Below, one piece after another: positions 1-64,000 of a stretch of DNA of 64,000 bases. The stretch's first letter is position 1. The number at the start of each line of letters is the position of its first letter. A program made the translations under genes and the position numbers. Origin of the DNA: Citrus sinensis (Eukaryota > Streptophyta > Magnoliopsida > Sapindales > Rutaceae); assembly GCF_022201045.2 (NCBI RefSeq), contig NC_068560.1, positions 33,815,001-33,879,000 of the forward strand, read 5' to 3'. Under the pieces are notes generated by a model. That model was not told the DNA's origin, searched no databases, and was given only the letters and a program-made list of their open reading frames with translations.

Positions 1-398
1 ATTATTATTTGGTATGATAAGCCCTTAGCACCATATTGATTAGAGCGTGATTCATGAGGTGTGGATTCCCCCCTCATGATTTAATTGGTATTAATAAGAA
101 ATATTTAGCCCATGATGCATGTTGATACGGATCCAGATATCCAAGTACGTCAATTTAATAGATTTTCTCTTCAATTTATTCTCTCCATTGCAATTCCAAT
201 TTTAGAATTTATTCTCGCCATTTTAATTTAAGTATTAGCATATTCCAAATCATTTCCACCATAAATCCAACTACCCATTTACAAAATTAATTCTATATAT
301 AATTAAAATCCACCTCCTCGTGGGATCGACACTCGTCACCATTAGTCTATACTACAATAGATTCGTGCGCTTGCGAGTACATTAAAATTTGCACAACA
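1..398 (+). repeat. 5' LTR, 3' portion only
   Basis: Bases 1-398 align without gaps to 11056-11453 with nine mismatches. The LTR ends in CA at 397-398, seven bases before the primer-binding site. The start of the LTR and the left target-site duplication lie outside the window. Confidence 0.95.
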
Positions 399-404
399 AG
401 TTTT

Positions 405-421
405 TGGCGCCGTTGCCAGGG
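405..421 (+). other. Primer-binding site, tRNA-Asp type
   Basis: TGGCGCCGTTGCCAGGG is complementary to the 3' end of plant tRNA-Asp with its CCA tail, with one mismatch near the end (A for G). It lies six bases after the LTR terminal CA. The stretch 422-799 is an AT/T-rich untranslated leader with no other feature seen. Confidence 0.85.
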
Positions 422-799
422 AAGTAAGTAATTTTAATTCATAGAATTAATTTGTGTGAATAATTTCTTTTAAATTGTTGTCTTGTATTTTTTTTTAAAA
501 AAAAGAAAAAGAAAAAAAAAGTGAATCTGCATTTAGAGGTTAGTATTTATTTTCTTTCTCTATTCTTTACAATTATGCAATTTAATTTTTAAGTTATTTT
601 TCTTTGTAATTTTTGTTTATCTTAATTTAATTTTCTTTATTAAGTTTTAATTTGATTTTTAGTTAATTTCACGTATTTGTTTTTGTGTATTTTTATAGAA
701 AGATTGTAATAGCGCAATAAGGTTAGTATCGTAATTTCTCCCTCTTCTTTATTTTTATTTTATTTTTTTCCCATCTTTATTTTTTTTTATTTGTTTTGC

Positions 800-2431
800 A
801 TGCATGGTCGTAGGTCATTATTACCCAATCTTGAACCTATAGACCTTGAACTTGAGAAAACACTTCGCACACACAAACAAGTAAAAAATAAAATGGATTT
901 GCAACCACAGGAGAGACCATTTAAAGATTATTTCAGTCCTTTAGTAAATTTGAGCACATCATGTATAAGATACCCAAATGTAGCTGCTAGGAGCTTTGAA
1001 TTAAAACCTAGTGTGCTAAATTGTCTCCCCACATTTTATGGCCTAGAAAATGAGGATCCATATAATCATCTGAATGATTTTCATGCCATTTGTCAAACTT
1101 TTAAATACGAAAATTTTTCAGATGATGATGTTAAACTCATATTATTCCCATTTTCTTTAAAGGATAGAGCTCGTTCATGGTTAAATACTTTGCCTGCTAA
1201 TAGCATTACATCATGGGAACAAATGGTTACAAAATTTTTGAATAAATATTTCCCAGTGCATAAAACCAATGCTATTCGCAGGGAAATCTCGGAGTTTACC
1301 CAGAGAGAGGACAAACAATTTTTCGAAACATGGGAGCGATTTAATGGGCTACTCTTGAAGTGTCCACATCATGGGTACGAGAAATGGCACCAATGCCAAT
1401 ACTTTTTGGAGGGATTACTACCAAATGTGCAAGAATGGCTAATGGCAACAAGTGGAGGAGAGCTAATGTCAAAAAATGCATAAAAAATTTGGGAATTCTT
1501 CCAGCGACAAGCAGATAATTCCCAACAACGGAGTCGATCACTCAGGACTACTAGAAGAATTAAAGAAGTGAATGAGGTTCAAATTGGCGAATTAACTTCA
1601 GGAATCAAAGAAGTCAAGGAGATGGTTGAAGGTCTTGCTCGACAAATAGCATCGTTATCGACTGCTAAATCAACAGAATCACATGACCATGACTCATACT
1701 CATATCAAGCCAATGCCATAGGTGTAATGAAAAAACCATCGAATTATAACCCATACTCCAACACATATAACCCTGGATGGAGAGACCACCCCAATTTTTC
1801 ATGGTCTCAAGGATTCCAACAGAATGGACCAGCAGCTCCAGCTCCACCAATGCAACCAATTCCACAAAATCCTCAAGCCTCTCAGCCCCCATTCAGACCA
1901 TATAATCAGAACCAGAACTACACTCAGCCCAGACCATGGGAGGATGCATTCCAGAATTTCAAGAATGTTACTCACTCCACAATTGAGCAACAGAACTGCA
2001 CCATTGATGGACTACGAAATGAATTGAGAGCGGGCTTTAACTCACAAGCCCAATCAGTTTCAAGCCTCGAGAAGATGGTGGGACAACTTGCTTCTTCAGT
2101 TTAGACCTTGGCAATGACTGTTGAGAAAGGCAAATTTCCAAGTCAACCAGTGTCTAATCCTAAAGGAGTACATGAAGCAAGTACCAGTTCACCACAGCAG
2201 CATGAAGAGGTCAAACCAGTCATGACCTTACGAAAAGGAAAAGAAGTCGACAACAAAGTGGAGATGCCAGTAACAAAAGAAAATCAAATTGTACCTGTGA
2301 GTGTTGATGACTCATCACCGGAGGAGAAAGAAGAAACCAACCCACGAGAATACGTTCCCAAAGCTCCATTCCCCCAGAGGTTAGCTAAAGGCAAGAAGGG
2401 AAAATCCACAGGTGAGAATTCAAACAGGTAA
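800..2431 (+). pseudogene. Retrotransposon gag, broken by in-frame stops
   Basis: The first ATG of the frame is at 800. The frame carries a retrotransposon gag capsid domain (about 1000-1470), including the SWLNTLP and FLNKYFP segments typical of plant gypsy Gag. TAA at 1481-1483 and TAG at 2102-2104 interrupt it, and the same frame continues after each. The downstream part is rich in Pro, Gln and Asn (about 1740-1960) and then Lys/Glu. I see no CCHC zinc knuckle. The frame ends at TAA 2429-2431, while pol resumes in another frame from 2416, so a small deletion or frameshift near 2410-2420 probably broke an originally continuous gag-pol reading frame. Gag would form the cytoplasmic particle for reverse transcription. 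This copy cannot make it intact. Confidence 0.9.
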
Positions 2432-5400
2432 GTGTTAACATCCCTTTGCTTGATGCTATTAAGCAAGTTCCATCTTATGCCAAGTTTCTTAAAGACTTTT
2501 GTACTAAAAAGAGAAACATGCATGTTCAAAAGAAGGTATTTTTAACAGAAAACGTTAGTTCTATACTCCAACATAAAATTCCTTTAAAATGCAAAGACCC
2601 AGGCTCCCCCACTATCTCATGTAGTATAGGGAACCACACAATTGAGAATGCTTTGTTGGATTTATGAGCTAGTGTAAATTTGTTGTCTTATTCAGTATTT
2701 ATAAAACTTGGATTGGGAGAATTACACCCAACTCCAGTGGTGTTACAGCTTGCAGATCGGTCCACGAAAATACCTCGTGGTATTGTGGAGGACGTGCTTA
2801 TCCAGGTAGACAAGTTTTATTTTCCTGTTGATTTCATTATAATTGACACTCAACCAATACAGGATTCAAGGAAGAACATCCACATTATTCTAGGCCGACC
2901 TTTCTTGGCAACTGCGGATGCTCACATTCAATGTAGGACTGGAAATATGCAGTTGTCCTTCGGCAACATGACTATGGAGCTGAACATCTTCAACATTGCC
3001 AAACAACCTCACAGTGCAGATGATGGAATTATTGATGTGGATTTAATTGAAACAATAGTTGATAACACTTTTCTTTCAAACCTTAGTGATGATCCTTTAC
3101 AAACATGTTTAACTCACTTTGGTTTGGATTTTGATATTGACAGATCGGTCGATGAGGTCAACGCCCTACTTGACTCAGCACCATCCATGGACACTAATAA
3201 ATGGAAGTCAAGAGTTGAACAACTAGCACCATCAGAGAAGAAACTCATCCCATCATCAGAATCACCACCGAAACTCGAGCTCAAACCATTACCCAACACT
3301 TTGGAATATGCATTTTTGGGGGAAGAAAGTACTCTACCGGTAATCATCTCATCATCCCTCAATGACGAACAAAAAGGTAAGTTGTTGGATGTTTTAAAAG
3401 AGCATAAAGGGGCATTAGGATGGACCATAGCAGACATCAAAGGTATAAACCCAGTAGACTGCATGCATTACATTCACCTTGATGAAAATGCTAAATCTAC
3501 TAGGGAAATGCAACGTCGGTTAAATCCTAATATGAAAGAAGTTGTTAGAACAGAAGTCCTTAAGCTATTAGATGCTGGTATCATTTACCCAATTTCTGAT
3601 AGTTCATGGGTCAGTCCTGTACAAGTCGTCCCCAAAAAGTCAGGAGTCACAGTAGTTACTAATGCCGATAATGAATTGATACCCACTAGAGTGACTACAA
3701 GATGACGTGTATGCATTGATTATAGAAAGTTGAATTCTGTCACACGTAAAGACCATTTTCCTTTACCATTTATTGATCAAATGCTTGATAGATTAGCAGG
3801 ACATGAATTTTATTGCTTTCTAGATGGCTACTCAGGATATAATCAGATTCCCATAGCACCAAAAGATCAAGAGAAAACTACTTTCACTTGCCCTTTTGGC
3901 ACATTTGCATATAGGAGAATGTCATTTGGATTATGTAATGCACCTGCTACATTTCAACGATGCATGTTGAGCATTTTATCTGATATGGTTGAACGATTCC
4001 TTGAAGTCTTTATGGATGATTTTTCTGTCTTTGGTGACTCGTTTGATCAATGTTTACATCATCTAACACTAGTTCTACAAAGATGTATCGAGAAGAACTT
4101 GATATTAAATTAGGAGAAATGCCATTTTATGGTAAAATAATGTATTGTTCTCGGTCACATCATTTCGAGCAAAGGTATTGAGGTTGACAAAGCCAAGGTG
4201 GATCTCATTTCTAATCTTCCTCCACCCAAAACAGTCAGATAAGTAAGATCTTTCATTGGGCATGCTGGTTTTTATAGACGTTTCATTAAAGATTTTAGCA
4301 AAGTTTCTAGACCCTTATGCAATTTACTTGCTAAGAATGTACCTTTTATCTTTAATGATTCATGTCTTGTGGCTTTTGAAAAATTAAAGTAGTTGTTGAC
4401 ATCATCACCCATCATTCAGGCCCCGAACTAGAGCTTACCATTTGAACTCATGTGTGATGCATCTGATTATGCAGTAGGAGCAGTATTAGGACAAAGAGTT
4501 GATCGAATTCCCCATGTTATTTATTATGCTAGTATGACATTGAATGATGCACAGTTGAACTATTCAACTACTGAAAAAGAAATGCTAGCAGTAGTGTTTG
4601 CATTGGAGAAATTTCGATCTTATCTCATTGGTTGTAAAATAATCGTGTTCACAGATCATGCTGCTCTTAAATATCTTCTCACAAAGAAAGATGCAAAAGC
4701 TAGACTAATTCGTTGGGTGTTACTTTTGCAGGAATTTGACTTGGAGTTCAAAGATAAGAAAGAGACATAAAATGTTGTGGCAGACCACCTCTCTCGTCTC
4801 CATTTTGACACAATTACAGAATCATTACCATTGAATGAATCATTTTCAGATGAACAATTAATGAATGTGGAAGTATGACCTTGGTATGCTGATATAGTTA
4901 ATTATCTTGTTACAGGTAAACTTCCAGAGCATTGGACCAAGCAAGACAAGGCTAAATTCTTTGCAGAAATAAAGAATTTCTTTTGGGATGACCCGTATTT
5001 GTTCAAGTATTGTGCAGACCAAATTGTTAGACGATGCGTCCCAGAAAGTGAAATTTCAAATATCCTTTCATTCTGCCATGAACAAGCTTGTGGAGGCCAT
5101 TTCAGCGCTAAGAAAACAGCGACTAAAGTTTTACAATGTGGTTTCTATTGGCCAACTATATTTCGAGATGCTTACACTTTCTGTTCTTCATGTGATAGGT
5201 GTCAACGAATGGGGAGCATTACACGAAGGAACATGATGCCACTAAATCCAATTTTAGTGGTTGAGATTTTTGACGTATGGGGTATCGACTTCATGGGACC
5301 TTTTCCCCCGTCTTTTGGCCATCAATACATATTGGTTGCTGTTGACTACGTATCCAAATGGGTAGAAGCAATTCCATGCAGAACTAATGATCACAAGGTG

Positions 5401-6177
5401 GTGATAGCATTTTTGAAAAGCAACATTGTTTCACGCTTTGGATTCCCTCGAGCGATAATCAGTGATGGTGATGCCCACTTTTGTAACAAAGCATTCAAGG
5501 CTCTTTTGACAAAGTATTCAATCACACACAAAGTGGCGACTCCGTATCATCCGCAAACCAGTGGCCAAGTTGAGATCTCCAATCGAGAAATAAAGCACAT
5601 ATTAGAAAAGACGGTGAGGCCAGACAGAAAAGATTGGTCATTAAGACTTGATGATGCCTTATGGGCATATAGAACGGCTTTCAAGACCCCGATTGGGATG
5701 TCACCCTACAGGCTAGTGTATGGAAAAACTTGCCACCTACCTGTGGAACTCGAGCATCGTGCATATTAGGCCATTAAGAAATTCAATTTTGACATGCAGC
5801 AAGCCAGCTCAGAAAGAAGATTACAACTAGCAAAACTTGAACAAATTCGCAATGACGCGTACGAAAATGCCAAGATTTACAAGCAACGAATGAAAGTCTT
5901 CCATGACAAGCAAATTATGAGAAAATCTTTCACTCCAGGTCAGAAAGTGCTTTTATTCAATTCTCGCTTGCACCTATTCCCAAGTAAGTTACGCTCTCGT
6001 TGGTCTGGCCCATTTATTGTTCATACTGTTTTTTCATATGGGGCAATTGAAATTAAGGACCCAAAGAACGGTGGCACGTTTAAAGTTAATGGTCAAAAAT
6101 TAAAGCCATATCTAGAATACCAATCACATGGAGAAGACACCGAAATAAATTTGAGCGACCCACCAGATTTGAATTGA
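2416..6177 (+). pseudogene. Retrotransposon pol (protease, RT, RNase H, integrase), ten stops
   Basis: One frame spans the whole gene. Protease comes first: its active-site D-L-G-A-S now reads DL-stop-AS because of TGA at 2665. Reverse transcriptase has FMDD at 4009-4020. RNase H covers about 4450-4750. Integrase has an HHCC zinc module (about 5080-5205) and catalytic Asp 5287, Asp 5464 and Glu 5572, the last two in DX35E spacing. Ten in-frame stops occur at 2665, 3703, 4111, 4138, 4240, 4390, 4429, 4768, 4876 and 5767. Several are explained by single G-to-A or C-to-T changes in Trp, Gln or Arg codons. The frame closes at TAA/TGA 6175-6177 with no chromodomain seen. Pol would copy and insert the element; this copy cannot encode it. 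Confidence 0.95.
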
Positions 6178-6297
6178 TTTTTCTTTTCGTTGATTTGATT
6201 TTTCTTTATTTCTTTTTATTATTATTCTTTTGCTAATTGAAATTGTTTTTGCATAAGTGTGTTTATTTACCATTAAGTTCTCTTATCATTTTTAATC

Positions 6298-6531
6298 ATG
6301 AGTCTCATACTTAGACCGTTCCTTCTGAACATTCTTAAACCACTTCAACGTGTCAAAACTCATCTCAAAAGGCAGATTCAATTTTGTAAAACACAACGCA
6401 TTTGGGCTCTACAACCACCAGAGTTAGTAGCCTATGTTGAGGGTTTAGAACGCCAACTCAGAGACATTGAGAGAAGTGTTTACGACATCCAGTTGGAGCT
6501 TGAGGTAAATTCAATAAGAGGACGATTTTAA
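6298..6531 (+). CDS. Small accessory ORF of the retrotransposon, 77 aa, unknown
   Basis: This ATG-initiated frame lies 120 bp after pol in the position where Athila-type elements may carry an envelope-like gene. The product is basic in its first half (RVKTHLKRQIQF). The second half is likely helical and amphipathic (AYVEGLERQLRDIERSVYDI), suggesting a short coiled coil. It has no transmembrane segment, signal peptide or cysteine motif. I do not recognise a family. It lies just upstream of two more accessory ORFs on the same strand. The frame has no internal stop although pol upstream has ten, which is weak support that it is a real gene of the element. Confidence 0.45.
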   Translation: MSLILRPFLLNILKPLQRVKTHLKRQIQFCKTQRIWALQPPELVAYVEGLERQLRDIERSVYDIQLELEVNSIRGRF

Positions 6532-6672
6532 TTTTCTTTGTGTGTTTTAATTTGTTTTTCTATTTGTGTGCTTTAGTTTGTTACCCCGGTGAAGTGGCGG
6601 AAAACGGTACTCCGTGACAATCAAGTCGGTTACTTCAGTTTCCCATAATAACTGATATTCTGAGGCGAAAGT

Positions 6673-7230
6673 ATGGACAGAAACGAGATTCTAGCGAAGC
6701 TTCACAAGCGATTCCCTTCACTTCCTCAGAATGCCCTCCTTACGATCTATAAAGCTCGGTCCGAACGCATGCGATTACTCATGAGGAATAACATACCTGC
6801 TGACATCCGTTGGTTAATCGAGGCTAAAGTACGATCGGTAGGTGAGTTACCTCCAAAATTTATTGCATTCATGCCTGGTTGTGGTAAAGGAAATTATGCA
6901 AGAAAACGACGAGCTCGAAGAATTTATATTGCTTGTCATAAGTGTGCCAGAATGAGTTACAATAAAAACCCATGTTCTTTAAGAATGGTGTCTGATAACA
7001 GGGAAGATAAGATTCAATTCATTAGGGATGGCTTGAATAAGGAGTCATTGGATGATATCATTTTGTCTCTTGAAACGCATCCCAGTGGATATGTGCAAGG
7101 AGCGATTCTCCAGTTATGGCCATTATTCCAGAAAGAGCATGCACGATATAGTGTCGGGAATCTGACTATAAACGACCCTGTTTGCCAGTTTATAAGAAAA
7201 CTGGATAGGAAGCCTAGCCTCGACCCATAG
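6673..7230 (+). CDS. Accessory ORF resembling plant-virus nucleic-acid-binding protein (NABP), 185 aa
   Basis: The ATG at 6673 opens 185 codons. The centre has a strongly basic patch at residues 72-83 (KGNYARKRRARR), followed at once by a Cys-x2-Cys pair (C88, C91) and another Cys at 101. That order is the hallmark of the small cysteine-rich nucleic-acid-binding proteins of carlaviruses, vitiviruses and allexiviruses, several of which suppress RNA silencing or act in the nucleus. The homology call comes from motif order only; function here is inference. It sits between the 77-aa ORF and the LOG-like ORF. TAG at 7228 looks premature, because the same frame stays open for 22 more codons to TAA 7297-7299. 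The C-terminal third (about 105-185) has no recognised motif. A plain zinc-finger DNA-binding ORF is the alternative. Confidence 0.6.
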   Translation: MDRNEILAKLHKRFPSLPQNALLTIYKARSERMRLLMRNNIPADIRWLIEAKVRSVGELPPKFIAFMPGCGKGNYARKRRARRIYIACHKCARMSYNKNPCSLRMVSDNREDKIQFIRDGLNKESLDDIILSLETHPSGYVQGAILQLWPLFQKEHARYSVGNLTINDPVCQFIRKLDRKPSLDP

Positions 7231-7547
7231 AGGGCGTTCAAGCCGTTTCTGGACGTAAAATCAGAGGAAGATGTGAGCCACAGTCGCAACTACCTGTAAA
7301 TATCCTTTTACTTTACTGTTATTTTTGTTTTATTGTGTGCATTATTGTCTTTAATAATTTTATTACTGTTTATTTTTTTCTTATTACTGTTTACTTTTTC
7401 CTTTTTGACTCGCTAGCCACGTGCTTTACGCGTTATTTGACACTGACATGTTACCTCATACACAACTGTGACCCACTGGCACCAAGACTCTTAAATGTGA
7501 TTTTTTTTTGTCAAGCACTCACAAATTATTTTTTGAGAAGTATCACA

Positions 7548-8132
7548 ATGGCAGCTACTCCAAATAGACAATTCAAGAACATTTGTGTGCTTTATGGATT
7601 TACATATGGCAAACATAAAGAGTTCGTTGAGGCAGCCATCGATCTTGGTCGAAGTATAGCAGAGAGAAAATTACACTTTGTGTATGGAGGAGGTAACCGA
7701 GGGTTATCAAAAATGTTCTCTGAAGCAGCTTTTGTCAGAAGAAGTCAAGTGTTAGGCATCATCCCAAGAGTCCTAAAACCGTTGGGCAGTTCGTCTGACT
7801 CATCAACTGGAGAAGAGTTAGTTGTCTTAGGTATGCAAGAAAGAATAACTGAAATGCTTAATAATGCTGATGCTTTTATTTTCCTTCCAGGAGATCTTGC
7901 AACACTAGAGGCACTTATCACACTAGCATCTTGGGCCCATCTCCACATCTACCAGAAACTCATCGGTTTGTTAAATGTCAATAACTTTTATGATGGCTTT
8001 ATCGCATTTCTTAACCATGCAATAAAAAACTATTTCATTCCCGCTAATATGAAAAAACTCTTTATTTGTGCTCACACTGCTAATGAGCTACTTGATCTGT
8101 TACAAGCTTATAGACCGGAGCCAGACCCCTGA
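7548..8132 (+). CDS. LOG-family (lysine decarboxylase-like fold) homologue inside the retrotransposon, 194 aa
   Basis: LOG enzymes release active cytokinin bases from riboside monophosphates in plant cells. The first ATG that fits the family is at 7548 (MAATPNRQF). The fold landmarks are present: FVYGGG at residues 44-49, GIIP at 70-73, MQERITEM at 96-103 with its Arg kept, then ADAFIFLP and SWAHLHIYQK and IGLLNV. The signature PGGxGTxxE reads PGDLATLEA at 114-122, losing two glycines and the final catalytic Glu, so hydrolase activity is doubtful. TGA at 8130 looks premature because the frame continues for 27 codons to TAA 8214-8216. It lies on the same strand 317 bp after the NABP-like ORF and before the polypurine tract, so it belongs to the element and is not a host gene. 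Confidence 0.8.
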   Translation: MAATPNRQFKNICVLYGFTYGKHKEFVEAAIDLGRSIAERKLHFVYGGGNRGLSKMFSEAAFVRRSQVLGIIPRVLKPLGSSSDSSTGEELVVLGMQERITEMLNNADAFIFLPGDLATLEALITLASWAHLHIYQKLIGLLNVNNFYDGFIAFLNHAIKNYFIPANMKKLFICAHTANELLDLLQAYRPEPDP

Positions 8133-8216
8133 ACCTTTGTGTTGGAGCATCCAAATAATGATGATAACAGTAGCAGCAGTAAGAAGTACAAATTAGATTT
8201 AACTCTCCGCCTGTAA

Positions 8217-10100
8217 ATATTTTCTTCTGTGTTGCACCACCCAGGTGATGTCTTCTAAACTCTACTTCTTTCCTTTCAAACATTGAGGACAATGTTTCAT
8301 TCTGGTTGGGGGGAGGGAATAGTCGACAATTGTGGAATCTTGGTTAGGTTTTTACTAATTTTTTGTTGTAGAAACTAATTGTTGCTAACTTTTTGTGTTG
8401 AAGATGACTGAATATGGAGTGTAGTTACTCTAGAAACGCATCTTCATTGTTTGGAAAAAAAAATTTCAAAAAAAAAAATTAGACATTTTCTTTTTCTTTA
8501 TTAAGTTTTGATGTTTATTTTTTTTCTTTTTAATTTCTCCTCTATGAATATACATTTTTCAACTTTTGAGTCGAAGATGGCTGAATATGGAGTATAGTGC
8601 CTCTAGAAACGCATCTTCTTAGTAAAAAAAAAAAAACTCATTTTCTTTTTCTATCATTTTAAGTGTACTTTTTCTAATATTTTTTTTGCATCATTTTCAC
8701 ATTTCTGCATGCATATTTTCCTTTCATGTTTAGAATAGGTTGGGGGGTAGAATGTTGTTCAAAAAAAAAATTGTGTGATTTGTTTTAACATTGGATTACA
8801 TGATTAATTTCAAATTTTAGTATTTGTATTATCTTTGGTCTTAAGTGATATTACATTATGTTTGCTACTTTACATGTTGATGTTAGAGACAAATATGAAT
8901 TGCTTGAAGGAATGAACATGTCATAATAAGTACCAAGTGAGTTTTTGAGCCTATCATTTTTCTTGGAGAGTAACCCTTTTGCCCATTCTTTATATAGCTT
9001 AACAGTTTATTATTTTATATACGATCTTTAGATTTCTTTTGAGTTAACCCTTAAAAAAAAAAGTGTGTTGCTACATTGGGAGGCCCATCTAACTAGTAGA
9101 TATGGATGATTATTTAGAGCCCTAAAAGACGATGGAAATGCCATCTTTGTCCTGTTTGAGCCTTTTTAGCCATCCCTTTTGTGATATATCCATAGTCAAC
9201 CCTTTTGAGCTTTTAAAAAAAAAAAAAAAATCTTTTCTTTGTCAACTTATCATCTTGACCCACTCCGATTTGGAGTATTACACGATGTCTTATAAGGTCC
9301 ATCACCTATTTATGATTGAGAAAAATGTAAATAATTATTTTGTTCAGTGAAGTTGTGCCAAATAAAAGCAAAAAAAAAAGAGAAAAAAAAAACAAAACAA
9401 AAGTTGTTGTTTCAAAAGAATAAAAATAACAATAATAGGTGAAATCCACCTTGCAACTTCCAAAAAAAAAAAAATTCTCTGTATTTTTCTCAAACATACA
9501 CTTTATTTTCCTTATTTCCCTTCTTTGTTAACCATGTCCCTAGCCTACGTTACGTCCTAATAAAAGTCCTTCTTGATTTTAGGGAATTATAGTCCGAAGT
9601 AGAAGCTAGTTATATGGGCTAAAAAGATGTAGTGATGCATAATTAAAAAGAAAAAAAGATAAATAAAGTGGGTTGACTAACATTTTATTTGACTTGAGAT
9701 TGTATTATTTCTAAGCTGAGGACATATTTATTTCATCTTGGTGAGAGCATGTGATATCACTTCTTTATTATTTTCTCTCTCAAGTACCATTAATTGGAGT
9801 GACTATTTTTATTGGGTTTAATTTATTTGTGAGAGTTTCACTACTTCCAGTGAGATTTTAGGGTTTGACATGTCATTCTTGAAAGTAGCTATAACAAAGT
9901 CTACTGGGCTAATTCATGTGGATGGTTGATGTGGGTGTGATGTTGCTTTAGACTGGAGATAATGCTTATACTTTTATTTGATTGCTATCATTAATCTGAT
10001 TGAATAAACACGAGTGTTTCTAAAAAAAAAAAAATCGTTTTGAATTTGAATTTTGTTTTCGCTTTATTTGCTAGGGACTAGCAATAAGCTGATTGGGGGG
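8217..10100 (+). other. Retrotransposon 3' non-coding region with purine tracts and a direct repeat
   Basis: No coding frame is credible here. It holds ATTGAGGACAATGT (about 8282-8296) followed by a G-rich tract, GGTTGGGGGGAGGG at 8304-8317, a combination common downstream of pol in plant gypsy elements. A roughly 55-bp segment at 8397-8450 recurs at 8567-8622 (GACTGAATATGGAG / GGCTGAATATGGAG and CTCTAGAAACGCATCTTC shared). The rest is A/T-rich with homopolymer runs. Confidence 0.7.
10091..10100 (+). other. Polypurine tract next to 3' LTR
   Basis: GATTGGGGGG directly precedes the TG that begins the 3' LTR, the expected place for plus-strand primer formation. Confidence 0.8.
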
Positions 10101-10535
10101 TGTGTTGAGTGTTAGAAAATGCATATTTATAAAGGAGAAAATCGTCATTTTACATTTCAAGTCTTACTAACAACCCTTACTTTTATGTATTTAACCTTCT
10201 TGTGATTTAATTACATGTGTTTTATTTTAATTAAGTATTTTATGTATTTTAGGGGCATTATAGTCATTTCACAATAAAGGAGAAATCAGACGGCAAAACG
10301 GACATCGCTTTTGAACTCAGGACGGTCAAAAACCTTAGGAGGAGCATAAAAGGAAAAATGGCACTATTCACATGTACGGTACTATTCACGTGTACGGTAA
10401 TGTGGCATTGACTGATGAGGTGTCACGATCCTGTTGGACTAAAATTCTTATGTACTGTTGATGGTGACGTGGCAGCATATCAGTGAACGAAAAATCTTGC
10501 GTACGGTGCATGCATCACACAGGATTATTTTCAAC

Positions 10536-10665
10536 CAAACCGCGTTACTGTTCATTCGGGTCAAACCGCGTTACTGTTCAAAGTCGGGTCAAACCGTGTT
10601 ACTGTTCAAAGTCGGGTCAAACCGTGTTACTGTTCATCCGCGTGGTCAAACCGTGGACTGTTGAC
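10536..10665 (+). repeat. Five tandem 26-29-bp repeats in LTR U3
   Basis: Units start at 10536, 10562, 10590, 10618 and 10647 and share CAAACCGTGTTACTGTTCA. They lie about 70-200 bp upstream of the LTR TATA box, where enhancer-like repeats are usual. A second short repeat, ACTATTCAC(A/G)TGTACGGT, is doubled near 10371-10400. Confidence 0.85.
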
Positions 10666-10735
10666 TGATGACGTGGCGCAATCCAGAGCGTCCAAACTGT
10701 TTTTAATCCGATGGCCATGATTTACTCCATGTATC

Positions 10736-10744
10736 TATAAAAAG
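10736..10744 (+). promoter_or_regulatory. LTR TATA box
   Basis: TATAAAAAG in the U3 part of the 3' LTR, about 100 bp before the AATAAA signal. The same region in the 5' LTR lies outside the window. Confidence 0.7.
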
Positions 10745-12164
10745 GGGGCCTCTCCCCCCTACTTTGATATCTCTGAATCCATTTTTGGACTCTGTTTTCT
10801 GTAATTCCCTCTCCATCTTGTATTTTCTTCGTATTTTAATAAATTTCCATTTTGCCCCTAGTTCAATTATGAGTGGCTAATTTTCTTTCAAGCTTGGGTT
10901 GAAGGTGAAGTTTCAACATGTGTCATGGACTTAATTTGGTAAATTTATTTTCTCTTCCCCTCTAGTTTTTGTGGATGTTTTGATTTCTCGTCGACAAATA
11001 ATAATAATCTTGTCTAGATACCGCCTTGGTTACATCGGCTCTCTAGTATAAGGTTATTATTATTTGGCACGATAAGCCCTTAGCACCATATTGATTAGAG
11101 CGTGGTTCATGAGGTGTGGATTCCCCCCTCATGATTTAATTGGTATTAATAAGGAATATTTAGCCAATGATGCATGTTGATATGGATCCAGATACCCAAG
11201 TACGTCAATTTAATAGATTTTCTCTTCAATTTATTCTCTCCATTGCAATTCCAATTTTAGAATTTATTCTCGCCATTTTAATTTAAGTATTAACATATTC
11301 CAAATCATTTCCACCATAAATCCAACTACCCATTTACAAAATTAATTTTATATATAATTAAAATCCACCTCCTCGTGGGATCGACACTCGTCACCATTAG
11401 TCTATACTACAATAGATTCGTGCGCTTGCGAGTACATTAAAATTTGCACAACAAGTGATACATCAATACCTGCTCAGCTCTTTTAATTATCCAGTTTCTC
11501 TAGCTCCACAATAAAAAATGGCTCAAACAAAACTATAATTTTGAGTTTATTAAAACATTTACAATTGTTTTTATAAACAAAATTTGCATACGATATCTGG
11601 TGCCAATATGGTTATTAGACAGTCAAGGAAGGCTCAAACAAATATGAAATATTGAAGTTGGTGTGATCATCATCTCCGTTCAAAAAGGTTGATGGGAAAT
11701 GACTAATAATATGAAATATTCAAAGCAATAAGTGGGGATATATAGTTAGTATCCCAAGTAATATATCATCACTAGATGTGTATAATATTGGTTAATATTA
11801 TTATTCATTATTAATAAGATTATTTTACAATCTAATCAATAAGTGGCATATAAATTGTCACATTAATTAGTTGGGATAAAAATTATTTGTGTAGGGATAA
11901 CTTCAATCTTAATTTAAATAAATGAATAAAAGCATTAAAAATATATAAACTGATATATTAAAAAAAAAATTCACACTTGACACCTTGCTTAACAGGACTT
12001 TGCTAGCTTATAAGCTACGGACTGCAGCATCAGCCGTTGGATGTCCTGCTTAACATTATTGGAAATTAACTATTGATTATTGTACTACGAGCACCAGATA
12101 CGATATGGTACTCTCTTATTTGACGTTGCTAATTGCAATTGCTGGATAAACAAAAAATCTTAAA

Positions 12165-14893
12165 TTAATGAATAGCGACACTTTGCAGCACAATGGTCTC
12201 AATCGAGAGACCCGGCCCGAACCCGAACAAGACGCCCCATTGAAGCCCCTCACCAGTGGTGGCTTTCCTTTCGTCCATGGACTTGTTCCTCATCTCATCA
12301 AGTATAAACAGCACGCTGGGACTCCACATGTTGCCATATTCGCTCAGCACATGCTTGCTGGCTCTTAATTTCTCCTTTGACAATCCAAGCTTTTCTTCCA
12401 CTACTCTGAGAACTGATGGGCCCCCAGGATGAACTACATAAAACAATGAGTTCCAGTCACCGATACCAAATGGAGCGAATGTTTCAATACAGCATTGTAC
12501 TATGTTGTCGCCAATGACCTTGGGCACCCCTTTGGACAAGTAATATTGCATGCCCACTTCTCTTATTCGCCCCACAATCGCATTATCTGAGTCAGGGATC
12601 ATCGTTTGAGCTGTAGAAACAAGTTGGAACAGTGGACGTTCATTGCTGGTATCAGTATCGGGATCAGCACCAACAATGGCGGCGGCAGCTCCGTCGGAGA
12701 ATATTGTTGAGCCAACAAGAACATCCATGTATGTATCAGAAGGTGCATGGAAACACACAACCATCAGTTCAGAGCACACGATGAGAACACGGGCGCCAAC
12801 GTTGTTCTCGGCAAGGTCCTTGGCGAGGCGAAGAGCAGTGCCACCGGAGAAGCAACCTTGTTGATAGATCATAAATCTTTGAACAGAAGGTTGAAGGCCA
12901 ATGAGCTTGGCAACCTTATGATCTGCACTAGGCATGTCTATCCCGGAAGAAGTACAAAATATGAGGTGTGTGATTTTTGACAGAGGCTGGCCCCATTCTT
13001 TGATGGCCTTCAGTGCTGCTTCCTTGCCCAGTTTCGGTACTTCGTCAACTAGAATTTCTTGACGTGTATTAAAAGATGGAGCGTTTTGGGTACCGATATT
13101 AGGGTTCTCCTTGATAATATCTTCAGTCAAGTACATGTGGCGTTTCCTTATAGTTGATTTCTCACCTGCAAATTAAATCAAAATCTTCTTCAAATGGGTT
13201 GTGAACAGTGTATATATATAGTCATTATACTGTTATGATTATGGTTTAATATCTTTTTTCGGACTTTAATAATCTTCAGAATTCCGAACTAAATCATAAT
13301 TATATATATAAAGTTTTTTTTTACCTTATTCCTAATTTTATGTATGTATGTATTAATATAATCATTTTCTAGTAAATGCATCCTCACTTTTTTAAAGTAA
13401 GGATGCCGTTAAAAAACAAAAAAAAACACATATATTAATATACTAACAGATAAAAAAATAAAATTTTTAATATATTGAAATTCGTATTTTTTTATATTTT
13501 TAGTAACATCCTCACTTTATTACCAGAGAAGGACTTATATATAATCATTCTCTAGTGTGAAAAAATCTATGTTCTTTAATATTTTACTAACATCCTTACT
13601 TTAACAAAATAAATATGTCCTCACTAAAGAAGAGCTATATGTATATAATTTTTCAATGAGGAATCATTTGAATTATTAAAGTAAGACAAAAAAAAAAAAT
13701 TCAATACACTATGTAACATAATACACAACAATGAATTTGTGTGCTTTGTTTATATTTTAGTTTATTTCTTGCTTTAATATTTTAAATGATCACTTGTTAG
13801 ATAATGACTACACACACACGATCACTGGCAGTAACTGGGAATCCTATTACACCTAAAGCCAACTTCAATTCACCAAACCAAGGTTCATCTCGTGTAGTGA
13901 TTATGGACTCGTACAAGGATATTGATAGGACCGAACTAAGGAAAAACTATCCCATAATGGATGAACGGAAATAATCCTTTAACAAGCAAGTTTTTATATA
14001 TATAGAGAAAGACAAGAGAGATTTTTCAGACCTTAACAAAGTGTAGAATCCTAAATTAGAACATTATATATGTATGTATGTATGTATATAGAGGAGTGGT
14101 TGATGCCTAAATGAATTTTTATGCCCTAGTTCCCCTAGGGTTCGAACTCAGTTGGCCAATTACAACATAGTTAATTAAAGAACTATATAATATCAAATTG
14201 ATCTTTAATAAGTAGATTTGAATATTTTTTTTCCAAAAAAAAAATTTTGAAAACAAAATTTGAAAAGCTATTAGTACCACAAGTACCCTTGCACTTCGCT
14301 ATTATGACAATACTAGCTAGTTTAAGCTTAATCGAATTAATAATTTTTTTTTTGAAGTTACATGGTAATCTAAGGCTGCCTTTGACAATTAAACATTACA
14401 AGTCATAATTACAATAAAATAAAAATTATAATTGTGAAATAAAAATCATTAAAACTTATCAGATGTGACTTTTAAATTTTGAGGAATAATATTTTTGAAA
14501 AAAAAATTGAAAATAATAATTTTTTTAAAAAAATGAAGTTAATACTATGAGTTCCTATTTATTTGGAATTAAATTAATATAACTTTTAAGTTGTTAATAT
14601 ATTTTATGTATACGTAACATACTTTTACTGCTGCAGCTATGACATCAAAGTTAAAAGCATACTAACTGTTGCGACACAGCAACACCATGCAAAGCCTAAA
14701 TGAACTTACACATTCGTTTGAACTTGTCTTTTAAATGAGTCAAATGCTCGCTTTTGGTAGCACGGAAATAGAAATCTGGATAATCTGATTGATAGAAAAT
14801 GTTGGGTGGATTTGCGGTCCCGATTGCTAGAATTGCAGCAGGGCTTCGACCTCGAGCCTGCCGACTCTCCATGATATTTCCCATCGACGCCAT
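12165..14893 (-). CDS. PKS-1: type III polyketide synthase (chalcone/acridone/quinolone-synthase-like), 394 aa
   Basis: Two exons, 14893-14710 and 13165-12165, are split inside the conserved Cys codon (phase 1), as in nearly all plant CHS-family genes. Together they give 395 codons including stop, the usual length. The catalytic triad is present: Cys166 (QQGCFSGGT), His307 (YVVHPGGP) and Asn340 (EYGNMWSP), plus the C-terminal GFGPG loop. In alfalfa CHS numbering the cavity differs: T132S, T194M, T197C, F265Y and S338W, with S133, F215 and G256 kept. A true chalcone synthase is therefore unlikely. Condensing an anthraniloyl-type or other bulky CoA starter with malonyl-CoA in the cytosol is the best guess. 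A TATA box lies at 14966-14973. The product differs from PKS-2 at four residues. Confidence 0.93.
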
Positions 14894-14965
14894 ATTTTTG
14901 CCAGCTGCTTCAAAGTTTTCAGTGTTTTATGAGGAGATGATATAAGTTATAACTGAGCTTCTTTG

Positions 14966-14973
14966 CTTTTATA
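14966..14973 (-). promoter_or_regulatory. TATA box of PKS-1
   Basis: TATAAAAG on the minus strand, 73 bp before the start codon, in a stretch shared with the PKS-2 promoter. The PKS-1 leader lacks 27 bp that the PKS-2 leader has. Confidence 0.75.
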
Positions 14974-15259
14974 GGCCAAAGAGTCTGTGCATTCATTCAT
15001 TGTGCCTTCGGTTTTGGTAAATCAACGCTTTACAATTTAAAAATAGAATAATCTAAAATAAAATCGATTCGTCTGAGCTCTTTTTATTTTTTTAAGTATC
15101 GCTTGCTGACCAAACATGAGTTTTCCAATTATTGGGTGATATAAAAATGTAATCCTCTCGTGATCCTCAAAATTTATCAAGAAAAACCACACAAAAACGA
15201 GGAAAGCAGGAGGAAGAGGGCCAAAAGCTTTATTTTCTTTAAAAAGAAAAGACAAAGTA

Positions 15260-16200
15260 AAACTCTAGTAATATCAACAGTCAATATAATATAAATTTAT
15301 TGATTTCATCCTTTAGATTTTGTTGACATTAGTTGTTGTATTCATATCCGTTTGCGTTCATGCATGGTTTTTGTTCTTTTAATATTTTGTATTGGTTTGT
15401 TATTAGGTTGTTTCGTAGGGTAAGATTTATTATATATCCCGTTAAATTAAATGTATCTCTTTTTCATTTTATTTAATTGAACTTCTCTCGTATCGTTGAG
15501 GTTCAACCGGAAAAAAAAAAGGCTAAACTTTTTTCATTATGAAATTGCATAATTACTATATCATAATCAATAATTTTTTTATATAAAATTAAATTCAAGC
15601 CTAGTTATTGCATGGTTACTGTCATCTTAATGCGCACACCCGCAATCATTATTTATGTGTATATGTGAATGATTTTTCTTTTTTTTTTTTAGTGTATTAA
15701 ACTATCTGATATCCGAATATTACATTAAGCCCCGATTAATCTAGATTCAAGTCAGGTAGGACCACTAGGGCGGTAAAGTTTTCTCAACAAGTATTTAACA
15801 CAACTACATTTTCAAGTCTCAAACCAAGAACCTTAATTAAAATAAAACAACTCATGTCAATTGATGTGCGCAATTGTTGGTAATGACTTCTCTTTCACCT
15901 ACCGTCAATAACTAGTTGCCTTCTTTTGCAAGCCGCTGGCTGCTGGGAACTTGGAAAATTGATTTAAAGGTAGCCTGAGATTTCCCCAAATTTTTTTAAC
16001 TCTAGTAATATCAACAGTCAATATAATATAAATTTATTGATTTCATCCTTTAGATTTTGTTGACATTCATTTTTGTCTTCACATCCGTTTGCGTGCATCA
16101 GTTTGCGTTCATGCATGATTTTTGTTCTTTTAATATTTTGTATTGGTTTTTATTAGTTTGTTTCGTACGGTAAGATTTATTATATATCCCGTTAAATTAC
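15260..16200. repeat. Dispersed direct repeat upstream of PKS-1
   Basis: The segment 15260-15450 (CTCTAGTAATATCAACAGTC onward) recurs at 15998-16200 with a short insertion. Only one copy exists beside PKS-2 (about 28570-28750). The second copy marks the edge of the inverted arm at about 15967. Confidence 0.8.
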
Positions 16201-16380
16201 TTGCCTTTTTTGGCAAACCACTGGCAATTGGAAAATTGATGTAATATCAATGGCGGCTAGTGGAAAGATGTACCCTGACGGCTATTAGTTACTTGCCTGT
16301 TTTGGCAAACCAATGGCAATTGGAAAATTGATGTAATATCAATGACGGCTAGTGGGAAGGATGTAATAATGAAACTGCGT
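16197..16380. repeat. Two tandem 92-bp repeats
   Basis: Units 16197-16288 and 16289-16380 share TTGGCAAACCA(C/A)TGGCAATT and TGATGTAATATCAATG(G/A)CGG. They lie about 210 bp upstream of the OMT-1 TATA box. Confidence 0.8.
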
Positions 16381-16588
16381 TCCGGGTTTGCTACTCTTTT
16401 CTGTTGTTTTTTTTAAGGTCATTTATAATGGAGTCTTCTTATTTGTTATAAAAATAAAAATAAAATTAAAATTTTTAAATTTTCACACATTAGTCCTATA
16501 TCCAAAAATTTTCAATTGCATTAATACTTATGGAGCCACGACTTTATTTAGAATTTAAGCATCTATAAATTCAAGCACTTACTCTCTT

Positions 16589-16595
16589 TATAAAC
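16589..16595 (+). promoter_or_regulatory. TATA box of OMT-1
   Basis: TATAAAC after CTCTT, 102 bp before the start codon of the methyltransferase gene. Confidence 0.6.
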
Positions 16596-16696
16596 ATAAA
16601 CACCAGTAAATTAAAAGAAAAGTTTTTTGAGTTGTGTGATTGAATTTGAGGCGCAATAGTTAAGAAACCAGGTTTAACAACATACAGCAAGACGAA

Positions 16697-18414
16697 ATGG
16701 CTAATTCCAAGCCCAAGAGGAATAGCTCTACCTCCGTGGACCAAGAAGAAGTTGGAAAACTTGCCGTCCGACTAGCTAATGCGGCCGTTCTTCCGATGGT
16801 GCTAAAATCAGCTATCGAGCTCAATGTCATTGACATCATCTCTGCCGCCTCTGCTGCAGAAGATGGCCATGGTGAGTTACTCTCACCTTCTAAGATTGCA
16901 GCTAGGCTACCTACCGAGAATCCAGACGCACCGTTTCTGCTCGACCGGATGTTAAGTCTTTTGGCGAGCTATGACATACTCAGATGCTCGCTTCAGACGG
17001 GAGATAATGGACAAGTGGAGAGAGTTTACGGCGCCGCGCCGATTTGCAAGTTCCTGATTAAGAATCAAGATGACGATGATGGGTCTGTTGCCCCGTTGTT
17101 TTTGCTACACCACGACAAAGTATTCATGGAGAGCTGGTAATTTTAGTTGTTCATTGAATGTAATATACGTTGCTAGGTTGAAGATTCTCTATCGATTTTA
17201 GTTACTAATATATATTATCATACATTTTTTTTCCCAAATCTCAGGTACCACTTGAAAGACGTAATATTAGAAGGGGGTATTCCATTCCGCCGAGCTTATG
17301 GAATGACACAATTTGAATATCTTGGAACTGATCCAAGGTTCAACGGGGTATTCAATGAAGCCATGTCAAACCATAGTGCTTTAGTTATGAATAAGATACT
17401 AGATGTTTACAGAGGATTTGATGGTCTCAAAGTGTTGGTTGATGTGGGAGGTGGCATTGGTGTTACTCTAGGCATGATCACATCTAGATATCCTTGTATC
17501 AAGGGCATCAGCTTTGATCTCCCTCATGTTTTAGCCAATGCGCCTTCTTTTCCGGGTATTGGATTTTAAATTTATAATTAAAAACTACGTGGCCTGTACA
17601 AGTATGTTATAGTTGAACTTGCCAGATTTGATCTTGTAATTCTTTTCCATAAATAGGTGTGGAGCATGTGGGTGGAGATATGTTCGAAAATGTTCCTAGA
17701 GGAGATGCTATTTTCCTGAAGGCGAGTTTTTTTTTTTTTTTTTTTTTTAATTTATGTGAAGATAAATACTCATTTATTTCTTATGGTTTCAGCAAATTAT
17801 CTAGTTAATTAGTCCTCACTTATACTTTAGAAAAATTATTCATATATATCGAATTTGCTTGAATTTAAGTTATGTTAGACAAAATATTATTTTACGCTTA
17901 AAAAATTCAAATCCAATTGTACTAATAAGAGTAACAGTATGACCAATTTTTATTAACTTTATGAAAATATAAAACTAACTAGGTAATTGGCCCAAATACT
18001 AGGGGCTAAAGGGAAATTTAACGTATTATAATTTATATAAAAGACATTGATGAGCCCCTTTATTTATAATTTTTTAAATTGTTTTAATTTGTACATGAAA
18101 TTAATTATAATTTGCAGTGGATGCTACATGGATGGACTGATGAACACTGCTTGAAACTACTCAAAAATTGCTGGGAAGCTCTCCCAGAAAATGGAAAGGT
18201 CATCATTGTTGAATCGATCCTTCCTTTGGTTCCTGAGAATCAAGCGTCTTCTCACATTGTCTTCGAGCAAGACTTGTTCATGTTAGCTCAAACAACAGGA
18301 GGAAGAGAGAGGTCCAAAAAGGAATATGAGGCCTTAGCAAAGAACTCTGGTTTTTCAGGGCTTGAAATTGTGTGTTGTGCCTACAATAGCTGGGTAATGG
18401 AGTTTCACAAATGA
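16697..18414 (+). CDS. OMT-1: COMT-type S-adenosylmethionine methyltransferase, 370 aa
   Basis: Four exons fit the COMT family: 16697-17136, 17245-17555, 17657-17721 and 18118-18414, 371 codons with stop. The N-terminal dimerisation domain covers about residues 20-110. SAM motif [10 protein letters not shown], is at 211-219. FDLPHV and HVGGDMF follow, and the catalytic-type His is His276 ([10 protein letters not shown]) with Glu304 (VESILP). The residue after that His is Gly, where O-methylating COMTs usually have Asp. Anthranilate N-methyltransferases of this family also depart from Asp here, so the substrate may be an amine or a phenol. Intron 3 starts GC (AAG|GCGAGT) followed by a long T run, a rare GC-AG intron; if it is not spliced, the gene is damaged. 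PKS-1 is 1.8 kb upstream in divergent orientation. Confidence 0.9.
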
Positions 18415-19480
18415 TCGAGCACGCTGGTTGCAGATCATTCGGAAACTTCAATTTCAATAAATCGTTTATATGCTATTACACCTTGTATTCTCTCAATATT
18501 AAATAACGATGTGGAACTCAGCTTGTGCATTATATGAACAATTTTTTTCTTTTTTGGCAGTTTAAATTTTTTAGTTTACTATGACACAGACAGCTCCTAG
18601 TAGAGGACATTTGGTGAGTTTTGAGCCCCAAAGAGCTTTTGTTGCATCTTTCAGTAACTTTATTATGTAATACAGTATTTAATAAAAGATATTTACAAAG
18701 CAATTCAGCATTAGGGGCTGAACTTTACCTAGGATGTATTCAACCAGATCATGGCCAGTATTCAAAACACTCATAAACTTTTCTATAATAATTATAACTT
18801 CTATTCCACATGCCACACGGAAGTTGTAACTTAAAAATTACAAAACCACAATACCAAACAAAGCTAAGTCTAATGGTAACACATATACATTATAAAGAGA
18901 AAACTAATTTTTCTAATTTTTTTACCTAAATGCAAATAAGTTTTAACTAATAGAAATAAAGTAACCATAAAGTAACAGTATTTATTTCCAACACAAATAT
19001 TTCTTGTATACCTGAACAAAATCTCTATTCTTGCCTTACTAACAATGTTATAAAGATAAGTTGATCGAATTTGTGAAATATTTTGGATATGCTTATTAAC
19101 AGTTACTTTCAAATCATTATTATGATATTATGACCCAGCCAATTAAGTCGTGCTAGGCAGGCTAATTAATTAGATCGTAAATGAAGCTGAACATCAAGCT
19201 TGAAATGTCGGACAAAACTTACTTTTTGTAGAGCATCGTCATAGGGATTTCACAACAATAGACAAATTCTTATTCATCAAGCTTGTAAAATTCAGAGTAC
19301 AAATACACATTAATAAAGTAACAATCAGGAAAAACATAGAAATGAAAACAGTTCAGCCACCTCTAACTATGTATCTGACACGCTACAATTATGCTAATGT
19401 CAGACTGGCTACCTGCTATCAACTTGAGAGTAATGATAGAGCTTGGTTTATATAATAAGATGTGGCCGGCATTTTGATGT
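18415..19480. other. Intergenic, nothing recognised
   Basis: AT-rich DNA between the OMT-1 stop and the reductase pseudogene. The first 100 bp are probably OMT-1 3' UTR (AATAAA-like signals near 18456). I see no gene or clear repeat. Confidence 0.5.
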
Positions 19481-20420
19481 TCAAACAGCAATTTGATCGA
19501 GGTATTCTTCGACGGTGGTATTCTTAACTTCAGGATATAGCTCCGAAGCCTCGACCCCAGAGGCCGTATTGATTTCAAAGTTGGCCTGATGGCTGATCTC
19601 CTTTCACAAAGGTTGCATAGGTGATTGCTAACAGAACATTTAAGGGAATTGGGGCATCTGCAACGAAACAGCCAAGCTGAAGTTGAGCAAAACATACATG
19701 CATATAGCTAGAAAAGCTCAACTACATGAGCATCGTAATATTAATTACATACTAACCTTGGATGTCCTCGAGAAGTTTCTCCTCTGGAACATAAGTCTTC
19801 TCTAGGGTTTTTCCTATCTTGTTTTCCCAGAGGGTAACAAGCTCGTTGAATGAGTAAACGTTTCCGGGAGGCCTGATGTACAGAGTCCTGTTCAATGTTC
19901 TTGGGTCATCAATAGCTTTAATAGTGTAAGTTGCTATGTCATCTTCCTTGTTATAAACCGCTGCACGGAAAATCGGTCAGTTTGCAGTGAGCCATGTTTA
20001 TGTATGAATGATATATCTACGAACTGACACCAAAGCATTGATAACTTGATGTAACTAACTGAATACCCTACCCCTACATAGTGGCCGACCCAAACACTTT
20101 AGTTAGGTCCAACGGGAATTCTCATGAATTCGTGGTATATTTTGTTATCTCGTGATGTTAAAAGTTTCTTTTTTTTAAAGAAAAAAAAAGATTTTGTTGT
20201 CCAAAGAATAAGATGATATTAAAAAAACTTTTAAGAGGTACGAGGTTAAATTCAAAATGTGGGAAGGTTTCAATTAAAATTTAATTATACCTCTGGCGTT
20301 TCCGTCACCAAAGATTGTGACTTTTTCTCTTGGAGGAGCAGTGGCTCCATTCTGGGCTAATGTGGGGAGAAAATAGCCCGCGAAGCAGTTGCAGGATACA
20401 TAAGTGTATGGGATCCCTCT
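19481..20420 (-). pseudogene. PCBER/isoflavone-reductase-like gene, 5'-truncated and frameshifted
   Basis: Three exons of an NmrA-type NADPH reductase are readable on the minus strand: about 20420-20291, 19960-19757 and 19657-19481. They encode GIPYTYVSCNCFAGYF, then AVYNKEDDIATYTIKAIDD, NRTLYIRPPGN and SFNELVTLWENKIGKTLE, then DAPIPLNVLL. The family reduces phenylcoumarans, isoflavones or pinoresinol-type compounds in the cytosol. The first half of the protein, including the GxxGxxG NADPH-binding loop, is missing upstream of 20420. The last exon has a 7-base insertion after codons for VKGDQ that shifts the frame. The original C-terminus (GVEASELYPEVK...) is still readable in the shifted frame and ends at TGA 19483-19481. 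The gene is therefore dead. Confidence 0.85.
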
Positions 20421-21477
20421 ACAAGTACGTTTTTCTTATTAAAAAAACGAGACTCTCTAATTCACGTAGGGATAATATTGACATACAACTAAATTAATAT
20501 CCAACCAATCAACATTTTTGTGACTGACTAATAATAATATTGGCGTAGTTCGATAGACAAGCCACCTAACAATCAAACCGAATATTATTATTATTATTAT
20601 TAGTGTTATTTTTTTCCAGAATAGACTAAAATATGTTAACAACTAGCTATTAAATTAACCATTCATTCTCAAGACATAAGGAGGCTTTAATAAGAGTTGA
20701 GCAAGCAAGAGCTGACATATATAGATGAAGTTGCTTTCCTTTTAAGGAGATTTTTATCCCACATCAGCTAATTAAGAATAAATTTTATGCTAAGTATACA
20801 AGTTTGAAGTGATCCACAGTTCATGAGTTAGATTTTAAGTATGAATTATGTTTACGATTTCTATACAATATTAGAGTCAATTAGTTTCTGAATGAGACTT
20901 AGATATTTGCTACCTTTTCCTTTGATTAGGACCAACCATATTGACCAATTTGCATGTGATGGAATATGTTACGAGATAATCTCATGACCATGTGCAAAGA
21001 GTTAGAGACAGTCTTTTTGAAAATCAACAACATCACTCACCTGTGTCAAATATTTTCTCAAAAATCTACGACTAACTTTTTTTCTCTAGTACGGATGCCT
21101 GCATTTTTTAAAATGCAAAATCGTTCTACAATATATAGTGTATTAGTATTTTATCATTTTTTTTCAATTAACTCATACACCATATGATGTATTCAGCGAA
21201 TCCATATTTTTGAAGATGCAGACATGCATACCTAAAAGCATATAATATTTCTTTATAAACTAATATTTTGTTTGTAATTTTTGAAAGGTGAGAAGTGAAC
21301 TAAGGACAAATCAATGTTTTAGTCTTCTACCTTATAGAATTTGAACTCAGAGAACCAATAAAATAAAACGGCTTGAAAATCACTCAAACAAGTTCATGAT
21401 AAGGGAAGTAATAAGCATAGTTTATTTCAATAACACAAGCAAAACGTGGTGTTCAAAGAGATCCAAAGAGCAGAAGC
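20421..21477. other. Intergenic, nothing recognised
   Basis: AT-rich DNA. I looked on the minus strand for the missing N-terminal exons of the reductase and saw no glycine-rich NADPH motif. The region may contain the truncation breakpoint near 20420-20440. Confidence 0.4.
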
Positions 21478-22517
21478 ATATATTGATTCGATGGTGATCG
21501 CTTTGCCAAAAGCTGGGGGCGCTTTCCAATAGTTCTTGAGCAGTTTCAAGCAATGCTCCTCGCTTCAATCACGGAGTATCCACTGCAAGTTTCATCTTAT
21601 ATGTATCAGCAAAACGTGACGAAATTTGAGCCTCTTGTTATTAAATTATTCATACCTTCATGAAAATTGCACCTCCTTTCGTAACACTTGCAAACATATC
21701 TCTCCCATATTCTCTACACCTACAATCAACGAGCCTTCAGTTACTCATGGTGAATACAATTGACAATTTTTTTCTCTCAGGATTCAGATTTGAGTAGTTG
21801 ATCAAAAAACGTTGCTTGGCAATGTCGAATTCAATCAAGCCATATGAGCGAATGCTATTCACAATTGATCAATGCATTATTGAAATTTGAAAACTCACTA
21901 CGTCCCCTTCCAAAGTTTACTTGTTTTTATTGTTTAAAAAAAACAAATCGTGCCCCTAAAATTTGCATATAAAAAAAAACTTAAAAACAACAATATTAAT
22001 CATCTAGTGAGTAATGAAAAAGAAGAAATTCATCAATACCTGAAAATGAAGGTGCATGAGCTAAAACATGAGGTAAATCAAAATTATTACTCTTGATATG
22101 AGAATACATAGAAGTGATCATGATAAGAGTAACATCAATTCCACCACCCACATCAACAACAATTTTAGGTCTTGAAATCCGCTGTAGGCATGGAGAGCAC
22201 TGTTCATGATCAAGGTTGTGTGATTCGACATCGTCTGATTAAATAACTAGTTGAAACTTTGATCAATAACAGGGTATTCAAATGAAGTCATCCCATACGC
22301 CCTGTTGAAAGGGACCTCGCCTTCTAGTACCACATCATTTAAGTGATACATGAGGAATAAAGTTATTTAATCCAAACAAAATGTAACTCTAAATCACCTA
22401 ATTAGCTAGTGAAGTTGTAATCAATGAACTATTAGAAAATAATATCATATATATGTACTAACTCTCCATGAGGACTTTATCCTGATGCAGCAATAGCAAA
22501 GTGGCAACTGATCCTCA

Positions 22518-23698
22518 TGTTAGCCTATATGGCTATAAATATTGATTTTGATGATAACAAACCACATGTGTTGATTAAACAAAGATTTATGTATTGTGCT
22601 TTTATAATAAGAAAATGATTTTATGGAGTTAAGTTGTTTTTCAAGTTGCGAATTAAAATGAAAGAATTTTACAATCTTTGATTGTAATAAATATTGTTTT
22701 AAATTTCAGATTTGGACCTATTTGAAAGTATTTAAATATTTTTAGACCATTCTAAAATTTCACATATTTTGGGTCATATCATAATTTCAAAAACTTTTGG
22801 GATTAATAAAGTAATATTTAGAAATTCCGAAATTGGACTTATTTGAAAAGATTCATAACGTTTTGGGCCGCAATACAATTATATAAAGTTTTTGGGGCCA
22901 AACTATAATTTTTAGAAAATATTTTACTGTACCAGTTACTTTAGCAGGCGGCTATCCGGATCCTGACAAACGGTAGATCGGATTTGGACAGTAAGCTTCT
23001 GGAAAATAAACGACTATCCAGATTTCATAAGCGGCATACCGAATGTTCAAAAATTCAAATTTTGGTTGTAACGGTAACATTAAGTGACTAACCGGATGTC
23101 CATAAACGGTAAGCCGGTTATCACCAAAATGTGCATAACAGCTAGTTTTTTAGCTCAACCTATAAAAATTCAAATCTAATTCATTTTCACTCTCTCTTAC
23201 AAGCAAAATAAAAAAGCAAACAACATTTATTAAGCTCTCATTTCGCAAATCATAAAACCTTGAATCATCTTTTATTCTTCAATTTGTATATCTATTCTTT
23301 AAGAGTGTTTTTATTGTAATATTCAATTCCTCATAAATTTGTGAGTGTTTGAGTGTGCGAGACACTTGAGTGAAGAGATTGAGAGTTAATCTCTTTGTTG
23401 TAAAGGTTCATTGACACCTTAGAAGTCAATTGTAATCATTTGAAGTCTTGGAAGGCTTGGATAGTGAAATCCTCAAGCTTGGATCGCTTGGAGGCGTGGA
23501 CGTAGGTGGGGTTTGCCGAACCACGTAAAAATTCGTGTGTTTGTTTTTCTTTTCCCTTACTCATTTATTATCGTGCTTCTATTGAACTTATTGCTTTCGA
23601 ATTTATTAATACATTAGATTGGATTATTGTGTAGTTTTGTTAGGATATTTTTTAAAATATCAATTCACCCCCCTCTTGGGTTGCACACTTGTATTTCA
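22518..23698 (+). repeat. 5' LTR of the copia element (1181 bp)
   Basis: Starts TG at the target duplication and ends CA at 23697-23698. TTTGGTATTAGAAC follows, a degenerate match to the initiator tRNA-Met primer site TGGTATCAGAGC. Confidence 0.85.
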
Positions 23699-23755
23699 TT
23701 TGGTATTAGAACAATGTGCTCTTTTTTAGACTTAACCATCTAGAGTTAAAGATCA

Positions 23756-24410
23756 ATGGCAACTCAAAATGATTCCACATTTAGAGAATGACAGTCCACC
23801 ACTAGACCACCATATTTTGATGGAAACGATTACCCGTATCGGAAAATTAGGATGAGAATTTACTTACAAGCTTTAGATTACGAAATTTGGGAAATCGTTA
23901 ATGATGGTCCTTTTATGCCTTTGACTAAAAATGAAGTCGGGGAAGATATTCCAAAACCTTCACGGAAATGAAATGAATTGGAAAAGAGAAAAGCTTATCT
24001 AAATTCTAAAGTTATGAATGTCTTGTTTTGTGCACTAGATAAGAAAGAGTTTTATAGAGTGTCTAGTTGCGAAAGTACTAATGAAATTTGGCACAAACTT
24101 GAAGTTGTTTATAAAGGCACGAATCAAGTGAAAGAATATAAAATAAGTAGGTACACTCGACAATATGAATTGTTCCAAATAGAACAAAATAAGAGTGTGT
24201 ATTCTATGTATATTATATTTACAGACATAGTGAAAACTCTAGGAGCCCTAGGAAAGACCTTTTCAAATAGCGAGAAAGTTAAGAAAATCATTAGGTTGCT
24301 ACCTAAGGAATGAAGACAAAAAATGGCTGCCATTGAGGAAGCTAAAGATTTAAATACATTACCTATTGATGATTTAATTGGTTCTCTCATTTCATATGAA
24401 GAAGATTTGT
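23756..24410 (+). pseudogene. Copia gag fragment, copy 1
   Basis: ATG at 23756 begins MATQNDSTF. The readable segments PPYFDGNDYPYRKIRMRIYL, NEIWHKLEVVYKGT and VKKIIRLLPKE are typical of copia Gag (DUF4219/UBN2 type). At least three in-frame TGA codons break it: about 23789, 23969 and 24311. It stops at the junction with the partial LTR. Confidence 0.85.
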
Positions 24411-24890
24411 TCTTCAATTTGTATATCTACTATTTAAGAGAGTTTTTATTGTAATCTTCAATTCCTCATAAATTTGTGAGTGTTTGAGTGTGTGAGACAC
24501 GTGAATGAAGAGATTGAGAGTTAATCTCTTTGTTGTAAAGGTTCATTGACACCTTAGAAGTCAATTGTAATCATTTGAAGTCTTGGAAGGCTTGGATAGT
24601 GAAATCCTCAAGCTTGGATCGCTTGGAGGCGTGGACGTAGGTGGGGTTTGCCGAACCACGTAAAAATTCGTGTGTTTGTTTTTCTTTTCCCTTACTCATT
24701 TATTATCGTGCTTCTATTGAACTTATTGCTTTCGAATTTATTAATACATTAGATTGGATTATTGTGTAGTTTTGTTAGGATATTTTTTAAAATATCAATT
24801 CACCCCCCTCTTGGGTTGCACACTTGTATTTCATTTGGTATTAGAACAATGTGCTCTTTTTTAGACTTAACCATCTAGAGTTAAAGATCA

Positions 24891-25545
24891 ATGGCAACTC
24901 AAAATGATTCCACATTTAGAGAATGACAGTCCACCACTAGACCACCATATTTTGATGGAAACGATTACCCGTATCGGAAAATTAGGATGAGAATTTACTT
25001 ACAAGCTTTAGATTACGAAATTTGGGAAATCGTTAATGATGGTCCTTTTATGCCTTTGACTAAAAATGAAGTCGGGGAAGATATTCCAAAACCTTCACGG
25101 AAATGAAATGAATTGGAAAAGAGAAAAGCTTATCTAAATTCTAAAGTTATGAATGTCTTGTTTTGTGCACTAGATAAGAAAGAGTTTTATAGAGTGTCTA
25201 GTTGCGAAAGTACTAATGAAATTTGGCACAAACTTGAAGTTGTTTATAAAGGCACGAATCAAGTGAAAGAATATAAAATAAGTAGGTACACTTGACAATA
25301 TGAATTGTTCCAAATAGAACAAAATAAGAGTGTGTATTCTATGTATATTATATTTACAGACATAGTGAAAACTCTAGGAGCCCTAGGAAAGACCTTTTCA
25401 AATAGCGAGAAAGTTAAGAAAATCATTAGGTTGCTACCTAAGGAATGAAGACAAAAAATGGCTGCCATTGAGGAAGCTAAAGATTTAAATACATTACCTA
25501 TTGATGATTTAATTGGTTCTCTCATTTCATATGAAGAAGATTTGT
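24891..25545 (+). pseudogene. Copia gag fragment, copy 2
   Basis: This is the duplicate of the 23756-24410 fragment at an offset of 1135 bp, with the same inherited stops plus one new TGA at 25292 (Arg codon in copy 1). Non-coding remnant. Confidence 0.85.
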
Positions 25546-27632
25546 TCTTCAATTTGTATATCTACTATTTAAGAGAGTTTTTATTGTAATCTTCAATTCC
25601 TCATAAATTTGTGAGTGTTTGAGTGTGTGAGACACGTGAATGAAGAGATTGAGAGTTAATCTCTTTATTGTAAAAGTTTATTGACACCTTAGAAGTCAGT
25701 TGTAATCATTTAAAGTCTTGGAAGGCTTGGATAGTGAAATCCTCAAGCTTGGATCGCTTGGAGGCATGGATGTAGGCGGGATTTGCCGAACCACGTAAAA
25801 ATTCGTATGTTTGTTTTTCTTTTCCCTTACTCATTTATTATTGTGTTTCTATTGAACTTATTACTTTCGAATTTATTAAGGCATTAGATTGGATTGTTGT
25901 GTGGTTTTGTTAGGATATTTTTTAAAATACTAATTCACCCCCCTCTTGGGTTGCACACTTGTATTTCACCTCCATCTTCATTCTTAACTAGGAACTTGCA
26001 AATGGGTCTCGCACCATAGAGTCTCTCAACCACCCCATTTTCTCTCGTTCGAACCGAGCACTTGAGAATGTCATAGCCGGCCAAGAGCTGAAGCATTCGA
26101 TCGGGCAAAATTAGGGCGTCGTGGTTCTTGGCGGGGAGCCTACTCGCGATCTCTATATATGAGGGGAACGCGCCTTCACTTGATCCCGATGAAGCAAAAA
26201 TTGTGTCTATTATGTTCAGTTTCAGTGTTGATTTCAACACCATTGGCAGAACCGCCGCGTTCTCTAACCTTATGGCTAGCTTCCCCAACTCTTGCTCTTC
26301 TTCATCTTCAAATTTGGACATCATGTTAATTTCGCTATAGATAATTTTTTTTCACACAAATTTAACAATTGGGATGGATATATGGTATAATTTTAATATT
26401 TGTATTACCTATGCCCGCTATTCCAAAACCATGTATATGTATTTATAAAAACCATATTCAGTAAAATATTACAAAACATTATTCATCCACTAATTATTGT
26501 ATATTTAACTATTATTAAAGGATTTTATCACTTTACCACCAAATGTTTTTAAAAATTACTTTTTCTCACCTTATATTTCAATTTAATATAAATTACAGTA
26601 AACATCTATTTTACCCCCTAAACTATATAAGTACAATTTAATCCTCTAAATTAAAAAAGTACGAAACTAATTATACATAAAGAGATAATGCTTTTATCTG
26701 TTGATTATTTTATATATCTAAAATAATCAATTGATAAAATTGTAAATATTATAATACTTTTGGCTTAATATACTAAAATTCTAAAATGCTCTTGTGATAT
26801 CAGCAATTTTTTAATGGATTTCACAGTTGATGATGAAAAGTGAAACATTATGTGAGAAAAACCAATTGTTAAAAAATTTAGTGGTAAATTGATTTGTCAT
26901 AAAAAAAAACTAGGTAGAAAAATTATAATATCCCATTATTAAATTATACATCAATATGTGTTTCTGGAGGGAAGATTCTACTTTTTTCCCTTGATGAAAA
27001 CAAAATTTCTGGATACTAGATTTTTTAGTTGAAAAAAATCTCTTGATTTAGAACAAAAGGTTTGAATCAGGCTCATATGGATGGGGAGGGTTTAATTTTA
27101 TATTTAAATAAAATAAATAAATAGATTATTAAACCCTATTTTTATTGAAATTAACCATTAGTTCCTTCATGTTTCATAAATCAAAGTCCTCCGTCGTTAA
27201 CTTATTATGTGTCTTTTTATTCTTTTACCCTTGATGCAGTAAAACCCCCCAATTGATGGTAAAAATAGTAAAGTATTTAAAACATTGAAAATTAATAATT
27301 TTTTTCAACATTCAAAATTTTTTTATGTGTTTTTGAAATATATAGGGATAATGATTAACTTCGGCAACAATAAAGGAGTTTGATAATTTTCTCCATTGTT
27401 AATGCAATAATTAATTGTTGTTAATTAGCCACCACTTATTGGACGCAAGTCATACCGTCTTAGCAAATTGAATGCTATTCCAAGTAGTATGCTATTGGAT
27501 TTGAATTAGTACGCCAAATGGATTTGAATTAGTGCTAATATGATCTTTGTGGTTTGTGCGCCTGTCAAGGAAGAGATGAACAAGTCTGGTTAATAAGTAC
27601 GTAAGGACATACTGATAGACCAAATAAATATA

Positions 27633-28053
27633 GGAGAAGGGAGCTGGCTAAGTTACAGATTCTGTAACATACAGATCCAACTTAGCCAGCTCCTGATTGG
27701 TTAGCTAGCTACCAAACAAAAACAATTGCATGCTTTTTCTCCATATGCAGGACAGGTGTGGTGCATGCATTGGGTGCGTATGTTACAGCTTCTGTAACAG
27801 CAGCCAATGGGGAGCTTCCACGGGTGCTAGAGGAGAGAGACCGTTTTTAAATATATGCCGTCTTTCAGGACTCATTATTACATCCTTGGACCTGTCTATG
27901 GTACAGATTCTGACAAACATCTCCCGTCATCCCACCATCCGATTGGCTATTGTTTAGTTTCTCACTCCACATCCAACGGCTGATGCTGCAGTCTGTAGCT
28001 TACAGATTCTGTAGGCTAGTCAAGTTCTACATCCCTTGACTAGCTGTCATTCG
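27633..28053. other. Inserted segment rich in short palindromes
   Basis: This segment lies between unit A and the PKS-2 arm and is absent from the matching end of unit B. GGAGCTGGCTAAGTT (27640-27654) and its exact complement (27679-27693) form a 15-bp hairpin stem. GTTACAG-n3-CTGTAAC occurs inside the loop and again near 27782-27798. Near 27966-28020 a stretch (CAACGGCTGATGCTGCAGTC) repeats the 3' flank of the PKS genes. It may be a degraded DNA transposon or a rearrangement scar. Confidence 0.5.
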
Positions 28054-29056
28054 GATTAAATCAATTTTCCAAGTTTCCAACAGCCAGCGGTTTGCAAAAG
28101 AAGGCAACTAGTTATTGACGGTAGGCGAAAGAAAAGTCATTACCAACAATTGCGTACATGGATTGTTTTATTTTAATTAAGATTTTCGATTTAAGATTTG
28201 AGAATGTAGTTGCGTTAAATATTTATTGAGAGAGTTTTGCAGCCCTAATGATCATACTTGATTTGAATATAAATTAGTCAGGGTTCAATATAATATTCGA
28301 ATACTAAATTCTTTAATATACCGAAAAAAAGAAACGAAAAATCATTCACAACAATAGATACACATAAATAATGATTGCGGGTGTGGGCATTAAGATGACA
28401 GTAACCATGCAATAACTAGGCTTCAATTTAATTTTATAAAAAAAATTATTGATTATGATATAGTAATTATGCAATTTTATAATGAAAAAAGTTTAGCCTT
28501 TTTTTTTCGGTTGAACCTCAACGATACGAGAGAAGTTTTATTAAATAAAATGAAAAAGAGATACATTTAAATTAACAGAATATATAATAAATCTTACCCT
28601 ACGAAACAAACTAATAACAAACCAATACAAAATATTAAAAGAACAAAAACCATGCATGAACGCAAACGGATATGAATACAACAACTAATGTCAAAATCTA
28701 AAGGATGAAATCAATAAATTTTTATTATATTGACTGTTGATATTACTAGAGTTTTACTTTGTCTTTTCTTTTTAAAGAAAATAAATCTTTTGGCCTTCTT
28801 CCTCCTGCTTTCCTCGTTTTTGTGTGGTTTTTCTTAATAAATTTTGAGGATCACGAAAGGATTACATTTTTATATTTCCCAATAATTGGAAAACTCATGT
28901 TTGGTCAGCAAACCGATACTTAAAAAAAAAAAATTAGAATGGTCCGGCTGAGCGCAGACGAAACGATTTTATTGTAGATTATTCTATTTTTAAATTGTAA
29001 AGCTGTGATTTACCAAAACCGAAGGCGCAATGAATGAATGCACAGACTCTTTGGCC

Positions 29057-29064
29057 TATAAAAG
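29057..29064 (+). promoter_or_regulatory. TATA box of PKS-2
   Basis: TATAAAAG, 97 bp before the start codon. The same element lies before PKS-1. The PKS-2 leader has an extra 27 bp between the box and the ATG. Confidence 0.75.
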
Positions 29065-29160
29065 CAAAGAAGCTCAGTTATAACTTATATCATCTCCTCA
29101 TATATGAGCTGTGGTGTAGGTTTAACATAAAACACTGAAAACTTTGAAGCAGGCAAAAAT

Positions 29161-31546
29161 ATGGCGTCGATGGGAAATATCATGGAGAGTCGGCAGGCTC
29201 GAGGTCGAAGCCCTGCTGCAATTCTAGCAATCGGGACCGCAAATCCACCCAACATTTTCTATCAATCCGATTATCCAGATTTCTATTTCAGTGTTACCAA
29301 AAGCGAGCATTTGACTCATTTAAAAGACAAGTTCAAACGAATGTGTAAGTTCATTTAGGCTTTGCATGGTGTTGCTGTGTCGCAACAGTTAGTATGCTTT
29401 TAACTTTCATGTCATAGCTGCAGCAGTAATAGTATGTTACGGATACATAAAATATATTACAACTTAAAAGTTATATTAATTTAATTCCAAATAAATAGGA
29501 ACTCATAGTATTAACTTCATTTAAAAAAAAATTATTATTTTTCAATTTTTTTCAAAAATGTTATTCCTCAAAATTTAAAAGTCACATCTGATAAGTTTAT
29601 TTCACCATTATAATTTTTATTTTACTGTAATTATGACTTGTAATGTTTAATTGTAAAAGGCATCCTTAGATTACCATGTAACTTCAAAAAAAAAAATTTA
29701 TTAATTCGACTAAGCTTAAACTAGCTAGTACTGTCATAATCGCGAAGTGCAAGGATACTTTTGGTACTAACAGCTTTTCAAATTTTGTTTTCAAAGTTTG
29801 TTTTTTGGAAAAAAAAAAAAATTCAAATCTACTTATTAAAGATCAATTTGATATGTATATAGTTCTTTAATTAACTATTTTGTGATTGGCCAACTGAGTT
29901 CGAATCCTAAGGGAAATAGGGCATAAAAATTCATTTAGGCATCAACCACTCCTCTATATACATACATACATACATATATAATGTTCTAATTTAGGATTTT
30001 ACACTTTGTTAAGGTCTGAAAAATGTCTCTTTGTCTTTCTCTCTATATATAAAAACTTGCTTGTTAAAGGATTATTTCCGTTCATCCATTATGGGATAGT
30101 TTTTCCTTGGTTCGGTCCGTCAATATCCTTGTACGAGTCCATAATCACTACACGAGATGAACCTTGGTTTGGTGAATTGAAGTTGGCTTTAGGTGTAACA
30201 GGATTTCCAATTACTGCACGCGATGGTGTGTGTGTAGTCATTATCTAACAAGTGATCATTTAAAATATTAAAGAAAGAAATAAACTAAAATATAAACAAA
30301 GCACACAAATTCATTGTTGTGTATTATGTTATATAGTGTGTTGAATTTTTTTTTTTGTGTATTATGTTACATAAAATTAAGAATAAGGTAAAAAAAAAAT
30401 TATATATATAATTCTGATTTAGTTCGGAATTCTGAAGTTTATTAAAGTACGAAAAAAAATATTAAACCATAATCATAACAGTATAATGACTATATATATA
30501 CACTATTCACAACCCATTTGAAGAAAATTTTGATTTAATTTGCAGGTGAGAAATCAACTATAAGGAAACGCCACATGTACTTGACTGAAGATATTATCAA
30601 GGAGAACCCTAATATCGGTACCCATAACGCTCCATCTTTTAATACACGTCAAGAAATTCTAGTTGACGAAGTACCGAAACTGGGCAAGGAAGCAGCACTG
30701 AAGGCCATCAAAGAATGGGGCCAGCCTCTGTCAAAAATCACACACCTCATATTTTGTACTTCTTCCGGGATAGACATGCCAAGTGCAGATCATAAGGTTG
30801 CCAAGCTTATTGGCCTTCAACCTTCTGTTCAAAGATTTATGATCTATCAACAAGGTTGCTTCTCCGGTGGCACTGCTCTTCGCCTCGCCAAGGACCTTGC
30901 CGAGAACAACGTTGGCGCCCGTGTTCTCATCGTGTGCTCTGAACTGATGGTTGTGTGTTTCCATGCACCTTCTGATACATACATGGATGTTCTTGTTGGC
31001 TCAACAATATTCTCCGACGGAGCTGCCGCTGCCATTGTTGGTGCTGATCCTGATACTGATACCAGCAATGAACGTCCACTGTTCCAACTTGTTTCTACAG
31101 CTCAAACGATGATCCCTGACTCAGATAATGCGATTGTGGGGCGAATAAGAGAAGTGGGCATGCAATATTACTTGTCCAAAGGGGTGCCCAAGGTCATTGG
31201 CGACAACATAGTACAATGCTGTATTGAAACATTCGCTCCATTTGGTATCGGTGACTGGAACTCATTGTTTTATGTAGTTCATCCTGGGGGCCCATCAGTT
31301 CTCAGAGTAGTGGAAGAAAAGCTTGGATTGTCAAAGGAGAAATTAAGAGCCAGCAAGCATGTGCTGAGCGAATATGGCAACATGTGGAGTCCCAGCGTGC
31401 TGTTTATACTTGATGAGATGAGGAACAAGTCCATGGACGAAAGGAAAGCCACCACTGGTGAGGGGCTTCAATGGGGCGTCTTGTTCGGGTTCGGGCCGGG
31501 TCTCACGATTGAGACTATTGTGCTGCAAAGTGTCGCTATTCATTAA
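29161..31546 (+). CDS. PKS-2: type III polyketide synthase, 394 aa, near-identical to PKS-1
   Basis: Exons are 29161-29344 and 30546-31546, with the conserved phase-1 intron in the Cys codon (GT donor at 29345, TGCAG acceptor at 30541-30545). The catalytic Cys166, His307 and Asn340 are intact, with the same unusual cavity residues as PKS-1 (Ser, Met, Cys, Tyr and Trp at CHS positions 132, 194, 197, 265 and 338). It differs from PKS-1 only by Ser-Val for Arg-Ala in the FYFxxTKSEH segment, His for Gln after NIGT, and Thr for Ser in the C-terminal GPGLxIET. The frame is undamaged, so both copies may be active. It lies between the OMT-2 and OMT-3 pseudogenes and transcribes away from PKS-1. Confidence 0.93.
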
Positions 31547-32218
31547 TTTATGATTTTTTATTTATCCAGCAATTGCAATTAGCAACGTCATAAGAGAGTA
31601 CCATATCGTATCTGGTGTTCGTAGTACAATAATCAATAGATAATTTCCAATAATGTTAGGCAGGACATGCAACGGCTGATGCTGCAGTCTGTAAGCTAGC
31701 AAAGTCCTGGTAAGCAAGGTGTCAAGTGTGATTTTTTTTTTAATATATCAGTTTATATATTTTTTTAATGCTTTTATTCATTTATTTAAATTAAGATTGA
31801 AGTTATCCCTACACAAATAATTTTTATCCCAACTAATTAATGTGACAATTTATATGCCACTTATTGATTACTTGGGATACTAACTATATATCCCCACTTA
31901 TTGCTTTGAATATTTCATATTTTTAGTCATTTTCCCATGCAACCTTTTTGAACGGAGATGATGATCACACCAACTTCAATAATTCATATTTGTTTGAGCC
32001 TTCCTTGACTGTCTAATAACCATATTGGCACCAGATATCATATGCAAATTTTATTTATAAAAACAATTGTAAATGTTTTAATAAACTCAAAATTATAGTT
32101 TTGTTTGAGCGATTGTTTATTGTGGAGCTAGAGAAACTGGATAATTAAAAGAGCTGAGCATGTATTGATGTATCACTCTCTTGTGCATTTTCTGAGATAT
32201 CAAAATTCCGCGTGTTAA

Positions 32219-33405
32219 TCAAACATATCTCTCCCATATTCTCTACACCTACAATCAACGAGCCTTTAGTTAATCATAGTGAATACAATTGACAATTGTT
32301 TTCTCTCAGGATTCAGATTTGAGTAGTCGATCAAAAAACGTTGCTAGGAAATGTGGAATTCAATCAAGCCATATGAGCGAATGCTATTCACAATTGATCA
32401 ATGCATTATTGAAATTTGAAAACTCACTACGCCCCCTTCCAAAGTTTACTTGTTTTTATTGTTTAAAAAAACAAATCGTGCCCCCAAAATTTACATCTAA
32501 AAAAAAAAAAAGAAAACTTAAAAACAACAATATTAATCATCTAGTGAGTAATGAAAAAGAAAAAATTCATCAATACCTGAAAATGAAGGTGCATGAGCTA
32601 AGACATGAGGTAAATCAAAATTAATACTCTTGATGTGATAATACATAGAAGTGATCATATTAAGGGTAGCATCAATTCCACCACCCACATCAACAACACT
32701 TTCAGGTCTTGAAATCCTCTGTAGGCATAGAGAGCACTGTTCATGATCAAGGTTGTGTGATTCGACATCGCTTGATTAAATAACTAGTTGAACCTTTGAT
32801 CAGTAACAGGGTATTCAAATGAAGTCATCACATACGCTCGGTTGAAAGGGACCTCGCCTTCTAGTACTACATCATTTAAGTGATACCTGAGGAATAAAGT
32901 TATTTAATCCAAACAAAATGTAACTCTAAATCACCTAATTAGCTAGTGAAGTTGTAATCAATGGACTATTAGAAAATAATATCATATATATGTACCAGCT
33001 CTCCATGAGGACTTTATCCTGATGCAACAATAGCAAAGTGGCAACTGATCCTCCATCTTCATTCTTAACTAGGAACTTGCAAATGGGTCCCGCGCCATAG
33101 AGTCTCTCAACCACCTCATTTTCTCCCGTTCGAACTGAGCACTTGAGAATGTCATAGCCGGCCAAGAGCCGAAGCATTCGATCGGGCAAAACTGGGGCGT
33201 CGTGGTTCTTGGCGGGGAGCCTACTCGCGATCTCTGCATGTGAGAGGAACGCGCCTTCACTTGATCCTGATGAAGCAAAAATTGTGTCTATTACGTTCAG
33301 TTCCAGTGCTGATTTCAGCACCATTGGCAGCACCGCCGCGTCCGCTAAACTTATGGCTAGTTTCCCCAACTCTTGCTCTTCTTCATCTTCAAATTTTGAC
33401 ATCAT
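32219..33405 (-). pseudogene. OMT-3: COMT-like methyltransferase pseudogene, 3'-truncated
   Basis: The ATG is at 33405. Exon 1 (33405-32996) is fully open and encodes the dimerisation domain ([20 protein letters not shown], ending LLHQDKVLMESW) with a normal donor. Exon 2 starts at 32886 with a good AG acceptor, but TAG follows FN, and one base is lost before the SAM motif. Both lesions are shared with OMT-2. Exon 3 breaks off at 32219 and exon 4 is absent. The SAM-binding and catalytic parts therefore cannot be made. It lacks the copia insertion and so preserves the empty site. Confidence 0.9.
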
Positions 33406-34766
33406 GTTAATTTCGCTATAGATAATTTTTTTCGCACAAATTTAACAATTGGGATGGATATATGGTATAATTTTAATAGTTGTATTACCTATGCCCGCTA
33501 TTCCAAAACCATGTATATGTATATATATAAACCATATTCAGTAAAATATTACAAAACGTAATTCATCCACTAATTATTGTATATTTGACTATTATTAAAG
33601 GATTATTATCACTTTACCGCCAAATTTTTCTAAAAATTACTTTTTCTCACATTATATTTCAATTTTTATCATTTTACCACCAAACCTTTAAAAATATATA
33701 TATAATTTTTAATATAAATTACAGTAAACATCTATTTTACCCCTAAACTATATAAGTACAATTTAATCATCTAAATTAAAAAAGTACGAAATTAATTATA
33801 CACAAAGAGATAATGCTTTTATCTATTGATTATTTTATATATCTAAAATAATCAATTGATAAAATTGTAAATATTATAATACTTTTGGCTTAATATACTA
33901 AAATTCTAAAATACTCTTGTGATATCAGCAATTTCTTAATGAATTTCACAGTTGATGATCAAAACTGAAACATTATGTGAGAAAAAGCTATTGTTAAAAA
34001 ATTTAGGGGTAAATTGATTTGTCAGAAAAAAAAACTAGGTAGAAAAATGATAATATTCCATTATTAAATTATACATCATTATGTGTTTCTAGAGGGAAGA
34101 TTCTACTTTTTCCCTTGATGAAAAAAATATATTTATGGATGCTAGATTTTTTTGTTGAAAAAAAATCTCTTCATTTAGAGCAAATGGTTTGAATTTGGCT
34201 CATATGGTTGGGGAGGGTTTAATTATACATTTAAATAAACTAAATAAATAAATTATTAAACCCCATTTTATTGAAATTAACCATTAGTTCCATCATATTT
34301 CTAAATCAAAGCCCTTTGTCGTTAGCTTATTATGTGTCTTTTTATTCTTTTACCCTTGATGCACTGAGAGTCTGAAACCCCCCAATTGATGGTAAAAATA
34401 GTAAAGTATCTAAAAAATTGAAAATTAATAAATTTTTTTTAACATTCAAAATTTTTTTATGCGTTTTGAAATATATAGGGAAAATGATTAACTTCGGCAA
34501 CAATAAAGGAGTTTGATAATTTTCTCCATTGTTAATGCAATAATTAATTGTTGTTAATTAGCCACCACTTATTGGACGCAAGTCATACCGTCTTAGCAAA
34601 TTGAATGTTATTCCAAGTAGTATGCTATTGGATTTGAATTAGTACGCCAAATGGATTTGAATTAGTGCTAATATGATCTTTGTGGTTTGTGCGCCTGTCA
34701 AGGAAGAGATGAACAAGTCTGGTTATTAAGTACGTAAGGACATATTGATAGACCAAATAAATATAA
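32219..34766. repeat. Direct-repeat unit B (OMT-3 and upstream DNA)
   Basis: Same orientation as unit A (21690-27632), with about 1.3 kb of matching 5' flank after the ATG. It begins abruptly inside OMT exon 3, about 45 bp after the end of the PKS-2 arm. Confidence 0.88.
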
Positions 34767-35779
34767 CCAATTCCCAACCAATCAAGATTATATTTAATAT
34801 CATTGGCAAATACGATCGACAGGCAACCCAATTATCACAGAGAAATGTTATTTTAACCTCGTGATAGTCTCTTCCTCCGCATGGATCACAAAATTATAGT
34901 AATTATGATTATATTTTCCTTCGGGAATCGAGATGGATCACGTTTGGTCTAACCTGTTGGAAATATTAATACATAATCCTACATGTAATAATTCTCACCT
35001 AATGTATAGTTTGTCCGAATATAACAATCAATCATTGATACTTATAATTTTGTTAATTTATAAAATATTTTGCAGAGAATTTTTTTTCCCAAAACATTGT
35101 AGTAGAAGCTAGCTAATGATTCATTAATTTATTGGAGTAACTGATCGTTTAATCCCTTTAGTTCCAATAAATTACTCAATTAAGCTTTATATTTTTTTTC
35201 TAAATTAATCAAAAGATTCATGTTGCATAACCGCCTTCTAATTTGGGTAATTATTTAAATACAATAACTAATTGCATAATTGGCTTAGACTGTATACACT
35301 GATGGAGTATTTGCCTGATTTATTGATTATTCTGAAAGGAACAAACTACAGAAAGGAAGACTGTCTTTAGTCTAGCTCTCATCAATCATATAAAGGTTAT
35401 GAACAGATTGTGAATCGACTATTTAAGGTTTTTACTTAATTTGATATTTTTGCAAAATCTAGAAAATACATATCTATTCTTTCACACGAGTGTCTTCCTT
35501 TCCTTTTATTTGATTGATGTTTTGATATATTTGCTTCTCTCATATTCCTCTTTGTTCATGTACGTTTTAACCTCTTTTTTTTTTTTTTTTTTCAAATTTG
35601 ATTGTGGATTAGTCAACAATGAGTTCTGAGAGTCTAATTGAGAACTGCATGGGGTGGGCAATATATGTGCACCCTGTAGCTAGCTGGCTCGCTCAGACTA
35701 AATGATGGGCAATATAAATTTCTTACATTTCCTTAAACTAACTAAAGTATAGCTCTTGTCCTTGATAAATTACATGCAG
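34767..35779. other. Intergenic, nothing recognised
   Basis: AT-rich with a T run at about 35575-35593. No coding similarity seen until the dehydrogenase relic at 35780. Confidence 0.4.
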
Positions 35780-36832
35780 ACATGAGATTGTTGGAGCTGT
35801 AAAAGAAGTCGGATCAAATGTCAAGTGCTTCGAGGTTGGTGATCGTGTTGGAGTAGGGCCTTATGTCAACTCATGCCAAGATTGCAACTTTGCAAGTGTG
35901 AGCAGTGCTAGCAACAGTCGCTCATGCGTGCGACTCTTGCACTCGCTGCTTCACCGGACGACACGTGTGTGACAAATGTGTCAGCTTATTAAATTAGAAA
36001 AGCACTTATATTTTTATTTCTTTCACAATCCACTTGAGCTACTAAAATTACAATACTGCCCTTATTTTTTTGGCATTCACCAAGCACGCCGGTGACCACT
36101 GCTCATGAACTTTGATTCGTTGACTGACTGATGCTCCCATCTTTTGTAGTTCTTTTTCATTTTGTTTAATTATTACACTGATTAGTTTTTTTTTAATTTT
36201 AAAAAAAATCCTCTACATTTTGAACTATTATTTTGATTAAAGCATTTAACATTAAAGCCTTTTTTTTTCTCTGAATCATCGATGATTAATTTATAATTTT
36301 ATATGCAGGCCTTAGCCAAATCTTATGACTTTATAATCGACACTGCAGCGGGTGATCACCCATTTGATCCACATATATATCTCTCCTGAAGATTGCCGGT
36401 GTTTATGTCATCGTTGAGGTTCCCAAAGAAGTCAAATTTAAAACTGTAAATCTTATCATGGGTACGTAATTGAATATTGCCTGCACAATATGTTTAGATT
36501 TTAATTAAGAATTTAATCATTTCAAATTTCACTTTTTTTATAAAAAAAATAAATAAATATTGGTTGATACTTTGGCAGAAATGAGGACAATTGCAGGAAG
36601 CATAGTAGGTGGTGGAACACAAGAGACAAAAGAAATGGTAGAATTTTGTGCTGAAAATGGAATATACCCGGAGATAGAGATCATCCCAATTCAATATGTG
36701 AATGGAGCTCTTGAGAGGCTAGAAAACAGGGACGTTAAATACCGATTTGTGATTGATATTGGGCAACACCTTGAATTGAAACCCAGGGTAGGGCCATGGT
36801 CATGCATGGATAAAATTCCAAGTAGGTTTTGA
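35780..36832 (+). pseudogene. Cinnamyl-alcohol-dehydrogenase-like (CAD/MDR) gene fragment
   Basis: Three exon pieces read in order. The first, 35780 to about 35895, encodes HEIVGAVKEVGSNVK and VGDRVGVGPYVNSCQDC, the zinc/catalytic half of a medium-chain dehydrogenase. The second, 36309-36461, encodes ALAKSYDFIIDTAAGDH, then after a frame change LLKIAGVYVIVEVPKE. The third, 36579-36832, encodes TIAGSIVGGGTQETKEMVEF and YRFVIDIG, the usual C-terminus. The N-terminal exon, most of the structural-zinc loop and the NADP-binding GxGGxG region are missing. The family reduces cinnamaldehyde-type aldehydes. This copy is dead. Confidence 0.85.
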
Positions 36833-36894
36833 TGTTATTTCCTTTTTGAATAAATTAAAATGCAATAAGTTATGTCTTGTTCCCTACCTGCGAA

Positions 36895-37062
36895 GGAGAT
36901 TGAAGCAAATAAGTTATGTCGACCAAAGAAATGTTGGCGTGTTGCGCGGCGAAATGGAATAATACAAGCCCAAATTCGATATGTAAACGAAGCTCTTGAC
37001 AGGGATGTTAGGCATCATCAACCTGTTATTGATATTGCCAACTCTTCAACTCCCTCAAGTGA
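36895..37062 (+). pseudogene. Second relic of the CAD C-terminus
   Basis: Readable pieces IQAQIRYVNEALD and QPVIDIANSS match the last exon of the CAD-like relic just upstream (IPIQYVNGALE, RFVIDIG). It is shorter and more decayed, probably a tandem duplicate end. Confidence 0.55.
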
Positions 37063-37859
37063 CTCCATGTTCCATGAAGAGAGAACTAAATTCATCCACA
37101 TATTAAACTTGGGTAAAAAATTAATGTATCCAAATGGAATTATTTTACAAATAATCAGATGAACGTTGATTTCTCATTTTAATTGAAACCTAAATCTACG
37201 GTCTACTACCGTGTGCTCATCAACATTGTTATTTTGAGCTGCTAGTTGAATTGTTACAAGCTTTACCAAACAACATTGAATTGAGTTAAATGAGAGGAGA
37301 TAGAATAAGCTTAGGATAAGGGCAAGAGAACAGTATCACTCACTCAAGATGATTCTTGCCAAATTGTAAAAAGAAAATTATAATGACAACTGCTTCCAGA
37401 CAAAGCCATAAATATACACTCCATGGGACAGAAAGACAGAGACGAGGAAGAGGGCAAAATACACTCCCTAGTTTACAAAAGGCTCTCTGGGAGGGAATTA
37501 CAAAGTACAAGCTCCAACTAGATATTTTTGAATTCCCATCCCGATATTGTTAGAGGGATATGAAACTATATCATAAATCAGAAAAATAATTAGAAAAACA
37601 TGAAGCAACTCAAGAGGACTTAAAAACATCTCATTGATAAAAAAACACTATGCTATATGTTTTACTTTCTGGAATTAGTACAGATTGGGAAGGATGCATG
37701 CACGCCCTTGACTATTGTGCTATGTACCAATGATTCGCTATGGGCTACTGGCAGATCTGCCAATCCTCAATTCTCATGCTGCATATGCGGCAGCCATAAT
37801 CAAGAACCCCAACATCTATTTTTTCAATTTTTTTTTTCCTGTTTTCACCAATAGGACTC
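37063..37859. other. SEU downstream region
   Basis: No gene seen. The part nearest 37860 is probably the 3' UTR of SEU, read on the minus strand. Confidence 0.4.
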
Positions 37860-40800
37860 TTACGGAGATGGTTTCCAATCAAATTGTAGATTATTGAAAC
37901 CATTAACAGCTCCCAGCCCATTAAGCAGTTGATTCCCCAAATCTTGTTGATGATTCATGCTCTGATCCCGAGCCATTGCCGTCATGCCTACCCTTCCATT
38001 CATCATGGAATTATTACCCATTGCAGCTCTGATTCCATTAACCATTGCTGACTGGCCAAGACCACCCCCCATGTTGCCATATCCACCGGTTCCTATACCA
38101 GGATTATTGTTGACCGTCCCATTTCCCACTAGGCCATTGCCACCATTGAGTACCGTATTGTTGCCTGTTGCCATAATGTCGTTGACATTTTTAACATCAT
38201 TCCCCAAAGAACCAACACCAACCATGCCCCCACCTCCCCCACTGCCACCATTAAGGTGGCTGCACAACATCATTTCATGCAAGATTTTCTGGACAGCACT
38301 TTGAGAATCACTTGGATCAGCATCACCAGAAAGAGCTCTTGGGTCAGCCTCACCAGAAAGAGCTGGCTGTTGAACTGATATATTTGCTGGTGAACTAGCA
38401 GAACTCATGTGATTGGCTGCTGTTAAGGCACTGTGAGATGTTTGCGGGGGATTGTTAGATGATGAAGGCGTTGGTGACTGGAAGGGGGAAGGGTTGGGTT
38501 GAGCCTGGGGAATATTATTGGACGAACCAGGGGATGGCATCTGAACTGAACTTCCACCATAAGGGCTGCTTGCATTATTCACGGTATTTTGCTGTCTGGA
38601 GTTCATAGAATTTTGGTGGAGAAGCCCAACGATGGTGCTGGCAGTGGAAGAAGCAGATGCTGGGTTGAGTGAGTTATTTACATTAGCCACACCGTTGCTA
38701 GTGGCAAGTTGCATCGCATTGGCCTGGACAGAACTCTCGCTATTTGAGTTCTGGCCCACTGTTTGTTGTTGTTGCTGCTGCTGCTGTAGCTGATCCTCAG
38801 GCTGTTGCGATGGACTGTGAAACCCAGAAGCTCCGCTTGTTCTACGAGGGAACTTGGCCAAGCTCTCTGAAAAAACAGAGAAAATTATATGAGCCACCAT
38901 GACGCACAGAACCATAAATATATTCCAAAATGAGACTAATAAACTTGGAATAAAACTTGTAAAAAATTTGTGGCATGGAAGCAATTAAGTCCATGCATAT
39001 AGTTTGACATATTGATCATAATGAGGTAGAACGCTGTTTCAGGTAACCATAGGCAATGACAGCACAATAGCAGGAGTAAAGTAAGAAGCACTTCTTTTTA
39101 CATAATACAGGAAAGAGAATCCATAAGCTTATCCGAGCAAAGAAGAGAATTAGAGGGAACTATCAATGGTAAAGACAGTTTTGAAAAAAAAAAAAAACTA
39201 GGAGCAGGGTGGTGAGTTGGAAAAGAGAGAAGAAATAAAACAAAATTAAGATGGCAATTCCAATAAACTAAATCCAACTACAGAGGTGCCTTGTTTTGTT
39301 AAAGAGCTACAACTGAGTTGCCCAACACTGTAACTGTAGAGGTAATATTATATTGAAAGTCATAGGCAGATGAAACAAAAGTCTTCTTGTCAACAGGTCT
39401 TTCAGAAATGACTCTTCATTCACCATCCACTAACAGTTCTCCCAAGAGCATTTCTGCTATCTTCACCAATTGCAAAAATCAGACCCTCATCCTTTATGTG
39501 TCTACTGTAGTTTCAGGTCACCAAAGAAACAGTGAAACTACTCGATGCATATAATTAAGATTCTTAATCTTACACCCTTGATCTTTTTCAACAGACCCAT
39601 TCTCCAACAGACACCTTGGCAAATGCCATAAAGTAAAGTATAGACAAAATCAACACTACAATCACATGACAGACAAATTTTCAACCCCCCCGCGCCACAG
39701 AAAAAGAAAAAAAGACAATTCAAATCGGGGCTAGATAATGAATAAGTTTAAAGGGATGTTACTACCTTCCCACTAGTACCACATTCAGAGCAAAAGACAA
39801 TGAAGATAGAGAGACAGCAAGGGGAAGGGGTGGAGAAGATTAAAGGGATGTTACTATCTTCCCTCTAGTACCACATTCAGAGCAAGAGACAATGAAGATA
39901 GAAAGACAGCAAGGGGAGGGGGGGTGGAGAATAACTATAAGAATATATGATGAGAAAAATTATCAATCTTACCCATAGGTCCAGTTCCTGTAACTCGACT
40001 GTAATCAATCAAGTCCTTCATACTATTAACTACTTCTGATATCTGCAACATACCCAAAATGTGATAAACAATCATTAGGAATGGCAACCAAACTCCAATA
40101 CAGTTCTTTTAATGAAGCAGCTTGTCTTGAGATTCTTGTAGTCATTTACATTACAAAACGACAACTACAAAAACACTATGATAACAGTATGACACAAGAT
40201 TATAAACGAATGAACCAATAATAATAATCACACATGAAGAGAAAAATGAAATCACAAACACTTTATTTAAAAGGAGAAAAAATACATACATATGTTATTA
40301 AATTAAGGACCAATCTAAAAGACCTGAGAAACACACTCCAATCCAGTGGGTTTTGTCCTGTTGTGTATTGGAGTTTGTGCTTTTCTGTCTTTTAGCTTGG
40401 TCATATATATATGGTCCTGATCTAGTGCGCACGGTTGTGCACCACAAGCTCTCATTTGGGGGCTGTGATGTGGGTTCCACGGCTTACCAATGGGAGCTTG
40501 ACACAAGCGTAGTCGCATGTCTTATGGTGCGCAACTGTACTTACCTGATCATGTTTTTGTGTGTGTGTATTCTGCACAAATTCACTGAATAAAGCAATAA
40601 TGTCCTTTGAATTGTGCATTGAAACCAAATGTATGTCCAAAATCACTCAACAAGTGGCAATTGTTGAAAAAAAACACCATATTTTCAACAATAAGGATCA
40701 ACTTCAGCGCCATGTTCCCATATTACCATACGATGGACATTACCTGAAGGCAACGAACATATCTCTTCGTATATCCTAAATCATTTACCAATGGCACTTC

Positions 40801-42746
40801 CAAGGCTTTCGCTAATTGCCGAGCTGATGCAACAAACCTGAGGAAAGCAACTCATCAAAATCAAAGGTAGGCATGCCATATCAATATGGTGTACAAAAAT
40901 CAGTCACTGATAACTCTGGTATAATTCAGCAACTTTTATACAATTATGACGAAATTTTTTTTTAACAGAACTAGCTTCAGATCAGACACACAGTAATTGA
41001 ATAACCATGGAATAGGACCATCTTCCAATGAATGCCATGACTTTATGTTATAATAGAATTTCCAGATGTTTGTTATCAGTCATAAAAACATTGAAACACG
41101 ACAACAACAAACTTACATATTACAATTATTTTGTAATTCTGGGGCAGATAAATTAGATGATGCATTTTGAGTCGCAGCCTGGTACTTTTGAGCTGCAGCC
41201 CCAAGCTGACTAACCTGCACCACAAAAATTTTTGCCACTCAGAAAACAACAGAGCCTACTAACATCTATGTAAAGTATGTAAGCCAGCCAGGTTTAATTT
41301 AGTAAACGGTTCTGGTCAAACTGCAATAACCTCAATAATCAAGGTAATGCAGACCATCATCTTTCATAACATAATAAAATTCTGACAAATGAAAATAGCA
41401 CAATCAGTAACCTGGGGTATCAATAATCTTCGAGGAATAAGCTCTTCATGACGACGAGCACAAAACTCCCAAGAACATATCTGGCAGAAAAACAGATGGA
41501 ATCAAAAAGAGCCAATAAAAAATTTTACTTATAATCTTAAAGCAAGAAAACAATGAGGACCTTCAGGTCTGGTGAGAAAACTATCCGAAGTTGACCATCA
41601 CGCACAACACGTAGTTGCTCAAAAACACTTTCTTGTATGGCTTTTGCATAGTCTAGTACAATTTGACCTGAAGCATTCTGATATTCACGGGGCATATCAA
41701 CATAAAGAAGTTCTTCTAAAGTACCACTCTCATACTTTATCTTGAAAAGCCTGGGAAGAACCTCCACGGTTGCTTCTGCAACAACAGTTAACATAAATCA
41801 GAATAAAATATGAAACTACCATTGAGTTACACTCTGAACCCATGGATTTCAAAAAGACGCAGGGAAAACTTAAATTTATACAAATCTACTAAAATGACAC
41901 ACCAAAGCCACGGCCTGGCTTCCGATTGCATATCTCACAGTGCCATACATCCTGCACAGTCAGCAAGTAAATTAGCCCGTTAGAGTGAAGCTTGGCAAAA
42001 CTTGACACCAGCCAGTGAGAGGCAGGTAAACCAATAGTACAGATCAATGTGTTTGCTCATCTAATAGACCATTAAAATTGTAGAAGCACTAAATTGAAGT
42101 GAGGAAGTTCAAACATAATATAAAGAGGAAAGTAGAAGAAACCAAAAAGCAATCCCCAGTTACACTTGACTTTGTTCAAACAAAAATACGTAAATGAATC
42201 AGATACAATAAGGTCCACTGAGGCTAAACATGCTCAGCAATAATAGCTAAATTTTCATTTTATTTCCAAGCAGCAGACCTGAGGAAAAACTCCAGTTGCT
42301 TGCCGGCCACTTCCATACATGGATACGCACCACTTTTTCTTGGCATTAGGAGCAAAGTATTCAGCAACAAATTTTCTCCAGAATTCAATATTGTTGTCCT
42401 GCACAAATACGCGAGAATTACAAATCACAATAGTTATGCACCATAAGCTGACAACAGATTCATCATGATGAGAAAATCTTACTTCAGGTCTGTGTTGTTG
42501 CTGATACATATAATGTGTCAGACGCCGAGCGCACATTCCTGGTTCATATACAGGTTTCGCAGGAGATCTCAAAGGCAAATTCTGCTGCTGAACAAAATGC
42601 TGTGGTAACTGGGGGCGTTGTTGAGGCATTGCCTTTAAGAGTTGCTGTTGCTGGTGCTGTTGCTGCAGCTGCAAATATCTTTGTTGTTGTAGAAGATTCA
42701 TTTGGGCAGCAGCAGCCTGAGAGGATTGCCTCGACATGTGAAGGAA

Positions 42747-42801
<55 letters not shown>

Positions 42802-43580
42802 TGTTGTTGTTGATGCAGAAATAGTGACTGATCCGAATGTTGTGGCTCAATTTTTACAGGCGCCATACTTCTGATATTCTGAATTTGTTGGGGTTCCAAT
42901 TTAACTGGATTAAGGCTTCTCAATGTTTGTAAATGCTGCTGCTGCTGCTGCTGTTGCTGTCCATGTTGATCGCTAGTCACCTGTGGCTCCAGCTTAACTT
43001 GTCCAATACCAGTTAACCCCCTTACTGATTGAAATTGTTGTTGCTGCTGCACCTGCTGAGTGTTATGTGCAGCAGAGAACTGTTGCATTGGTTGCTGACC
43101 ATGCTGAAAATTCTGAGTTTCAAGCTGCTGGGTCTGCTGTTGATCTGGTAATTGATTGCTGGAAGGGTTTGTAAACTGCTGGCCCTGTACTTGACCGGAT
43201 GAACCAGGATTCACCAAGTTAGATGGTACAAATGACGAAGAAGCGGCACTAAAACCCATTCCATTAGCAACACCTGAAAGTGGATCCGTCTCAGCCCCAG
43301 TATCCATACCTCCACGCTGACTATTGCCAGGACCAGAAAGCCCTGAAGTTGGACCCCCATTTCCAAAGGACTGATTAAGGAGAGAACTCACATTGGGTAC
43401 ATTTCCAAGCACATTCATACCCATGTTACTAAATTGTGTTCGAGGTGACATAAGTGATGGGAACCCTGCTTGGGAAGGCAAAGGACCCCCTTGACCTCCC
43501 AACATCCCCGAATTTGACCGCAAAAGAGAAGGTGAAACAGACTGGGCACCACCAATCGGAGCCTGCCCTGGTGGTACCAT
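37860..43580 (-). CDS. SEU: SEUSS transcriptional co-regulator, 939 aa
   Basis: SEUSS is a nuclear adaptor that pairs with LEUNIG-type co-repressors in floral and meristem control. Nine coding exons join in frame: 43580-42483, 42398-42279, 41951-41903, 41775-41561, 41480-41412, 41214-41117, 40837-40744, 40042-39973 and 38866-37860, 940 codons with stop. The start MVPPGQAPIGG is the first ATG after the 5' UTR. Exon 1 is Gln-rich with SEU-specific blocks (QAGFPSLMSPRTQF, PVKIEPQHS, AKPVYEPGMCARRL). Exons 2-8 hold the conserved LIM-binding-like (LDB) domain, including DNNIEFWRKFVAEYFAPNAK, WCVSMYGSGRQ and TLEELLYVDMPRE. The last exon is Gln/Asn/Gly-rich and ends GAVNGFNNLQFDW, as in SEU rather than SEU-like proteins. 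All introns examined have GT-AG ends. Confidence 0.96.
39751..39934. repeat. Two tandem 92-bp repeats in SEU intron 8
   Basis: AAGGGATGTTACTA begins both units (39751 and 39843), and CAATGAAGATAGA(G/A)AGACAG recurs at the same offset. Intronic, with no coding effect expected. Confidence 0.85.
42747..42812 (-). repeat. CAG/CAA tract: 22 consecutive Gln codons in SEU
   Basis: 66 bp of CTG/TTG triplets on the plus strand read as 22 Gln between FLH and FLHMS in the N-terminal domain. It contains a run of ten uninterrupted CAG codons. Shorter Gln tracts lie near 42630-42680, 42935-42960 and, in the last exon, 38761-38795. Confidence 0.9.
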
Positions 43581-44810
43581 TTTACGAAAATGACAATAAT
43601 CTAAGAACACTCACCGAAAACTACAACTATATCTAAAACAACATGAATTCAATAAACTATAATTACACAACCACACACGAAAAACTGGAGATAGAGCTCA
43701 GGCCAATTAGCATTTCAACCCAACATCCAAGGCTATAGGCTTCCAAGTCTTCATTTTGCACCAGCAGAAAAGGTTGTGTTTTGTGTCTTTGCATGTGGTG
43801 TTGAGTTCCACAATAAACAAACCACAAACTGAAGAGAACCAAAACCAAGGAACAAGCTTCAATTCTGAACATGCTAGAGTTGCGCCAACTCCACAACAGG
43901 AGCAGTACTCGTACGGCTTTTGCATGAATCTCTGCACAATAGAATAATTCTTAGATCCGCTGTAACAAGAAACATTCCAAGCAAACGAACAATTAACAGC
44001 AATTCAACTTTCAGTACAAAGCATAGCTTCTAACTCAAAATGACCACACTATCAACCAAAACCCTAAACTACCAACCACAAATCATCTTCAATCAAACGT
44101 TAAAAAGAAAACCAAATCACAAAAACCCAGAAAAGTGCAATCAAAATTAAGCAAAACCTACAAAAAGGACTTCTTGTTCCCACTATAAGCTCAAATTCCA
44201 ACCTCAATAACCCCAAAACAAAACACCAAAAGCCCAAAAAACAAAAATCAAAACTTCAACAAACAAAAACCCAATTCCTGCTCAACCCATCAACCAAAAA
44301 GCTAAAAGAAGCTCAAAACAACAACTGAACAGCCTCGATCGAGCCCTGAAGGGGATAAATCAACGATCCAAACTCCCAAATAAGTGAAAAAGATAATGGG
44401 TATTACACACACACAAAAAGAAAGGGTCAAAGCTAAAGTCTTTGAAAGAGAAAGACTCACCGGAGTTGAAACCGAACAGTAACAGTAAAATATATATATA
44501 TATATAAAGTCTTCAGCAATCTCCAACACAACCCCCAAAAAAGGAAAAAAAAAAAAAAAAAGAAACTTCAAACCACAATCAGCTCCTTTTATTCCCACTC
44601 ATTGAACAAACACTAATCAGTTGAATAAAAAAGGTCTTGCTTTGGCCTTCTTCTTCTTCTTCAATAAAAAATCTAATTATTTTTCTTTAAAAAAAAATGA
44701 TTCTAAAGAGTGGAGAAGGGTAGGGCTTCAGTGTAGGCGCCCTGTTATTCGCTGTATTGTAATCTAGAGAGAGAAGGGATTTTTTTAGAGAGAGAAAGAA
44801 AGAAGAATGT
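43581..44810 (-). promoter_or_regulatory. SEU 5' UTR, leader intron and proximal promoter
   Basis: A good donor (CCG|GTGAGTC) reads on the minus strand at 44461-44456, so at least one leader intron lies between there and the ATG at 43580. Its acceptor is uncertain. The leader has TA repeats (44491-44507). Upstream DNA (44770-45000) is rich in GA/CT microsatellites, common in plant promoters. Confidence 0.5.
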
Positions 44811-45239
44811 GTCTTGCTGTCCTTGCGGACGTCAAAATTGTATTCGATCTGATTGAATTTGTATTATTTTTATGTTTAGCCTGCCTTCATTCTTTCTTTC
44901 TTTACCTTTTCTTTTTACTTTCTCTCTCTTCTTCTCTTCTCTTCTCTTCTATCTATCAAATGAAGTCAAAATGCTCCCCCCCTCTCTCTCTCTTCACTTG
45001 CGTTTATTATGTTTTTACTTGCCGCTACTATTTTCTTATTCTGTTTTATTTTTATGCCTTGTGTGTGTGTGTGTGTTGTGTATGTGGTGTTCATAACACC
45101 ACCACCATCATCATCATCATCATCATGTATGATTTTGGCGTGATGTTAAGAGAGACTTTGTTACGTGTGGTTTGCTTATACCCTGTTGTGGTACACAACC
45201 CTTTTGTACTTTCTTTCAATCTTGTATGAAAAAAAAAAG

Positions 45240-45682
45240 GGTTAATTTTATCCTGCCTCCAAATGTTTTAACATTTTTCGCCACGCACCTATATATTTTA
45301 AAAATACTCACTTCACACTCAATTTTGTTAATTTGACCGTTATGTTTAACGGAGTTATTTGAAATTTAAGTAAATATCCGAAATACCCCTTATCTTGAAT
45401 TAGAAAAAAATAAAATAAAATAAAATGTTAATTTAATAATTAATGTTTACATTAAAAATTTTTATTTAAAGGTAATTAATAATAATTCCATCAATTAAAT
45501 TATTAAATAAATTTAATTTATCATCATCAAATAATATTTAGGATATGAATTTCTAAATTTACCCTTTGACCGTTAGAATAAACGGTCAAAATAACGAAAT
45601 TGGGTGTGGAGTGAGTATTTTCGAAACATATGGGTGCGTGGCGAAAAATATTGAAACATTTGGAGGCAGGACAAAATTAACC
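45240..45682. mobile_element. MITE with about 105-bp terminal inverted repeats (443 bp)
   Basis: It starts GGTTAATTTTATCCTGCC and its right end is the complement GGTTAATTTTGTCCTGCC. The inverted repeats extend to about 45345 and from about 45578 (TTTGACCGTT in both). The interior is AT-rich and non-coding. The flanks are A runs of about 9-10 bases, compatible with a Mutator-type 9-bp target duplication, although the sequence is too simple to be certain. Differences between the arms are nearly all transitions. Confidence 0.85.
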
Positions 45683-48600
45683 AAAAAAAAAAATGGTGGC
45701 ACCACACACACACAGCACCAACATTTCATACTCTTTCCCCATTTGAATCTTTAACAATTTTGTCTCGCGTACGTGTATATAATTATACATCATTAAATTT
45801 CAATTAATCTAATTATTATTTGATAACTACTGACCACTTATTTATACTTTGATCTGAAAATATTTAGATCACAAGAGAATTCTGTTTTTTATATAGAGCA
45901 GCACATTTTTTTTTTTAGTTATACAACTAAATTTTTAGTTTTCATATATTATCATTATCATATTATTTAAGATGTATAGAGAAAGACTTGTTGATAGACG
46001 ATTAAAATAATAATAATAATAAAATAATAGTTAGGAATATTCACTATTATCACAAAAGTTAAAAAAAAAAAATTGGAAAGAATAATAATGTTAGGAGAGG
46101 AAAAAGGTGATTTTGGCCAAAGATGCTTCTCAATCTTTTTTTGGATTTAATTATTCACTACAAGATATTGCAATATAAGACATAAAATAGTTAAGTATTT
46201 GTATCCGTGATTCAGAAACCTTGTAACCCTTACTCTCCAAGAAATTTTAGAACTCCTAATGCATCTAATTGATTTAAGGCTTATTTTACACATGAGTAAG
46301 CAAACTAAAATGGTCGAACTTAAAGAATAAATTGATCAACCTTTCCTCAGATGCGACTGAAAAGGAGAGAAAAATGTTTCAAGATTAATCAAGAAAAATG
46401 GTGAGTTTGCAATTTTAACAAATTAATCATTATTTCTTCAAGCTCTGAATGCACGATTACAAACTTTGCACTGTCAATGTTACTTTGTTTAATCCAGTAT
46501 TTCTTAGATTCACAATTTTTCTCATGCATGTTTTTTGTAGTTTTCCTGCATTATTATTATTATTTCCTTAATTACTTGAACAAATTCCGAATTTTCAATA
46601 CAAAACTCCACCGTTTTAATTAAAATTATACTCTAAAGCCTAAACCATAAAACACTTGAAAACTTAAGAACATGTTATTAATAACAACAAAATAGACAAA
46701 ATTTTTTGTTCGTTTGAGCGTCTCAATCAAGACCGTTGAATGGTCTCAAGCCTGCTGCCTATTTTTGCCGCTTTGAACCTCATTAGAAACTGATACCGAT
46801 ACACACATAGCTCGAGATTTTATATCGTATTTAATATCAATGATTGAATTTCATTATTATTCTCTTTTCTTTTCTTTTTCTGGGTAACGTTCTTCTTCTT
46901 ACATGTTATTAGATCAAAATTGTACCGTCACGAAAATTACTCGAGGATGTTAATGGAAAACTACAATTTTGTAATCCACATGCTCACGAAACTAGATATT
47001 TGTATCCATAAATGCTTTTCGCCGTATTGTTTCTGATTTGTCTTGGGTAGTTTTATTTTAGTTGTTTTTGTCCTTCTTGTTGATTGATGTTATGCTAATA
47101 CATTATTCTTTTTTATTTGATACTTTTGAGACTCATATTTGAAAAGTTATATTACATTATTAATCAAAGGGACTCTCTCCGATATAAAAGTATCAGTAGG
47201 ATGCATCATTTTCTTCCTTATTCATTAGTACGGCTTATTAGTTGATCTAATAGTATATTATAATGAATTTCTATAGGGTTGGGTAAATTGAGTTTCGGTT
47301 TAGGTTATATTCCATTCGGGTTAGAGAATTTAACTCAATCGAGTTCAAAACTTGAACTCAGACCAAACTGAACCAAATTTAATTCAGTTCAGGTTACAAA
47401 TTCAAGTTGGTAAGAACTTTTATTTTCTTTCTTTTTTTAGAGGTGGGAAAATTTATATTCCAATAAAACCGATCAGATTTTGGATTGATCGGGTTGAGGA
47501 AAAAGTAATCTAAAATTAATTCGAACTTATAATCTGATCCGTACTATGGTCAGATCAAATCGGATAAAAAATTTAAATCATTTCCTAATGAAAATTTCCA
47601 CTAAATATCCAATATTAACAAGTTAAGCTTCCATTAAGTAATGATATAGACGATTCAATAACCCCACTCTGACCTAAAACTAACAATGCTCTAAACACTC
47701 ACAACCATCACCAATATAGTTAAGCAAGAAAGATGATACATTAAGCGTGTATTGGTTGGGTTTTGAGCCAAGACGATGGTGGTCGATCAACATCGAAGCA
47801 TTGTTGTCAAAGTCAAGCAAGCTACAGCAACGGTTGAGGTGGCCGATAGAGCAGACTACAGCGAGTCACGGTGGAACAGGCTGCAATAGGTCGCCTCAAC
47901 ATGTCATGGTGGCCTGACTCCACGTTGGCCGGCAGGCTGGGTGCATGGTGATGAGTTTGGTCTGATTGGATCGATTTGTTTTGATTCGTGCACGGTGTTG
48001 GTTTGATGGGTTTCTTCAATTATTGTGTGCTATTATTGTGTAGCGTGTCGTGTGTGTAGTTAGTAGATATTTAGGTTAAAATTTAAAAATTTTCTTTCTA
48101 GTTTAGTATGTAAACCCAATTGAAATTTCTGATTGATTAGATTGGCCAAAATTTCACCCAATCGTGTTAGATTATTCATTTGTATTTATCTGAATCTAAA
48201 TTTTTTAGGTCGGGTCGAGTCAGATTAGATTGAGTTATTTGCTCATCCTTTCTTTTTTTTTCTGCATTTGTCCATCAACCAAACACAATGACAAAAGGAA
48301 TCCAAAAAAAACCACATAAGGTAGATTGAAAAAATAGAGATAGTAACATATCAAAATAGAAAAAAAAAAAAATTACAACATTTCAAGTACAAAAAGTTAT
48401 CAATATGGAAGCTTGACGCCTTGAACTGGAATTTGAAGTTGACCTTCCCCTTCGAAAAGATTGAAAATGAGGAGGTAGTGGTAATCAGTTTGCATGCAGA
48501 AGCTAGCTAGGGACGGCAAATGACAGTGAATGCAATTTCTGTGTTTTTTTAAAGAAGAAGAAGAAAAAGAAAGATTAGGGAGCCATGCCATTCAAGGAAT

Positions 48601-49387
48601 GACATACATACATGATCATACATGACCCATAAATTTAATTGTGATAAAATGAGATGATGATTGACATTACATGACCTGCAGTGATGTATCTTGTGTATGT
48701 TTGTTTGATATTTAGTCACATGTTACGTGAAATTTGATGGAGAAGGCCATGGCCGTTTAAAAGGTTTAAAATCACTGCAGCAGCTGACAGTTGGACCCTG
48801 AACTTAGGTGCTTCAAAAGGAGGTTTTTCACTCTTAAATAATTTGTTTTGAGATCCAATAACCTACGTGTCGCCTGACTCTGAGCAGTTATGCATCACCA
48901 TTGCATGAGTGACACTGTTTTACGAACGTCATTTTATTGGGAATCGTGTGGGCTGGGGAGAGGGGTGTGTGATAAGAACGATACACATTATCATAACTGA
49001 GAGTTATTTAGTTAACTGTGTGGTTTACGATGCGAGAAAATAAAGTAGAATATTTTAATAGCGACTAATGTGAGAACTGAGGTGCTAAGATTTAATATGT
49101 GTTGATTAATAGATTCTTTCAACGGTAGTGATGCAACCTCTCAGCACCGATTCCATTGCTGGTTTGGTTCCAAGTTTTCACATAATTGTGAATCAATTGC
49201 ATCACTTTAATTTTTGGGTTGTTGTTGTTGTTGGTCTCGTCGTCATTGTTATATACACATACATATTTTATTAGGCTTTAAGGTCTTTGTTGTCATATAT
49301 CATTAAGATTTAACAAAAGGAAAAAAATAATTAGTATATAATACGCCATCTTATCACATAGAGAATTTAATTAATAAGTTAATTAAT
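45683..49387. other. Intergenic, nothing firmly recognised
   Basis: AT-rich DNA with TAA and other short repeats. A region at 47280-47580 and again near 48180-48240 contains repeated phrases such as GGTCGGGTCGAGTC and AATCGAGTTC that resemble decayed repeat DNA. No gene could be supported. Confidence 0.4.
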
Positions 49388-50240
49388 CAAAATTTATTTT
49401 TTATAAGATAATATCATAATTACCAATAAAACATGGGGATTTTCATACCTACAATATGACAAGTGCATGTGTTACCAAAGGATCGAAGCCGGTGCACCAT
49501 CTTAGAATAGTGATAGTGGCGATAACTTATGTGTCACCATTAGAAAGACTACAAATGTAATTCGTTGTTAAAAGTTATTTCTTTAAAATGGTCAAACAAA
49601 AGACTTGATTCCTCTTTTACGCCTCTTAATAATCTAAATCGTTGTTTATATAATTATCGACATCTCTACTCACATGGTATGGTTTTAAGAGTTAAATCAA
49701 CACTACGGTCATCATTTAACTCTTAAAAACATGCTGTTTGAACAAACACTAATCAAACTCCATTAAAAAAAAAATGAAAGCTGCTAACATTATTTTGATG
49801 AAATAATTGACTTTATTTTTTTTACAAGATAATATTATAGTTGTTAATAAAACATGGGGTTAAATTTTCATATTTACAATGTGATAAATGTTGATGTTGC
49901 CAAAGGTGGAGGGGCGGTGCACCATTTTAGTAGTGATATTGACGATAACTTATGTGTCACCACTAGAAAGACAACAAACGTCATATTCGTTGTTGAAAAT
50001 GATTCATTTGAAACGGCGAAATATGGGACTCGATTCAACCTTTACGTTACTTAATAGTCTGAATCATTGCTTATATAACTATCGGCATCTCTACTCACAT
50101 GGTATGGTTTCAAGAGTCAAAACGACACCACTATCATCCTTTTAACTCTTAAAAAAAACGTGTCATTCGAATAAATACTAGCAAAAATCTATTTTAAACT
50201 AAAAAAAATTGAAAGTTATAAAATTATTTTGATGAAAGAT
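49388..50240. repeat. Two diverged tandem copies of an about 420-bp unit
   Basis: Copy 1 is about 49388-49807 and copy 2 about 49808-50240. Shared landmarks are AATAAAACATGGGG (49426, 49846), GATAACTTATGTGTCACCA, and ATCTCTACTCACATGGTATG (49662, 50085). The copies differ at many sites. Neither carries a convincing ORF. Confidence 0.85.
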
Positions 50241-51395
50241 TGATTTTATTTATTTAATTAGATGAAATATTGTTTATTTTTATTATTATTTTTTTCATTT
50301 TAATTGATAGCCCTACCCACACACATATAATTTAACTAATTTTGGTTTGAAGAGAATTGACGACCTCTAGAAGTAACACTAGACTGTCCTCATCATAGAT
50401 GACCAAGATGGCATTTATTACATGCCACTTATAACATTTTAAGCTACAGGTCAAGTTTTTAAGAATTGGGATTTAGGAACCAAACGGCCCACGGACTTGT
50501 AATGTTAGTTAAATTAATATTAAAAACATTAAAAATCAAAATAAAGAGGTAAGAGTGTTATGAGTTACGTGGTTGGTTTGGTAGGTTGGATTTAATTTAG
50601 AATAATAACATTTGAAGCCTCCCATTTCACTATCTTATTATTGTACACCGCCAAATTGATTTAATCACACCAATTTTGACACCCTTTACTACATGACTCC
50701 AATTTATTATATATTTTCTAAATAAGAATTGAATCTCTTCTCTCTATCTTAAGTCCTAATATTATATGCACAATGTTTGTTTAGGCTAACACATTATATT
50801 CTGCAAGAGAAAGATGTGATTTTCATGAAAAATGAGAATGATTGTTGCGTTGATGCATCATCTCCTTGCTAGTAGAACTCCCAACTTTTGACCACAAAAG
50901 TGGACTTTTTGTAAAAGTAAAATTATGGTGGGCATAGGCCCATTTATGAATATGGGCTTGTTACCTTTTACTCATCTAAAACATATTTGTTACCTAATTT
51001 GTTAGATTGTGTTGACGTCTTGGACATGTTTAAAATAATAAATAATATTTTCAATAAGAGTAACAAGAAAATCACAATCATTTTATATAAATAATTGTGT
51101 ATAAATTAATTTCGCATGAGAAGATTAGGTATATATAAAATCATCGTAGGCTCACATAATTAAAAAAATAATTATTTTTATTTTTTAATTAAATTTTTCA
51201 TATTACATCAGTTTGTATGTTAATTCTTATAATGCTGGCCAAACCATCCATTTATGTAGCAGCCGTACAGAGGACTAACGAAAAGGCGCCTCTAACTACT
51301 TTTTAATCAAGGCCAATTATATTAGAGTTTTCGCTTCTTCTTCGAGTTATATTAATGATATGAATGTTTATTGTAATTAACGGTGATTATTGAAG
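50241..51395. other. Intergenic, nothing recognised
   Basis: AT-rich DNA. No exon seen upstream of the relic at 51396. Confidence 0.4.
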
Positions 51396-51485
51396 GCTGA
51401 TGCGAATGAATTACCGCAGCCTCAGGAAATGCCAAGCACAAGGCTACCCAACAACGAAGAAAAGGAACAAGTGTTAAGAAGTTGA
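51396..51485 (+). pseudogene. Relic last exon of the small tandem gene family
   Basis: After an AG acceptor (51394-51395), 30 codons read ADANELPQPQEMP then PNNEEKEQVLRS and a TGA stop. This parallels the last exon of the 78-aa gene at 56404 (ALAGTAERPAVEP, then KPNEEKEPDEL). No first or second exon is seen upstream, so it is probably a leftover of a lost paralogue. Confidence 0.55.
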
Positions 51486-54119
51486 GTTGAAGCTCAACTC
51501 TTGAAGCATCTCAACTTAGTTTAGTGAGTCTTAAACTCTTCATTGTGTTTATTTATTATTCGCATATAGTGTTAAAAAAAAAAAAAAAAGGCTTGTGCTC
51601 TAGCGTGACCAACGTTATGTGTATTTACCTTTTGTCTTTGAGCAAAAAGTTTAGTTGATTCAACCATAGTAAAATCTTTATTTGTGGGTGCATGTCTATC
51701 AAGAAAGTATTTTTGATAATGAAGTAAAATTATTTACTAAAACAAAAAAAGAGGAAAGGTAAGATCTGCTATTTGAACCGAAAGCAAAGAAGGAAATACT
51801 ACAAAGGGAGTTTAATTAATTAGCGATGGGTGAAAAAACTATTACAGTTCGATGCAAGTTTCATATTTTTTTGTGATTGAAACATTACATAGTACATAAA
51901 TGCTTTTTCTTCTTTCAAATATATCACTATTTAGTAAACAGCCGTTCAAGAAATTTGATGCACTCAAGCTATTTAAAGTCTACATTTTCTCGAGAAAATT
52001 TTGCGTATGAGACTGAAAAACAAAGCTCAGTCGAATCCTTAAAAAACAAAGCATGGAGTCGAAAACTTACACTGTTGCATCGCCTCCATCAACTGTTACA
52101 CTTAGCAACCAACGATTGTTTTTTATTTATTTTTCTTTAATTTTTACCAAAAGGAACAATCGACGATCTTTGCTATCTGGACTATTATATTATTAACGTT
52201 CAAAATCACAAAGACAAGAATCATTAAAAATATGGGTCGCTCTGTGATGATGTAAATTTTTACAGTATTAAAAATGTAAAAAATACATATCGTTAGATCT
52301 AATTAATAGTACACGTTATCTTTATTAATAGAAAATTTTTAATCATTTTAAAAATAATATTGCTAGTTAACAAACTGATTTTAAATTTAAAAATAAAAAT
52401 TATAAGAGATAGGATAAAATAAAGTATCTCAAGTTTTTTTTTTTAATTGAAATTGAATTCTTGATGAATTCTTTTATTTGGTATTGAATTCTTGACACAT
52501 TAAGCAAGTAAACTTCATTATGTAATGCTCGTGCATGCATTTTCTTTTAGATAAAGATGCTATATTCAAATATAATCAAAATATAAAATGGTTTTTGAAA
52601 GTTGGAGTTTGAATTAAGCTGCAATTAGTCATTTGCCATGCTTACACAACAACAAGAGACCTATTTCAAGGTTTGCATAGCAAGAGACCTATTTTAACAT
52701 TTGTATAACAAGGGATCTGTTCTAGCAATCAAAGAGGAGCAATGGATTCAATTCCAGCGAGCAAAACATATTTTGTGTCAATGTCATTGTCATAGAACCT
52801 TAGAAATTTCTCTCTCAGTTGCTGAAGTTTAAGTAATATACTTGTGTATTATTCTAAATACATTACTAGATGTTGATTGGATGTAATTAGTTAGTTTTCT
52901 TTGGATTAATAATATCTATATTGGCAATTATCTAGTTATTGTACTTACTAGATGATAGGAAAATTTTAAATTAATGAAACTTTACTAATAAAAAGTGGAT
53001 GTACACAAACTGGTTAAAGAAATTAGAACTTTTTAACTAATTAATTAATTATTTATAATTTATTAAATTATATTTGATGAATAACTAGGATTAAAACACT
53101 TAAATTTAAGGATCAACAACAATCTCATTATGAATATTGTAAAAATACATACAACAAACATAGAGAAATCCTTATTTCTCAACTAATTTATGCTAACTAA
53201 TCTAATGGTGGATTTATTGCTTGGATTGGGAAATTAGAATAATTGACGATGTTTACTTCATAAAATAAGAGTGAAAATCGAGATTGGATTCGTGGGACCT
53301 ACCCTAATTTGGGAATAAGGAATAGAGATTGATTCATACTCCTTTGGGAATTAGTCTTCCATTCCGGAGAATTATGATAATAGAAATTATAATATTCCTA
53401 GAATGCTCTCCCTTTAAATGAAAAATATTAATATAAAAAAAGACAAATGTCTAAGCCTAAGCTCCTTGCATTAAAGCTCCATCCAGCTAAATGCCATCGC
53501 AGTCAAACCTCATTGTCGATGCCAAAATCAACCATTGTCTTCATCGTCACTGGTTCGTCGGCTGTGGAGTAACAGCTAGTTGCCGATTTCATCTTTATTT
53601 GGGTCTTTTCAGTTTTGTCTATGTTTTGTCTGTCTTGGCTACATCTTTGACGGGCACAGTTCCGATATGATGAGGATGATGATGATGTTAACGATGAATA
53701 TGATGTTGACGGCGACGATTTGTTGTTGCCATTGTTGTAGTTGTTGATGATGATTTCAATTTTGATTATTATTATTACGATGATGATGATTGATGATGAT
53801 GGTGATAAAAAAGTATTATAATTAATTAATATATTATTGTTGATAATAATAATTTTTGAATAATAATAATCACAATAATTAAAATATAAAATAAAAATTA
53901 TGATACTAGTTAATAAGGATTTTTAATAATTTGGAACAATATATCTCATTTTGATTTTAATTTCAAAATAAAATAAACACATAAATAGGAATAGAGTCAA
54001 TTCTAATCCCAAATTCTATAGCCCAAGTAAACAACTTATTTGATTTTAATTTCTCATTTCAATTCTAAGCTTCTAACTCATTTCGATTCTACCAATTCCA
54101 ATTCCTATTTAATAAACAC
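51486..54119. other. Intergenic with short simple repeats
   Basis: Three imperfect copies of CAAGAGACCTATTT-like sequence at 52650-52720 and GAT/GTT-type trinucleotide tracts at 53670-53805. Phrases at 53285-53350 and 53990-54120 (GGAATAGAG..., AATTCCAATTCC...) hint at a decayed MITE. No gene. Confidence 0.45.
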
Positions 54120-54420
54120 ACTATAAAATGACAGCAGTGAGATTTGAACCCACGCCCACGCCTTATGCCATTGGGCCAAACTTTGACTTAAGTATTGAGA
54201 ATTAATGCTCCTTAATTAATAGCTAAATAGTAGCCTTTATTTAATTCTGTGTGAAAAATTTCAAATAGGTAGAGTAAAAAAGAAAAACATCCCGGTGGGA
54301 TTAACAGTATACAATGATAAAATTGAAGGATAACCCGAAAAAAGGCTCATATGGAAGGTCTGCTTTATTCAAAATTAAGATTTTAAATAAGTTCAGCTAA
54401 ACTGGCTATCTATTATATTA
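54120..54420 (-). repeat. tRNA-like (SINE-like) repeat, copy 1
   Basis: On the minus strand TTTGGCCCAATGGC resembles an A box and GGGTTCAAATCTC a B box of a tRNA-type promoter, 20 bp apart, so it is not a functional tRNA. The segment TTATTCAAAATTAAGATTT about 200 bp away also occurs beside copy 2 at 58680-58915. Confidence 0.45.
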
Positions 54421-54959
54421 CATTTTCATTATTGAAGGGGGCAATAAGTCATTTGTACCGTTCAATAGTTAATCCATCCTCCATTGTTGAATATCTAAAT
54501 GTAAAATTAATAAGTAATCCATCTTCCGTTCTAACTATAACTAAAGTTATTCCTAGTGAGAAAATAGGTGAATAAAATAACCAACTTTTCTTTTGCATCA
54601 TGTGATCATTTTGACTGTTGTGAAAAATTAAGTTCTAAGTGAGTCATCCTCCAGTCAAGCTTGCACATTTGCCCTTCCTTGGCCTTGACTTACAAGAGAC
54701 TTAAAAAAATATTTTTAGAACCTACTTAACAGTAATCAAATTAAAATCCCCTAGTAATTATTGACAAACAAATAGCTCCTTTGAGCTACAAGCAAGAAAA
54801 GAGCTAGAAGAGAGCGTTGCCAGTCTTAACTATAACATTTACCTTAATTAAAGAATTATATGATATACTGCAAACAAGTAGCATAATATAAATGGTGGTT
54901 AAAAAACCAACACCTGGAATTTCCAACCTTTCCTTCATTCTTCAAGTCATTGTATTAAT

Positions 54960-55390
54960 TAAAAAACAACAATACTAACTTTATAATGGATCAACATATT
55001 TGTCATGTTCTTAAAAATGAATCATTATTTTGTCATCAATACCAATCTTAAAATCATTATATAAATTACAAAACGACAATAATAACTTTTTAACAGATCA
55101 ACACGTATTTGTCGTGTTTTTAAATATAAAATCTTTATTTTGTCGTTATTATGATAATTTAAGGTCATGATATTAATAACAAAACGACAATAATGACTTT
55201 TTGGCATATCGTCGTATTTGCTGTGTTAAATCTTTGTTTTGTCGTTAATTTCATAATTTAAAGTCATTGACCAGTAATAAAATGACAAGAATAATTTTTT
55301 AACGGTTCAGCAGAATCACACCGAAAATCTTTATTTTGTCGTTATTGACGATAATCTTGGTTTATGATATTCATATTTAATGCAAAATGG
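54960..55390. repeat. Four diverged tandem repeats of about 105-110 bp
   Basis: Units begin near 54962, 55069, 55179 and 55277, each with an AAAACGACAATAAT-like start and ATTTTGTCGTTA near the middle or end. Similarity falls toward the outer copies. Confidence 0.75.
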
Positions 55391-56046
55391 CCTAACAAGG
55401 ATCTTTTCTTTTCTTTTTCTTTTTTTTTTTTGGTGAATTAAAAGAACTTTTGCATATATTGTTCAACAAATTTAGATTGCCACATTCAATCAGATTTACA
55501 CATTTTTAAAAGAATATATGTGGTTACCTTAATTGAGATACAAGGTAAAAAAAACCATTTGATATTTCTTTTTAACTATTTAGGTAACTCTTTGGCAGTC
55601 AAACAAGAGTCCAAGGACTAAAATGAAGCAAAAATTAAATAGAAATTAGAACGGACTTAAGTGATGCATTTAGACACAACTAGCCTCATATTTTCGTTCT
55701 ATAAACAAGAAGGGCCTCCAGTAATAAAACCACGAGCAAGTAGAAACCTTACCCATGAAGTTTTATCTCTTTTCTTCCTCTTTTATTTCCTCCAAGTCCA
55801 AAGTACAAACAAATCAGTTCAGGCTAAAATCAGAGCGGTTACATAGAGAAGAATGAGATTGCCAAATGGCCGAATCTTTCTCACCTATTCACTCATGGCT
55901 CTCACGCTATTTGCACTGCCTTGTGGCCCTGCTGGCACTAAAACCCTCCCCTTCTTCTCTATTTATAAGCAAACACAAACACTCGGTCATTGCATCTCTT
56001 CTTCAACCTCATACTATATAGCTTGTTTCTGTGTTTTGCTGGAACA

Positions 56047-56514
56047 ATGGCAAGCCCAAATCAGTCACAAACAGTGGAAAATGAAACTAAGAATCGTACC
56101 CTGCATGAAGCTCGTGTAGCCCGGGTACGTAAATTAAAGCATTATTTTGTTTTGAAATTCCATTTTGTTTGATCGACGACTTTCTTTTTTCTAATTCTGT
56201 TTGGTTTTGGTTTGATTTCATGCTAAGCAGGCAAGACCAGTGGTGGAAGCTTTCATACAGAAAGTGAAAGAAACTTTCGTAAGTTATTTTAAAGCCAGGA
56301 CTTCTTCCTTATTTTGGATAACGTTCACTTCTATGTATATATTATTTTCTAAAGTTTTATAGTCAAAGTATTTATTAATATAAGTGGCGATTAATTAATC
56401 AAGGCTCTGGCTGGCACTGCGGAAAGGCCTGCGGTAGAACCAAGTTCAAGCACTAAGCCTAATGAAGAAAAGGAACCTGATGAATTGAAGTTGGGGGATC
56501 TCAAAATTAAATGA
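56047..56514 (+). CDS. Small gene 1 of a tandem family, 78 aa, unknown function
   Basis: Three exons, 56047-56124, 56231-56278 and 56404-56514, all with phase-0 GT-AG introns, give 79 codons with stop. A TATA-like TTTATAAG lies at 55962-55969. The product is hydrophilic. Its N-terminus is MASPNQSQTVENE, followed by a helical central part (ARVARARPVVEAFIQKVKE) and an acidic/Lys-rich tail ending KLGDLKIK. There is no signal peptide or membrane segment. The first intron falls right after Ala-Arg, the same place as in the next gene (and after Ala-Met in the third), which supports common descent. I cannot name the family. Confidence 0.75.
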
Positions 56515-57725
56515 AGCTCTCGAGTCTCGGCAATGATCGGCGTCATAGATCTTTTAATTTATCTTTGCAGTTGTAATGTCATGTGCTCTAGCACAATCAT
56601 ATGTATCAGTTACTGTTTTCCCTTTTGCTTTCAATAATTGTCTGTCGTGTGTTTCTCATTTGGTTTAATAAATTTCTAATTTTCAGCAGAGGTTTTTTTT
56701 TTTACCCTTTCAAAAAAGTTTCCACGGAGGGTTACCCTCGAACAAAAAGTATCAGTTACTTTCTCACTGAATAAGATCAAAGATTGGGCTTTAGGACAAA
56801 TGCTCTGATTTATCATGAACTATATATTTTACCAAAAAAGACCGAAATTTTATCCTCCCTGAGCTTCTTCCAAGCAAAACCGAAGGTGGTAATTGATAGT
56901 TATCAATTGTTCGGAAGATAATTCAAACATTAGATGAGAATAATTTTTGGGCTAAGTATATATGCCAGGGGTTATAGCAATTTTTAATTTATGAGTTACC
57001 CTTTCCACATGATAAATACAATACTATTAAAAAAAAAAACTTTTTAAGTGCAAGATGTTAACAAGATAATCCAACCTTGACTAAAATACATAAAACTCGA
57101 CTTACTGAATAGTTAGGCCCATGATCTTCTTCATTAAGTTCAATATATTGGCAACAAGATCCTTTTAACCATGCGAGTACAAACATGCAGGATTACATGA
57201 TACGTGTAGCACATAAATCAAATGATCTTAGAAGATTTCCCGTGCCCGTAGCTGAGTAGCATATACATTTTTCACAGCTCATGACAGGAAATTTGAACAC
57301 AAACTGCTTGATGATTCGAATCGTTTGAAGTAGCATTTTTGAGAAAGAGAAACATATGCATGAAGGAGCGAATATTGGCACTGCCACAGCCTGACACACA
57401 AGCTCACTCAAATCCATCAAAGACAAAGCATGGAGTCGCAACGCCTCTCTGCCCTTTGGCTTTTACTGCATCGGCCCACCAGGGACGGTTACATTTCAGC
57501 TATCAATGCTCCTGCCATCTGTAGATCGTTATCACCATGGCTGACACGTTCATATGTGACACATAAGCACAGCTGTGGCGTTTATTTCCATATTAGTTCT
57601 TCTTCTATACGTATATAAATTCAACTATAGAGTCCCACGATTTTATCATTCAACAAACATTTAAGAAAAAAGATTCTCAGATTTCTTACTCTGTGGTTTG
57701 TAACAAGTGTGGAAGAATCCAGTTG

Positions 57726-58199
57726 ATGGATACTAAAACCCCTCCAGCTCCTGCAAAACTTGAGAGGAGACCATCAATCGAAACCGAACCCAAAACTTTG
57801 TTTGATGACGAAACGAACTTAGCAAGGGTTCGTGAAATTTTTGCATTTTTTACTTGATTTTATATATGTCTTTAACTAGAATTTCAGAGATAATGAAATT
57901 GTTTTCACAGGAGGCAGCGCTGAAAGTGATCAATAGTAAAACCAAAGAGGAAGCATTAAAGATATTTCTAGAGGTATATATATATATACCTATATACACA
58001 TCAACTCTTTGTTTTTTTTTTTTTAGTTTTTAAATTAAGCTCATCAGTAATTAATTGTTCAGTTAATGCACGTAAAATACTAATAATTACATTTTTTTTT
58101 TTGGGTTAAATTTAATGTCTTTAGGGTCTGAAACCTGTTGGAGAAGTTGCAGTGGACCATACTTGGGATTTGAAGCCTTATTCTGATGTGGGTGCATAG
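57726..58199 (+). CDS. Small gene 2 of a tandem family, 79 aa, unknown function
   Basis: Exons 57726-57827, 57911-57973 and 58125-58199 (phase-0 introns) give 80 codons with stop. A TATATAAA box lies at 57612-57619. The protein begins MDTKTPPAPAKLERRPSIE, has a helical centre (LAREAALKVINSKTKEEALK, then IFLEGLKPV) and ends KPYSDVGA. Hydrophilic, probably cytosolic or nuclear. Intron positions match small gene 1: after Ala-Arg, then about 16-21 codons later. Function not recognised. Confidence 0.8.
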
Positions 58200-58679
58200 A
58201 GTGATGGAGGCAAATGGTCTTGTTCTTATTACTGTTTTTCCTAATTCTCGATCGTCTTAAGCAAGTTTGTGTATAATTTGCTAGTAGGACTATGAAATAA
58301 GCTTAGTACATACATAAGCCATCAGTCACCTATGTTATGCCATCTTAAATAATTAAATTTTGCCTTTATGTAATTTTAAAAAAAAAAGAGAAAAAAATTG
58401 GGGTCTATTGTGTCTATGTTGAATTGATTTCCTCATATCAGTCAACATATTGGTAGATTAAATGGAAATTATTGTCACATTTTTTTTTATAAAAAGAAAT
58501 CATTTAAGATATAGTTCAATTATAAAAGAGTACAATTTACCTCAAAACTGACCTTGCTAATGTATGAGTAAACATTGCAATTAATCCTCGAAACATGCCT
58601 CATTTGAAAATTATTTTTATGATCATGGTGCGGGTGCAAAAATCCTAAACAATAGAATTAAGTTAATTGGGCAGTTAAA

Positions 58680-58915
58680 CAAAAATGAGAGCCGTGATAT
58701 TTGAACCAACGCCCCTTCGGACCAGAGCCTAAATGTGGCACCATAGACCACGTGGCCAAACGAACTTCAATTATGCTAATTAACTTTTAACTAAAACTAG
58801 TTAATGAAAATATCTGTCAACGAACTTGAAGGAGCACAGAAACATTTATACGGATTATTTTATTCAAAATTAAGATTTCAGACTTTTAGTTGAGTTCAGC
58901 TAAAATTGAACTTCT
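58680..58915 (-). repeat. tRNA-like (SINE-like) repeat, copy 2
   Basis: On the minus strand a B-box-like GGTTCAAATATC and an A-box-like TGGCCACGTGG occur. TTATTCAAAATTAAGATTT and AGTTCAGCTAAA follow, as at 54360-54410. Strongly diverged from copy 1. Low confidence in class. Confidence 0.4.
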
Positions 58916-59799
58916 GTTGCATTTTTCATCATCAACCATAATCTTACATATATGATTAAAATCATCACACCAATTATGTAAATAAAATTATCCATGTTTA
59001 ACAAATCAAACATACTATCCGTGCTCTTATTTTTGTTTTGATGTTACCAACTATAATTCTGATCAAATATTTACCTAATTGTTGTGAGACTTAATATTTT
59101 TGTCGCATTTGATCTGTAACGAAAAATTTGTCGTATATGATTTGTAGTGAATTATTATTTTTTCCTATAATAGAATGACATAATTAATTAAATTATCGTT
59201 CTTGGTCAGATACGTGTGTAGTAATGACTTATTAATTATTTTTTTACAACAATTTGATAAGGTTTTCTAAAATTAAATTGAGGATTTGATATTTGATTTA
59301 TTTGATCTTATTCCTGAACTCAGCACTATACTAGCCCTAGATGCTTTGGCAAATTTCAAATACAAAATTTCATATATATTTGATTGCTCTTAAGCCGTCA
59401 TTTACTTAAAAAAACGGAGATACATTAAAAGAGACCTAATCCTATGTATGCACTCCAATTTTGCTATAGCAACAGCATCATTCGCTAGTCACCTGATTTA
59501 CATTTCATGATGATCATGGAAAGATTATATATCTTAATTACTTGTAGTAAAACTAACTTAGTAGTGAAGAAGCAAAAACCCAAAAGAAAATAACTCATCC
59601 AACTTCCAGAGGACTGTTACGCCAAAGACAAAGCTTTTGTTGCCAAATGTGCGCCTTGATACCTAATTGCTGCCACGTCCGTATGTGCTGTAGTTTTCAC
59701 AATATATATAGCTCTACTTCTCTATGCCCTTGCCCCTCAAATTGTTAAATCACTTAAGTTCTCTTTTCACTGCTCAAACCCCATTAGTCAGCTATAGGA

Positions 59800-60197
59800 A
59801 TGGAAAGCCAGCAGCGATCTTTTGATCAGCATGAGGATGAGAGCAAGTCCTCCATGGAGTCAGAGCCAAAAATAACTCTGACCCAAGAGCAAATTGAACT
59901 AGCTATGGTATGCTTTCTCTTAAAATTAATTAACCTTACATAATTATATATTTGTAATACATTGCATATATATGGTCTACTTTTTGTTCGCTAATGATAC
60001 CATACCAATCAAATTAATTATATTTGTATGTTCACGTATACGTACAGTATGCCATTGCATATATTAAAGCAAGAGAGAAAGAGATGGCTGAGAAGCAGGC
60101 GGCCGAAGGAGCGGAGGAGGCCAAGCCAGCGGAGAAATCAAATGATGGATCTGCCAGTACGCCAGTGGCAACAATTCATGAAGTTAATAAACTCTGA
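59800..60197 (+). CDS. Small gene 3 of a tandem family, 85 aa, unknown function
   Basis: Two exons, 59800-59907 and 60048-60197, with a phase-0 intron after Ala-Met, give 86 codons with stop. TATATATA is at 59703-59710. The protein is acidic and charged: an N-terminal MESQQRSFDQHED, a predicted coiled helix (ELAMYAIAYIKAREKEMAEK) and an Ala/Glu/Lys-rich tail ending ATIHEVNKL. The ETEP/ESEP motif before the helix matches small gene 2. A dehydration- or seed-type hydrophilic protein is possible but not shown. Confidence 0.78.
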
Positions 60198-61910
60198 AAA
60201 CACAGACAGTCACAGCCACAGCATCTCTATAATTTGTGTTTTAATTAATTTTATGTTGTCTCTCCTCTCGTATACTCGTCGTACATGTAACAACAATATC
60301 AATTATCAATGATAAATTAAAGAGTACTATATATGGCTGGTCATGTTACCGTGTGTCTATTAATTATATGCTAATTGCCTTAATTTTGAATCATTTGAAT
60401 TTCATTTTTCAATTCTTCACCAAATATTGAGTAATTAATCCTACAACAATTAATTAGACACAGCGTTTTGAACAAAGTATCAGATACATGAAATTAGATG
60501 TTCATTGCTACACGCGCGCGCACACACACACACACTCGCTCATGTGCACAGCTGAAACCCAAATAAGCCTGCCTTAGACTTAGAGGAGAAGATTGATCAT
60601 GAATGGTTAGCTGGTGATTCAAACAACCAGTAGCAATAAACTAATAATTAGCATGATTATACAAAATCATAATGATTAGAAAGACTACATGACAATCCTT
60701 GCGGGATATTGGGAGAAGACGATAACTAAGCAGCTGAAACCCTAATTTATAAAGACCGAAACAACTCATCATCATCTGTAGAGCAGACGACGGTTACATT
60801 ACGCTCAAAGACAAAGCGTTTGTTGCCAAAAGTGCAGTATCTTTGTCGCCATTCGTAGCATGGCTGCCACCTCAAGACATCCATCAATTTAGATGCTTTT
60901 GACTTGACAAAACGAAAAGAGGTATTTACTTATTTGTTAGAAAGGGAGGAATATATTATGAATTTCTTCAACTTGGGCTAGGGGCAGCCCAATTTCATCT
61001 AGACCCATTCTTGATTAGCCCAGACACCAAGTCATCCAATTTCTGAGTTATTGTTCAGCAAAACTTAGGGCTATACTGCCAGGGATAATGTATCTAAACT
61101 TTTAGTAGATCTCATATTATAATAATTGAAAGAAAAAAGATATATATTATTTCTTACCCCTTATTACAGTTATGAATGTAAACAAACTAATGAAGGAAAA
61201 TTAAATTACGCTATGGCCATTGACAAACAATAACTATGTGTACCGTGGGTTATGCCAAATCTAGGCTCTATTGAGGATCATTCACTCAACATCTCACATT
61301 AATTGTTTTTGAGTTTTGTTATTAAAGTTGCATATTAAATTAGATATAGTTGATTGACAAATTGCATTCACGGTCCGAGAACCAAAGTCAATTTCCATAA
61401 ATTTAACTTGAAAAAGACGCGCAGCAGGTAGAGCTTTTGCATACAAGTTTTGTGCGGTCACGAACCTCAAATATTTATCTATACACACGCTCTAATTAGC
61501 ATGTACTACCCACTAAATGCATATAACCATTTAGATTTTGCTGATATATTCATGAATCTTAAATCTTTATTATGTTCATGTTTTTACTAGTTCAAGGATG
61601 CCCCAGCCCCCAGTTGTGTTTGGAACGTCACCGTCCATAATTTGGAATGGAAAATACTAGACTTAAAAAGTACGATTCACTTGGAAAATTGCAAATTGAA
61701 GCCAGTCAAAATATCATTTCACATGATTCACTTACACATCTTATCTCTGTCTTGTCTACATTTCATCATCTAATTTCATTGGGAAAGTACAAAATTACAT
61801 CAGAAAAAAAGAGGTGCGGTGGGGCGCCCGCGCCCGACGGGTACTGATCATAGACAAAGTGGTAAAATTTGAGGCAAAATCTCTTAGGAATGGTGCCCAG
61901 ATTCTGCACT
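60198..61910. other. Intergenic with a copy of the small-gene promoter
   Basis: At about 60785-60890 the phrases CTCAAAGACAAAGC, TTTGTTGCCAAA and GCTGCCAC repeat, in order, the sequence at about 59625-59680 upstream of small gene 3. No gene follows, suggesting a lost fourth member. A CA microsatellite lies at 60520-60534. Nothing else seen. Confidence 0.5.
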
Positions 61911-63327
61911 TCAAACTTGTTCAACTAGAGCCCCGTTGCCGTTAGCCATCTTGGTTCCTTCTAATGGTTTCTCTTGGCCCATTTCAACAGACCCATTTGC
62001 TGCCGATGGTTTCTCAGGCTCACCCTTCTTGTGATAGATGAAGTACAAAATCAACTGCATTGTGCCTAGCCCACACCCAAATCCATTGGGAACCTGCAAT
62101 ATTAATTTACTCAAAACATGAAATGAACAAGAATAATCATAATTCTCCAGAATTCAAGAACAGTGAGGTCAAAAAATATAAAACTTACGGCCACAAAAGG
62201 GTCACGGCCAAGAAGGCCAAACACGAACCAAGAGGTGCCACACAGGAAGACAAATAGTGACAAGAAAAATGGCATGAACTCAACACTCTTTGTTTTAATC
62301 ACCATTCTCTGCATAACACTCACATACAAAAAAAAAATGCTCATAAATATAATCTGAAGCCAATTGAATACTTATTTTGAAACAATTGAGACAATAAAAG
62401 GACTAAAATTAATTAATTAAATTAAGTGAGCTTACCATGATAGAAAGAGGTGAGGCATACATGATAATAGAGAAAATGGTAGCAGCAAAGCCACAGAAAA
62501 TCTTTCTAGCGTTGCCATGAAAGGCTAAGAGAGACACCAAGGCAACAGCAGCGAAGACTGTGAGAACAAGCATGAAAAGCCCAAAGATTTTCGCTTTCTC
62601 CTTCTTTGGCGCAAAGAGTAGGAAGATCAAAACATATATGATCTCAATTGCTGAACCAGTTCCATTGATTGTTGATACCAAAATGTTGTTCTTCGACACA
62701 AAAGGGAGACCATACCTGAAATATAGCCAAAAATTGGGTTAAAAAGCAAAATCTTTAAAAAGTTGCAAAGCCGGGCGATTTCATAAAGAAATTAACAAGA
62801 AACCCACCAGGCAGAGAGGAGACAATTAAGCAAGGTCATCACATAAGGAATTCCAGAGAATTGCTCTGTGGATTTCCTTCTTACAATCCTCCTAAATGTG
62901 ATTCTGCATCAAAGATTTTCTTCAGAAAGAAAAAAAAAAAAAAAGAAATACCAGAAAAGCAAAAACCAACTGCTTTCTCGGTTACCCTTTCCAAGAAAAG
63001 ATCAAGAATTGGTAGAAACTAAGTTCTGAAAAAGAAAGGGAAAACAAGAGTACCCAAACTAAAGAAAAGTAACATAATCAAGAACTCAAAAATCTGCGAA
63101 GATAAACCCCGAAAAAAAAAAAACACACAAAAACAAAAGTTGGTCGTTTTTGTATGCTTACGTTGGAGCCAAGAAGAGAAATAAAGCAGTAGCATTTCCT
63201 GGCAACAAAAACACAAAGAAAACGCAAAATCAAAACAAGCCAAGAAACGTAAACCAAGAAACAAAATAGCAGAAAGAACATATAAAAGCTCACCAAAAAC
63301 ACCGAACAAGAAATGTGCAATATCCAT
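61911..63327 (-). CDS. SWEET1: SWEET1-like bidirectional sugar transporter, 249 aa
   Basis: SWEETs are seven-helix uniporters that move hexoses or sucrose across the plasma or vacuolar membrane. Six exons, 63327-63294, 63198-63162, 62903-62808, 62715-62436, 62308-62189 and 62093-61911, join to 250 codons with stop, the normal length. The N-terminus [13 protein letters not shown] is typical of the SWEET1 clade. Two MtN3/saliva repeats are seen: the first with [26 protein letters not shown] and [12 protein letters not shown], the second with [31 protein letters not shown] and [21 protein letters not shown] hydrophilic tail with [12 protein letters not shown] follows. Introns have GT-AG ends. 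The reading is undamaged. Clade 1 membership suggests glucose transport. Confidence 0.95.
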
Positions 63328-63470
63328 TATCTTCTTCTTCGAATCTTATCTTCAGTGAAAGAAGGGAAAGGAACTCAGATGAGGAAAGCACTCAAGAAAA
63401 TGAAAACAAGCACGAGTTTCTTTGTGAAATGCAAAATGACTTGTGGGTAGCAGACTAGAAGCAAAAGCGG

Positions 63471-63478
63471 TTTATATA
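63471..63478 (-). promoter_or_regulatory. TATA box of the SWEET1-like gene
   Basis: TATATAAA on the minus strand, 144 bp before the start codon, followed by a purine-rich leader. Confidence 0.7.
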
Positions 63479-64000
63479 GGGAATTCAAAGAAACTAACTG
63501 CAACGCAGTAAAATAATAATAATAATAAAAAGTATTTTTGATTTGGTGCTTATCCGTGACGGAACTTTTATTTTATTTTTTTGGTTAAGGAAAAAGAGAA
63601 AATGGGAGGCAATTCTTGTAATGAAACTGTTGCTAACTGACATGAAAACTGAAGGATACGTAGTGGGATGTGAAAGTGATGCAAAGGATGGGGTTAAAAA
63701 ATATTAAATTATGAGATAATAGAAACTTAAAATATATTGTGAATTTTTGGAGTTAAAAAATTGGGAATATTAATCTTATTTCTTAAGAGGTGTCCGCCAA
63801 AAGAATTAGAATCGGTGGGGGGAAATTTGAGATAAGAAATGTCACGCATTTGGTGCGGGCGCGCGGCTATGTCTGCCGGTAGAAATAAGGTGAGCATTTC
63901 AAATATTATTGAAAAAAAAAAAAAAACTGCAATTATAAATGTGATGGGATTGTCCTATTTTTGTGAATTTAATGGTAATTGGACACATATTTTCTGATGA
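63479..64000. other. Upstream region of the SWEET1-like gene
   Basis: AT-rich with an AAT repeat (63515-63530) and an A run (63913-63926). No other gene seen. Confidence 0.4.

What the first reader, a model, noticed from the sequence alone, without database searches (positions are those of the whole stretch)
7548..8216. LOG-family cytokinin-enzyme homologue carried by an LTR retrotransposon
An ORF between pol and the polypurine tract has the LOG fold landmarks (VYGGG, GIIP, Arg99 in MQERITEM, IGLLNV), but PGGxGTxxE has become PGDLATLEA, with the catalytic Glu lost. Known LOGs are cytosolic host enzymes. A captured, apparently catalytically dead copy in a mobile element suggests a new role, such as binding nucleotides or AMP, interfering with host LOG dimers, or changing cytokinin-driven cell division. 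The reading frame continues past TGA 8130 for 27 codons, so the family-level ORF is probably about 221 aa.
Basis: partly seen in the sequence, partly recalled or inferred. Interest (0 to 1): 0.92.

Follow-up and report, generated by a model that had tools for sequence, protein, structure and literature searches.

The report
Retrotransposon with dead LOG and virus-like gene
A very abundant jumping gene in citrus carries a conserved but apparently enzyme-dead copy of a plant hormone enzyme, next to a gene resembling one that plant RNA viruses use against host defences.

Summary
The ORF at 7548 is a LOG homologue (PF03641 82.1 bits, cut-off 27; AtLOG3 E 5.7e-39) inside a Ty3/gypsy LTR element (LTRs, AGTGA target duplication, PBS). 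It is not private: 150 of 150 scored copies in the genome, probably Citrus sinensis, are 92-100% alike and open. The broken active site is a family trait: in 44 sequence-distinct loci the catalytic Glu is never Glu, the catalytic Arg stays in 43. dN/dS between three subfamilies is 0.18-0.21, so it looks like a maintained pseudoenzyme. LOG ("YgdH") domains in Citrus gypsy elements were already in print (PMC9289625). Not found in print by my searches: the ORF just upstream (6673-7230) belongs to the carlavirus-type cysteine-rich nucleic-acid-binding family. 28 of 34 aligned relatives match Viral_NABP and 28 Carla_C4 at E<=0.001, though the Citrus copies tested fall just below Pfam's cut-offs. 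Relatives occur in Populus, Acer, Xanthoceras, Rhamnella, Orobanche. A third conserved 77-aa ORF lies at 6298-6531. Best reading: a three-gene accessory cassette acting on the host. The mechanism is inferred, not shown.

The parts
1..398 (+). 3' part of the 5' LTR (whole LTR starts 989 bases before window base 1, at G000:C5:33814012; about 1387 bp)
   Evidence: window 1-401 is 97.8% identical to 11056-11456; upstream part read from L089
405..421 (+). primer binding site TGGCGCCGTTGCCAGGG
   Evidence: sequence after the 5' LTR; complementarity to tRNA-Asp is recalled, not tested
791..1483 (+). gag ORF piece
   Evidence: PF03732 Retrotrans_gag 73.4 bits
2680..3705 (+). pol piece with a protease-like motif (IILGRPFLATA; by eye, recalled), no Pfam match
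3730..4113 (+). reverse transcriptase piece
   Evidence: PF00078 RVT_1 74.1 bits
4450..4770 (+). RNase H piece
   Evidence: PF17917 124.5 bits
4999..5769 (+). integrase piece (H2C2 zinc binding + core)
   Evidence: PF17921 49.2 bits, PF00665 57.6 bits
5794..6177 (+). C-terminal pol ORF piece, no Pfam match
   Evidence: 66% identical to the same part of one subfamily II element
6298..6531 (+). third accessory ORF, 77 aa, unknown family, conserved across subfamilies
   Evidence: found whole or in part in 33 of 44 loci; 77 codons in all 15 copies matched from residue 1, dN/dS 0.31; best Pfam match E 0.1
6673..7230 (+). CRP ORF, 185 aa: carlavirus-type cysteine-rich nucleic-acid-binding protein family; this copy has Tyr in place of the third finger Cys
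7548..8132 (+). LOG-like ORF, 194 aa in this copy (222-224 aa in 30 of 32 intact ORFs), apparent pseudoenzyme
8133..8216 (+). 27 codons and stop in the same frame after TGA 8130; part of the ORF in 30 of 32 intact ORFs
10093..10102 (+). polypurine tract next to the 3' LTR
   Evidence: sequence
10103..11453 (+). 3' LTR (TGTTGAG...CACAACA)
   Evidence: alignment to the 5' LTR: 1325 sites, 30 transitions, 7 transversions, K2P 0.029
11454..11458 (.). target site duplication AGTGA, also directly before the 5' LTR

Best explanation
Shown: the ORF is one of three sense-strand accessory ORFs (77-aa small ORF, CRP, LOG-like) between pol and the 3' LTR of a very abundant Ty3/gypsy family in what is probably Citrus sinensis. 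The LOG-like ORF is intronless, unlike the host LOG genes, groups with plant rather than two bacterial LOGs, and has fixed or nearly fixed changes in its catalytic and substrate pocket. Between subfamilies the protein has stayed under purifying selection. Inferred: a plant LOG transcript was captured once, lost cytokinin-nucleotide hydrolysis, and was kept for a non-catalytic task. The CRP next to it is homologous to the cysteine-rich proteins of carlaviruses and their kin, some of which act as RNA-silencing suppressors and nuclear regulators. Mechanism I think most likely: the cassette helps the element against, or inside, its host cell. The CRP protects element RNA from silencing or reprogrammes host transcription, and the LOG pseudoenzyme acts as a protein-binding dimer (partner of element or host proteins) rather than an enzyme.
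For: Family and copy number: (150 of 150 scored copies open). A CRP match, whole or partial, upstream of LOG in 42 of 44 sequence-distinct loci. Dead site fixed: 0 of 121 proteins have Glu at 122, one gap; 0 of 44 loci. PMC4979012 passages: Ala substitutions of the residues named there for AMP binding and catalysis gave almost complete loss of activity, S19A excepted. PDB 5zbk has Ala at the column where 5zbj has Glu. Selection: mean dN/dS of LOG 0.177-0.211 between subfamilies, bootstrap ranges of three single pairs all below 0.37. Ten host LOG loci are split into exons, 10 of 10 keep GG(Y/F)GT, 9 of 10 keep the catalytic Glu; the tenth (L040) also has a stop. Tree: plant LOGs plus elements 99.4/100 against two bacterial LOGs, element clade 100/100. 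CRP. Viral CRPs as suppressors: PMC12172455 abstract and passages. Precedent of virus-derived domains with weak suppressor activity in insect retrotransposons: PMC6338049 passages.
Against: No expression, binding or silencing data. The two Citrus CRPs scanned fall below both Pfam cut-offs: window 20.4 (23) and 15.9 (20.9), L010 20.3 and 20.8; the relative P0154 matched neither at E<=0.05 although its precomputed label is PF01623. The window CRP lacks one finger Cys. Nothing links LOG to CRP function except co-location and co-conservation. Which host LOG was the source is unresolved (94.3/64). Invariance of pocket columns is not significantly above the protein average (11 of 13 against 112 of 183, P 0.06). 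Within subfamilies ratios are less even: LOG 0.32 and 0.21, CRP 0.17, 0.42 and 0.56. pol is more constrained than the cassette (0.07-0.15 where dS was not beyond range; one pair). Structure models failed (pLDDT 59.2 and 39.6). Only best-scoring copies were examined, and dN/dS used the 32 intact of 44 LOG and 22 intact of 44 CRP loci, which favours conserved copies.
Confidence: 0.5

Rival explanations
1. Dominant-negative decoy: the element LOG forms mixed dimers with host LOGs and spoils the shared active site, lowering active cytokinin and changing cell division or meristem state in the element's favour.
For: In CgLOG the putative prenyl pocket lies at the dimer interface, Glu125 and Trp129 coming from the partner (PMC4979012 passages); elements have Thr in the 125 column (44 of 44) and keep Trp129 (40 of 44), so a mixed dimer would be faulty.
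Against: Only 35-45% identity to host LOGs and a stem of 1.03 substitutions per site, so mixed dimers are not obvious; no interface test was possible.
Confidence: 0.15
2. Altered-ligand protein: the pocket was remodelled to bind or cleave another nucleotide-like ligand.
For: Arg99, Thr119, Glu121, Trp129 and the VYGGG region are largely kept and the changed residues are nearly fixed across subfamilies.
Against: Asp at 116 and Ala at 118 alter the turn that binds the phosphate, and one of the two proposed catalytic residues is gone. Pocket invariance is not significant.
Confidence: 0.15
3. Passenger: LOG and CRP ORFs are hitch-hikers copied with the element, with no role.
For: Elements amplify sequence regardless of use; by my length criteria 12 of 44 LOG loci and 22 of 44 CRP loci are not intact.
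Against: Mean dN/dS 0.18-0.28 between subfamilies for the two genes; the same 77-codon small ORF in 15 of 15 copies matched from residue 1; CRP conserved across plants of several orders.
Confidence: 0.08
4. The CRP is not virus-related: a basic C4 zinc finger arrived at independently, or a plant protein that viruses later took.
For: The two Citrus copies scanned are below the Pfam cut-offs; no viral sequence was compared directly; a scan of viral contigs found no confirmed relative.
Against: 12 of 14 further family members scanned one by one pass at least one of the two viral cut-offs, up to 34.1 bits against 23 for Viral_NABP, over about 85 residues, beyond the finger; 28 of 34 match each viral family at E<=0.001.
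Confidence: 0.2

Closest known systems
Plant LOG (cytokinin riboside 5'-monophosphate phosphoribohydrolase), AtLOG3/AtLOG8 type
   Same: PF03641 match, alignment to AtLOG3 over residues 7-190, VYGGG, GIIP, Arg99, Thr119, Trp129, GLLNV
   Different: No introns, carried in an LTR element; columns of Glu122, Gly116, Gly118, Lys100, Ser19 and Glu125 replaced and nearly fixed
YgdH-domain gypsy elements of Citrus and Populus (PMC9289625; Steinbauerova et al. 2011, cited there, not read)
   Same: Probably this very element group in Citrus (inference); LOG-type domain inside gypsy elements
   Different: Section 12 of that paper (read whole) gives it two sentences, without active-site loss or selection; no hits for carla, NABP or cysteine-rich in the main text
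Carlavirus/allexivirus/mandarivirus cysteine-rich proteins (Viral_NABP PF05515, Carla_C4 PF01623)
   Same: Basic KKRRAKR-type stretch followed by a C-x2-C...C...C finger; Pfam matches above a cut-off in 12 of 14 relatives scanned singly
   Different: Encoded by an LTR retrotransposon, about 182-185 aa, with a conserved C-terminal part outside the Pfam match; Citrus copies just below the cut-offs
Orchid gypsy elements with a 2-ODD/AlkB m6A demethylase ORF (PMC9289625)
   Same: Tat-family gypsy element that took on an extra ORF with a domain also known from plant RNA viruses (passages)
   Different: Different domains; there the domain is described as functional (title), here the enzyme looks dead

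Membership tests
LOG phosphoribohydrolase (as an enzyme) | homology to the LOG / Lysine_decarbox family | tested here: met
   PF03641 82.1 bits, cut-off 27; AtLOG3 E 5.7e-39
LOG phosphoribohydrolase (as an enzyme) | PGGxGTxxE motif | tested here: not met
   PGDLATLEA in the window; G116 column is D in 43 of 44, G118 column is A in 42 of 44 loci
LOG phosphoribohydrolase (as an enzyme) | catalytic Glu (CgLOG Glu122) | tested here: not met
   0 of 44 loci; 0 of 121 proteins, one gap
LOG phosphoribohydrolase (as an enzyme) | catalytic Arg (CgLOG Arg99) | tested here: met
   43 of 44 loci, one gap; 107 of 121 proteins
LOG phosphoribohydrolase (as an enzyme) | hydrolysis of cytokinin nucleotides; dimer | not testable with these tools
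   no assay; structure model unusable
LOG phosphoribohydrolase (as an enzyme) | descent from plant LOGs | tested here: inconclusive
   grouped with plant LOGs 99.4/100 against two bacterial LOGs; nested placement only 94.3/64
Carlavirus-type CRP / Viral_NABP | Pfam score over the curated cut-off | tested here: inconclusive
   window copy below both cut-offs; 12 of 14 other members scanned singly are above at least one, the two misses being L010 and P0154
Carlavirus-type CRP / Viral_NABP | basic stretch plus four-Cys finger | tested here: met
   21 of 22 intact Citrus copies show the four Cys; the window copy has Tyr for one; motif also in relatives
Carlavirus-type CRP / Viral_NABP | RNA-silencing suppression, nuclear localisation | not testable with these tools
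   no assay available here
Ty3/gypsy LTR retrotransposon | two LTRs, TSD, PBS, PPT, gag and pol with RT-RH-INT order | tested here: met
OTA/Athila lineage | OTA element without the extra aRH domain that marks Tat | tested here: inconclusive
   one RNase H found; aRH not searched in every stretch, no RT tree made; criterion from PMC6317226 passages

The most novel reading that the evidence does not exclude
A widespread lineage of eudicot LTR retrotransposons carries a silencing-suppressor-type gene homologous to those of filamentous plant RNA viruses. In Citrus it is packaged with a LOG pseudoenzyme and a small conserved ORF in a 3' cassette that moves between element lineages by recombination and acts as a virus-like anti-silencing and cell-state module; flexivirus CRPs may even descend from such elements.
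Probability: 0.3. Interest if true: 0.9.

Novelty: new variant of a known kind. Interest (0 to 1): 0.7.

Why it matters
Extra ORFs of plant LTR retrotransposons are mostly without known origin or function. Here two of three have recognisable relatives, one of them in a family that includes viral silencing suppressors, and selection has kept them. That makes it directly testable whether plant retrotransposons encode anti-silencing proteins. It also matters for annotation: copies of the dead LOG bear the UniRef name of the cytokinin-activating enzyme (name cut short in the listing) in Citrus protein sets; one cluster, P0004, stands for 705 sequences. This inflates a hormone gene family.

Tried and rejected
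Structure prediction: the CRP model (34 rows) reached mean pLDDT 59.2 and the LOG model (26 rows) 39.6. No fold search was run: two attempts with the CRP model met a busy machine and were dropped, and the LOG model was too poor to try. A scan of viral contigs with the CRP profile gave 41 pattern hits and no confirmed relative (records near the window's own genome may be left out there). A whole-genome search with the Viral_NABP profile found nothing at E<=0.001, and its control also rang nowhere, so it says nothing. The pocket-invariance test was not significant. The idea that the inverted duplicate of the flanking gene shows the empty site gave only about 20 bases on the left side, so it was not used. 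Taxonomic spread of the LOG ORF outside Citrus could not be seen, because of 598 hits only 120 were listed and those bearing a name were all Citrus. A first dN/dS script failed on a stop codon and was rerun without the loci that hold stops. Literature: ten searches; Steinbauerova et al. 2011 did not turn up in them and was not read.

Full report
What is there. The window lies on a 39.0-Mb contig of a 300-Mb genome. The contig length, 38,998,145, equals the longest contig listed for a Citrus sinensis protein (P0231), so I take the genome as Citrus sinensis (inference). The first 11.45 kb of the window are most of one LTR retrotransposon. Its 5' LTR starts 989 bases upstream of the window and ends at 398. 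PBS TGGCGCCGTTGCCAGGG is at 405, PPT TTGGGGGGTG at about 10093-10102, 3' LTR 10103-11453, and the target duplication AGTGA stands on both sides. The element is about 12.4 kb long. The LTRs differ by K2P 0.029 over 1325 sites, a fairly young insertion. gag, RT, RNase H and integrase pieces match Pfam, but the gag-pol reading frame of this copy is broken into several ORFs.

The LOG ORF. The 194-aa ORF is a clear LOG homologue. In the genome, 2037 first-look candidates gave 150 scored matches, all 92-100% identical, 149 over residues 1-194 and one over 2-194, none with a stop inside; the other candidates were not scored. A Pfam-driven search (1560 candidates, 150 scored, all over the cut-off, partly the same places) brought in a second, more distant subfamily. 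Of 75 fetched loci with a LOG match I kept 44: loci fetched twice and copies identical over about 1.2 kb were collapsed. By my criteria 32 of 44 have an intact LOG ORF (30 of 222-224 codons, two of 194) and 22 an intact CRP ORF; 19 have both.

Active site. Columns are numbered after CgLOG (PMC4979012, passages); the mapping follows the PGGxGTxxE and MHQRK motifs, and that of Ser19 is my inference. The 44 loci carry Asp in the Gly116 column (43), Ala in Gly118 (42), never Glu in Glu122 (Ala 40, four others), Phe in Ser19 (41), Ile in Lys100 (40) and Thr in Glu125 (44). Arg99 (43), Thr119 (44), Glu121 (42) and Trp129 (40) stay. In 121 proteins (window plus the 120 listed of 598 hits) the picture is the same: Glu122 column Ala 109, Thr 7, no Glu; Arg99 107. 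The CgLOG paper reports almost complete loss of activity on Ala substitution of the residues it discusses, with S19A, which is more active, as the exception. In the PDB, 5zbk has Ala where 5zbj has Glu; that it is an engineered mutant is my inference. So the protein is very probably not a LOG enzyme, and canonical AMP binding is doubtful too.

Selection and origin. Counting by Nei-Gojobori, mean dN/dS of LOG between subfamilies is 0.211 (234 pairs, dS 0.75), 0.210 (18 pairs) and 0.177 (13 pairs); bootstrap ranges of three single pairs lie between 0.11 and 0.36. For CRP the values are 0.249 (84 pairs), 0.280 (28) and 0.215 (12), bootstrap ranges between 0.10 and 0.50; the third CRP cluster (L083, L087) is not the third LOG cluster (L034). 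Within clusters LOG gives 0.316 and 0.205, CRP 0.166, 0.419 and, on two loci, 0.559. Caveat: only intact and best-scoring copies entered. As a yardstick, pol pieces of one pair of elements give 0.07 (RT), 0.08 (RNase H) and 0.15 (C-terminal ORF), with dS at or near saturation, so pol is held more tightly. Ten host LOG loci in the same genome are split into exons (breaks near residues 32, 64, 73, 108 and 132 of the AtLOG3 piece; L042, L070 and L071 hold only 3' exons, and L039 and L040 lack the break at 132). 10 of 10 keep GG(Y/F)GT and 9 of 10 the catalytic Glu; L040, which has a stop, has Lys there. The element ORF has no introns. In a tree of 26 sequences (13 element, 9 of 10 Citrus host loci, 2 Arabidopsis, 2 bacterial) elements form one clade (100/100) on a stem of 1.03, grouped with plant LOGs (99.4/100); which host LOG is closest is unresolved (94.3/64). 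One capture of a spliced plant LOG transcript fits best (inference).

The 185-aa ORF at 6673-7230 has weak matches to Viral_NABP (20.4 bits, cut-off 23) and Carla_C4 (15.9, cut-off 20.9). Its relatives make the link firmer: 177 proteins at E<=0.01 of 203 candidates, then 723 of 2486 with a profile of 14 relatives; the 120 listed rows all carry a precomputed PF01623 label. In my own scans 12 of 14 further members pass at least one cut-off, Viral_NABP reaching 34.1 bits; the misses are L010, the second Citrus subfamily (20.8 and 20.3), and P0154, which matched neither in spite of its precomputed label. Of 34 aligned near-full-length members (window plus 33 of the 120 listed), 28 match Viral_NABP and 28 Carla_C4 at E<=0.001. 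Clusters stand for up to 566 sequences (P0244), as expected of a mobile element. The Orobanche gene model joins what looks by eye like a retroelement protease stretch to the CRP. In Citrus a CRP match, whole or partial, lies upstream of LOG in 42 of 44 loci. Of 22 intact CRPs, 21 show the four finger Cys; the window's has lost one. Viral CRPs of this kind are described as RNA-silencing suppressors and pathogenicity determinants; that of chrysanthemum virus B also acts as a transcription factor inducing hyperplasia (PMC12172455, abstract and passages). That the element CRP does the same is inference.

A third ORF. 6298-6531 encodes 77 aa, found whole or in part in 33 of 44 loci (several loci were cut before it), 77 codons in all 15 copies matched from residue 1, dN/dS 0.31 (50 pairs; bootstrap of one pair 0.14-0.64), no Pfam family (best E 0.1).

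An odd point. Between the window element and one subfamily II element, dS is saturated in pol (RT 2.5, RNase H 2.4, integrase beyond range, C-terminal ORF 1.8; one pair) but 1.04 in the small ORF, 0.95 in CRP and 0.75 in LOG. With similar dN this suggests that the 3' cassette passed between element lineages after their pol genes had parted. One pol pair is thin evidence.

Literature. YgdH (LONELY GUY) domains in gypsy consensuses of Citrus sinensis, C. clementina and Populus trichocarpa are reported in PMC9289625 (section 12 read whole), which cites Steinbauerova et al. 2011 (not read). A review of additional ORFs (PMC7264820, section 4 and passages) has no hits for cytokinin, lysine decarboxylase or Citrus. 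A systematic survey counted extra ORFs of 250 codons or more (PMC6317226 passages), which would pass over these shorter ones. Searches for a carlavirus-type protein in retrotransposons listed no title or abstract on it (one search showed 15 of 27); the main text of PMC9289625 has no hit for carla or NABP. A preprint, a supplement or a paper outside the open library may report it. A precedent for virus-derived accessory domains with weak suppressor activity, in insect retrotransposons, is discussed in PMC6338049 (passages).

Verdict. The LOG capture itself is known; its dead but conserved active site and the company it keeps were not found in print by these searches. The most likely role of the LOG is non-catalytic, within a three-gene accessory cassette whose best-understood member is a virus-type, silencing-suppressor-like protein. 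Steps shown: anatomy, family membership of the LOG, active-site loss, purifying selection, co-occurrence. Steps inferred: protein function, silencing suppression, viral kinship of the Citrus CRPs by way of their relatives, direction of gene transfer between viruses and elements.

Noticed in passing
window 6298-6531: A third accessory ORF (77 aa, no Pfam family) conserved in length and under purifying selection across subfamilies.
   Followed up: partly
window 3730-6177 against L090; window 6298-8132 against subfamily II loci: Synonymous divergence is saturated in pol but 0.75-1.04 in the 3' accessory ORFs, hinting that the cassette was exchanged between element lineages (one pol pair).
   Followed up: partly
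L027, L041: Two of 44 loci have the LOG ORF without a CRP match; in L027 a gag-like ORF (by eye) ends about 0.75 kb upstream of LOG, which looks like an internal deletion derivative.
   Followed up: no
window 12165-13136 (-) and 30575-31546 (+): Two near-identical 323-aa chalcone/stilbene-synthase-type ORFs (the first matched to Pfam, the second by its sequence) in an inverted duplication (97.6% over 1.5 kb) next to the element; an O-methyltransferase-like ORF (recalled, no search made) at 32935-33405.
   Followed up: no
P0004, P0119, P0125 (Citrus x changshan-huyou protein sets): Element LOG copies bear the UniRef name of the cytokinin-activating enzyme, and some gene models fuse CRP and LOG; likely annotation artefacts.
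   Followed up: no
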